Below, piece by piece: positions 1 through 64,000 of a DNA stretch of 64,000 nucleotides. Numbering within the stretch: the stretch's first letter is position 1; every line of letters begins with the position of its first letter. The position numbers were made by a program, and so were the translations under genes. The notes under the pieces were generated by a model, which worked only from the letters and a program-made list of their open reading frames with translations, did no database searches and was not told where the DNA came from. Origin of the DNA: Pocillopora verrucosa (lineage: Eukaryota; Cnidaria; Anthozoa; Scleractinia; Pocilloporidae); assembly GCF_036669915.1 (NCBI RefSeq), contig NC_089316.1, positions 14,076,243-14,140,242 on the forward strand, read 5' to 3'.

Positions 1-191
1 TGTGCGGTTTCCGCTCATTAATTATTCGCCAAAATGACCAAGAAAAAGTTATGTGGCTTGGTAGGCAGACGCCATACTCCGCAAACAAACAATATTGCGA
101 CCTCAGAATGCTGCAAACATCTGAACCCACAAGAAAAACATTGGCAAAAACATTTGGTCGTCAAAGCTTCTTCTATTACGAGCCACATGAC

Positions 192-266
192 ATATATATA
201 TATATATATATTATGTGTGTGTGTGTGTGTGTGTGTGTCTGTGTCTGCGAGTCTGTGTGTGTGTGT
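192..266. repeat. TA/TG microsatellite
   Basis: An (AT)n run passes directly into a (GT)n run with a few interruptions. Open frames crossing it are Cys/Val or His/Thr artefacts of the repeat. Confidence 0.95.
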
Positions 267-1999
267 TAGAACCAAGATTTAATTTTAGAATCAAGAAATT
301 AATCTTTTCAGATTTCATGACATCACACGAAAACCAAGAATACGGAAAGTCAAAATCTCGAATAGAAAGCACTAAATGTTGATTGTTTCACTTTTTCGTC
401 ATGTCGAATTTAAAACTCAATAAGTGCTCGTTGCTGGCTTTGAAGCATTACTTTGCTGACTGTGGCTTAGTCAAGGGTTTTGTGAGAGACAATTTAGGTG
501 GTCAGTAGTGGGTGAGTATTTTAGAACTAAGAAACGCCTGAACTTTGTGACGCCTCGTCACACTCAAGGGACGTGCCTTTTGTGGGGTCTGGAAATGTTC
601 CCTCACAGTCAAACCCCCCGGCTTAGTCTGTCTAAGTAATCCGGCGGCGCTCCATTCATTCTTTCACACCGTCAAATACAGATTATAGTTTATGGTCCTC
701 ATGGAGGCCATGAGAAATCGGAAAACATAACGATTAATTACTGGGAAAGGAAACATGATGCTTCGCTGTAACTGGCTAGTTTTCCACTGTGCATTACGCA
801 GATGGGTTCCGTTCGCAGTCTGCTGTTTTACGGCTCTTCTGTTGATGTGTTTCTGAATCATAGGTATCCATACTACTGAGATTTCTATTGCAATGTTATT
901 GCTGTTGGGGTGATGTCTCTTAGTGAATCCCCTCCATTAGCCTGCGTTAGTAACAATGGGGATCGCCATCAGTGTTCTAAACTTCGGTCCGATGCGTGTG
1001 TGTCCACTTTAGTGAGCTTTCTAAACACGGCCGGGAAAAGTCTTAAGCGAGTTTAGAATGTCACTATCCTGCCTCTTACTTCTGTCTTGCATACACCTCC
1101 CAGAAAACCACGCCAAGAGAGGATGAGGTAAAGGTGTCTTGGGTTAAGTTTGCAGCATCTTTCGGCCGCACTACGTCTGATCACTGCGTATTCTCCGACT
1201 TGAAAACAGTTCGTACGCCCTGTTGATGTAGGAAGGGGAAAAGTTGCTCAGACAAACCGTTAAAATTGGCAAAAGCAGACCACGGTGTATTCCGTGCAGA
1301 ATCCTGCGCAGCCATGGAAAAGTAGCCAATCACAGCGCAGCATTATGCTAAGTAAGGTGATATTTATCCAAGTGACATAATCGCCTAAATAAAACTAATT
1401 GAAGGCAGACAAAAGTTGCGATCCACTTCGGAAGTGACCACCCGATGAGCAGTACTGTAATATGATTAACTTCTCACTGGGTTTTGGGATTCCAAACAGT
1501 AACCAAATCGTTTTGAATTGTCTTTAAATGTGCTTGAAATTCGGGGCAAGGACACTGCACAAGTAAAACCACAATACGCCATAACAGTTTCTTCCCTCAG
1601 TAGTTAGTTAGTTTTCATTATGCCAGCTGGCATGTAGGACAGCAACGAAGGTCTTCTACTCCTGGTTGTTCTTTGCCAGCTTGATGATGGAACCGCAAGT
1701 GTTTTTCCAAGCTTTCGGTTTTCTTTGCCCTGTACGAAGCCAGGTGTTCTTGAATCTGCCACAAGTGCTCTCTTCCTCCTCCCTTAAGGTGTCCAGTGGA
1801 GCGCCTCACCGTCGCGTAATGCTATTCAGTTCATGCCAATCAGGTCATGTCTGACCACTCTCTACCGCCATCTGAGGAGGATGGTTCCAATGTGCTCCTG
1901 CCGACACCGAACAAACTCTTGGTCGTTGGAGATAGTGAATAAAGGGGGTAAGTTACTAAAGAAACTGTGGTACTACGTCGGTGGAAGAGTATAACAGGT
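267..1999. other. intergenic, no gene seen
   Basis: No open frame here has sensible composition plus splice sites. Frames are short (under 70 codons) on both strands. I see no RNA gene. Confidence 0.5.
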
Positions 2000-2163
2000 A
2001 ATTTGGTGATAACAAGTGAGTTGAAAACGTAAATTGGCCACCGTAAAGTGTTAAAAAGCTGACGCCCTATCGCTCTGACGAAGGGCTAACGTTCGAAACG
2101 TCAGCCTTTTGACTCTTTACGGTGACCAATTTACGTTTTTAACTCGGTTGTTAACACCAAATT
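2000..2163. repeat. foldback MITE-like element
   Basis: Two arms of about 65 bp (2000-2064 and 2099-2163) are imperfect reverse complements. They are separated by a short loop containing GACGAAGGGCTAACG. The outer ends read AATTTGGTGATAAC and GTTAACACCAAATT. The loop motif followed by CGTCAGC resembles a repeat I recall as common in marine invertebrate genomes; that is memory, not a search. No coding capacity. Confidence 0.8.
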
Positions 2164-2234
2164 CCCCATTGGAGTGTTTGGCCAAAAAATTTCCCTTTCG
2201 TCTGCGTTTGCACAGGATACCCCTCATCAGTGCC

Positions 2235-2678
2235 TTATGTCTCAATCATCCTCAGACTTAAGGTCTCAGTTGCTTTCTTAGCAGTTATCAGAGTGAACTT
2301 TTCACTCATATCAAGTGGCAGAGGCTGTTGAACTGTGTTTTCTGATACGTTTTCCTTTTCCAAGGCGCAAGTCAACGACAAGTCGTAATCAAACCTCGTG
2401 TCTGTATGATGCTTTGCACCCACACGGATGTTGATGGGCTCGTTAAATTCACTTTCTGGAGGTTTGCGATCCATTAAACTATAAAACTGTGTTCCAGGAG
2501 GAACTTTTTGCGACCAAAGTTCGACCTGGCTTAAACATTTTTCTGTGTCTGTGAGGCTACGATCAGCATACCCGCTAAACTTACTTTCTAAGCCTTCTAT
2601 GCGCGAGACTCGCGGCCAATCCCTTCGGACACCCCTACAGGAGGAGTTTATGTTCCCCTTAGGGATCGAGGTGTTCTT
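2235..2678 (-). CDS. possible terminal exon of an unrecognised gene
   Basis: An open frame of 147 codons runs from just after a TAA at 2679-2681 to a stop at 2235. The only well-placed Met is at 2474, which gives 79 residues, but the frame upstream of it has ordinary protein composition too. It includes the stretches EKCLSQVELWSQKVPPG and FNEPINIRV, rich in charged residues and without low complexity. A CAG acceptor preceded by pyrimidines lies upstream near 2740, but it opens a different frame, so I cannot define the exon start. I recognise no family. It could be a 3' exon of a decayed or lineage-specific gene, or a chance frame. Confidence 0.3.
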   Translation of the reverse strand, partial: KNTSIPKGNINSSCRGVRRDWPRVSRIEGLESKFSGYADRSLTDTEKCLSQVELWSQKVPPGTQFYSLMDRKPPESEFNEPINIRVGAKHHTDTRFDYDLSLTCALEKENVSENTVQQPLPLDMSEKFTLITAKKATETLSLRMIET

Positions 2679-3225
2679 TTACCGACGACTTTGTTGTTAA
2701 AACCCCCAAACTCTTCTCTCTCTTCTCCTTTTGTTGGCTCCTGAAAAGAGAAGTGTATTCGCTCTATCTCAGGAAACATGGAAATTCTTGGAAAACAAAG
2801 AGGGCTGTTTCTATCGTGACTATTTTTTAAGTGTTTAGCCTCAGTTTTTTTAAGCTTACTTTTCCTTTGGAGTAATAAGAAACAGGACTAAGATACGATA
2901 TGCTGCCTTTTGCAAGTATCAGGATCGATAGCTATAGCAGTTTACTTGTCGTGTTCCTTTTAAAGTAATAAATATTCGTTTAATGATACATTTCCCTTTA
3001 CGACAAAGGGTTTCACCTCAGGATGTAAAAGTCACTCGCTATTTTTTCGTGATAGTTGCTGTTTTCATGTTTGATATCGTTGTCGTCGTCGTTTTCAACT
3101 CTCTTGACGAGATGAAGATAGGAAATGGTAGAAGGGTTAAACAGAGGGATGAAGGAGAATACGAGGTAGAAGAGTTAAGAACTGAAAAAGATAGAAGGAA
3201 GGGAAGTAAGGGCAAAAGAAGAAAG

Positions 3226-3228
<3 letters not shown>

Positions 3229-3301
<73 letters not shown>
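3229..3301. repeat. (GA)n microsatellite
   Basis: More than 30 uninterrupted GA units lie in a purine-rich tract on the plus strand. They create Glu-Arg and Leu-Ser artefact frames on the two strands. Confidence 0.97.
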
Positions 3302-3303
<2 letters not shown>

Positions 3304-4489
3304 CAGAGAGATTGAGAGGAGAAGGATAAAACAAGGAGAACAAGAAAACGAGGAAAAGGAGATAAGGAAAAGAAAGTAATAGAATAGTTGGGTTCTTCCT
3401 TTCCCCATCGGTTTTTTTTTACTTTCCTCTTCCTCTTTCATCCCTCATATCATCCTTCCCATTCTCTCTTTCTCGATTCTTTCCATCTTTCCATTTTCAC
3501 CCGTCCTCCTCTTGCTCCACTCTTTAATCTAAGTAGGGCCCTACCGTCCCCCCCAGGGTGAAGCGGAAGGGCGGATACAACGGGGGGGGGGGGGAGGTTG
3601 GAGGGTACGGCTGCTATCCACTCTTTCAGGAGCCCGTTATCCGGACTCCTCCATCTTCCATACTTACCCTTTAAGTCAACCCTGTCCCGTGCCTTTTTAT
3701 CTTCAGAAGCACCTCCCACGGGGTTTTTCGCGGGCGCTTACATAATGGCCAATCATAAGAGAGCTGTGGTCCTCCATTGTTCACGTCACATGCAGGCCGC
3801 ACGAAAGTATTTCAATAATTGCGAAAAGCGCGGAAAGTTTATCATTTTTTTAGGTTGTTATGCGAACGTCAGCGTGTTTTCGCGGGAAATTAAAGAACCC
3901 CCCACATATCTCAATTCTAAAAATAAAAAGATACGGGACAGGGTTGACTCAAGGGTGAAATTAGTATGGAGGCTCCGGATAATGGGCTCCTGGGTAATGG
4001 GCTCCTGACTCTTTCCATTAATTGTAATTTCTCCGCTTTTAACCTTCTCCCCTCACAAACTTGAATAAAGGGCTGTAAAAAATTAAGGAAGAGAAATAAC
4101 TAAAAGGCGATTTGGTTTACCTTATACTTTTCTTTACAATTTCCCACAATCAAAAAATAACTAACCCTTTAACCCCTATGAGTGATTAACATTTAATTTC
4201 TCGCTACATAATCACTACTGAAGCAAACATTGAGAATACGGGAAATGACCACCCACTCAAGAAACTCATGATTGCTGAACACATTTTAAGTTAGCGCATG
4301 TTTTGACTGTGCCTGCATACAAAGCCCTGCTAAATGGTCCACTGCTGTATCAGAGCCTTTAATCTGAAGACAGAAAAAAGGATGGTGGTTATTTGATCTT
4401 TTTAAGTACATTAAAGCAGTCATGAACTGAGCAGTGTTAGGTGTAAATTGTAAATTAAGAGAGGAAAGGGAAACCTTTCTTATCTCAGC

Positions 4490-4735
4490 GGCCTCCGGCC
4501 AAAAGTGATTTCCTAAAAAGATGCTTCAAACGGCCCATGAAGGCTAACATATATCACAAATGCGTCTATTAATATTTCATTTAACTCTATTGAAATATTC
4601 ACACCGAGATGTAATTTACATATGCAATTTTCAGAGCTTTATTCATAACCCTTATAGATTTTGTTCGTCTCATGTCAGCAATTATTAACCACGAACACAT
4701 AGCGTGGTCTGACTGTGGTTGACAGTTTAGTTGTT
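4490..4735. repeat. interspersed repeat copy, related to the element at 5.17-5.49 kb
   Basis: The segment begins near GGCCTCCGGCCAAAAGTGA, passes through GATGCTTCAAACGG and ends near CGTGGTCTGACTGTGG. Most of it matches 5275-5490 in direct orientation with scattered substitutions. Part matches 43858-44005 in inverted orientation. No reading frame is conserved among the copies. Confidence 0.75.
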
Positions 4736-5170
4736 GATATGTGCGCAAAGGCCAACACACAGGTAGGCGGACACGGTTTTCAGCTCACACATCACGTGGA
4801 AAACTAGTTCCTTTCTCCTACACTTTTTGGTTTTGTTTAGTTCACATAGAACTTTTTATTTTCTAACTCGACGTATCACGTTTCAGTAAACCTATCACAG
4901 ATGATCATATGGCCTTGTTATTTAGGTTTCGACTCTAAAGATCGCAATGATCAGGAAGCAACAGAACAGAGAACTTTATAACGCCTGGCATGAAGTTTGG
5001 CACGTTTCTTTGGTTTACATACTGTACGTGTCAAAACTAAACCACAATTGATATAAACGTAACTGCCAAGAGATGATATTTTAGGTGTATTGGTCAGGAA
5101 CTGGTTAAAAATAATCACAAAGTCTAGCACGTTTCTGTGGTAGGAAAAACTTTACGTGTCTGAATTCATG

Positions 5171-5491
5171 TTTAACCATAGACAGACCACACTATGTGTT
5201 TGGTTGATGATTGTTAACACGAGACGAACAAAATCTATGAGGATGGTGAATAAAAGTACTTTGGTTAAAAGCAATTTCGTAAAAAAAGATGCTTCAAACG
5301 GCACATGTAGCGAAAAAAATACCACTAATAAATTGATTAGTATTTCATTTCACTTTACTGAGATATTCAGTCTGAGATATAATTTAGATATGCAATTTTC
5401 AGAGCTTCATTAATAACCACCATAAATTTTGTTCGTCTCATGTCAACAATAATCAACCGCGAACACATAACGTGGTCTACCCGTGGTTTAA
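5171..5491. repeat. 321-bp MITE with about 70-bp inverted ends
   Basis: The left arm (5171-5242) and right arm (5421-5491) are imperfect reverse complements. Both carry the GAGACGAACAAAAT motif and its complement, and the outermost bases read TTTAACCA and TGGTTTAA. The interior matches the repeat at 4490-4735. No target duplication is obvious. The 85-codon plus-strand frame inside is not conserved in the sister copy and is probably chance. Confidence 0.75.
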
Positions 5492-8400
5492 CAAAAGCAC
5501 AATCAACATCAGGTTCAAAGTTTGTAACGTGAAAATATGCTGCTCTTTTAGTCTTTTACTCGCATCACCAAATTGAAGAAAAACAAACGGAACACGCGAA
5601 GTGTCTATCTTACAACCGTCCTTTAAGAGGCAGCTTTTTCAGCTTAGCTTGTAATTGAGAGAAATTGAAGAGGAGCATCTGATGTCCCACTTGAAATGAA
5701 AAATGATTAACTATGATGGATCAAAATCTGTGGAAACTTCCTCAAACGCATGCGCCGGTATCTTAACTTGTAGAAATACCTAGAGCTATAATTTGGCGTA
5801 TAAATACTAATGTAGAACGAAGGCTACTGCTAACTCAAGACTTGGACCTTCTACAAACTAGTTGTTATAATTTTAATAGGGTCTGATAGTGTTACTCTAC
5901 ACTAAGACTGAAATGCTTGTCAAATATTTAAAAAAGTGAACAAAAGTTTCCACGTTTTGCTGCCTATTTAATCCTCAGCGATTAAATAAACGTGCTGGAC
6001 GTCATCTCGAGCTGTTGTTCGTCAGGTCTGCGACTGGCACATATCAACAAACGTTGAATCTAAACTGTATTCATTTAGGAAATTCACATACGTGACCCGG
6101 ATCGTTTTAAATTTGTGGTTTTGTAAGATCCGGAAATTATCGCGGAACGTGCAACTTAAAGATGTTTCTTATGTAACAGCGGAGAATAAATGAGGAAAAA
6201 TAATGGAAGCATAGAAATTATGTGAAGTTTGAGTGAAAGATTTCAAAGGGAATTTTGCAGAAAGAAATATTTATTTACTCTTTATCGATCGTGCTTGTTA
6301 AAGTGGCAATCCCACGACCCAAGAGGACGACCAGTGGCCTACATCCACTCGTCTTGATTGCATTTGTTTGGACAAGAAGCAGTTTATGACTGCAACCACA
6401 GGATTTTGCTTTCGTGGAAACAAATCAGCTGAAAACCCAAGCGGAAAACTCACGTAAGATGCAATCGCAGCGAAGTATTTGCTTCATCTTGTTCGCTTTA
6501 GACTGAACAAGTACTATACCGAACTCGAACAAGAACTTTCAATACTATTGGAAAAACCCTAGAATGAGAGAGTAAACAAAATAACATTATATCCTTGAAA
6601 CATCAATGCAGCTCTTTAGTTTAGCAGACCTTCCGCCATCAAACCGGAGATTAGAGATGAACCAAATATAAATAAAAGGTTGAAAAATGAAACTATTCAG
6701 CCTCTTTTCCATATGATCGCCTGTATGTTCATCTATATAAGACCCTTGAGTCAGTGATCGTTTGACGTGGTTCAGGGGGCGATTATTTAAAGAGGACGGG
6801 AGGGGGCGAGGTTGAGCGTTCACCTTACAACAAGACTCAACAAAGGACCGTCGATTTTGCATTGTTAGTTCCTGAACATATCATTATTAGACCCAAAGAA
6901 TGAAGGATCAAAATCTTTTTTAGGTTTTTTATGTGACAGCGAGAAGCGTGCTTTTCTGCAACTTCTCAATCTTTGGTTAGGGCAAAGCCGAACGCACAAT
7001 GACATGCTGATAAAAAGTGATAATGAAGCAGGAGCTTTGTTTTCTTCTGTCATTATTTAGATAGTTTGTGTACATCTTCAACTACACGTATGCACACGAT
7101 TTTAACATCAGACCACAATATTTCTTCCTAAAATGCTTAAACTACAGGCCAAAGCAAGAAACAGTGATCGTGACTATAATGTTGTATCCAGTAAAGACCA
7201 TGATGCTGAGGTCTGTCACGTTTTTTTTAAGTCAGACAGACAACAAAGCGTGCTCTACCCCTTGAGCTGATATTGTGTGATAGAGCAGTTTTTTTGAATA
7301 ATAATTACGAGATCAATGGGCTCTCATTCATGTGTGGTGTTAATTTGGCTCTAATGATGATTTCGTTGACAAGCACGTATTCAAACGTATCTCCTGTTGC
7401 GTGAGCCCTATCCTTGAGTTAAATGAATTCTGAAAGTTTAACAAAGCTCGCTTTCTTAGCTTCAAGTGCGATTTAGAGAGAACAATGTATACTCAGGACT
7501 AAAAAAAATATCACCGTTTTCAAGGGTTCTTATCGCCTTGTGTATGAGTGCGGTTTTCCGCAAACACCTCTGTGGTTAAAGTAAAGTTGGTTTTTTTCTC
7601 CTTTACAACCAATCTTTTTTTTTCTTTTTTTTTATGTTTTGCTGGTGAAACTGAAACTGAAAACTCAACATATGATAAAAACAATTTTCCTTCCCTGGCT
7701 TTAACACATGAAAAGCGTGAAAGATCGTCTAGATGGTGGAAATTGAGAATAGACTTCAGCGAGCTCAAGGATTATGAATTTCAATTTCTGTTTTGGATCT
7801 TTTAGTTTGTATGCATCTAAAGTTACTGACGAATACTTTTTCAGTCCAATAAAATTATCCACCAAAAAGAGACCTTTCGAAGAGTGATGTTTCTCTCAAT
7901 GGAATTGCTCAATCTAGGAGCTCATAATGGGCTCCTGGGAATTCTCATTTTCTTTCCTTTACTAGTTTTAAGAAGAGAAGACTTTTAACACCAGCAATTT
8001 TCTATTTTTAAGACAAAAATTAAGCTGATAAATGAATGCATATGTGTAGGCCATGAGCACGAGTTCCACACCCCTACATGTGACTGTCTACGATGAAAAA
8101 GCCGGCCGGCACTTTGTCACGGATAAGTTTTTGCGATTTACAAGCAATCAAAATGCATGGCGACAAAATTATTTCCCAGTCTTATAAGAACATTCTGACT
8201 CGAATTGGTTCGTTTGATCTTTGATCAAGGTGAGAGCTGGAAAACTTTGTAATTACAGTTTTTAGCTGGTGCCGCTGTGTACGTGCCGAGAGTACGTGAC
8301 TGCTGCCAAGTTTAGGTACTATACATAATTATGCGATTTCATCGAAGACAAAAGAAACTCAGACAAAATTGACACCACTAAGAAAAGCACTGTTTGTCTC

Positions 8401-10218
8401 GAAAGAAGCAGTGAAAATCTGCCATAGCTCTAGCCGCCAAAATTAGAAACAACGTTGTGCTAGTTTTAGCAGAGAACTTTGCATAAACAGGAACATCAAC
8501 TACCAAGACAAGTCATATGAACATCATCTTAAACACGTGTAGATTTTACACAATCGACCAATTTAGATCCTTGATTTCATTCAAGTGAGTATCTTACCTT
8601 GACATCTGATCGCTTAAATGCAGATTCAAAACCATAGCCCTCATCGATTGCTTTTCTTCCTTAAATTTTCATGTCGCCCTACTGTTTTTGATCGGAAATG
8701 TAGTGTCCAGTCTCTCGCTCTGTCCCTCTTAAGCCTGTGTTATTTTTAACTTGTCTTTTCCGTTTAATGTTTGGTGCTCATTTCGTAAAGTTTGTTACCT
8801 CTTTCATGCTCTTAACTTCATAGAAATAACGAAATTAGCTCGAGAAAAAAAACGTAAATGTCATCCACAAGACATGTGATCTACTACACTAACCATGAGA
8901 CCCCTACCAGTCGAAACAGCCACAATGAGTAATACATCACAATCAAGTTCTCGGATTACAATACTGGAAAAATACATTATGTGAAGAGATCTTTTCGTAT
9001 TAGGCGAGATGCCGACAAAACCATGTCTAAAGCTTGTTATCTTCGTTTGTCTAAAAAAGTACATTACAGAGACAAAGAACGACTAAAAAGTTGCTAGGAG
9101 GCAATTCACAAGGGATAGAATTTGTTCTACAATATCTATCCTGTGAACATCACATGACATCTTATCACTGACACTCAGAGGGGCCTGTTTAAGCATAACT
9201 GTTTGAAAAACAGTATGTACTCTATGAAATATTGCAAGTAAAAACCAAGTAAAACTGAAAATTTTAACATAAAAACAGGTTTCCTTAGCCTTTTGTTTGG
9301 ATGCTTGTTTTTTCAGCCGGCGCGGTACTCTGTTTTCAAGAGCCGTAGGAGCTATTTTAAACACCGGCTTTATTCAAAGATCTGTTGTGCATTGTTTTGC
9401 TCCTTTAGCGGAAGGAACACACCTCCAACGTAAGCCAATCAAATCCAACCTACTTAAGTTGTTTACGACTGTCGCCGCATTGAAATATTTCCTATAGCTA
9501 AAAAATCACCCTAAAATGATGTATTTCCTAAACATTTATTCGAATTCATTCACACTGTCTCTGAAATATCTTCATATTGCCGAAAAATAGGCCGAAAATT
9601 ATTGGGACATGACTAGAATAAATTATCAGTGTGTCTGGGTCATTACAATTTATTCAAATGTCATATCAAACCACGATTGATTGACGGAAAACAAAGACGA
9701 TAATATTGCGAGGTATTTAAAGCAACCAATCAGCGATCGTATTACATGTTAAAGGGCAGAGGCCTCACAGGACAAAAGTTAGGATTCGAGATAAACAACT
9801 CCGGCGACAATTTGTATTATTATTATTGTATTAACAAGATGAAGCAAATGGAAATTTCACGTAAATCATTCTCCAAAAGTGCTCTCAAAGTTGATAATTT
9901 TGATGTTCTTGCACAGACAAGTCATTTCACATCGCATTTTCAACTTTCACCTCTCGCACGATTCTTTCGGCACGTGCAGTCGAAGCCGCATGGTTTATTG
10001 GCCAAGCGCCAAGTAAGCGATCACGCGAATGAGCGGAACGAACCCGGTAGCGGCCTCTTCCCCGCATTTCTGAGGAGTTGGTTTAACCTATTAATTTCAC
10101 AATAAAATTCATCCAAAACTAGAGTAGTAAGTGGTTAAAAAAATATAATTTTCGCTTCGCCTGATAACACACATTCAATGAAGGACTCCATAAGCTGTTA
10201 TCAAACCCACATCTCAAA

Positions 10219-10224
10219 TTTATT
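10219..10224 (-). terminator. candidate polyadenylation signal of the ZNF395-like gene
   Basis: AATAAA on the minus strand lies about 410 nt downstream of the stop codon at 10634, in AT-rich DNA. Position is the only support. Confidence 0.35.
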
Positions 10225-10633
10225 GGAAATGCTTTCTTTCCACCCTCCAGACATTTCGTTTATACATATAATATAATAAAGTTTAGTTCGGTGCCAATAC
10301 ATTACCATGTTAGACACAAGATTACAAATGTTTTCTCTAGAGTATGTTATGTCCAAAAGCTGAACGAGTCGTAAAATATTTTTGCACCATGCACTAATCT
10401 TCGTCGAATTTTTTTTTAAATCAATGCCAAACGACCGAATCTCCTCTCTTTCCTCGCAGAAGATGTGTAGCACCTATCGACTGCGATTATAAAAATATAA
10501 CGATTTTAATAAAATATTCAATCTTTATACACGTTTTCCATTCATTTTATGACACGCTAACCGTGTGCTACGAACAAGCTATAAATATATATATCTGCAT
10601 GGTGAAGTGAATTATGAAAGTTTGCTCAGTTCT

Positions 10634-13228
10634 CTAGTCTGCAAATCGTACGCAAGCCTTTTTCCATCTGCATTGTGTACACCAAAGATGTCTGTTCTCC
10701 ATTCCGTACACCTTTCGGCATTTTTTGCTCTCTCCGCGTACCTTGCGATGCGTGTGAAGATGGGAATTGTGCTGTACCCTGGATGGGCTGGTCTTGCCGC
10801 TGCTCGCCTTCGACGGAGGTAGGTAGGTCGAGAGACTTGTGATTGCCGAAGCATCCCAATTGAAGCGCGGATGTTGTGGCGAGCCGCATCCACTTGGTGA
10901 TACTTCAGCGCCTGGTTCGGTCCACGGGTTCTTCACCATGTCGAAATGAGACTGAGTTGGTGTTGGTGACAGTGCAAGCGGTGTTGGGAAAACATGATCG
11001 TTCATGTAGTCGTCTTCTTCTAAGTCTATTTCGTTGAAGTAGAAGTCTTCTTCCCCGTCACTGTAACCTTCCTCAGTCGAACGTTTAGGCCTGAAACGCA
11101 CAGAAAAAAGATAAGATAAACAGGAAAACTCTAAGATATTAAAACATTCCTCAGCTAAATTTGGCAAAGATAAAGCGTCTGTAACGTCGCTTATAAATCA
11201 ATGCCGAGGTATTCAGCTATTTGCTGACAGGACAGAACCGATTTCATAATTCAAAATTGAAAAACCGGGGCCATTGTAAATTGAAGTTGTTTTATTTGTG
11301 CATTAAGTTGAAAATACAATCTTCAAAAGCAGGCTAAAGATACCCATAATTAATACCGTTTCAGTTCACTCCTAACAGACATAACGTGATGTGGAGGCGA
11401 AAAAGAAAACGTATTACAAGTAAAATATTAAAGACACATCCATCCAAAGCGTGTAAAATAACAAAGCGTACCCGAGATGGATTGTTCGAACATGTCTGAT
11501 AATTCCGGGGGCGGTGGAGAGGGTTTTCCCGCATCGCGGCCACGTACATTTGTACAATGTCTTCACGCTTGAACTCGAAGAGGTAGAAGTCTAAAAACGA
11601 AATGGAAATAAATAAGAAAATATGTAATGTTTTTTCCTTAAATACTGGCAATTACAACTACATAGACGACATTGGATGCTAAAAAACAGGAGTCAATACG
11701 AGAACCGAGAATTGACGGAACAAATATAGAACAAACAGCAACACGAGACGGATTCACCGTTGCGTGATTTAACGCACACCTTAGATTTTGCAACTCCACA
11801 CAGAATCAACAGAAACCCCCTAAAAATACATTTCTCAACTTGAATTGAGAGAATCACAGTTTCAGTCAGCTTGTCCAAGGGAGTAGAAGTATAATCTAGA
11901 TGCTGATGCAATCTTTTACGCCAGATCGGCAAAACCGCCAAATTAGGAGGGACTTCTGCTCAACTTCTTTTTCATTTTCAGTTGGCCCAAAAATTTCCCT
12001 ACCTTTCTTTTGCGGGTGTTTTCTTGTTTTTGAATATCGACTCCGATTCCTTCGTCAACCGGAGAGGGTGGACCACTAAAGAAGAAGTTCGAGTCATTCG
12101 GGTGCACCGGCGAGGACGAACGGAGCGGTGAATTTCCCGGGCTCGAAAATGTGGCCATCTCGGATCCTGAGTCAGGAGTTGGAGGAAAACTAAGAAACAT
12201 TTCGTCCGCTGAAAGTAGGAAAGAGAAACAAACTTACCACGAATAGAATCAGGCAAAAATTGGTGTGATCACTGCCGTAAAGCAGAGAAAAAGGACCGTA
12301 TCGAGGAAAAACGGCTTTATGTGCCGATTGGCAAATATGTTCCGATCGCTTACGATCGATGGTACAATGAATCAAATAATTACTGGAAGCAGAAACTGCA
12401 CACTTACTTTGATCCGCTTCTTTGAAAACCGGCGAGATTGACAGAGCAGTAAGAACAAGTGCAGCCATTTCTTCACTTCTGGTAACGTTTTCTTGTCGGT
12501 TGGTGCATCCACTGAAAAAAAAAACGGCTTTAATCGATGGACGTGAATAACGAGCTAAGCCTTACGAATTTTAAACAAAGGAATATCACAGGACGTCGTT
12601 CTGAGAACCTTAGAAGTAGAAATAAAACTCCCTCCCATTAACCTAAACGTTTCCAAGAAGTAAACGAGGTACTCGAATACGAAAAAGCACCATGTGAGAG
12701 TAAATGTTCGGATTTTCCTTGTGGAGTTACAACTTACTCGTAAGAGTGTATTCCATGTGCTCTCATCTTGCAGGGTACCGGGCTCGATACGAATGAACTT
12801 GTACCGTTGCTACCTTTGAGTTCCATAGGCACCGAGGAATACCGTTGCCCTTTCATCAGATGAATCTCACTCGGTCTCACAGCGACAATTGTTTCGTGTT
12901 GGTCCAAAATTTGAACCAAAACTTCGTTGAACTCTGAACGAATCTTAAGTACACGGGCCCCAACTTCGCGACTCTTGTACGTGATGTAAACATGTTGACC
13001 AGTTTTTAACGAGGAAGCTCCGATGCTTTTGAATCCTGGTCCCACAATTTCTCCTTCATCCACTTCAGCAATGTAGTCGTCTTCAAACAGAATGGTGTAA
13101 GTGTTTTCGCCCGTAGGTTTGCTTTTGACCGCCTCAATTATCCCGGAATAGTAGAATCCATCTTTCCAAGGAGCGCAGACACGAACTCCAAGAAGCGAAT
13201 TTTTCGGTCGCCTTCTCGACAGCAGCAT
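10634..13228 (-). CDS. ZNF395: ZNF395 / SLC2A4RG / ZNF704-family zinc finger transcription factor, complete
   Basis: Five coding exons: 12738-13228, 12408-12511, 12003-12208, 11472-11590 and 10634-11090. They total 1377 bp (458 residues) with GT-AG borders and matching phases. The start [14 protein letters not shown] resembles the N-terminus of vertebrate ZNF395, which decides the ATG. Residues about 15-150 form the conserved Tudor-like region. The second exon contains the family segment EEMAALVLT. The fourth exon gives one C2H2 finger (Cys282, Cys287, His300, His305). It is read in a frame other than the longest open one and ends at a GG|GTACGC donor. The last exon has an acidic [15 protein letters not shown] stretch and a C-clamp (Cys431, Cys444, Cys447, Cys453; [14 protein letters not shown]). 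Vertebrate relatives bind GC-rich promoters, including the GLUT4 enhancer. Target genes here are unknown. Vertebrates have three paralogues, so orthology to one is not implied. Confidence 0.93.
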
Positions 13229-16200
13229 AATTTTCTCCCTATCTTCCGTGAAGTGATTCGCCTTATTTTGATCAGAACTTAAATAATTTCGCCCGAAAAG
13301 TCGAAATCGGTAAACACTTATCCGAATTAGACACTCGCCGAACGAAAATGCTTTGTTGTTGTTTTTACGGAGGACTTTTGGGGGGCGGATGATGGGAGTA
13401 TACCGGCTTCCAATCGATTGGAAAACTTGATTTGTCAATTTTCCCAACCAAATACTATGCAATCTTTCATTGGTTGTATAAATTTTAAGGAATGTGTGAT
13501 TGGCTAATGCAAGTTGCTATTTTTGAATCAATTCAAGCAGCTTTGTTTACATTTCGAGCTTTCCGAAGTATCTCAGTCACGTTCTAAACTTTTGCTACGG
13601 GCAATCGTTCCCTCTTTGTTCTGCCTCGAAAATAAGTTCAATTTAACTACGAAGCGTCTCCGAACCGAACAGGTTTCGAAAATCTGCCAGTCCTGAAATT
13701 GTTTTCTAGTGAGGAAAAAAATGCTATGAAAGCGGACCCGAGCATGTGACATCAGTTACTTTCTTCGCTAGACATTCAAAGAATACCCTGCTGTGTGATT
13801 GGTCAAAATCAGAGGGGAGGTGTCAAAAATTGCAAAACAAATCGTACTATTGGTTGACAGAACTGATCTGTCACATATTTGGCCGGCACCTCGGCGCCAC
13901 AGCAATTATTTCTAGTAGATAATGTCAAACTAGTCTTGCAAACATTTCAGGTTTACCCGACTGTTGTTTGAAAATCAAAACTTGCAGTTATTTCTGCATG
14001 AAAACAATAGTATTTTCCTCGTTAGTTGCACATCATTTTTCCGGTTTACCTTAACTCCTGAAATAAGCTGCTCGCCTTCCACGAAGGGTTTTGTGAGATC
14101 TTTCTGGCTGAGGACTGGCGTGTTGATCTTACATTATGGAAAAAATTAATCTTATTTTAAGTATAAAGCTTTTTTTAGCCCTCGAAAACATATATTGGCC
14201 GCACAAATCAAAATCCGAGGCAGATATCGCGATTTCTGAGTACTAAACAAAATACCTTAAGCTGTTCAGAACACTAGATATTCACAGTCTTGAAAACCAC
14301 GAAAATATAAGTATGTTTAAAATTTCTCATATATTAACAGTGAAATACCAGATGTTTGAGTAAGAGATATGAGCTCGTCTAAAGCGAGAGGTATCAATTT
14401 TCGAGCGAGCTTCAACCCATCTGAGCCGGATAATATGGCACGGGACCAAACGAGAGTCAACCTTACCCTGAGGGTGTGAAATTTGACACGATATTCCCGT
14501 AAGAAGGCGAAGGGTGAAGATTAAAACCTAACTGACAACCAAGTTTCGGGAAGTTGTAAACACTCCAAAAGAGACAATGTAAAAGGAGAACCTGAACACG
14601 AAGCAGATGTTGTTGAGGAAACATGCCTGTACTCAAAACAATAATAACCTGTTATGCTTGCATCTTTTACGAGGCTAATATATATTTTGAACAGTACAGT
14701 GATGCAAGTATGCTTATCAAGAGCCATCTGTCATAAATCAACCGATATTTCCTGGTGATTTCAAACGGATCGTCTCACATAGTCACGTACCAGGTGTAAC
14801 TAAATTATTTCAAAGCAGTTGTTTACTCCGCGCGTAATGACAAATTATGTAAATTACACCGAGCGACACCAAATCACAATGGCTGCAAGCAAGCAATTAT
14901 TTAATAATGATGACAAGCTAATTGAAGCAAAAGTTTAGAACAAATGGTTTACAACGGAAAAGTGCATTTGTTGCAGATAATATTGACGCTCTCAAGCAAA
15001 GGATAAGATGGGAATCACGAGATTAGAGTTAAGCTCATTTTTGCTTGTCACCTTTTTGTGGGGTTTGTCACGCGAATAAAAACAGTCAACTTTACTTCAC
15101 AATGATAATTGCAGATGTGGAAAAGCACAACGAACGTATGTACTGCAATTTGAATTGTGTTTGATTCAGTCGCGCATAAACTGGTTATATGGGCTTGCAT
15201 GAGATCCAAGATATAAAAAAAAAATGCCAAAAACAAAAACCGAAACGAAACGATACAATGAACAGAAGAAAAAAAAATCGTCGGCTCTTGAACTGGCTTG
15301 CATCCAAAGTTGCTTTTAGCAAAATAATTGGGATCAACAACCGCGTCACGCGTAACGAGTGCGTAGGAACATTTTTGTGGGTGAAAAGAATCAGTGCCAA
15401 GTATTTAGTGAATCGAGGACCAAACACAACGGGAGGAGGAAAAACTTATTTCTTGTTCATAACCACTCAAACAGTAACAGGTAATCCAATAAAAAGTCCG
15501 TCGTATTGAGCTAAATGGGTCAAATTTTCCTCGCGCTTCTGTGGCGTGCGTGCTGTATTTGGGGTAACCCTAAGCAACGTTTATTAGAAAGATTGTGATA
15601 ATTATTGTTGTCTATAATTTATCTTTCTCGAATACAAAAGTTTAAACAATTCATGAGACCTGTTTTTATTAAGTTAACAACGATAAACTTGAATATTTGT
15701 AAATACCACGTATAATAAATACTAGGGCGGAGAGGCGGGTGGGAAGGAGGTGTGTAAGAGACGCCAGCTTGTCAAAAGAAGATTGGAATGGATTGAAGGA
15801 CGGGTGGAATTCAGAAACGCTACACTTACGAAGGTCAGTCAAGGTCGTGTAAAAGTAGACCGAGACCTTGATGTCGAAATAGAAATAGGGATATTCTTAA
15901 TTGAAAAGGGACTGTTTTAGATATTTCAGTGATAGTTGCCAAGCTACTTTGACATGGGAGCATCATATTTTCTTTGAGGTTTTTGTTGTACGGGTTCTCG
16001 CCTTGATGGAACTCGAGATTTGGAGAGAATTAGAGACTGGAACGGTTCGCGTTTTAGGCTTTAGCGGGAGAATAACATGATCAGATTAATATTTTAAATT
16101 GTTACCAGCAATGTTTTAATCGACAGTCACTGTAATAACATTACAAAATCAACAGCACAACAATTCAAGCTTTCATCTCTATCACACTCGAGATCAAATA

Positions 16201-18583
16201 AGATAATCTGACAAGAGAAGCAGTAGTTATCTTCATACTGTATATCGATCAAGGAAAGGTGAATACTTAATGTTCTAAAAGCACGTGAATATTTTAATTA
16301 AGAAGCCTGAATAAAGGAACCTGAATTACCAGTCACAACAATAGTATTTTGGACTAGACAAACATCGAAAGGAAAAAAGGTAAAGTGACAAAGATAGTCT
16401 AAAAATAGTCTTGGCCTCAACAGATTAGAGACGAACATGGATATTTTGATGTAATTTAGCACCAGTACACAGGTTAGAAATATATTTCATTTCAGTGATT
16501 CACGTGTAAAATCCTTGAGTTGACATTGGTCTTCCGTGTGTATTCTATTTATAAATCTAGCTTAAATTTCGTAGTGCCAAAATACAAAAAATACAGTAAA
16601 TCACTTCAATGGAGAGAATAAACAATTCAGGGTTACTAGTTTCAGCTCTCAGAGCTGCAAATTGTTTTCGAGGATGCATCACAGCATGGGACAGAAATAC
16701 CCGAGAATTGAAGGCTGACCTGAAGGTTTCGAGAGGCCTCCAGCCTTTGTCTCCAGATAACATTTAGGTGTTATGAGAAGCCTCGAAGCTATATACTAAG
16801 GCCGAAGTAAATTTCGATTCCCGAGATAGGAATTTGGTTCAAACAGTAGCTGAGTTGGTGGTTCGTTCGTGGTACATGTAGTGCTCACGTTCAAAAGCGG
16901 GTGAATTCTCAAAACTTAGTTCAGGCTTACACTTTCTAAAATTTTTTTCAACTGCCGCCGTTCACGTGTGATGAACGATTGGTCTTTAATAGACTAATTT
17001 TGTAATCAAACAGCTGGCTCAAACCAGACTTGTTTAGACTGCAAAAGCCGACATTTGCGGTCGTTCGAGAACCTTTAGAACTGAGGTCTCGCCAACCATG
17101 TATTTGCTTAAAAATAACTAGCAGCAAATCGTCACTTGTCAGGAGAGCCATACAGACGCAAATTTAAGGGGCAGCTGAGTTATGCTCGCACACCTCAGAG
17201 GAATGATCAACACACACGTTTTAAAACTTGGAGAAGAGACAGTCATTTATTAGCCTATTACTTAAGTTACAATCTACCCTTTTGATAGTATCAACTGGAT
17301 CAGATTAAAATTCTGGATCAACTCTGTTTTTGCTTTGAAACAAGGAAACTGTCAAGGAATTAGAGAAATCAAACAGTCCGAGTTTTAATACAAAATTAAG
17401 AGAGAGTTTTCTGTTATGCGCAGCTCTTTTGTCATTTTGAAATGAGGTATGGGAAGTCTGAAGACGAGGCAATTTTGGTCTTAAACGATATAGGGTGTTA
17501 CTGAGAATGCAGGACACCCCTTAATATTAGTAGTAGAATATTACCCGGACAAAGCTCTTATGTAACAAATGAAAACTTGCAAGTATCAAATCTTTTCAAG
17601 TTGTAACCTAAGTTGGTATAGGTTAAGAGTGCAGCGGATCAATCTCTGTCGTAAAAAGAGTAATGACTCCTGCAACATTTCTGTAAAGGGAGCTTTGCTT
17701 GGTAGGGTTTTAAACAGGATTTAACTCTAACCTGGGTAACTAATCTCTACAACGGAAAATTACTGAAGCTATGTGCATCTTAAAATTCACAGGAAGCTTT
17801 AGGCGGAGAAAGATCATAGCGTTTTCTTACGACTAGTGGGATATGGGTACCCCTATGAAGAATAAACAGCGGGATATAAGAAAGTCAATTACATTTCTGA
17901 TTATGTAATTTGGTACCCTTTGTCTTTCATTGCAGTAACAGAAACAGGATTAAAAAGGGTTACACCGAAAACTCTTCATAAACTTCTGAAAGGGAAGTTC
18001 CGGTCCAGCTCGGTCCGCTCCGCTCCAGGAGTTGGTTACCATCATAACGTGAAGTTAGCCAAACAGCGGTAGGAGATTTTCTGAATTTTAGTTGAATCAA
18101 ATCCACGAGAGTCGGTCGGATATAAAACTTCTCGTATAGGTCATGCAAAAAGAAGACAATAAGCCATTGGAACCCATCCTAATTTACAGCTCATAATTGA
18201 AGTAGTTCGCAATTTCTGTAAATAACCGTCTCAAAAGGTCACCCGAATCAAAAGTCGCAAGAAGGGTGGACTTTGGGGCTTTCCAAGCTGGAAGATAAGG
18301 GTTGCTTAGATAAAATTATGGCGATAGAGAAGCGCCCCTTGAAGCCATCTCCACAACATGGAGGATGGAAATTTATCTCCTTAACCCTTCAACTCTCAAG
18401 ATTCAATTGCTTATCATTCACTCTGGCTTCTACACATTTCCTTGTAAATTAGTGATGTTGGTGTTAAATCAAGATGACAACTGCTAAATAATAGGTTTGA
18501 GTATTGTCATAGACTGTTTGCTGGATAATGTATGGAGACTTGAGGGGCAAGTGACATGTTAATCACTTCTTGGAGTTAAAGGA

Positions 18584-18700
18584 TTAACACGTCGTGATAT
18601 TCCTGGGCTTGACTCCCGCAATCAAACACAGATAACTTTTATCTCCTTAACACGTCGTGTTATTTCTGGCTTAACTCCCGCAATCAGACACAGATAACTT
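18584..18700. repeat. two-copy tandem repeat, 63-bp unit
   Basis: Copies start at 18584 and 18647 with TTAACACGTCGTG and share CTCCCGCAATCA and CACAGATAACTT. The second copy is a little shorter. There is no coding frame. Confidence 0.85.
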
Positions 18701-20863
18701 GAGAAAGCTCAGAATCATTACAAACAATGGATGGACACTTAATAAATAAAGAAATATACCAGGAACGAAATTCTACCAGTCAGCTTTAAACAAACACACT
18801 TCTCATGGCATACTCGAGCTACACCCAGAAATAAATAGTTTTTCAACGCAGGAATTCTGTTTCGCACTTTGGTTGGGCCGTGCCCTCTCAAACCTTAGAG
18901 CCGAAGAAAAAGGAGAGAGAATAGGTTGTATCCTTTATTCAACAACCCAACGAATAATAAAATAGGCATTTCTTTCTTGAAAATCAGTTTTATTGACAAA
19001 GTTATATATTTTTTCCATTCAGTTCACCATTATTTTAAATACAGCCATCTGAGCTGGACAAACCAACCAAATAAATCAAAAGACCTCAATAAATCATATC
19101 CCGTGAAAGTTGCGCGAAATATTTTACGTCAACGTGACAATAGTAAACTCATTAGTAATGAGTCAATGTTTAGCTTTGTTTTAAATATATTTTCACGCTA
19201 TAATCTCCATCAGGTTTACAGCTTTAAAGCTCCGCTGATGTTCAAAGCATCTCTCGGAAGAGTGACGACCCGACTTTTAAGAGTCTTCGCCAATGTTACT
19301 TTTCCGTAAAGACGAATGATCAGCCCTTCATTAAGAATGAGCAGAGGGTCTCAATGGGGTTAACCGATAGTTTTGAAACGGCGAAAACATTTAGCCGTTA
19401 GGCGTACAATTGATAAATCTTAACCAATTGTCGTAAAAAAATTCTTATCACAGCAATGGATGATTTAATCGTTAGAAGCAAAATGGTCAAAATTTTAACC
19501 GTTAGCCGTTAAAGCCATCGCCTCATTGAGACCCTCTGAGGAGACTGTCGTTGAACTCAGAAATTACAGCGTTTAGGTTATTAAATATTCAACTCCATAT
19601 TATTTCCCTCACGGAAAAACTCGTATTACGTAAGGAGAAGTTCTTCACCTATGTAGCAAAGATAGATTATCTATGTTTTTGGTATAGTATGGCTTATGGT
19701 GCTTACAATCATATATTAGTCCCTTTCTTTGATGACCTTCTCAAAATTATTCTTCAAATTTAGGGCTATCAATTTATATCCCATGTGCCAAAGAACAAAC
19801 GTAGAATTTTACCTGAATGTTCATCATAATCACGTTTGCCATTCGAGCAAATACAAACACGTCTCACAGCAGACCAAACTGCGCTACGTTTTGAATCCAT
19901 ACAGAGAAATTTTCAATTGAGGGTCGAAAGTAGTCCGGGATTGCTCTGGGTTTAATTTCCTTTGCTTTTGGTTGGCCTAGAAAACTGGCGCCAACCTCCC
20001 ACCAATCAGATGCAAAACTTAACACCATTGCGACATAGTCATTCGTCTTTTCCCGCGCTTTAAGCAGTTTGCCCGTTTACACTTGTCCTCATTGGCTGGT
20101 GATGATGTTAATCTCGGTTCTGATTGGTCACTGACAACTTTGGTTTTCTTTTATCGACACTCAATTGAAAACTGCTTCAATGTCAGTAAAATTCACTTGT
20201 CTGTATGTCAACAACATCGAGAGCTTCGCTTGATAAACAACATCCAGCAAAACTATTCGCTATAAAACCCAGCTCTAATGCATGGCGAGAAATCAGCTAA
20301 GAAAGGAGTAAAAGACGAGTATAAAATACGCAGCTAAAGTGGTACTGGGGCTGAGGAAATGTCATCTATGGATCATAATAAAACCTAGTTGATGCTATTT
20401 ACAATAATTTTGTAATATCTATAAACACAATTCTTTCATAAGAGGAAAATTTTCACCTAAACTTAATTTACACAATAATTTAACGTGAACACAAAAACCA
20501 TCAGGATCGTATTAGATTTGGTATAAATTTCAATTAGTTTCTAACCTTAACAAATTTTCAAATTCACCTATTTTTACAAAAAAATTTAAATACGCTAAGA
20601 AAATAAAGAAATAACCATAATACCTTACAATTAATGGGTTTCAGCATTTGTTGTTTTACAATCATATTTACTGGTCTACCTGCAAAAGAGTATTTTTTCA
20701 TTAAACTCGCCCGTTTACTTCAATGATTATTGCAAATTTCATTTCCAGAACATTATCGCTCAGAAATTGTTCGTCGTAACATGTGTCCACTTATCCTTTG
20801 GACACATTTGCAGAGGGAAATATAATGTATGACTTCACATGCCACACGAGGTAAAGCTATTTC

Positions 20864-20959
20864 AGCAATAGGCCGCACTTGCTATCGGTTTACTGGCGTA
20901 GTAACCCACGCAAGCGGGCTTCTACACCGGTAAACTGATGGAAAGTGTGGTTTATTGCT
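20864..20959. repeat. short hairpin MITE-like repeat
   Basis: Arms 20864-20902 and 20922-20959 are imperfect inverted copies with AGCAATA at the tips and GGTTTACTGGCGTAG against CTACACCGGTAAACTGA inside. The loop is about 19 bp. It lies just beyond the lipin stop codon, so it may fall in the 3' UTR. Confidence 0.7.
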
Positions 20960-21134
20960 TTTTTAACATGCAATGAGCGATAGGTTTTTACAATCAGGGC
21001 GCTCGTAGTATCTCAGTTAATTTATAACCATCTATAAACGTTGCTTCTTCGGATCTGGAAAAATTGAAACGAAAAATTGTTGCATTGTATCAAACACGTT
21101 GTGCATAAATTCCGTACCGTCTAAATGTTGAACT

Positions 21135-24100
21135 CTATATTTGGTTGGAACCTGTCCCTTGACTGCCGTCCCCATCAGCATCGCTAAGTTCATCCATAGA
21201 GATCCTTGGAAGTGGCGCTCTCCAATATGTAAAAGAACTAAATTGGTCTGGTGCTATCAGCCCCGCTGGACGAAGATCTTCCATTTTGAATGGCGGGAAC
21301 ATTTGGTCCACCAAGTCACTAAGTTTGATGTACCTGAAGGAAACCAAATAATTATTTAACCTATTTATTCCTGAGAGACACCAACAAGTAATTTCTTTGA
21401 TTCATATCAGCATATTCTCACGCAGCTTCCAACGCAGGTGCATTCCAGCCCCCCGCGCATGTTACAACTTTCCTTGCGTTTTGTTTTGTGCCGGCACCAT
21501 GTCCCTTGTTTGGAAATCTGACTTGTTCACCGAGTCATTAGGAACCCATGATTATCCAATGATTGGGGGGGGGGGGGGCAAAGAAGGGGGGAAGGGGGGA
21601 CGATGGGGGGGGATAGGAAGGGGGGGTGAAGGGGAGGAAAGAGAAGGGCTACTAAACTGACAAAACAGGTGGGTTAAGAAGTTGCGGCCCTCTTTCCAGT
21701 TAAAAAAAAATACTCACGACGTTTGAAAAGCAGAGGTGAGGTCATGTGTCACTTCACCCTGGTAAAGATAACATAATGAAAGCCATTAATAATTGAAGAC
21801 TCTTTTACCATTCGTGTTACTTTTGGCGTTCGTTTTTCCACTAGACTATGGAACGAGCCGTTGGCAGACGTTAAATATTCTCTCCTCTTGCTTTTGCTAC
21901 AGACTTTCCTTTAAACGTAGCGGTTGAGACAATCGCAGACAAAAAGCAATAATATTCTAATTAAGCTCAAAAAAAGTATTTGCTTAAATGATCTCAACAA
22001 GGGTTTAAAAAGCCCATTAAAGGTAGATTCGAGGGGAAAAATGTCCCTATGATGTCTTTGGTTACTTTCTCAGCAACGAGCCGGCTTGCTTATGAGTGAT
22101 TCTGGTGTACTTTCCATGGGCTCGAATGTGACTCGGACTTAAATGTTGGTGGGGCTCCGACGTTGGTCGAGCGTTTCAAACTTGAAGAAGAAGAAGAAGA
22201 AGAAGATCCAAATAAAACTTACCCTGTGATTTATAGTGAAAATCCTAGACACAGATATTCCGACTGCACGGTAGGAAAGAACGTCCTAAGTGGAAAATTG
22301 ATAAGTCAATTCAACGCGCATTTGCCATTGCATCGCCATAAAAAATAAAAACCAGGAAGTACTATTTAAAACACACGGTGTTATTTTACTTCATGTTTTC
22401 CCGTATTTGAAGCAAATTCCAAGTTTACCCAAAGTAGGTACCAATGCTATGGTTTTCCCGGCCGCGCTTGGTGTCTGCTTTTCTTTTCCCCGCACTAGGT
22501 ACTAATTTTATTACGTTTTTAAATTATCTACAACATGTAGTAATAGTTTTACGATTTTTTGCGCTACTCGCCAGGGTTCCTTAATTAGTGCATGTCTTCT
22601 ACTATAACAAAGATTATATGTTGTCGTTCCAAGGAAATTCACCAATTGTAAACAAGTCTCACCAAATCAAAGTAAAGATCAATTTTATAGCTGCTAAACT
22701 AAATACACTTACATTAACTTTATTACCAAATCCAGCATAAAAAGGATTTCTATTTGTTGGAAACAAGCTTTGGATGTCTCTCAAACAGGCAATCTTAAAC
22801 TCCTCTGGTTTCTTTTCGATCACTTCTCTGAAAAATGGCAAAAAACAAAACAAAACAAAACAATTTCTTTTAAATACTGTTTCAAAAACGAAATCGGCCG
22901 CACAGATTGTCTCGTTAAAAGCTGTTGTTTGGTTTCGTCACACAACACCCTCTCGTCTGCCACGTTTGGTGACGAGATGACACAACGCCTGCGAAGGAAA
23001 CTACCTTACAATACGGAAAAGATATTCAAGTTGAGACATAAAGACAAATTGATAAAAAAAAGAAAAAGAATCTCGATGCCACGTGCAATGCGTAAAAACG
23101 CTGTTCGATTGAAACCAAATGAAATGAAAGGAATGAGTTTCTCGATTTTCCTCGTATGGCTAGTGAGCAGCACTACGAAGTGCTTCTCGATCCAGGTCAA
23201 TTTTTTATTGCTGTTGTATTTGAATGTTGCTTTGATACCTGTGAAAAGCTTTGATAAGCGATTCAGGTGACAGGAGAAGCGGTCCATCAGGTAACATCAG
23301 CTGATCTTGCTTTACACTCTTCAGGTAGTCTCTGGTCTGCTGTGCCTAAATGTTCATAAAAAGTCGACATTTTTTAAATCATTCGAGCTGCGTAAACGAC
23401 CTAGGTAACTTCCTCGTTGCATATTCACTGGAGACGAATGTTCGAAATACCCGAGTCGAAAATTCAAAGATCGAGAGAACATGCAACTGCACTGAATAAA
23501 CTTTAAAAAGCTTATGATACTTTTGCACCGATGATAGTGAGCTACAGAACTCCTAGTAAAACCATTTCATTCACAGCGAAAATCACTTCTGAAAAGTAGA
23601 AAAGATTGTTTGCATAAGCTTAAAGAAAATCAAATTAACAAATCATACCTGTCCAATAGCTCGAGCTGACAGGTAAAGAACTTTATAACCATTCTTCTGG
23701 ATCTTACAAAAGAAGTGAGCCTGAAATAATACAAGATAAACCACTTTGCATCTTTTTTCTCCACCGTACCGGATTATTTTCCAAATATTCTTCTTTCACA
23801 GGACCAATAGAGCTATCCTTGGAAATGACTGGCTAAGGGAATTCGCTTTACTGACATCAAAGTACATCCTCAAGTTGATGAACGTCTGCGTTTTTTATTC
23901 CTACTGTTCACACAAAAATAAACTGACGTCATAGACTACATAGATATCAATACATACCACCCCTGACTGAGCCCAAGCTTGTCCCACGACTGGCAAAATC
24001 TGACCCAATACATCAGATCTAACATATAATTAAAAAGATAACCACAGAAAATCGATCATAATACAATCGGTAATAGTAACAAACGTACTTTTCAACAAAA

Positions 24101-27100
24101 TCAAGTAGTCTTGAAATTTGAATGAGTCTCGGAGTTCAATGAATTTTCTTTGTTTCATTTCATGTTCCATTTCCTGCCCGTTACAAATCAAGTTCCTTTC
24201 TTTCTTTCTTTCATTGAACACAAGGGTAAGCTAGACCTACGATCTTGGCCAAAAGCATTGAAAAACTTCACTCTCTTTGCATTTTGCGCCTCCACATCCC
24301 TATACAATGTTGTGTCAACAGCTTTTATTCTGCTACTATCTAACATTGGTGGGGGAAGGGGTGGGGGGTAGAGGTTTAACCTATTTCCAACAAAATGTAA
24401 TTAGAGGTTTCAGTATTTCTTTTGGCCTTTAAGCCAATCAGTTATTGTCAAGTTGAATATGCTGTTAAAGAACACAGTGCAACGAGTGACCAAACGATAT
24501 TGATCTAGCCAACTGCACCTGCACTAGGATTGAGTTATTAATGAAAATACTACAATACATGGTTGGGGCATGGGAGAAACAGTCATCTTCTAGCCTGATC
24601 GTTTGGGTGAGGGTAGTCCCCAAAGGAACTGCTATCTACAACAGGGAATAATTTTTTGACAACCCAGCACCATTTGTTCAAAGGCTGAACAACTCTATCT
24701 ACTGGATAAATCTCTATCCATGGGGATAATGCTATACATTTTGTTAACATTTATTTGCTGGATAGAGATTTCTCTATTGGATAGTGCTATCCATCCTTTG
24801 AACAACTGGGCCCCGATCATAAGTCATCAACTTTTTGGAGTAACTCAAGAAGCTTTCCAGCTTTAATGCTTAAAAACAACAAAGTTTTTGAACATCATAA
24901 TACATTTACTACAGTTTTTAGAGGGACTCACTTGGTTATTGTCCCATCAATGTCAGAAATAACAATCTTATCTTTGAAATTCCATAGGTAGATGGTTGCT
25001 GTACACATCGCAGTGCCCTAAAATACACAAAATGCACTTAAACCATGTCATAAACTTTCCAAGATGAGTGTAAATTTCAAAGAATATTTACATAAACACT
25101 ACTGTACCTGGTATTTTGTGGTTACAGAGAATGTTACACTGTTTGCCCCTTCTTTTAGATTCAAACTTGCCTGTTGAGAATGGAAATGAATTTTTTAACC
25201 TATGGAATTAATGCTTTGAGAGTCCACAAGATTCTCAGTAAACATCTCTTATTTGTGCAAGACATTTTGCCACACAGGCTTTCATCAAACAAAAAAAATA
25301 CTTTCTTACAGTGCTACAACTATGTACATAAAGGAAACTTAAAGTGAGTTAAGGCATTTCATAGGTTGGTATTATAACACAATTCAGTTATACTGGTTGG
25401 AGCAGAAAGTTTATTTCTTATCAAGCAAAAAAAAGGGCCCTGTAGTATCTATAGAGAAGAAAGATTTGCACACTGATAAGGGAGTATAATTTCTTCTCTG
25501 AATCACATTTCTAGACCATGTAACTTCCTTTGAAATAGTACATCATCTTCCACTGTTTCTTCATTATGAAAAAGTTCATTAACCAGTTGATTGATTATGA
25601 GCTGATGTTGAAATGCCACCAAAGAAAATAAGTGAGACTCAACTTCATTAGTTGCAAAGTGCAACAATGATGTTGCATGCAAAATAGTATTTTTCCATTA
25701 AAAGAAATGGCAACTGGCTAAATCTCAGAGGTCCTACAATAGTACTCACAATTTGTTCAGAGGATAGCCTTGTGACTTTCCTGTAATTCTCCTTAGGGGA
25801 TGCATCTGATTCATTGCCACTGATGCACCCAGATACTTTTCTTGCCCTGTTTTCATTGTCATCCTCCTCCCTTTCCATCTCTGGGGCAGACATTTGTTTT
25901 CTTGCACCACTACTATGCACCCTTGGGCGTGGCTTATCCTTCTTTATATCTTCATTCTCTTCGTCTGAACTCTGAAATATTTTACACAGGTATGAGGTGC
26001 AGATACTGACGAGCAACATCATCATTAGGCAAGTAACACTGAGTGCAAAAGTGAATGGCACAATTTACCACTGCTTTTGTTAATGGTTTTTCTTACCCCT
26101 TAGTAGATCACAAATTTACAAGAGCTGCTTAAAGGTGGACAACATCCAAGTCACATAGGTTTAATTTTGTTTTACCTTCTCCTCATTAGCTCTCCAAGAA
26201 AACCAATAGCTTCTTCTTTTTTCCTGGGAAAAAAAAGGAAAGAAGAGTTGATTACAGATGCACTGAGTGACAAAATACTGTTTGAAGTATGCCAGCATTA
26301 ATTATCTGGCTATATAGAAGCAGCAAACATAAGCACGTGCAATTGAACTCATTACAATATGCGCATTTGGGGTACAGTCAGCTATTTCTTCAGTCTTTTG
26401 AACTTGTCACTGCTTGGTTTACATTGAAGTAATAAATAGGCTTTTTAACCCAAACTTATCGTTATACACTGTATTTGATGCCCAAAGGTTAAAATATAAT
26501 TATTTCACTGTCCAAGGTAGTAGCTAAGTTTATTAAATCAAAGCCTTGTATGATCACATCATTAAGTCCTTTTAAGAGAGAAAATGAAACAAAAGTACAA
26601 GGACACTTCCCAGTACTGAGACACCATTCAAAGGGCCTGGAGCAAACTTTGAATTGGAAAACATGCAAATCATGTGAATCACTTCACACCAACTTTCACT
26701 TAGTCCTCACCTTCTTTGGCATATGTTGTTTTATCAGGGACTGGCATGTATCCTGTAAAGAAAATTTCAACTGTGAAACCTCTCTTGTGTGTTTTTTTTT
26801 TTTCAAACAAAAAATATTTAACCTCATATTTCACCGGCAAAATATAGACTTTGAAAAATGAAAGATCATCATAACTATGAAAAGCAACTGTGAAAGTAAG
26901 CCTAAAGAAAATAATAGCTTGAATTTAGAAATTAAGCCTTAAAGAAAACAATAGCTTGAATTGAGAAACTAAGCCAAAAGAAAATAATAGCTTCAATTGG
27001 TTCCATAAAACAGCAATAAGCAAGTACAGCGAATACAGTCTAGCACTCTGACAGTGTCATCAAGACAACTGAAAGCCAGTCAGAGTGGATGTAATAAACC

Positions 27101-30100
27101 ATAAAACAAGGGTACCCTTCCAAGAATATGTAAACCCCTTACATTTTACCTTTGAAATTTTAAAAGATGAAAGATTACAATATTATTATGCTTGAAAAGT
27201 TATGCAAGCTAGACATTCAGATAAATATCTAACTAACTCTGACACCCTCCAATACTAACTCAAGTGCTACCAAAATATCATAGAGTTGGGAATTGATTTT
27301 GCCCTTTTGAACTCAACCAAACTCTTACTTGTCGAAGGGGTCTTTGGAAAACAACGTGAGACATCAACATGGGAGCAGCAATCTGCCAGTTGTAATATCT
27401 GCACACAAATGAAGGTTATTCAGTATATTAAAAAGACATTATATTGCACAAACAGGTGTACACAGTCAATAAACCCATTCACTTCCAAGATCTTATTTCT
27501 AATTCTCCTTACTCTTTGCCATACACTTCTTATAATGATACTTTAGAGAATTTGGTATGGTGTTATCAAGCAATTATTAGATGAGGTTGAGCACAATATC
27601 ATGAATTATCAGCACTGAGGTCTAAGTTATCTGCTGAAGCTGAATACTGAGGCAGATAACGCAGACATGAGGTTTGAAATCATGCAAAAAAACCAAACTC
27701 AATAAATGTTTTATTATACATTTATTGAACAATCTGCAAAAGAAGACACTCCTCTCTGAGTTTGCCAAAGTTTGAGAACATTACACAGACAATGGGGTTG
27801 GCAACTAGACAGACTTTGAACTCAGCATGATAACCCAACATCCCCTGCAGATATTGGGTTATCCCATCAACTTCACATGCTACTGTAGATTGAATGTTTA
27901 CTCTCAACCAAGCAGAGTTTTCTTAGCAAGTCTAATGTATGATAATCTTATCACTTGTCCGCTTGATATTGCATTGATACAGATATTGTTGGGAGAAATT
28001 CTGTCTTGGTCAAAGGGTTAATATACAACTTCACAAATTTTTGTATGAGAGGCTTACAAACATGGCTTACAATGACCTCCAAGCTAAACTGGTGATAAAG
28101 AAAATGCCCTCTGAATCCATCTAATCCATCACAGGTAGCCCAAACTTTTTAAAACAACTGCTTACAGTTTTCCAATAACCAATAATCAATTATTGAAATC
28201 TCATGTGGAGAAGAATGCTGAAAAAGTTAATTGTGTCTCATAACCTTTTCACTCCCAGGGGTGGCTACTAAGCAATTCCTTGCAATAAGAACTGATTATC
28301 ACAATGTCAGGCCTACAGGTAAGAATAAAGCAATTCATCCACTTGTGGAAACTGACTGATTCATCTTCAAATTCTCGGAGCTAAAGAAATGTAAATCAGA
28401 CAGTTTGAAAAAGTTATAAATTACTTTTTCAAACAAAAAGGCATGAGAAAAAGTTCTTAAATATGAAGACTGGGTATCTCAATTAAGAAAAATGATAATA
28501 TACAAAATAATACCTGTCATTGATTCTAATAACAAGTTTGGGATCTGACAGTATTGCAGGATTGTTACTCAGGTCATCAAATGTCACTATTGACTGTATA
28601 AAACTCTCTGTGAAACCAAAAAGAACATCACAATTTATGCTGAGCAATTCCCATTGACATTGTATCACCCTGCCATTTCCAACAGCAGGAAGATGATCAT
28701 ATCACTTTAAATTATAACCCTTTGTAGATATTAGATATTTTAAATAACTTTTCAAGGATGGCCCTAGAGTTATAAAGAACATATGGCACAAAGCTTTCTG
28801 ACTCTTCAGTTTAAATACTCCAAATGATACTTCTCAAAGAGTTCCATTTGTTAAAAAGATCTAGAGCAATGTAACAAACATCTTGAAACATGTACACCAC
28901 ATTCAAAATATTTCAATGCTGTCAATACTGGCACTCATTTCATTCTTTATTTTTCAACTTACCAAGTGATACTTTACCATTTCTTAACTCTCCACACAGT
29001 GACATGGCAATGTCATGATATTCCTCTCTATTGAGGAAAATTTCATAGTTTGAGGAAAAGAGTAATGAGATTCATGTTATCATTTAAGATGCCATTTCAC
29101 TAATAAAAATTACTAGGAATAAATGAAGTCTGGATCAAAGATAAGCCCCTCACATAAAGGATGTTGATATAACACCAAATTCCCCTGATAATTTACAAGG
29201 AAGACTAAAGCACCAAGATGGGAAAATTATGAATCAATGTATTAGAGGCAAAAGGTTGGGACATAAAACAAAAACAAGAATGCAATTTTACAGCCATAAA
29301 GTACTGAGTTATAGTAATAATTACATTGTTTCCTTTGGTCCTTCCCCAGCTATGGGTGAACTTGGCAATGACTGTCCTATACCAGACTCCCTGTCTTCAG
29401 ATCCTGAGCCACTGTGTTGTTGTTGTTGCTGTTGTAGTTTAGAGTCTCTGTAAATTCAAGAAAGATGTTACAGTGACATCTTCCTCTCTGGAGCTCAAAT
29501 ATTTTGCTAGGCTGATCTACCATTAACATTGGTAAAATTATAAAATACTTCTAGTGCAATGCCCAATACACAGTCTTTCTTGTTTCACTGTAAGAACTTT
29601 TGTCTTGAAGCCCCTTAATGAGTTCTAATTGCTTGATTTAGAGTACTGAACAGCCAATTTACAATCAGTTTTGGAAATGTTTTGTGAACACAATTTTTCT
29701 TTAATTCAAAAGAGTGTGTACACTTGAGACAGATGCGGTGCTGCAGTGCATATGTGCCATACTGTAGTAATTGGTACTCTCCTAGATGAGATGTTCATAA
29801 ATGTTATAAGATTTTCCATGAGTTCTGTCAAGTTTGTATGTTGGAGGGTCGAAATGTGAGAGTCAACTGATTCTCTTGCAAATGAACACAATACAAAAAC
29901 TCCACTGAAATCATAAATTGAAGTGTCAATTCAGAACTTGACAATGGACTGAGCGCACTACTGCAAGAGCTCTTAAATTACATTTCCACTAATTTTTTTT
30001 ACTGGTAATTTAATGTTATGAAAAAATGGTGTCAAAGTGAACCCTTACAAGGCCTGATGTAGGTACAGAGCTGCTACTTCATGGTCTACAGTCCTGAGAT

Positions 30101-33100
30101 CATCCAGGAGAATTCCTTCCTTGCCACCAACCTGTTGAAAAGTTCACTTTAAATATGACATGGCAATCAAACAGAGAATTACTACAAAGTAAGTTAAACA
30201 CTAATCCTGAGCATAGCATGGAAAATATCAGCATGACAGATGACTAAGGATTTAAAAATTCTTGTTACTTACATACTAATCTCACAGTTCTATCGGCCTT
30301 TCTCTAGCAATGATAATATTCACTTACAGTGACTGTTAATATATGCTGAAGTTTTATCTGTGACACATGATTACATGATAACAGCACAAGAAATAGTAAT
30401 GTTTATGCATTCAGCATTCTTTGCTCAATTTCCTTTGTATTTCAGGGAGCATCATTAAATTAAACATGCTTTAGGGGCTGTTAGAATCAGTATGCAACTA
30501 TTGTACAAGGGCAAAACCTTCATAGATAGAACTTAAAAGATGTAATTACATACTTTAACTACAGCTTCATTCAAACATTACACTTGGTTAATAAACTACA
30601 CCTTGCTGTGTGATTTGAATGATCCTTCTCTCCTCTTTGCTTTGTGGACATGTTTAATGTCTTCTTTCCTTAAATCTGATCAGAAAGTAATTCAGAGATT
30701 ACTTTGGGGTAAAAAAAGCCTTATTTTTGCATCTTCAAACAGATTACAAATGGCTCTGATCTACAAAATACCCAATACTCAGCTGTGCCAAATTTCAATA
30801 AACCCTTTAACATCTAAGGTTTAATAGCATCTAATTTCTCCTGGAAGTATTACTGCTGAATCAAACACTTAAGTCACAAGAATAGAGGAAATGATCACCC
30901 CCTTAAGAAGCTCTTAATTGTTAGACAAATTCCCCAGGTCAATACCAATGGAAATGTAAAAAGAACAGTATGGAGAATACACAAACTGATATTACAGACT
31001 CAAGAGTTAAGTCTAGTCTCATCTAATAGAACATAACCCTAAGAGTGTCTATCATAACAAGTGCTACAAAGTTCTTTTTGCATCAATTATTTTCTGCAGA
31101 CCTGAAGATTTCCTGTCAGGCAGTGATCGTCCATCTGGACCCTAAGGTCAAAATTCCACACAATTATTATTGACTGAAAAGTCAGAAATCTTAAAAGATA
31201 TCTTTTAGATCAATTTGCTTACTTACTTACTTACTTACTCAACTGGCAACTTTCAGAGAAAAACATCTCATTTTCACTTCACATGAAAACTTGTTCTGGC
31301 AAAAATAATCATACTAATCTTAAAACTTCCCAATGGAAACTGGCTGCAGTAAATCAATGGAATGTAAGTCCTGAAAAACTCTTTGCAACATTCTTGCTTG
31401 TTTCAGCTTGTTTCATGCCTTTGAAATTTGAATAAGCTTTGCTTATCACAACCCATCTAATTCAAACTTACAGCAATACTGTTTCCAAATGCAGATGGAT
31501 AAGGAATTTTGCTACTACAAGTCCAGGACTTCAAATTGGGCTTGTAATACTTCAGGACAATATACAGGACAATATACATGTACATGAAAAACTTGATCCA
31601 CTTGGTGAAGGCATGCAGATGCAGACAAGAACTACAAGTAATATCAAAAACTTCAAGCAAGGAATACCTGTGGAAGCTTTCCCCAAGCCCATCTGATCTG
31701 ATTCTCTCTTGCTATATTCTCTTGGCTTTGATGTAACTCCAGCTCAGAATCACTCATATAATGCTGAGGATTTGGAGCACCGGTAACTAGCTCGTCTCTT
31801 CAAAAGAAATTAAGTCCATTAAGATCAACAAGCTCACCAACATTTTCTCGAGGCTTCAGGTTTCCTTCGGGGAGAATTTAACTCTAAACAAAACTTTTCT
31901 TCTGGAGCTAGAAAGGACCATCACAAGCCTCTAAATCATCAACAACTAAAATTTGTCATTAAGTCACTAAATAAAAAGATACTTGAGCAAAAATGGATTT
32001 TATCTACTTTCTCCAAGCAGAGAAAAATTATCTTTGTTGCTGGCAGGTTATAAAATAAGGGAAAAATCAGAGGAGTTAGATCAATGAATGAAATATCAAG
32101 GGAGCATGCACCAGTACATGTGTGACAAAATACAAAGAGGAAATAATCTGCTGGAATTTGTTCAATAACATAACATTAAAACAGTTACCTATGACTAGGT
32201 GGAGAGCCAATAGGTGAGTCCAGGTCAGAAAGTGGGTAAAAGTCTCTTTTAAAACCACTTGGAATGGAGGGTGAGTGTGATCCTGCCCACTATATAAAAT
32301 AAAAATGCACATTAAAGCTATTACCTATAGGCACTGACTATATGAAGTACTATTGATGATCAATTTATCCTACAATTTGTGCTTTAAATTTGCCCTCTGC
32401 AAATTGAGGTGCTACTTTTCCTCTACTGCAGATCAAAAATGACATGATAAGTGAGAACATGTATTAATCCTCACAGAAAATAATGTGGAGAGTTAAAAAA
32501 AATGAAAATGATCACATATTAATGGGAAAAAACATTTTGAATATTGTTATTGTTATCAAAGTCCTAGTGGGCTTTGATATGAATCATGTGTGCTGGACAG
32601 AGAACCAAAACACCATGATCAGTGACAAGTCAATATTCACAGAAGAAGAAACATAGATGAACAGATGAACTTGGAGAAACTCAAGAGCTGCCATCTCTGA
32701 CAGGCTCAAGCTAGATAGATGATGCCACTTTGCATTGTCAGTAATGGCAGATACCTGCCTGAACTGAACTGAATATTGAGGTGGAAATCAATTCATCAAG
32801 TAAACTGTCTTTGTCAGTGATCTATAGAGCTATGCTCAGCAACAGCAATTGTAAGCTAATATTGAATATAAGCTTAAAAGTGCTGCTTTGAACAGTCACT
32901 CATAGTCTCATAGGGTAAGTTCCAAGGTGAGAATTTGTAATTGTTCAAATAATCATCAGGTTTTAAATCTATAGAACAACAAACAGTCGAGAATAATTTA
33001 CAGTTATGAATTACTATCTACCTGTCTTCCCTAATTTATGTTCATGTCTTTAACATTTCATTTCCATCGTCCTCAGTGCACAAGAAAGGTTCAATCATTA

Positions 33101-36100
33101 AATTTACATTTTCTTCTGATGCAGAGCACATTTGGCCAGGCCTATTTGGGATTTTATCTCATATGATCAAAGGAAACTCAATCATTAACGCTATTTTTAT
33201 CAGTAAATTATCATTTCATATATTACCATGATTTCACTATCAGATGATATATCTTGTGGATCTGCTTTCTGTCGCACTGGTATAGGAATACTGTCTGACT
33301 TAGAAGTTATGTTTCTTACCACAGCCTGTAATAAGTCAAATAATTGCACACTTGTTAGACAATGGACCCATCCTGTATATAGAGATCTTCTGCACAAGAT
33401 ACTTTTCTCTTAGTGTCTCATGTCCTCTCTCCACTCAAGAGTATAAATGGGTATCGCTGAACTGTCAGCTGGTAAGCTGACTTTACCTTTTTATTGTCTC
33501 AGGATTGGTCAGGACCTTTTTCACTGTTTAAGGATTTACTCCAGCAAGGCACCTAGTTGGAAACTATTTGCACTATTGTGTTATTTCCTGACACAAGCCA
33601 ACTGCTGTTGAAGTGGTGTTATACAGTTTCACATCCAGGCTATGCAATTGGGATCCAAACATGGTAATGACAACAAAACTACAAAAGCTACATAATGTCA
33701 GTCATTTCATAGTCTTACCTCCACATTAGTGTCAGACTCTGCATTATTTTCTACAGGAGAAACTATTCTTCTATCTGTAACTTCTTTGTTTGATTCTTTA
33801 CACTCCCCAGTTTCTGAATCACTGTGAGTTTCTTCTTCTTTGGCTTTACTATCTTCCTCTACACTACTATCTGAAATTTTATCATCTGAACCAATGTCAG
33901 AAACCACTTCACCCTTTAGGGCTTGTACTCTTTGGTAAACAGATTTTGCAGGTACTTCCTCTGTGACAGACATGTCAACAACATTCTCTTGAGGGTTTTC
34001 AGCTAGCTTAGTTGCACTGTTTTTAGTACTGATGCTTGTGTTGCTAATAATTTCCTGAAAGATAAACAAAAATGGATTGAAATGGCTCATTGCAAGCTTC
34101 TCTCCCAACTGAATGTCTTGTAACATTTACTTCTAAGGCTGGTAAAGGAAATTTCTTGATTCCAGGTTACGTCTAAGAATGTGTCAATGTCTATATCAAT
34201 GGCAATAACTACTGGGCTAGCCTTCATAACTGATATGCCAATCAAACAGTCAATTACAAGTAATTCATTGATATTAGTGTTTAAAATTAAATCCTGTATT
34301 CCCAGTTCCCTAAAATAGGACCTTTATAGAGCTGCATCAGAGAGGATGGGCAAAGATCAAAATTAAAAGCTACTTCAACTTAATGCTACCAATACATCAT
34401 ATACTATAGATCAATCCTTTGACATAACATATACACCTTTTTAAAAATTGTAAAGATTAAAAATTAAATTATTCCCTTTACATTAACCTACCACTACAGG
34501 ACCTGTATAGTGGAGTACAGTAAATAGTACCATACTAGAGGAGACAGGGAGAGGCCAAAGAAATTAACCTTGTAAACAAGGATAGACATTAAAAAAAAAA
34601 AGAAAAAAAACAATACAGATACATTCATAACCCCTTTTAAGAACATTCATTCATTCTGTAGATCATTCTTTTGGAAGATCTCATTAAAAAAAAAAACAAC
34701 AACAACAACAACAAAAAAAAAAACAGAAAAAACCTTAAGATTAAAAAGCACCTCTTGAGATGTAATATCCTCCTTCTTGGCATCATCAAGTGTCTCAGGA
34801 GATGGTACAGGGGATGTACCAAATTCTGAGGGGTCATTATCTACTTCTTCAACGAAAAATGCCTCTCCTGCATCGCCAAGTTTCATCTGTAGTGACACTG
34901 GTTCTCCATTGATTTCTATATCAACCTGTAGCATAATCAATTACTTACTCTTTAATATACTTATTGGGTAACCATATGGACTACTTTAATAAACAAATAA
35001 TCAAATTGATTTATTACGATAAGGTTCCAGATACAATAGATGGATATGCATTAAATTAAGCCAGTAATTCATAAATCAATGCAAAGAATTAATGGAATTT
35101 TCTCCATACACAAATTTTTGCAAGTTAACGCCCTTACATCATTGAATGGTTACCAGAAAGCAATAATGAATTATACCACTGATGAGACAATTGTCTTTAA
35201 AATTTGGAAAACTGCTACACAACAATAACAGTTGTATTTGGTGGTGCAAGCAACAGACCAACAGCCTTAGGCTTAATCATAACTCTTGCAATACTTAATC
35301 TAAATTTAACTTTCACTCATAAATAGAACAAAAAAGTTATATCAAAAATAAAAACATCAAAGCATAGCACACAGCTACAAAACACAGAGCATCCAATCAC
35401 CCATAGTAGTTTCCAATTGGTAAATCTTTATTGAAAAATCTAGCATGCCCACCAAAGTCAGCAAAACAATTCAAGCTTGGAACTCTGCATGATACTCAGT
35501 GCAATAGTGTGTACGTGTGGCATCTGCTCAATAAGCCTGACAACCCCTCCTCCCCCCCTCTAAACAATGCCAATTTTACAAAGAACAGAAACATTTTGCT
35601 TTTGTTTTTCCAGTCTCAGGTGGTAAATTTTCCATGCAAAGAAGGTAAAACATAAATTCCCTTACAAATCATTCCAAGGTTATCTATATACTGAAAAATG
35701 TAGATATATTCTAAATAAAATGACAAGTATCTTTGCTGCAAAATAACTGGTAGGGTACCAAGGCCAACCCCTTTTAACCACAAAAACCTTCATATGCATA
35801 TTTGATTTTTTCATGTTTGTTTGGTTTCCCACTGTTCACAAAAAAATCATAAACAGGGGAACACACAAAAGATAGAGGCTGTTGTTGCCTAAAAGGAACT
35901 GAACCCATTTCAGCCCCTTGAATGTAGTAACCACCTTCTCTTCTGAATTTGCATGTCTTGAAGAGTTCCTATGCCAACTGAAGGCTATCAAAACATTCCA
36001 TTCTTAATTGTAATTATCTCCTTTGGGGGTGTGTATGTGGTAGTGCCATTTCGTGGGCCAATGGGATTGAAGAACAAACAATAACAAACAAGTAGGAGTT

Positions 36101-37061
36101 TAGAAAGGGAGATTAGACGGTGAATATTGCAAGGTTATACAACAACTGCTTCAAATCTCATGAAATCGCGAGTTTCAGCACGCTGCAAACTTTCTGTATG
36201 TAATCTTGTGTTACACTTGCGTTAGGTGTTCTTTTTAAATACTCTTAATGCTCTTTCTTTGTACAAGTGCTAAAGGCAAAAAAATTCAGTTACAGAGAGA
36301 AAGGAACGAATTCAGCCTCTGGAAAACGCCTAATAAACTTTCACCGTACGTTGATAATAACTCTAGGTTCAAGATGCATTCATTACTTGTCCAGAATGCT
36401 AGCGCTACACGCTGAAATCTATTTTTCAATTTAGAGCGTATTCTACGATGTTAGAAATTTGATAAGGCTCTACAAATATTAGAACATACCGCCTTTGCCA
36501 CTAACGAAGAAAATGTTTGCGAAATTTACGGTGGTTTTGAGAACAGAAACAAATTAAGAGAGTGACGCGACGTGAGACAGAAAAACTCATTTATTCTAAA
36601 TCACGTATTTTTTTCCTACTGGGTTTGAGAATCCAAATTTTGTCGGAGAAAATTACATCAATTAAACCATGTGCGCTAACACAACCTTTGAAGGCGATAT
36701 TTGTTCAAAAATCAGGGCGATTCATTCCCATTTCTGTTTTCAGTTTTGTCAGCGATGTTTCGCTGAGTAAGGTTATATAATATGAAGAATGTGGCACTCC
36801 GAAGATTATCATAGAAAATCTATGGTAGAACTTGCGAAGGTTTACGAAGCTACAGAATACAAAAGGAACAATTATACTTACGATCTTTTCTCGACTTCGG
36901 AGTACGCCAAGTTTTCCAAATCTAACGTGGAACGGCGAACCAATGTAAGACCCATCTTCCTGTCGTACCACCACAACATCGATAGCTCCAGTAAGAGTGG
37001 CCGAGTTTATCTCGTTGTAAAATCCTCGAACGTTCGACACAAAACGACCTAAATAGTTCAT
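21135..37061 (-). CDS. LPIN: lipin (phosphatidate phosphatase), complete 25-exon gene
   Basis: Coding exons: 36882-37061, 34752-34925, 33719-34054, 33227-33325, 32189-32289, 31668-31797, 31102-31141, 30602-30675, 30049-30131, 29325-29447, 28963-29027, 28514-28607, 27329-27398, 26711-26752, 26176-26223, 25750-25971, 25108-25170, 24932-25017, 23958-24018, 23649-23720, 23239-23345, 22713-22827, 22223-22285, 21718-21758, 21135-21333. They sum to 2688 bp, 895 residues, with all phases closing; vertebrate lipin-1 is about 890. The product converts phosphatidate to diacylglycerol for triglyceride and phospholipid synthesis and can act as a nuclear coactivator. The N-LIP domain is residues 1 to about 105 ([10 protein letters not shown] start; SPFHVRFGK). 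A lipin-type WAWG motif is at 333-336, a basic stretch KAKRR (probable NLS and membrane-binding patch) at 365-369, six Gln at 411-416, catalytic DIDGT at 670-674 and coactivator-type LGQIL at 681-685. The C-LIP end carries FTFWREP-like FTYWRAP. No lesion is visible. Acceptors inferred by phase are those of exons 5 and 8. Confidence 0.96.
21565..21626. repeat. G-rich tract in the last lipin intron
   Basis: Several runs of six or more G on the plus strand lie close together between lipin exons 24 and 25. The transcribed RNA would be C-rich; the plus DNA strand has quadruplex potential. Confidence 0.8.
24673..24812. repeat. foldback MITE in a lipin intron
   Basis: The outer parts TTTGTTCAAAGGCTG and ATCCTTTGAACAAC are near reverse complements. 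The arms contain repeated GGATA/TATCC blocks (CTGGATAAATCTCTATCC and GGATAGAGATTTCT). It lies in the intron between exons 18 and 19. I recall this GGATA-rich hairpin as a widespread anthozoan repeat; that is memory only. Confidence 0.8.
26899..27001. repeat. three-copy tandem repeat in a lipin intron
   Basis: About 2.8 copies of a 36-37-bp unit with core AAAGAAAATAATAGCTTGAA lie between lipin exons 13 and 14. Confidence 0.85.
31217..31240. repeat. (TTAC)n microsatellite
   Basis: About six CTTA units lie in the intron between lipin exons 6 and 7. Confidence 0.85.
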
Positions 37062-38478
37062 TCTTCACGCTGAATTCTTAGGCTTCCACTCTTTGTACAT
37101 TTCCGACCTGCAATTCCACTGAAAGACACGAATTTTAGACATGTACGTCAATGCATCAGTTGCATTTCTTTCACACAAACCAACTTCGTTCAATGAAGAT
37201 CTTTGGCTTAACAGGTTTCTTCGGGGGGTAGGGTAGGGTGAGCAACTTCCTGTGAAAAAAAATTGGCGATTTACACAAAATCCCTCCTACCTGACATGGG
37301 ACAAAAGAAGCAGGATGTGGACTTTCGTGTTTTGCCCAAAGTCTGTGAAAGCAAATCCTAAGGTGAGAGTTTCCTTCCAAAGTGCATACAGACCGGAGAA
37401 TGAATGATGAACACGTGAAAAGTGGCACCACTCCAGTGGTCCCAGGAGACTTCTTATTCTATGACATCACATGATGTTGAGCATTAGGTGGTGTTGTACC
37501 TAGACTTCTCGCGTCCAAACCCAGACAGCTTTTCGTGTCAAAAGAAGAAAAAATTCGCGACTCAAGAAATCAGTTCGTATTTCAAGAAAGAATATTGTCT
37601 ATTTCAGCGAAGAGGGCATAATTGGCTCAGTCTAAGCCAGCCTCTGATACGTTTTTCGGGCCCTAACCCCGCTTCAAGCGCCCACTTTTCGTCTGTAGAC
37701 GGAGTCCAGTTTTTCTAATCCAAGGTTCTCATTTACTATAGATTATTTGAGGACCTTTTACGCCTGAGGTAAGGCCGGAGTGGGGAGGGAATTCCTTCAA
37801 TCTAACCTGTGAGAGCTGGAAAAGTAACGGCTCCAGAGGCTGACTGCTTTTTCAAAATTCAGTTCATTGCAAAGTAATTGGTTTTGAAATCATCACTGTA
37901 ATCATTTCCCAGAGGTCACCTGAAGCGCTTAGTTACCTTGTAAGCCGAAGAAGCTTGAGCTTGGAAGGAGAAGACCATCATCTTTGTTCATTTGTTTCTA
38001 TCATGACGTTTGAAGAAACTTATTAACCCTTTGTTGTATGATGCATTTGCGTTTTTTTTTTTTTTTTTCATTTGTTGCGGAGATAATGTTCATAAGCAGT
38101 AGTATCAGAAAATACCCTTGGATAGAATCTTTTGATGCAAAATTTCAGTTAATATACAGCAAAACTCACGGCTGATTACCTAAAAACAAGTAAATAACTG
38201 GTTTACGCGTACGGAATTCTAATAATTTTCCTTGGCTTCTATTCTGCCTCTCTTTGAAGATGAGGCTAGCCTTTGTCTCAGGCTCCTGAAATATTGTTCA
38301 TGAAAATCCCGCCTTTGAAATCAAATTGAATTTGAATGTAAATGTTTCGTGGAAAATCTGTCACACATAAGTGATATTCCCCTTTACTTCAAGTACTGTA
38401 GAAGTTGGAATGAGAGTCTACATTCTTTAAATGGAATTTCACGGAGTTCTTGGAAACAGTGAAGATGTCTTGCCCTTG
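37062..38478. other. upstream region of lipin and 3' flank of the 38.5-kb gene
   Basis: This must hold the lipin promoter and any 5' non-coding exon, neither of which I can place. A poly-T run is at 38052-38069. No coding frame is convincing. Confidence 0.4.
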
Positions 38479-39342
38479 TTAACTCTCGGGTAACAAGGGT
38501 GTCAATTGGAATCGTCCTTCATCTTTTAAAACCTGGTTGCTGATCACGCTCTTCTTGTTGCTAAGTAGCATGTTATCTTTGGTTTCGAATTCTGTAGCTT
38601 TCTGGCAACTTTCCTCTAAACTTTTGGAATTATCAAACTTTCTTTTGAAGATATAATTATCGGTTATGGTTGAACATATGACTGGGTACGAAACCGTTTG
38701 TTTCTCTTCGCAGACCGCATTTTTAAGAGTTATGTTACTCGAATGATGGTGCGCGGAACATAATGGCCTTGTGATAGCGACGTTATAACCCATGTTGTTT
38801 AGTTTTTCAAGTCTCTTCACTTCTTCCTTGCTCTCAATATAATACACATCCTGTAAGCTGTCTCTAAAGCTGACCTTTCTCTCTCTTTTGACTGATAAAC
38901 GCCCAAAAGGAAATGTTCCAGTGACTTCAGCTTCTTCACCCTCTGAGTTTTCCGAGCTGTACATTGCTGACCATTTTCTGTTGACTTCCAGCAACTTGTG
39001 TGATTTGGTTAAACGCAATTTACTCGATGATTTCCTCAATTTTCGACATTTGATTGGTCTCTTTTCACCATCACTGATAAAAACTGGGAACCGCCGCGTG
39101 GCAGATGTTCTGTTTTGCTTCTCTGTGCGGAAAGTAAGCAGGTATATACATATAATCAGAATGAAAACAACTCCAATAATGAAAATAACGATTCCTGTTA
39201 CATATCCATCAGTTCCTCCTAGTTGGATGATAGCATTTTGCGATCTCGAACCAGTCGATGAACTATACTTAAATATCGACTTTAAAACTTTCAAAGGAAC
39301 CATCGCATCGATCGATTGTCTTTTGTGCAGCCAGGTGACCAA
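38479..39342 (-). CDS. unrecognised single-pass membrane protein, 287 aa, intronless
   Basis: One uninterrupted frame of 287 codons; a second possible start is Met14. There is no cleavable signal peptide by eye. Residues about 47-71 form one strong hydrophobic segment (GIVIFIIGVVFILIICIYLL) followed by basic residues (FRTEK; RKLRKSSSKLR), so an N-out, C-in topology is likely. The roughly 215-residue cytoplasmic tail is Ser/Lys/Glu-rich and contains RKVSF at 155-159, which matches the RVxF docking motif for protein phosphatase 1. The tail has an acidic NSEGEEAE patch. I do not recognise the family. Composition and length argue against a chance frame in this AT-rich region. It lies 1.4 kb upstream of lipin on the same strand, with no sign of joint function. 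Confidence 0.65.
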   Translation of the reverse strand: MVTWLHKRQSIDAMVPLKVLKSIFKYSSSTGSRSQNAIIQLGGTDGYVTGIVIFIIGVVFILIICIYLLTFRTEKQNRTSATRRFPVFISDGEKRPIKCRKLRKSSSKLRLTKSHKLLEVNRKWSAMYSSENSEGEEAEVTGTFPFGRLSVKRERKVSFRDSLQDVYYIESKEEVKRLEKLNNMGYNVAITRPLCSAHHHSSNITLKNAVCEEKQTVSYPVICSTITDNYIFKRKFDNSKSLEESCQKATEFETKDNMLLSNKKSVISNQVLKDEGRFQLTPLLPES

Positions 39343-42300
39343 CTGACTAAAAAGGGTTTTTGAAAAAAGTCTCCAATATCAATGACAGGTGTTCGGGTGC
39401 GTCCGTCGGATGTCAGTCCGTAAAACATTTATCTTTCCATAGTTACAGGTTCACGTCAACTGATAATTTTCGGAACAAGGAGCTTGCACAACATTTAGAG
39501 TGATCTGAAATTAGACCAATTATGTCTTACGTCAGCAGACAAATTAGTGTTACGACCACTGTTATCTCGCGCTTTTTCTGAGGCTTATTCAAGTCTGCCT
39601 AGGGATGGCAAGAAAAACAGTTGAAGGTATCAGGGAATTTGGTTAATCCAGCATGTTTCGGCGAACGAGTTCCGTTTGTTTTCGATGCAAAGCCAATTGT
39701 AACGTCCCATTCTACATAGGACATAGACTTGGGTACAGCAAAAAGAAAATGGTATTTCAAAGCCTACTCTTAAGGGTTGTATGCTCGGTCAATCCCAGAC
39801 CCATTGGGAGCCGAAATCTTGTGTGACTTTTGCAATTAGATTTTAATTTAATCGTTATTTTAGCCATGGCCTGGTTCGGAACTTTTTCATCGCATCCACT
39901 TTCTTTTCGCTTATTATTTTCTTTCTATGCATAATGTCGTTTGTCACTGCCTTTAAATTGGTCAATTTTCCTCTGCATTACCTTGGCTGATCGAATAAGC
40001 ACGTTGTTTAACGTTTTTTCCCTTGTTGTCAATGTGCTGTGAAAAAGACACTTCACTTCCTCGTGAGACTCGTCAACCTCTTCCCAGATTTCTCGTAGGC
40101 AAAAGGAAAGAGAAGGTTTTTCCAGTCCAAAACAACAATGGATGTGACCTAACGAATCAACTCAAACAGTAACTTTCTTACTTCCTTATCGGTAAAATAA
40201 CTAACTCCTCTCGTAACTCTCAACTGCTCAGAGATTGACCTTCTAAACCATTTTTTTTATGTTATTTTTATTAAAGAATTGGTCCATACTTAGCGTGCGT
40301 ATAGTGAGTTATGGATGCATGAAGGAAGTTTAGAGAGCACGAGGGAAGCGTTAGAGTTGCTCGAGGCGCGACATTGCAGTTTGTGTCAAAAAATTTGAAT
40401 ATTCTGAAATTGTATCGTTTTGAAATTAAAAATTCTCTATTGAACGGTACTTTTAGGAAATATTAACACTTAAAATAATATCAACCGTTAGAAAAACGAA
40501 GCGAAAAACTTATTAATTTCTTGCATTTACGAGACCCGTGTGGTAGATTTACCCTGCTTGAATTTAAAACCAGAAAATTGCGTAGCCTTGTATAGAAAAT
40601 TCCGAAATTGTACAACTTGATTTCAAAACAAAATCTACCATTGCAAAACACTTTTGGGACATACCAACACTTCAAAATAATAATCACCGTTCTCATATAG
40701 ACTTTACCGACGTCGTAAAGCGTCAATTGAAGCCAGAAAGCTCAGTTTTGTTTTTAGCTCTAATTCATATCGTCGCTTGAAAGAGCTTTATGCTAATTGC
40801 TTTTCGACACGAGTATTATTTAACATATACTCTTTCCGTTTTGAGCTCCAAAAGGTCTATCCCAATCAGGATAAATTGGAAAAAAATTGGAAAGTTTTGA
40901 AATCTCTCGGCTTAACTCGACGGAACCTTCAATCGAAGTGAAATTGCATGATGCACGGCCGTGCGGTACATAAGGATTTTTACCATGGCAGCTCCTTAGG
41001 AAACAGGTAGAACTTGCGCGCCCGCTACGTTATAATGACAAATAGTGTCCCTTTTTGGTATAAGGTTTGTTTCCATTTGAAGAATACAAACAAAATTGGC
41101 GTTACTTGTTGATTGTCTTTTTTTATCGTTATTTTTTCTTTTTGTTCTAATTAACAAAAAAGTTTCGGCTTTAGCATCCAATTAGTGCTATTTTGAGAAA
41201 GCAAATTTTGTGATAATGTGTTTGTTTCTGGGAGGATTGGTCTTTTTTATTTTTTTCATCCTTTTTTTTTTGTTTTGTTTTTTTGGTTGCTATCGACAAG
41301 AAAGTTTCGACTCAAGTAGATTTTCTGAAAACAGTTGTTCTTTGCATTTCTTTCCTTTTTTTAAACCAGTTATCAAGTGGCACGATACTTCTTACTTTCA
41401 AGTTATAATAATTTGTGGAAAAGAAAATTAATTCGTGAAACATCCTGTCCAGTTGTTTTCACTCTTAGTTCCTTCTCCGTCGTCGTCGCCATTTGAAGAG
41501 TTTAGTTTGTGCCCATACTTCAGCCTCAGGCGAAAAATGTCAAGAAAATATTCTCCTCATACTCGCACTCGAGTTATAAATCTGATCATATCTGTAATGC
41601 TGCAATATAATCGCTTTCAAAATCAGATTACCCTGATTATATTAAGGATAATAAGAAATCTTTAACTGCACACAGCAACGCTAATTGGTTTGCTTTCATT
41701 TCCTGACCTTCCATGTGTTTATTCATAATGCAACCATTGTTCCGGAAAAGTCTAGGTGTCCATATTTTTCTTTGATTGACATTTAAGGTACTCCTACAGC
41801 CCATCCCAATAAAACACCATTTACAAACTTTCAGTCTCATTTGGGGCTGCTTGACTGAACCACATTTGGTTCATACTCAAGACATACCTCATGAACAAAT
41901 TAATCCCCGTCTCACACTTCTCTGGCTCTTTAACGTTTCCCCCTTTTTCTCTGAGAAGGCTCAACAATAACCTGAAACCAAACATATTCCTTTCATCCAC
42001 CTCAGAAATCTCCTCGAAGGGATATGTAAGTGATCACCATCCTGGTTCAAGGAAAAGATAGGCATGGAGGCATTTAAATTACGCATTGAGACATTAAAAT
42101 TAGTAGATGGCTCTAAATATAAACAAAAGATGGTAGTAACATTAAAATCACATAGCCATAATCACACTGAATCGCACTTATAGATCCCACAAAAGTTTCC
42201 AAAACATCCGTGATGGACATGACACTATCGATGTAATTTAACTAAGTCAACAACTACGAACTAATCCTGGATACCAAAGGAGTAAACTAGTCTTGACGCT

Positions 42301-42465
42301 GTGTAAGTTGTCATTTCTGCATAGCTTAACATCATCCTCCAGTGACGTTTATGAGTCATCCAAGAGATAATTGCACGCATGATTTTGTCCAATGATATAT
42401 TTAGGCGATTAAAAACTCGGTAAAATCAAGTTGTGGTTTGCTGAGTAACAGATTAATTAAATATT
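39343..42465. other. intergenic, no gene seen
   Basis: No recognisable exon. A diverged duplication of about 95 bp is visible at 40405-40495 and 40603-40700, sharing GAAATTGTA and AACACTT...AAAATAAT...TCA. Homopolymer T runs lie near 41240-41280. Confidence 0.45.
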
Positions 42466-42659
42466 TCAGTCAACCATAGACCCAAAACTAAGCATGTTCC
42501 TTTGAGATAAGTCACAAACATCTTCTTTCTCGCCTTCAGCTCGTGGAGATTCAACCTGTGGTGCATTTGTCTCCATGACTAAACGTCGCGATTTTCGTAA
42601 TGACTCATCAGATGTATCTAAACTTTGTCGAGCACTACGCTTTCGTTTCCTGGTCTTTC
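42466..42659 (-). CDS. basic Lys/Arg-rich candidate exon, copy 1
   Basis: The frame begins after a possible acceptor (ATGATAG at 42660-42666) and ends at a TGA at 42466. It gives KTRKRKRSARQSLDTSDESL and then LRKSRR, an acidic patch (EGEKEDVCDL) and a short tail. The basic stretch looks like a nuclear localisation signal. A related copy lies just upstream at 42755-42982. No preceding exon could be identified, so it may be the 3' exon of an unseen gene or a duplicated fragment. Confidence 0.3.
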
Positions 42660-42754
42660 CTATCATTTGCAAATAGAGTCAACCGCTTATTCTTAATGTC
42701 AATATTTTAGAATTTAAAACAGTAGCGAATCGCGGGTTTTTCAGGAACGAGTGA

Positions 42755-42982
42755 ATATTTCAGTCAACCATAAACTAGAAAAAATGTGCTGTTGCTGTGT
42801 CAGTCGGTTCACCCATATCCTCTGTGGGTAGATTCGGAAGCTCAATCTTCGCCTTTGTTAAAGGTGACTCAGTTTGATGTTCCTCTGCCTCCATGTGGCG
42901 AAACATGGGGATTTTCGCAAAGGCTGACCAGATTCTATGTCGAAACGTTCAGTGGCACCGCGTTTTCGTTTCCTTTTGTTTC
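42755..42982 (-). pseudogene. basic candidate exon, copy 2, frameshifted
   Basis: It follows a good acceptor (ACTTTCAG). It starts KRKRKRGATERFDIESGQPL, then LRKSP, collinear with copy 1. Near the conserved ATGGAG it has two extra bases relative to copy 1, so the continuing frame stops early. The frame that resumes homology is MEAEEHQTESPLTKAK. Both copies end in the same TATGGTTGACTGAAATATT. That marks a tandem segmental duplication with decay of this copy. Confidence 0.4.
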
Positions 42983-43308
42983 CTGAAAGTTTAAAAAGAA
43001 GAAAAGAAAGTCAACTACCTATGCATGATATTCATTCTTTCACCTAAAACAACGTGAGATAGATGCAATAAAATCAAGACTCTTGTTAGTGGGAATGTTC
43101 ATATCTTATGTGTCTCAGTAGGAACAAGCATCTTAAGGTTGACGCTGGTTTACAAGAATATGCGCAGTTTCGTCGGAAGTGTTGTTTTTAGCAGATGGCT
43201 CCACATTATAGGTTGTTTCCAGACCAATATCTATCGATCTTCCAGATATCGATAAAGAACTCGAGTGATTGAAAGGACTCTGTGCAGTGAATGATGGAGG
43301 GTACCCTA

Positions 43309-43769
43309 TCACATGTATCTCTTATACGGGAAAATTATTCTTCTATGACCACTGCTCACGATGTCTTGACAGGAAGAATCTTTCTTGGCGCCTTCAGGAA
43401 TGTTCCAGAAGACAATATTGTTTCTTTTTGATCGGTTCTCGAGGTCTTCGAGTCTTTTTTCCAATATGGCAATCCGAGTGCAGTCCACTTTATTACTCAA
43501 GGTATCTTTTAACGTCTCCACCCCTTATTAGTAAAATCAAGCCCTTGTTGTAGGTCGTGAATCTCACCCGACAGGTTAGCAGTTTTGGACTCGAGTTGTT
43601 GAAGCTTAAGAGACAAGACATCATGGCGGCCTTGGCTGTCCGAGTCAAGCTTATCGACTTTTACCACCAAACTCTTGACTAGTCGGGTTACTTCTTCGAA
43701 ATTGTTATCACTGGGCATTCCTTCTTGTGAGTTAGTTGTTCCTTTACATGAACGTAGAATTTTGCTCAT
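43309..43769 (-). pseudogene. LINE ORF1-like fragment (L1-type coiled-coil/RRM protein)
   Basis: Two frames on the minus strand join by a one-base shift near 43515. The first has a coiled-coil pattern (LVKSLVVKVDKLDSD, LKLQQLESKTANLSGEI). The second has LEKRLEDLENRSKRNNIVF and IPEG, the hallmark of L1-like ORF1 between coiled coil and RRM. It ends soon after the hallmark, so the RNA-binding and C-terminal domains are missing. No ORF2 lies downstream. This is a truncated, frameshifted relic. Confidence 0.75.
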
Positions 43770-43857
43770 GCTCGCCAGGGCGGTCTTAAGGGTTTTAGGA
43801 GCGGAGCACGGAGTGGCATGTCCTCATGTCAAAATCTCTAAGGGTTATGACTAAAGC

Positions 43858-44005
43858 TCTGAATATTACATATCTAAATTGCATCTGGTGTCAATATCTC
43901 AATTAAGTTCAATAAATTATTAACCGCGCATTTTTGATATTTTTTAGCCTTCATGGGCCGTCTCAAACGTCTTTTTACAAAGTAACTTTTGGCCGGAGGC
44001 CGTTA
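43858..44005. repeat. inverted copy of the 4.5/5.3-kb repeat
   Basis: The reverse complement matches 4490-4640: CGGCCTCCGGCCAAAAGT, the TTTGAGACGGCCCATGAAGG stretch and ATATTGAC. It is one more member of the dispersed family. Confidence 0.7.
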
Positions 44006-45888
44006 AGAGAGGAAAGGGAGACAAGGCTTGCAACTTGGTGGCTGCCAGTCGCGACTTCCTCCATCTCAAATTGGAATTAACACCAGTCTACTGAAAATCC
44101 CTCCTAACTAGCGACGGTTATCAATGAGATGTTGCACTATCTCTTCGCCAGATTTCAGCTTCAACCCTCCAATCCAAAATGTGTCTGCGAGTTACGCCAA
44201 CCAACGAATCCGCTGGAAGCGAAACGCTGTGAACTTCGCTCTGGACGCCTCGATCACCCCGAAATTCTTCAAGCATCAAGGGCGATAATGTTAATTTACA
44301 GTCGTGTTCCCTATTCCAGGGTCATGTGCAATGAATTGATTATTCCAGCCGAAAGGTTTGCCGCGGTAACCAAACCGTTAGAGGACCTCGCACTTTCAAA
44401 CTTCCGTTCAATTATTAACACTCAGAGTAGGTGACTGCTAATTGCTCCTAATGATTTTACATACCCTTATACTAGTACTGTGAATGTCGCCATAGTTAAA
44501 GTCGGACGTCAAGGAGAATTAAAACATATTTCTATTTTAAAGTATTCTTCATTATACCCGAAAACGAACTTTCAGACAGTGTTCAGATCTTTTTAATGTT
44601 TATTTTATTTGATCACTTTTCTTTTATAAAAACCAGGTTCTGGAGGTTCCGCAGGTTCCGGAAGTGTCTGCGGTCTGCTGCTCCTCGGTTTAGAAACCCC
44701 TTGCTTGACCGCTGAGCAACAGCACATGTGCTCAAATCAGGAAAGGTGAAAAACCCTTCACAGATAGTAGTTAGTCTGACCACGAAAGTTACATTCCTTT
44801 GTTAGCCTTTCTCTCCATTGTTAGCGTAAATATTTGTCATCGCGATTTTGTCTCAAATTAGTTGTCTCTTGTTTTTCGGCAGTTTGTTTTCCCACCTGTA
44901 TTTTGAAAATTTGAGCTGATTATTTTCTCGGCGTCGTAGTACTTATCCGTGTATTGTTCATTGCATAACTTCATTTGGCTTATTGTTATCCGTAGAAAAA
45001 AACAGTATACAATATTTGTAGCACGCATTGATAATTAGTTCATGTTTGTAACCGTACAGATTTTGAAAGTAACCGTTTTTGGTTGTGTTCTTGAGTTCGA
45101 TCTATTACTATAGTCGAACTATAGAGTAATATGTAAATGTGACTAATTGCTAAGCACAGCTACTTTATTTCTAGTCCGGATTAGTTATCTTATCCGTTTC
45201 AGTGAAAATTCACTGGGCCTAAAGTTTGTGTTTCTCGAAGCACCCGTAAACTCGGGCACGATCAAATATTGCAGGCCGTTACCAATATCTACCGTGTGCT
45301 TTACGCTTGTCCGAGTGAGATGGAAAAAGACTTGGCACTATCCTTGATCGTTACATTCAAAGCGCACTGAATAAGACGCACGCTCGTTGGGACTACCCCG
45401 TTAGGTGTAACTTCCATTTTGTCGTTGTGTCAAAGGAGTGTAACCAAGAGATCAAGTTTTTTGCGTTATTGTTTAATATTCAAGTGATAACCAGTTTCTT
45501 ACTGCGACTCGATTCGATAATCTCGATGAGTGACTTGTTATTTTCTGTGAGGTTTTCACGTACTTCACATGGATAGCCGAATCACATATGACATATTTAC
45601 ATTATTTCAGAACACAGCAGGGTGAGAGGTAGGTGTATGGAGATTTTAGGTTAGTTCCATTCAATGTTTTAAATATGAACTGCTGTTCTGTATTTACAGA
45701 TTGTGGAGTTCGTGGCGGCCATGTTGGCATTCTGTGTTCAGTTTTAGCGGGAAAAAATTGCTATTGTGCAGTGCTCGCCCAGCAATCAAATGGTCTGTGG
45801 TTTTCTGGCTATGTTAAGGTACATTTTCTTTTGTTTCCTTATAATCGCAGTGACCGTGTCCACTTTTTAATTCAGGGCTGTAGCCAGT
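44006..45888. other. intergenic, no gene seen
   Basis: The plus-strand frames at 44129-44434 and 45633-45890 have no recognisable domain or paired splice sites. I would not annotate them. Confidence 0.45.
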
Positions 45889-47345
45889 AAAACAATAATT
45901 AGATTAAAAAGTTAGTTTTCGGATTAAATTCTTGAACAAAACATTTACTCTATGGTTGGTGTTAAATTCTTGAACAAAACATCTACAAGATAACATAAAA
46001 GTTGTTTTCAAGAGGGTGTGGGTAAAATTAACCCCAATGGTGTTGGCGGCTTTCATGTAAACTTCTAAGGGTTTTGTTTACTTATTAAACACCTGGTTTC
46101 GAAGTGAATTGGTTTAGTGCATATATTTGCAAAAGGTATTGATTAATACCACGTAGGATGTGTTTCAAGTGATTTGTGCATGCAAAAGCTATGGCTGATT
46201 TTGAGTGAACTGCATAGCTTTCAATTTAATTCATAACCACATCCTGATAATTATGATCACATCATGATGATATTTTACATAAATTAACAATAAAATACTG
46301 GGGCTGTCACACACAGAGAAGACCAATTTATTTTCAGATCACAGACTACAACTAAAGCCAGATTATCAGAAATTAATCTATGTTCACAGGGTTCTCCCTA
46401 GTTTTCAGCACAACTGGTAAGGGACCTTTTCAAATAAGTAAAGCACATTTGCAGCTTCAGGTGGCTAGTCATTCTCAACTTTGTCATTCCCTAAAGCATA
46501 CAGTACATCGTGCCCATCAAAAATTCTCTATTGAAAAATTCATAATTCAAAAGACACATCTTTATGTTCAGAGGTTGAACAAAACAAAGTAAAATTTTGT
46601 TAAAAAGCATTATATTTGACTATGCTCTTTCCAACTGCTTACAATGTAAACTGGTCTCTCTTCGATTTTGGGTGGTATCTGAGGTGTCACTTACATGGCA
46701 TATTGCAGTGTCAGCTGCAAATCGCATCATTGTGAAATCGAATCACAATTCGTGTTCTAATCGTCTCAAATTCAGAACTTTTACACTGTCGAGAGATTTT
46801 ATTTTCAAGGCTCCTTTCAAACCATTGTCTGAAACACATTTCAAGTAGAATTTCACGATGAAGACTAGCTTTGTCCCCATGTCCATTACTGGACAGAAAC
46901 GATAGCATTGTTTGCTGCCGTTTCATCATGGAAACTGAACAACTAAACGACGCCACATTTGTACATACAGAGAACTGACAAATGTCATGAGATTTAGCAG
47001 AAAGCCCATGAAAAATCACTCTAACTTGCTTTGAAATTCAAAAGGTACCAGTCGGTGTTAGCTAACTAAAGCACATGTAGATCTATAATAGTGCACACTA
47101 TTGGCTTGTTGTTACACTTTCTTACCAGATTAGCTTACCATAAATACATATTTTTTTAAGGGTTCTGGGCGTTTGCAGGCAGTGATGAGTGCTCTGACTT
47201 ACAAGCAGTAAATTTTACCGGTTGCCACCTGACAAGGAGAACCCTGTGTTCACTGGTTTCATTAAAATTATCTCCAGTGTCTCTCCACTAATTTCCGTGT
47301 AAAACTCAGTGGAATTGGACTTTGATGTCACAGGTCCCTTATACT
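45889..47345 (-). repeat. direct repeat copy 1, split by a DNA transposon
   Basis: Segments 45889-46386 and 47247-47345 together match 50289-50845 in the same orientation. They share AAACAATAATTAGA, TAAATTCTTGAA, GAGGGTG, TGCATGC and TTAGTGGAGA (minus strand). The 860 bp between them is an insertion. In minus sense the right part keeps a short frame with PVTS, then EISGETLEII, then MK, also present in copy 2. The two may be terminal repeats of the Gypsy relic between them, but no clean TG...CA ends are visible. Confidence 0.7.
46387..47246. mobile_element. 860-bp TIR DNA transposon, non-autonomous
   Basis: The ends are CAGGGTTCTCC and its complement, with weaker inverted similarity for about 33 bp (CAACTGGTAA against CAACCGGTAA). 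TGTTCA flanks both sides (46381-46386 and 47247-47252), a 6-7-bp target duplication. Comparison with the uninterrupted copy at 50.75 kb confirms the insertion point. A 102-codon minus-strand frame inside contains MMKRQQTMLSFLSS, which looks like the start of some hAT-type proteins. The element may therefore be an internal-deletion derivative. Superfamily is unassigned. Confidence 0.85.
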
Positions 47346-48354
47346 TCTTTATACTTCTTGTTTTATATGGTTTATCTTTCCTCTTTTGAGAAGCTACCAT
47401 TGACATCATAGTCATACTGAGGCAGTTTGGGTTTAAAGGAGCTACCTTGTTGTCTAATTTGGACATATAAAGATCTTGGTATGGACTGGAGGCTGAGGAT
47501 TGTTCATGCTACGTGCATCAAAATGCTTGTATGAATGGCCATTGAAGAGTTCCTGAAGCATAACTTAAGAGCTACTTTGTGGTAGTCTTTTGTGATTGAT
47601 CATAGATTTGATCAATGATGTAATCAAATGTGTTGTCTGAAGCAACTTTCTCAGTGGAGAAACATTTTGTTATATGGGGGTGATGTTTTTATCCACTATG
47701 GGGTTTTGTGAGTATGCAGCAAAGTTAGCAGTGTCCTTGATGTACAATTCATTTTCAGTGAAGAGAATAAGATAGGAAGCTAAGTAATTCAATAGGTCAA
47801 TGCAGAAGGCCCATGTGCCAACTAACCGACATTTGAGGTTTCCCTTGGTGATTTCTTTGTGTTTGACAGACATTGTAAAGATACTTGACCTATCTTTTAG
47901 TTAACAAAGAAGTGGAAACAACTCTGAGACCTACATGTCGTGTGCCTATGAGTCCTAAGGGATATGCACAAGACCACAGACCTAATGTGTTAACACATAT
48001 GAGTTTTGACAGGTCCATAATTTGATTTTATTCACTGGCAGGGTTGACTTGAAATTTCTGCTAAAAACACTTTGAGAGAGCTTTAGATCTGGAAGGTAGT
48101 ATTATCATATAATAATAGTAATAACTATGATAATAAAAGTAGGAAGGATGGAAAATTTAAAGTATTGTTTGCAGCCAGTTAGTCATCTCAAGGGTGTCCA
48201 CTTTTAAATTGAACATGATTTTAATGTGAATTTCGCCTTGATATGTTAATCTTAACTGAATTGATTGAATGATTTAGCTCTACACTCGTAGTGTCAATTT
48301 TTTACAAGAAACTTCATTTCCTAGTGAAATTGACTTGACCTGGTGAAGTTGGAC
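47346..48354. other. no gene seen; probably decayed transposon DNA
   Basis: It lies between the repeat copy and the Gypsy integrase relic. Short frames only; no motif recognised. Confidence 0.4.
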
Positions 48355-49920
48355 TTATAGCAGATTGTACATGTAACTTACCATGATATGTAATTTACCT
48401 TGATACGAGAACAGGTCACAGCCAATTTTCTCCCAAGCCTGTTCAGGGATTTCATCGCTCTTAAAGGTTTCCTTGCAATGTGCCTGGTAGAACACTTGGC
48501 AAGTTGTGCATGATTTAATCCACTCTTTGAACTCAGCATTCATGCCAGGCCAGAACACATGTTGGCAGGCACTCTCCAAGCATATTCCTTGGCCTTGATG
48601 ATGCACATAGATGTCTTTCTTGATCAAAGTAAGGGACTCTTTTATGAGGGTAACACTATACAGTAATTAAAATAACTGACAAACCTGTGTCCCTCTAAAA
48701 GTAAAATACATTTCGATCAAAAACCTACACCTAATACTAAAGGTTAAAAGTTTTAAAATTAGTGGCAGATATATCTTAAAATGGTTCCAATAAAATATTT
48801 CTAATAGAGATTGTAAAAAATAGGTGATAAAAATGAAGATGCAATATGGAAAATAATCATTTATAGCAATTAATTCCAGTTTGTTAATAAACTATGGGCA
48901 ATATTTTTACAGTTTGTATTGTGCTAATGTATTTCAAACCATCTCTTTGACCTGTGAGAGTTTAAGACAGATTTCAGTAATTTTGTCATGAGAGATTTCA
49001 AGGACATCTCAGTTCTTATGGATTTGGATACCTTATTCCAGTCTTTTGCAGTTCTTTCAGCAAAGGTGCATCCCCTCTCTTCAAAGGTGTTTCTGTAAAG
49101 GGGGTACAATAGATTTAGATTAGATTACAATATGTCATGTTTCTTGAGTGAGTGTCATTATCATTACCTCTATTACATGATGTCCATACGGTAGGTCTCC
49201 GAGGTCCTATTTCCTTTGGGATGAATTATCTTCCTCCTTGCAAAAGTAGGCTATCAGTGAGTGCCAGTTTATTGTGGATGCTGAAGTGTGGTGTAAGAAA
49301 AGAGTGTAGTTGGGAGTTTTCCTCTGACCACCCTCTGGGATGATTTGCTTCTGTGATAGGAGAGCTGGTTCACTGTTGGTGGTTGATGGATCTCCCATAT
49401 TCTTTCATTGGACATCACAAGGAAGGTCACAACATTGATAGTTTTGTATTCTTCATATTTGTCTTTTGCTGGTTTGTGGGAGGTGTGCCTGGCTCAGGGT
49501 GTCTGCCAGTAACATTTCTTTGCAATTTTGATGTTGTACTTTGATGTAATCGGCAAGTGCCAAAACCAACATGCCTTGGAAGGGCTCTATTGAGGGGCTT
49601 TTTTGTGATACCCTCTAGCGGTTTGTGGTTTAAATAGACAGTTATGCAGCAACTGTTGGTGTGTGCAAGGGGTTTTCCTTCCTGTAGGTGCTTGATTTAT
49701 TGAAAAGCTTTGTCACAAGTAGGGTCCCAGGTCCATTCAGTATCAGAATCCCTTGGGTCACTGATGGTATGCACAACACCAGTGAGTTAAGGGGAAAATT
49801 TTGAGAGGTAGTTGGTAGTCCCTCTCAGTCTTTTGACACCTGCTTTGTCTAAAGGTGGCTCCATCTTGAGTATGGTTTCAATCTTGGAGGGGTTGGGTTT
49901 AAACTGCTGCTGCTGCATAT
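48355..49920 (-). pseudogene. Ty3/Gypsy pol relic (RT end, RNase H, integrase head)
   Basis: In minus order: the end of reverse transcriptase (FKPNPSKIETILKMEPP, VKRL, NYLSKF) at 49.79-49.90 kb; a broken RNase H region (TWDPTCDKAFQ, LNHKPLEGITKKPLNRA) at 49.55-49.77 kb; and the integrase zinc-binding head (VFWPGMNAEFKEWIKSCTTC, then EQAWEKIGCDLFSYQGK) at 48355-48627. Stops and shifts separate the pieces. The first His pair of the zinc site is altered. A LINE fragment sits between RNase H and integrase. Gag, protease and most of RT are absent. Confidence 0.8.
48924..49109 (-). pseudogene. LINE ORF2 C-terminal fragment inside the Gypsy relic
   Basis: The frame contains FEERGCTFAERTAKDWNKV and then LKSLMTKLLKSVL. 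This is the pattern seen just after the RT domain at the C-terminus of many CR1/RTE/Jockey-type LINE proteins. The stop at 48924 probably is the real ORF2 stop, with 3' UTR below it. A 5'-truncated LINE insertion is likely. Confidence 0.6.
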
Positions 49921-49937
49921 AACAATATGACCCATGA

Positions 49938-50288
49938 ATGAAATTTGTCATAATCCAAAGGGACACAACAGCCCAGAGAAGAAATTTAATCCAGTGGACA
50001 ATGTGGATGCAGCTGGATGAACTGGTGCTTCTCTCCCATAGCCAACAGCAGATGCAATATAAGACCTTTTTGCTAAGAGCCACCTCAACCCAAATTGGCC
50101 ATAACATGCAGAAGGAAAAGAACAAGATCCTCAAACTCAACACCAGCATCCCAGAACCAATAACTCCAGATGGGGAGCCACTAGAGGTGTTGGGAACATT
50201 TATCTGTCTAGATAGCATCATCAACAGCCAAGGTGGCACAGATGCAGATGTCACAGCACAAATTGGCAAGGCCAAAGATGTCTTGATT
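49938..50288 (+). pseudogene. LINE reverse transcriptase fragment
   Basis: The plus-strand frame contains LDELVLLSHSQQQMQYKT, KEKNKILKLNTS, GEPLEVLGTFICLDSIINSQ and GGTDADVTAQIGKAK. This is the RT palm/thumb and connection of a non-LTR element; the DD-type box is degenerate (LDELVLLS in place of VDDLALLS). It is in opposite orientation to the Gypsy relic beside it and ends exactly where the 50.3-kb repeat begins. Confidence 0.8.
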
Positions 50289-50845
50289 AAACAATAATTA
50301 GACTAAAACGTTAGTATTTGGGTGGTGTTAAATTCTTGAAGGAAACATTTACAAAATAACATAAAAGTTGCTCCCAAGAGGGTGCAAGTAAATTTACCTC
50401 CATTTATGTCGGTGCCTGCATGTAAACTTCCAAGGATTTTGTTTACTTTGTGAACACCTGGTTTCAAGGTGAATCGGTTTAGTACATTTGTTTGCAAAGG
50501 TATCAATTAATACAATGTTAGATGTGTTTCAAGTGATTTATGCATGCGAAAGCTATGGCTGATTTGAAGGGTGAAGAGTGAGCTCCATAGCATTCAATTT
50601 AATTCATAATGGCATCTTGATAACTATGATCACATCATGATAATATTTTAACATAAAATACTTGGACTCTTTGTGACACACTGGGAAGACCAACTCCTTT
50701 TCAAATTATATACTACAACTAAAGCAAGATTATCAGAAATTAAACTATGGTCACTAGTTTCATAGAAATTATCTCCAGTGTTTCTCCACTAATTTCCATG
50801 TAGATCTCGGCTGAATTGGACACTGACGTCACAGGTACTTCTTTC
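50289..50845 (-). repeat. direct repeat copy 2, uninterrupted
   Basis: This is the full-length counterpart of 45889-47345. It carries the empty site (CTATGGTCACTAG) for the 860-bp transposon. In minus sense a short frame has PVTSVSNSAEIYMEISGETL. Several third-position changes relative to copy 1 hint that this stretch was once coding. Confidence 0.7.
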
Positions 50846-51680
50846 TCTGAATTGGTATCATTTTTGTTGCTTGTTTTGTCAATTTTTTGAGTGAAAGCAC
50901 TGACAAGCTCATTCTCTGAAGAGTTTAGAGTTTTTTATACAGGGCAGTTCCTTTCTAATGCCCCTCTTATGAACTTCAGGAGCAGTCGTTGTACTTTATG
51001 TACACTTTCAGGGGCAGTTGTCTACTGTGACGATTCCTTCATACCTTTTTGACTCTCTTGGTTATATGTACAAAAACAAATTGCAAGTTGAAAAATATCC
51101 TTATTTGATCAACGACTGAAGTGATGACTCTCTACTTCACTATTTGAGATCAAGTTACACCCAAACTAGCTCAGTGACAATACTTGAACAATTTCAAGTT
51201 ATATACTAAGTGAAAGATTAACTTGTAAACACATCTGATAACAGAGGTGTATATGAGCTCTAGTATTCTAATGACCCTCCACTTGATATTACTCACAATG
51301 TTGTAATTTGCAAAGATTAAAACTAAATGCTTTCAAATTATGAAGAACAAGATGCCTGAAGGCGAATCCGAGGGATGCTTTTACTAGTGAGCATAGCATT
51401 GGAATTAAAATGAAGTTACAGTGAAGTGCCAAAATTAGTCAGTTAGATCAGCCATAGAAATCACAGGTGAAGTTTTGTTAGTGCGACAGTTTAACTTTTG
51501 GAATCTTGACTATAACCAGTGGCTCCATCATCATCAGTAGCTTTGAGGCAACTGTCATCAGTTGTCATGAATATCTGTACGCCCGTCAATCACATATGTT
51601 ACGTCACAATTACTAAATAACTAATTCTCTTTCATCGTACAGTTCAGTCTGGTTGATAATAAACTTAGTCTGATCATATA
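50846..51680. other. no gene seen
   Basis: AT-rich, short frames only. No motif recognised. Confidence 0.4.
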
Positions 51681-51965
51681 TCAGCGAAATTTTCTGAAAT
51701 CAGTAGCTCCATTTTCATCAGTGGCATCAAGCCAACTGTCACCAGGTTCTCCGTTGTCATCAATGGCATCAAGCCAGGTGTCATCCTCTGTTCTATTGTC
51801 ATTACTGATACCAAGCCAATTGTCGTCATATTTAGAAGTTGTTTCATTGTGATCAGTTGGGTCATTTCCAGAAGTTGTTTCATTGTCATCAGTTGCTCCA
51901 TTATCATCAATGGCTTCAAGTTTTCCAGGGGTTTGATTGTCTGAGCTTAGTACATGTTGCAGTTT
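51681..51965 (-). CDS. acidic Asp/Asn/Thr-rich repeat frame, candidate exon
   Basis: An open frame of 94 codons runs between stops, in a frame without an early Met. It contains repeated units: DDNGATDDNETTSGND, DHNETTSKYDDNWLG, DDTWLDAIDDNGEPGDSWLD and DENGATDF, ending RKFR and a stop. Asn-X-Thr sites recur. The overlapping Met-rich frame is a shadow of the same repeat. It could be the last exon of a secreted acidic protein or a chance product of a 45-60-bp minisatellite. Nothing upstream links to it. Confidence 0.3.
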   Translation of the reverse strand, partial: KLQHVLSSDNQTPGKLEAIDDNGATDDNETTSGNDPTDHNETTSKYDDNWLGISNDNRTEDDTWLDAIDDNGEPGDSWLDATDENGATDFRKFR

Positions 51966-52981
51966 TTAGACAACATTTGTTCGAGGATCGAAAGTGATAA
52001 GAATGTTGCTGGCGTCAAGAAGCGTTTCTGCTACTTTTTCAGTAATGTTTTGCAAAGTCACTGAAGGCACTTACTGAAGGAGGTTTTCCAGTGTGTTGGT
52101 AAACATAGTTAACCAGAGATTCAGGATTTCCTTCAAGGTTTTAAGAAGCCGGAGCTTTTTTAAAGGTAATCGGTTGTGGGTCTGGAGGACCCATACCATG
52201 GGCTTTAGCCCATCGTTTCTAGGGGGGTCCGAGGGCATGCTCCTCCGGAAAATGTTTGAAAACTTAATGCTGGAAAATGCATTTCCTGGTATTTTGGGCT
52301 ATGAAACTCGGAAATTAAAGGGACGAATTAAGCTACAATTATACTGTGAAAATCATGTTACTCAAAGAAATACAGCGACATTTCAATAATGCAATCGTGT
52401 AAACAAAAAGTGGAATGATATTTTTTTAACATCTTTTTAACAGCTAGTGCTTACGATTATGGTAAATATTGTCACTTGACAACTTGTAAACTTGGGTAGG
52501 CACATACTCCACTCAGTAATGGGAACTAGCACTTGGTATAAAGGTTTAGTTTCTTCGGTTTCCATGTTCCAGAACAAGACAACAAGAAAAAGTTTAATTC
52601 TTTCAGGGACACAGCAACTTTCTTTACTTTAAAATTAAACCTCATAGACACTTTGAACACAGCTGTTTCTATCACTCTGAAAATCTTTGAGGTGATCAAT
52701 GGTTAGGTATTTAATGCAAAATAAACCCTACATTGTTTGAAAAAAACTTTTTTAGTGTATTTAGCTGCAACCTTAAGTTAATTTGGCCACATACTGTCTG
52801 ATAAGTTATTAACTCGTATAAATCAGGCTGGTTGGATCTAACATAATCATGTTACCTTTGTAAAGGTATAAGTTCCACTTAAAGCACATTGTAACTCAAA
52901 GGTTTGATTCATGATATCTGCTTGTTCCTTAGGTGCTGCATTTCAGTGTAAAGATCTTTTTCTCATAGAAAAGTTCTCATT
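51966..52981. other. no gene seen
   Basis: A 98-codon plus-strand frame at 52093-52389 includes GGSEGMLLRKMFENLMLENA. This is reminiscent of translated interspersed repeats and is not a recognised protein. Confidence 0.4.
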
Positions 52982-53300
52982 TTAATCAGAAATTAGTAAG
53001 TCAGTATCACTGTCAAAGTTTTGTGAATCATATTCCGAGTCATAAGGCTGGTCTGTTGGCTTTAAAGCAGCTGCTGCAACTTCAACTTCATGTTCAAGTG
53101 CCATCTCATTTGATGATCATTTCATTGATCCGCTTCAACAGTTTCAACCTGCACTCCCACATCTGCCATCTCTACATACTCTGACACAACCATGGTGATC
53201 TGTTGATACTTCTTTCTTAGGCAAGGTTTGCCTTTTTTTTTTGCTCCAACCAACGCTGTACAGAGTCACCCACAAGTTCCTTGCACTGGTCCGAGTGTAG

Positions 53301-53610
53301 TAGTCCATGAGCCAAGGGGCATAAAAGTTATGCCTCGTAGCAGCCCCCAATGGGACATAGTGAATTTGGTATCAAATTAAAGCTTATGACCTATATTTCT
53401 AGAATCTACTTGTTTTCAAACCGGTAACGTGTGCTGTAATGAGATATTGGGCTGTTTCCATGGGGGGGTGAGGTTAGGAGAATTTGCTTACTATAGACGT
53501 GGTAAGAAGATAAATGGTCACCTCTAACAAACATCAACCAAATTGGTTCAAATTTGCAAGATATAGTTGTTGTATCATAAGCTATCCAAATGTGTTATCG
53601 GACTTAAGGT
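53301..53610. repeat. left terminal inverted repeat of the 5.5-kb element
   Basis: Reverse complement of 58535-58846 with scattered substitutions and small indels. The best-kept blocks are ACATAGTGAATTTGGTATCA and CCAAATGTGTTATCG. Confidence 0.85.
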
Positions 53611-53647
53611 TTTTGCTACCTTCTACCTTCCTACCTTCTTTTGCTAC

Positions 53648-56600
53648 CTATACTTCTACATCAGTGTCCGATGACTTGATTAAGATCTGTTGATGGGCCG
53701 CATCAGAGGCATGCAAGGCATGCAGAAACATTCGGGTATCTGCCTCTTCTTGGTTGCTGCAGAGTTCAAGCACAGTACTGGAGGAAATGCTACCTTGAGC
53801 GTCAACGCTTATCTAGAAGCAACTCTCCCCATGAGTGACAAACAGCGTTCTTTCTCCGATCCTCCTGGCAAAGCGCTGGTCGGTCCCCCACACATCTGCA
53901 AGGAATTCCATGAGGTTGGTCTTGTTCAAACCATTAGCGAGGAACTTTTTCCACTGTCGCGGACAGAGCTGTTGTTCGCCAGTGAGCCATCGTAGGTTGC
54001 CAGAGACCAAGGCACAGGTCCTAGTTCGTGAGTGGGGAGATCTCTCAGGTTGATCTGTAGACTCTGTCCGATGACTAGGAGCCTGAAAAAAAGATTTCTA
54101 TCAGCTCGGAGCACAAAACTCTTCCTCCCTTGATTAACTGTCTTCTTAACCTCTCCGAATTTCCGAACTTCAGCTTTGGTAGTGTCTCAAAGAACCCTAC
54201 TGCACTGCTGGTCAGCCGGTCTTGTACAACTACACTAACTTGTACAACTACACTAACTTGTACAACTACACTAACGCAGACTTTCGTTTCTCTTCTGCTT
54301 TTAGCAGGTCTTCCTTCAAAGCGCTGCTTGCGATGGAACCTGAGCTCAGACTCACGAGATCGTCTGCTGTCTCAAATGGATTCCTCCATTGACTGATCAC
54401 CTCCATGACCTTCTTCACGTCTTCTTCATCCTTTCTCTTGCAAACCGAGCCCGACTCCTTGTGACCCTTTATCTCGTCCTGAGGATGTGAAGAAGGCATC
54501 TCTCTACATCGATCGGCAAAGCTGGCTCTTGCATGAGCAGTTAACATCCACCACTGCACAGCACCCTTCTTAAGGCTTAACCCTATTATGCCACCCTTAG
54601 TTTTCGTGTTACGGTTTAAAGTTTGTTCGATGGTTTGGTCAACTGGAAGCTGCGAGAATCCATGGGAGGTTGTGCGTTGTACACCAAAGTCTCCGTGAGA
54701 CAGCAAGCTGTAAGCTTCGGGGTGCGTATCTGGAGGTTCTAACATGTGAACTAAGTACACTGGTAAATACCGTACGTAATTTGTGTGATCATATGCAAAA
54801 AACCACGGAAGCACAGCTTTAATGCACTCCAGGTGAAGCTCCCAATTCCCCTCTCTCGTGGCCCTGATGAGACACAGCAGAGTAGCTACCATCTCCAAGT
54901 AGGAGTTCCAGAACATCTTCAGGGGACCGTCGTTCTCGTCTTTGCAGTACTGCTCGTAAAGATTAGCTAGCTCTTCAAATTCTGGCAAGGACAGGACGAC
55001 ATTAAAATTTTCAGCATTACATTCCTCTCTGACGAGCTGCAATGCACTTATAAGATGCATGTAACTGGTACGTTTCCCTTGAGTTACAAGCCATCCCTTG
55101 AACTGCTGCTACTGTAGACGATGCAGAGCCTTGAAAACGATCTCAAAAGAAAAACCACTATTTTTACATATACATGCCTTTTAAGTGCGCACGTCCTGTG
55201 TTACAACTGCATATATCTTGGTTTTGTCCGTAAATAAAATAACAAATATATTTACCTTGTGCGTGCGAATAGCACGGTTGTAATGCTTTCCTTGGAGCAC
55301 ATCTGAGACAGAACCAGTGGCAACGATTCCACTTTCAATCAACGTCTTCGAGTCCGGCACCGGAGAACCTCTTGCCAATTGCAGCAAGGAAAGTGCAAAC
55401 CGTATGAAATGTTCCCATCCTAAGAACCACACGCTGAAATTGCTGGGGATTTTGCCATACTATCTCTAAGGCCTGGGCGTATATAGCTCGATCAAACACT
55501 ATGATCATGTCTCTCTGCCCGAGTTGATCTGCCATCTGCAGAGACCTCTGTAATAGTGAATAGACCGTCGGCAACTCTGTGGGGCTTGCTTCGATCACTG
55601 GACAATACCCAACGCAGCTCTCACGAAGACCCCTCCCTTCTATTATCTTAATATTGAACGCTGTCCAGGCTGGTATGACTTGTGGATGCTCTACAGACAG
55701 TGCAAACAATGAATCTTCAAGTGGCTGTCGACACAGTATCCATCCAAAGTCGATTAAGCGAGCTCTCTGTGTGGTTTCTGTTATAGTCTGTATCACTTGG
55801 TTGATGTTGATCCGCACAGCAGCAGGTCCCTGTCGGCGACCGGAATGATAAGGAATAACATCGGTGGCAATGTGTGTGACTGTGCGCTTCTCAGGATGCG
55901 CTTCTTCAACTTGAATGTCTGGTGGTGGAGCACAGGTAAGCGGTATTCGTTGGACAACAACACCATTAGTGCAGTGTGTCATTCCCTTGCCTGTTAGGAA
56001 ACGGATACGAAAGTCTTACATTAAGAACAAAATAGTTCCTGTTTTATAAAATATAAATAGACAATTGTACGTGCGCTATAAATCAATCGTTTACTTTGAA
56101 GTAAAAACAGAGGAACTGAAAAGATGAAGAGATAAGGTAAAGAGATCAAATTAATGCCGATGCAAAAATAATTTGTCCTTCTCTTTAGATACCTGATAAA
56201 GTCTCCTCCTGAAGGTCATTGTTATCCCAACAGAAAACGGCAGAAACACTGGGACTGCATGCGGTCGGCAACAATACACCATTGCGGAGATTTGTTATTT
56301 GCTGCTCAGCAATTGCTGTCTCAAGCTCTTCGATCTGAGAATATGAAAGACCATGACCAAATCTGTTCAAGAGAGTTACCAGTTCGGCACTCCCGGTGAG
56401 GCTTTTGACTGTCATGGGTAATGGCACATGCTTGGGAGTCTTGGTGCGACCCCGGGAAACATAGTGAATTAGATCCTGTCCTAGCGAAAGAATCCAGCAA
56501 TGAACATGATTGGGTAGACTTGTAACCCATTCAGTACTAAATTCGGTATCTGAGGTAAGAATCCAAGCCAGCATATTGTACAACATATCAGGCACTAAAG

Positions 56601-57740
56601 TAGCGTCAGATTGTAACTCGTCAGCCTTTGGTGGCCATGAAAGAACTGGCTTCACGTCCAGAAGAAGGTTTCGCAGTTCTTTTGACGCATGATAAACCTG
56701 ATGTGCAATGTCCTTCCTGGCTCTTGGGTCTTGCTCATCAATCTCCTCCAGTCCAGACTCTAACCCACCATCTGTCATATCTGAATGCGAAACCAAAGAC
56801 TCGACGATTTCTCCCTTCTCGACATTGGCGCTATAAACAAGCTCCGGCTGGCTAGGATCAGAAGGCTTGCGAAAGTCTAATTGTTTTCCAAATGCTCCTC
56901 TCAGTCGTTGCTTGAGCTTTGATGACCTGTAGTCACTGATGTTTAAGCCTTCCTCGTTTAGGTGTGAAACAAATTTTCCAACAAGTTCTGTCATGTTGAG
57001 GATTCTTTTTTTAATAGTAACTTCACTTTGAAGATAATTACACAATTTGCCAAATGCTTTGCTGAAGCCTCGAGATTCTTTATCTTCAGTGGTACAGTTT
57101 TGAGCTTCGAGCTTTGTTAGTGTCTCAAGGCGAACATAATTCTTGTAGCACGATCTGTGGTATTTAATCTCGTGAGCAATACAATCCTGTCCTTTTATCT
57201 GCAGTAGCACACGATTGTCGCCTCTTATCTCAGCTGCTCTGAGGAGGGACGCATTGCCATACTCGCTGATATTCTGGATTAGAGCTTCCCTTGACCTCGC
57301 TCCCTTGCCACGTTTACATCTCTCCACTTGGCGAATGATGCATTTATCAATATCAAGTCTCTGAACGTGAGATCTATGGAAGCGTTTTGCTGGTGGCTCT
57401 TTACTTGGTTCGTCTGCAGCGATTTCTTGATTAGCAGATGCAGGCGCAGTCTTGTTAGCAGTCCCTTCGATCCTAGATATGTTGCCTACATAGTATAACT
57501 CTGGTAACATTGCCTGTGGTACCCTCCTTTGGGTCCCCCTCTCCAGTGGTTCATCATTGTTAGCCAGATGTGGTCATTTCGTCTCAGAGCAGTTCTCAAA
57601 CTTCTCCCAGCTTTTCTCCGTAAACAAGGTTAATTTCCCGCTACTTTCTGCCAAATGACAAAGACACTTTTTCCAGTTGGGCTGCAAGTTCAAACTGGCT
57701 GAACGTTTCCTAGAAGCTGGCTTGATCTCTGTTATCTCTT
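53648..57740 (-). pseudogene. transposon-encoded multidomain protein, uncharacterised family
   Basis: Three exons can be modelled: about 57740-56193, 55990-55256 and 55129-53648. Donor and acceptor phases fit the first junction, where EETLSG joins KGMTHCTNG. The first exon has a Cys-rich N-terminus (NWKKCLCHLAESSGKL, FTEKSWEKFENC) and HEIKYHRSCYKNYV, then FCWDNNDLQEETLSG. The second has IIVFDRAIYAQALEI, RMGTFHTVCTFLAAIG and GKHYNRAIRTHK. The third has FWNSYLEMV, WFFAYDHTNYVRYLPVYL, LRADRNLFFRLLVIGQS and PRQWKKFLANGLNKTNL, ending EEADTRMFLHAL with SSDTDVEV (XPG/PIN-like acidic pattern). TGA at 57574-57576, TAG at 55109-55111, a shift near 55340 and further breaks in the last third disable it. 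I know this family only as repetitive uncharacterised proteins in cnidarians. Confidence 0.7.
54221..54274. repeat. three perfect copies of an 18-bp unit
   Basis: The unit CTTGTACAACTACACTAA repeats head to tail inside the transposon gene. In minus sense each copy introduces a TAG, so its expansion truncated the reading frame after KRKSALV. Confidence 0.95.
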
Positions 57741-58534
57741 ACTCATTAGGCAGTAAAAATTACCGTCATTATCGGCTCAGTACTTACAGATCTTTTTGAA
57801 GCAGCATTCCTATGAAGACAACGTTAACTTCTTGTGTTAGGTTTTGAATAACGAGGAACAGACATTTGGAATGAAAACGTTTGACAATCGTAACTTAATT
57901 AGTGTCCCACAACAAATGCAATTAAAGAAGCAAATCCGTTTTAGCTGATTTGATACTAACAGATCGTCAAGTGAAGTAAAGCCTGTAAAACTGCTTCCTC
58001 TGAAACGACTTTTGCAATAGAAGACTTTTTTCAACTTAAAGTCATTATTTTACATGGTTTGTGGTAAACATTTGCGTTCCAAAAAAGTTAAAAACGTCGT
58101 TTTGTTAGCTATATCTTGAGTTTTGTAATCCAAGATGGCCGATTCTTCTAAATGCAAGCATCATGGGATTAGCAATCGTACTATGCATTGTGGGATACAT
58201 ACCAAAGGATCTCGGGGGAAAGCACATTTCATTAAAATTATAGGCTGGAGAAGTTCTTTCAAACAGAAAAAAATCTCAATGAAATATTAAAAAAAAAAAA
58301 GGAAAAATGAAAATAACCTTAATTAAATAAAGATATTAGGATAAATAAGGATATTACAGAGACATTTTTAAGACATTGATGCATCTTCTGGACGTCTTCA
58401 ATAAGTTAAGAATGTTTTTCAAGAAATCGAACTTGGGTTAAATATATAGAATTTCATTTTGTTTTCGAAAAACCACAAATTTCATAACCAAGCAATATTT
58501 GACTGGTGCCTGTTGCCATGGAAACCAAAACCAC

Positions 58535-58846
58535 AGGTTCGATAACACATTTGGGTAGCTTGATACAACAACTATATCTTGTAGATTTGAACCAATTTGG
58601 TTGATGTTTGTTAGAGGTATGGACCATTTTTCTTCTCACCACGACTATAGTAAGCAAATTCTCCTCACCCCATTCCCTTGGAAACAGCCCAATATCTCAT
58701 TATAGCACACGTTAGTGATTTGAAAACAAGTAGATTTTAAAAATATAGGTCATAAGCTTTAGTTTGATACCAAATTCACTATGTCTCCTGGGGGGTGCTA
58801 CGAAACTCAATTTCTGGGCCTCTTTTGAGATTTGGCTCATGGACTA
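58535..58846. repeat. right terminal inverted repeat of the 5.5-kb element
   Basis: Partner of 53301-53610. The outer end is GGCTCATGGACTA. Confidence 0.85.
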
Positions 58847-60139
58847 TAGTGGTGGCCCATTGATTGAAACCTGCATAAGTGCTTGCAGCATGTCATTTTT
58901 GAAGCCTTGATTGAAGCCTGGTTTTATTGCACTTAAGAGCGCTTGCACCACGTTCTGGCCATGCACTTGAAATGAGAATTGAAAGGCAACACTCATAAAG
59001 GTTACTCAATAGAGGATAAAAATGCCTGTAGGATGACTGTTTCAACGTATGATGAAGTGTCCATGTTGTGGTAGTCACAGTTGGACATTTACCATCTACA
59101 ACATCTTTAGGAATGACTTTCTTCCACTCAATCTTTCCCCATTCTGCCTGAAACTGTTGCTTCTTCACTTCATAATTAAGATTGGACTCATCGTAGAATT
59201 GTTTAGCAAGTGTTTCGATGTCTTTGAGCCCATACTTCTTGAAGTTCACACTTTCAGGAGGTGGAACCATCATAACATCAAAAACTGCAAATGCGCTAAG
59301 GACTGGCTGGGCACTGCTAAAACGCTGATCAATGTTAGCCCTCAACGGAGAGACGTATCGAAGCAGAAGCTGTTCTTGTTGCTGGAATTGAAATTCTGTG
59401 GATGCAAGCTCTAGGGTTGCTAGCCTTCCCTTCGCTTCCAAATCCTACATGAACTGTTTCAGTGGCAACCTTTCATCTATGATGACTTGTAGCTTGTGTC
59501 TAGCGTGATTAACTGCAGGGGAAATGTGACTGAAGTTTACACATCCTGATTGGAATGTTTTGCTAAGCTGAGAGAGGAAAGGAAGAATGTGCTTGAGAAT
59601 ATGCACACGTCCAACGAATTTGGGACGGTGTATTTCCTTCAGTAGCCCACAAGCTGTTGCATCACTTTCAAGCAGTCATAACGTGCGCATTAATGCTTCT
59701 GAGTCGTCAAATATGGCTTCTACTGCATGATCAAGAGACAACCATCTAGTTTGACAGGCTTTCTTCAGCTTCTTGGTTATAACGTTTCTGCTTTTCTTTG
59801 ACAAGTCAAAAGATTTACTTCTTCTTGCACTTTCAAGTAAATAGCCTTTTTTTTAGGGAAATTTTCCAAATACTTCCACAACTGTCTAAGGAGGTCCTCG
59901 ACAGTTCCTATGTACTCAACATCTTTTGCAGTATCGACACAAGCCAGCGCTAACTTTTGGCAGATGCAGTGGATTGAAATAATTCCGGAATTGACTTCTT
60001 TGAGTCGGGCTGCAAGCCCTTTTCTGGAACCTAACATAACACTTGCACCATCACTAACCAGGGAAGAAACTTTGTCGATTTCCATTTTCAACTCTGTCAT
60101 CTTTGGTATTTGGTAACTTTTTTTCCTCGATTTCAACAT

Positions 60140-60505
60140 AGAGTCTAGTGAATAATTACAAGTAAGATAAGAGGATGGAGAAGGGCATAATATAGCAAGC
60201 TAATTAGATGCCCTTTACCTTAAATTACATTTTTCCATACAGTAAAAAGCGATACAATAAGATATAAGATACAAATATAAGACAGAGAATAGGAATCACG
60301 TTTCTTCTGAAGCACTTTAAATCGTTCAGCAGGGTTCTCAATAGATTTTTAAGTAGGAGGTGATCACTGATAAAGTAGGAGGCTCTTTAGCAAAGCCAGA
60401 GGTGTCAAAGCAAACCAGCTAAGGTCCCGGAACATGCCTAGAATGCATGCCTATACTGGTACAAAGCGTCTGATGATGTTTGCATGTTCTATTTTGAAAT
60501 TGAAG
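60140..60505. other. spacer between the two hAT copies
   Basis: It holds the 3' flank of the right copy and the truncated upstream edge of the left copy. No frame recognised. Confidence 0.4.
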
Positions 60506-61014
60506 TTAGTCAAACTCAGGGTCAGAATAAAAGTCATTGTCAGCACATTCACTATCTTCCTGAGATAGACCCAATGCCAATACAACATGACTTTCATCAG
60601 AAATGGATTGTTCCACAGTAACAGTCTCTGTCTCACAAGCTTTCGTCTGACAAGCTGAATCAACTGAATATGGAACTGCCACAAAAGCTGTTGATTCTGT
60701 TTCAACAGGAACTTTAGGAGGGAGGTTCCTTCTGTTTTTCTTCTTATTCCACAGAAGAACAGCTGATTCAATCAATTCATTACATTCAGGAGAATAAAGG
60801 TCTGGGCCACTGATTAGCATCAAAGTATTAAGCATGTCAACCTTTATTCGACTTCTGAGCCCTGCCTTCAACCTCTCTAGACAGCTCGCCTCTCTCTCTG
60901 GCCAGACACTTGACATTGGCAGAGAGCTTGCAATATCTGTTATCTGTGGCAGTAATTCAAACTGAAGTCCTTGTTTCAAGATAATCAGCCTTTGCATACA
61001 CCACTCTGTTGACG

Positions 61015-61615
61015 GTATCCGCCGCTTTCGCCCCCTATCGAGTTCGCCCCTACTTTATACCGTGTTCGCCCCCACACTTTTCGAGTTCGCCCCCATCAAG
61101 TCGAGTTCGCCCCTTGATTGAGTGATATCCAGATGGGTTGATTCGTAAGTTGATGAGTAAATTCTTCAGTCTTAATTTCATAAATAAAGGTAAACGGGTA
61201 CAAGGCTAACAACTTAAGCAATGCTGTCGCGATGAAAGCGTGGTTTGCATCTTCTCAAGTCTGGTTGTTACGATCAACACATTTCGTGTTCGTTAGATAA
61301 ACCGTGTGGTTCTCTTTATCACAAGTTCTGTGTATACAGTTATTTCTGGTAACCCCAGATCCCACGCAGAGTATTTAGTTGATTCCGTCAACCCAGTTCC
61401 CAAGCAGGTTCCACGCAATTGCCGAAATTCAAAATGATCGTCGCTGACGTGACATTTGGCACATTCTGCTAGTGCCTTCGTCATAAATCAACTCATCTGG
61501 ATATCATTCAATCAAGGGGCGAACTCGACTTGATGGGGTCGAACTCGAAAAGTGTGGGGGCGAACACGGCATAAGGTAGGGGCGAACTCGATAGGGGGCG
61601 AACGCGGTGCAATTC
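61015..61615. mobile_element. 601-bp foldback transposon with GTTCGCCCC-repeat arms
   Basis: Inverted arms of about 130 bp (61015-61142 and 61486-61615) each carry five spaced copies of a TTCGCCCC block (one variant TTCGACCC), often as GAGTTCGCCCC. CTGTTGACG flanks both sides (61006-61014 and 61616-61624), an 8-9-bp target duplication. Removing the element plus one flank restores an open hAT frame. The 340-bp interior has no coding frame. Confidence 0.88.
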
Positions 61616-62873
61616 CTGTTGACGATTGGTGTCTCTTCTTAACTTCTGGCTTTTTCTTAGCCTGCTCTTTCTGCTGCTGCATTCCTGAGGTGGCAGTTGT
61701 CCCTTCTGTACCAAATATTGATTGTCCATGAGCTGTCTTCGTCTTGGTCTTGAGTTCCTCTTTAACTTTCCTTTGCCAGTTTGTAAGATCATATTTGAAT
61801 TTTCTCCACTCGTCTTTCAACTGGGTAGCCTTCACAGCAGATTCTGAATAAAAGTGGTCTACCATTGTTTTCACATCAATTTCACCATAGTCAGGAAAAC
61901 CGACACCTCCAACATCTGGAACAAGCAATGGATCAAAGACTTGAAATGCACTGACAACAGGCAAGGATTCCTGAAATCTGTCGTTGATGTTAGATGCTAA
62001 GTATGTGATGTACTTGGATAACAGGTCAGACAGCTGCTTCTCTGTTCCCTGGTTCATCTCTAGTGGTCAAAGCTCTGACAACTTCTGTATTACTGATGGC
62101 TTAATTAGCTGAATCGTCATAGCTTGAAGCATTTGTTTAGTTGCTTGTGTCCTTTTGCTTGGCAGAGATAAGTTGAAGTCTTCCATTAACAGGGTCCAAA
62201 TCAGCTTTAACTTTCTTGAGTGGAGTCATCTCCTTCTTAATTTTCTTCAACCTGTCAATTGTGAAGTTAACAGATGATTGCACAGTTGAGAAATTGGTCT
62301 TGTTGTACTGAAAAGTTTTACCCAATTTTGAGAGCTCTGGGAGAACTTCTTTCAAAATGTAAACTGTCCCCAAGAATTTGGTTGTTCTTATTTCATGAAG
62401 AAGACCTTTAGCTGTAGGATCACTTGCTGATAACTCTGAGAGCGTAATGAGAATAGCTGCATAATCGGCATACACTGCTTGTGTTGCAGCATCAAAGGAA
62501 AGCTATCTCGTTGAGCAAGCTTTCTTCAACTTCTCATGAGCTTCCTTGCTAACCTTGTCTGACACACTCAATTTCTTCATTTCTAATTGAATTTGCAGGT
62601 AAAGTGCTGTTCTTTTGGGAGAGTTCTCAAAGTATTTCCACAGTTGCTTCATCCAATTTTGAACTGTGGTGATATACTTTATATCCTTTGCTGTATCTGT
62701 ACATGAAAGAGCAAGGCGGTGAGCTAAGCAATGAACATTGATGAGGGACTTGTTAACTCTTTCCTTTAAAAGTGCAGCAACACCTGATTTATGGCCCATC
62801 ATCACACCTGCTCCATCAGTGACCATTGATGCCAGTTTATTCAGCTCAAGTTTGAGAGACAAAAGCTTTATAG

Positions 62874-63120
62874 ATAGTGAATGAAAGTGATCCTCGCAGT
62901 AATGTGCACTACTTAGGTAGTAGTGAAAATAAGACCTGAAAAAAATTCAGGCCTGTACGGGATTTGAACCCATGACCTCTGCGATACCAGTGCAGCGCTC
63001 TACCAACTGAGCTAACAAGCCAACTGGGAGCTGGTCATGATGTTGGTTCTAAATAAACCCGCGAAGTGATGAATAAACGGTTAAGAATATATGAAAGTCA
63101 TATATTTGAACTGCGGATAA
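62874..63120 (-). repeat. tRNA-derived SINE copy
   Basis: A tRNA-like head (62949-63021, minus strand) with recognisable A and B boxes is flanked by non-tRNA DNA. The flank downstream on the minus strand (from GAAAGTGATCCTCGCAG in plus sense) recurs at 63125 and inverted at 63225-63331. The repeated, flanked structure marks a SINE and not an isolated gene. Confidence 0.65.
62949..63021 (-). tRNA. tRNA-like sequence, SINE head, anticodon GGT by position
   Basis: It folds as a cloverleaf: acceptor GGCTTGT with ACAGGCC (one G-T pair), D arm GCTC/GAGC, anticodon stem CTGCA/CGCAG with one A-C mismatch, seven-base loop CTGGTAT, T arm ATGGG/CCCGT with loop TTCAAAT. GGT would read Thr ACC, but eukaryotes normally use AGT for this box. 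That, the stem mismatch and the repeat setting argue for a SINE-borne pseudo-tRNA with internal Pol III promoter boxes. Confidence 0.4.
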
Positions 63121-63331
63121 AGACGTGAATGAAAGTGATCCTCGCAGTAATGTGCACTACTTAGGCGGTAGTGAAAATAAGGCCTGAAAAAATTCAGGCC
63201 TGTACGGGATTTGAACCCATGACCAGGCCTTATTTTCACTACTGCCTAAGTAGTGCACATTACTGCGAGGATCACTTTCATTCACGTCTTTATCCGCAGT
63301 TCAAATATTTGACTTTCACATATTCTTAACC
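63079..63331. repeat. 107-bp-arm palindrome built from SINE flank
   Basis: Arms 63079-63185 and 63225-63331 are reverse complements with only a few mismatches. They are separated by 39 bp that includes the 3' quarter of the tRNA-like sequence. In DNA this could extrude a cruciform; in RNA it would form a long hairpin. Confidence 0.9.
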
Positions 63332-64000
63332 CTGTATAGATAGTGTTTGCATCACCAGAGCTGGAGGCCTTGAGGAGGTCTTCAACAAAAAGGAAATTTG
63401 TTTTCACTTCCCCATCATGAACATACTGTATGAAAGTTACTAACAATTCCAAAACCTGAAATATCAGTTACTTCATCCATTTTCCTGGAATTCTCTGGCC
63501 GTAAGAGAAAGTATCCAAGAGAAGTCTCGAGGTGGATTTTGTACGTTTGATAAACACAACTGAGATTAGAAGGTCTTCGCAGGTTCGCGAGTGAAGGTTA
63601 AGAGAACTGACAACGCTTCGGTTTTACGAAATTATTGGGAGTGTATTTCCGGACACGTTTACATACTTCTGTAGTCAAAGCTTAGATTACACGATTGCAT
63701 AATGTGAGTCCCAGTCCCCGACGCCATTAAAATGCAAGACCATCCAGCTTGAGTTGCTTGTGTTGCTTGTTTTATGATTGTATCTTGGATTACTTCACCA
63801 ATTGTTAGAAAAATATCACGAAGTGTTTCCTCACCTTGCATGAAAAATATTTCATATGCTCTACTCCAGATGTTTCAAGAAGTTTAAGAAGGGACAACAG
63901 TTTGGAGTTGGCCACTTCATGTTTTGCCAGCCAGTATGCAGACATAAAAGCAGAGAACATAGTCTTGTCTCCCTTAGCAGGTTTATCTGAGAGTTCCCTA

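Follow-up and report, generated by a model that had tools for sequence, protein, structure and literature searches.

A DNA transposon, very probably of the Academ type and closest to AcademX, lies inside a pre-existing hAT transposase gene in a 64,000-nucleotide stretch of Pocillopora verrucosa DNA (the whole stretch analyzed, here "the window"). The element is old and broken, with few close copies found, and its host site is an older, dead hAT transposase gene, such that the element is nested in a decayed hAT. The features of both are listed in Table 1.

The element starts at 53301 with TAGTCCATGAGCC and ends at 58846 with GGCTCATGGACTA. The initial annotation had described matching ends with inverted repeats of ~310 bp, flanked by a 3-bp TAG duplication, and all of these were recovered. 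The terminal inverted repeats (TIRs; 313 and 320 bp) share 276 of 304 aligned bases, with 28 mismatches plus gaps, and their local score is 408, with 200 base-shuffled controls scoring no higher than 30. When the insert and one TAG are removed, the hAT reading SINGPPLHSDQCKELVGDSVQRWLEQKKK continues across the insertion point, as had been claimed. The same annotation held that the rejoined frame fixes both ends to the base. The ends are indeed exact, but not by virtue of the frame alone: because the duplication is 3 bp long, the hAT frame is preserved whether no TAG, one TAG, or both are kept. The ends are fixed to the base because the target hAT aligns without gaps to a sister hAT copy through the insertion point (GPDLYSPECNELIE and GPPLHSDQCKELVG, respectively), and because similarity to five further loci in this genome breaks off there. 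At these loci, similarity reaches at most 5 bp beyond 53301 and at most 2 bp beyond 58846, so the continuation past either end that the annotation had named as contrary evidence does not occur; the 500-bp flanks of the element, searched alone, matched none of the five. The hAT superfamily is likewise a DNA transposon in the window, but its role is that of an insertion target, not a relative of the element. The Pfam match to Dimer_Tnp_hAT (E=0.0007; 19.8 bits, under the cut-off of 21.4) is confined to the flanking gene, with none in the element's own proteins.

While the annotation was correct in calling the element intact-ended, its interior is deleted, frameshifted, and interrupted by stops. 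Relative to another copy, L009, the element lacks ~1.2 kb between ~53605 and 53647 (element positions 305 and 347 match L009 positions 1690 and 2902, with a 1191-bp gap in the alignment), as well as 290 bp near 53975. In the gene, the reading frame shifts near 55340 and is interrupted by TAG stops at 55109-55111 and 53813-53815, with additional frame changes between 54266 and 53986. The window copy is too damaged for autonomous movement, and the full protein cannot be made from it; therefore, if it moved in its present state, it would have been mobilized in trans.

Table 1. Features of the element and of the hAT sequences around it, in window coordinates
Feature	Position	Strand	Evidence or remark
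Whole element (5546 bp)	53301..58846	coding strand (-)	TIRs, TSD, empty-site frame, similarity stop at five other loci
Target duplication (TSD) TAG, left	53298..53300		
TSD TAG, right	58847..58849		
Left TIR, 3' side of gene	53301..53613	(+)	276/304 identical to right TIR
Right TIR, 5' side of gene	58527..58846	(-)	pairs with left TIR
First long coding piece: Cys/His motif (CIAHEIKYHRSCYKNY) and first conserved Asp	56193..57573	(-)	ORF 56185-57573; upstream boundary set only by the extent of the open frame, other end from predicted GT..AG intron
Putative intron, GT-AG, 202 bp	55991..56192	(-)	joined reading EETLSG/KGMTH vs L029 EETLSGKGTTH; predicted from sequence
Second coding piece, with second conserved Asp; frameshift near 55340	55335..55990	(-)	
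Putative intron, GT-AG, 114 bp	55142..55255	(-)	joined reading IRTHK/IVFKALHRL vs L029 TRIFKIVYEALHRL; predicted from sequence
Third coding piece, with conserved Glu; preceded by in-frame TAG stop 55109-55111	54266..55108	(-)	
Candidate catalytic D1 (WDNND)	56224..56226	(-)	Asp in 5/5 sequences with residue; 4/9 rows gapped
Candidate catalytic D2 (VFDRAIY)	55491..55493	(-)	Asp in 8/8 sequences with residue
Candidate catalytic E (DQTIEQTLN)	54626..54628	(-)	Glu in 8/8 sequences with residue
Remnant of XPG/PIN-like nuclease region, cut short (RQWKKFLANG, FVTHGESCF, stop, NQEEADTRMFLHA, SSDTDV)	53651..53986	(-)	
Deletion junction; ~1.2 kb of copy L009 absent (rest of nuclease region and Cys-rich tail)	53605..53647		
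C-terminal part of the hAT transposase, read before the insertion point is reached	58850..59444	(-)	Dimer_Tnp_hAT match
hAT continuation past insertion point (HSDQCKELVGDSVQRWLEQKKK, decayed afterwards)	53150..53300	(-)	empty-site reading
Sister hAT copy, uninterrupted at equivalent site	60506..61054	(-)	natural empty-site comparison

A search of the genome for other copies, as the annotation had proposed, yielded the five loci with the same ends. Target duplications were counted in ten elements selected for having both ends placed, loci found by protein being among them. Eight of the ten have perfect 3-bp TSDs (the exceptions are L013 and L027), the 3-bp duplications recurring across subfamilies, and none has a TSD of 4 to 8 bp; control 3-mers taken 1–11 bases further out match in zero or one element. 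TIRs are present in all ten, a sample picked for both ends, and TAGTC, TGGTC, or TAGTT stands at all 20 ends. For L020–L027, the ends were placed by the terminal motif beside repeats, meaning that the motif is not independent evidence there, whereas the duplications are. Elements that hold the DDE-like part of the protein span 5.0–7.6 kb. Several candidates were rejected as family copies: L014 (C12:15831491) and the L016/L017 pair (C1:29115946-29125780) carry the terminal 15-mer, allowing one mismatch, and have neither element DNA nor protein, and L015 has only a 35-bp right-end match. A 2320-aa open frame at C2:9463449 is an artefact of masked N in L026, which by itself has no long frame at that place. 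Scans of viral contigs and a first scan of genome contigs gave nothing useful.

Nine loci (L020–L028) were found by protein, and six of them are flanked by inverted repeats that share the terminal motif. Within these six, L020, L021, L023, and L027 have the DDE-like part, L024 and L025 have the nuclease part only, and five have perfect 3-bp duplications. Some proteins of the census elements are only ~33–37% identical to the window protein (L020, L021, L023, and L027). Since the association with TAGTC-type ends and 3-bp TSDs holds even at this identity, the protein travels with such ends at most loci examined.

The overall layout of the protein is seen in L029, an uninterrupted relative of 1466 aa, which has, in order, a Cys/His N-terminal region, three acidic residues, an XPG/EXO1-like nuclease region, and a Cys-rich tail. 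The acidic residues (D341, D552, and E799 in L029) are in DDE order with spacings of 210 and 246. In a nine-row alignment that includes the close copies L020, L021, and L022, the first Asp is conserved in 5 of 5, the second Asp in 8 of 8, and the Glu in 8 of 8 sequences that have the residue. These conserved residues, together with the association with ends at most loci examined, support the earlier proposal that the large protein is the likely transposase of the element. An RNase H fold may surround the three residues; structure predictions had pLDDT values of 34.7 and 36.3, too low to show an RNase H or XPG fold.

The nuclease assignment comes from profile comparison. When profile A6 of this region was searched against 177,635 PDB sequences, four Exonuclease 1 sequences ranked first with marginal E-values of 0.023–0.038, a match that falls short of any usual significance threshold; the best stretch (0.11–0.13) coincides with the H3TH motif, and a further, weak stretch is collinear with it toward the N side. 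With a 10-row profile, Exonuclease 1 ranked third to sixth (E 0.10–0.13), and with a three-row profile it was absent from the PDB matches. The hhalign probabilities against human FEN1 were 0.45 and 1.9 on a scale of 100, no Pfam XPG model matched the element ORFs and relatives scanned, and PDB searches with single proteins gave nothing useful. A nuclease activity, and a role for it, are putative.

We propose that the element moves by cut-and-paste chemistry. After binding to the long inverted repeats, the transposase would cut at the TAGTC termini and join the cut ends to a target opened with a 3-bp stagger, and the 3-bp duplication would result. A single long protein would combine the Cys/His N-terminal region, the DDE-like core, the C-terminal XPG/EXO1-like nuclease region, and the Cys-rich tail, with the nuclease probably processing DNA ends in excision or repair.

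The accessory nuclease of AcademX is XPG-like. AcademX TSDs are 3 or 4 bp and those of AcademH, in the same superfamily, are 9 or 10 bp, a difference that appears to be tied to the encoded nuclease and helicase, according to PMC10045372. The 3-bp TSDs and nuclease-like region described here resemble AcademX in that description, and the elements with a DDE-like part are around the mean of 5565 bp given for curated bivalve Academ elements. By contrast with AcademH, none of the ten elements has a matching flank of 4–8 bp or any TSD >3 bp, and no helicase was found by Pfam in the proteins tested. The TAGTC termini and the Cys-rich tail are features of the elements described here. The annotation's "Academ-like" label fits the 3-bp duplications and the nuclease-like region on that descriptive basis. 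Membership in AcademX is proposed on the basis of architecture, given that the Exonuclease 1 match is marginal (E 0.023) and the fold models are poor.

Pfam DUF6589 (PF20231) matches L027 (residues 521-801) with 30.6 bits against a curated cut-off of 27, making L027 the sole scanned sequence above cut-off; weak matches below it were seen for L029 (16.8 bits), the window ORF 54266-55108 (16.2), and L023 (15.2), and the Pfam scan gave no match for L020, L021, L022, and L028. Pfam assigns the family no function, and a search of a literature library for DUF6589 gave no papers. As a side result, these matches tentatively link the domain to the DDE-like core of the element proteins. It is unlikely, although conceivable, that the elements form a separate lineage, marked by TAGTC termini and strictly 3-bp duplications, in which one protein unites a DUF6589 DDE core with a flap nuclease (XPG/EXO1-like) and a Cys-rich tail, and that DUF6589 proteins everywhere are transposases or their domesticated descendants. 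Somewhat less likely still is an undescribed superfamily that resembles AcademX in its DDE-like core, XPG-like nuclease, and 3-bp duplications but stands outside it. Such a superfamily would agree with the lack of any Pfam transposase match to the element's proteins; however, a nuclease and duplications of 3–4 bp are AcademX traits in the literature (PMC10045372), and the same unusual combination in two lineages would be less simple.

Placement of the element in Harbinger, Zator, KDZ, or another known superfamily is very improbable. TSD lengths do overlap, with none or 1–4 bp for Harbinger and its relatives and 3 bp for Zator (PMC10045372). Nonetheless, no Pfam transposase model matched the element ORFs and relatives tested at E up to 1 (hmmscan, with most matches above 0.1 dropped). 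This includes the Harbinger-type DDE and KDZ transposase domains, for which the annotation had advised a profile search. KDZ and hAT duplications are 8 bp, a length found in 0 of 10 elements. A protein so large that also includes a nuclease-like part would be out of keeping with what is known of Harbinger, Zator, or KDZ. Harbinger, KDZ, and Zator were thus rejected on the Pfam result and the TSD census. Least credible of all is a host gene or passenger protein caught between unrelated inverted repeats: L028 has the protein with no recognized ends found, L022 and L026 are partly masked, and 50 of the 67 protein matches in the genome lie outside the loci examined, but repeats and terminal motif occur at 6/9 protein loci, with perfect 3-bp duplications at five of those six. 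The annotation's own counter-indication, a protein never found with these repeats, is, among the nine loci, contradicted at the six bounded ones, with L028 as an exception.

No named Pfam transposase matches the proteins of this transposon group, for which ends exact to the base, target duplications, and an almost complete protein layout are now given, and a mobile-element meaning is offered for the still unnamed DUF6589. Where TAGTC ends occur together with long inverted repeats and duplications of 3 bp, annotators could use the combination to remove such genes from host gene sets.

The interval 53301–58846 (5546 bp, coding strand minus) is a bona fide DNA transposon with target duplications of 3 bp, inserted in a decayed hAT gene. 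The initial annotation described a 5.5-kb element with matching ends, inverted repeats of about 310 bp, and a TAG duplication. This is borne out by the inverted repeats, which align over 313/320 bp (276 identical positions, 28 mismatches; alignment score 408, with at most 30 across 200 shuffles), by a TAG on both sides, by a sister hAT copy, and by five other loci. The annotation, which took the element to be Academ-like, also held that the hAT frame rejoins exactly. Deleting the insert and one TAG does leave an open frame (minus strand, SINGPPLHSDQCKELVGDSVQRWLEQKKK), but the frame by itself cannot set the exact boundary, being open with zero, one, or two TAGs. A duplication of 3 bp keeps the reading frame in register, so the exact boundary rests on the sister copy, which aligns without gaps through the insertion point, and on the five other loci in the same genome, where similarity continues beyond the ends by ≤5 bp at 53301 and ≤2 bp at 58846. 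The 500-bp flanks alone had no match at these five loci. The flanking gene is weakly recognized as hAT in Pfam (19.8 bits vs a cut-off of 21.4).

A left-end search of the genome (353 Mb, 52 contigs) returned at least 12 matches, comprising the window copy and at least five other loci: L009, with both ends; L010 and L011, each with one end; and L012 and L013, with both ends, which form a sister subfamily. With ≤1 mismatch allowed, the two strands together contain 27 occurrences of the terminal 15-mer (reversed control, 8). The inverted arms of L012 are 795 bp long and 99.7% identical, and its interior (L012:4184–7305) contains further frames derived from repeats, among them putative reverse transcriptase pieces. 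A separate ~9.8-kb locus (L016/L017, C1:29115600–29126300) has inverted repeats of ~3.5 kb (84%). The sequence at their outer ends, AAGTCCATGAGCCAA, differs at one position from the terminus of the element’s family; the element’s DNA or protein was not matched there.

The nuclease region of L012, a putative XPG/EXO1-like region before the Cys-rich tail, has 67 matches in the genome, and the window’s 280-aa ORF has 37, with several per locus in places. Nine loci (L020–L028) were examined, chosen mainly for long open frames; 50/67 and 26/37 matches, respectively, lie outside the examined loci. The proposed tie between protein and inverted repeats held for six of the nine, which are flanked by inverted repeats ending TAGTC or TGGTC: L020, L021, L023, and L027 have a DDE-like part between such repeats, and L024 and L025 only the nuclease and Cys-rich part. 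Such repeats were not found at L028, and L022 and L026 are partly masked. L021 and L022 each have two long open frames (753/847 and 763/918 aa) separated by an identical break; since both copies have it, the break may predate their spread. Because the ends at L020–L027 were placed by motif beside repeats, some of the agreement in motif is built in; the duplications are independent of this placement.

Ten elements with both ends placed were compared for target duplications. Eight have an exact 3-bp duplication: TAG (window copy and L021), GTA (L009), ATT (L012), ATA (L020), TTT (L023), TAC (L024), and TAT (L025). The flanks of L013 (CTT/TAT, left end placed assuming TG for TA) and L027 (CTA/TTA) do not match. 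Duplications of 4 to 8 bp were found in none of the ten, and control 3-mers 1–11 bases further out matched in zero or one; a composition-based binomial estimate is ~5e-13. Related elements in the census (L020/L021 and L024/L025/L027) lie at distinct genomic locations and differ in flanking sequence, and are therefore separate insertions.

The copy in the window is old and non-autonomous, a remnant in which only the ends are intact (see table). It is 90.5% identical to L009 over 5080 aligned bases, relative to which it lacks two stretches, one of ~1.2 kb (between about 53605 and 53647) and one of 290 bp (near 53975); L009 also has gaps of its own. In the surrounding DNA, two hAT gene copies are seemingly in tandem, one split by the Academ-like element and the other apparently by a probable second nested small element.

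Features of the element and neighboring repeats (window positions)
Feature	Position	Strand	Remark
Coding piece	57573–56193	minus
Inferred GT-AG intron	55991–56192	minus
Coding piece	55990–55335	minus
Frameshift	near 55340
Inferred GT-AG intron	55142–55255	minus
In-frame TAG stop	55109–55111
Coding piece	55108–54266	minus
Further frame changes	between 54266 and 53986
Nuclease remnant	53986–53651	minus
In-frame TAG stop	53813–53815
18-bp unit, three times	54222–54275		within decayed coding region
Two hAT gene copies	53000–62066	minus
Sister hAT copy	60506–61054	minus
Probable small element	61022–61607		586 bp in sister hAT region; 122-bp inverted repeats, 95% identical
Direct repeat	45945–46387 and 50311–50754		80% identity, 456 aligned bases
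Near-palindrome	63073–63337		88% identity to own reverse complement

The protein design is clearest in L029, the one locus found when a contig collection was scanned with the nuclease alignment. Its contig is labelled as a Planctomycetota MAG, in which it is probably eukaryotic contamination. L029 has a single uninterrupted 1466-aa frame related to the element’s protein; the frame is already open where the contig starts, and its N-terminus may therefore be truncated. The order is a Cys/His region, D341, D552, E799, a nuclease-like region, and a Cys-rich tail, with 210 residues between D341 and D552 and 246 between D552 and E799. Among rows having a residue in the column, the three candidate catalytic positions are Asp in 5/5, Asp in 8/8, and Glu in 8/8, counts in which L020, L021, and L022, being near-duplicates of one another, are not independent. 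With an 11-row profile of the nuclease region, the top four of 177,635 PDB sequences were Exonuclease 1 (E 0.023–0.038; best stretch 0.11–0.13), with the H3TH motif aligned and, on its N-terminal side, a weak collinear stretch. A 10-row profile placed EXO1 at ranks three to six (E 0.10–0.13), and a 3-row profile did not return it; comparison with FEN1 was not significant. The Pfam domain DUF6589 matched L027 above the cut-off and L023, L029, and the window ORF weakly; scans of L020, L021, L022, and L028 gave nothing like it, and Pfam transposase and XPG models did not match the element’s proteins. AlphaFold models from four and two sequences (mean pLDDT 34.7 and 36.3) were uninformative on fold.

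The nuclease of AcademX is XPG-like. The element is most likely AcademX, an assignment based on architecture. Published duplications are 9 or 10 bp for AcademH and 3 or 4 bp for AcademX, lengths seemingly tied to the helicase and nuclease that these lineages encode (PMC10045372); curated bivalve Academ elements average 5565 bp (PMC10294476). Within the literature collection searched, no paper was found for “Academ” together with “XPG” (whole-word) or “DUF6589”. A connection to DUF6589 is a useful by-product.
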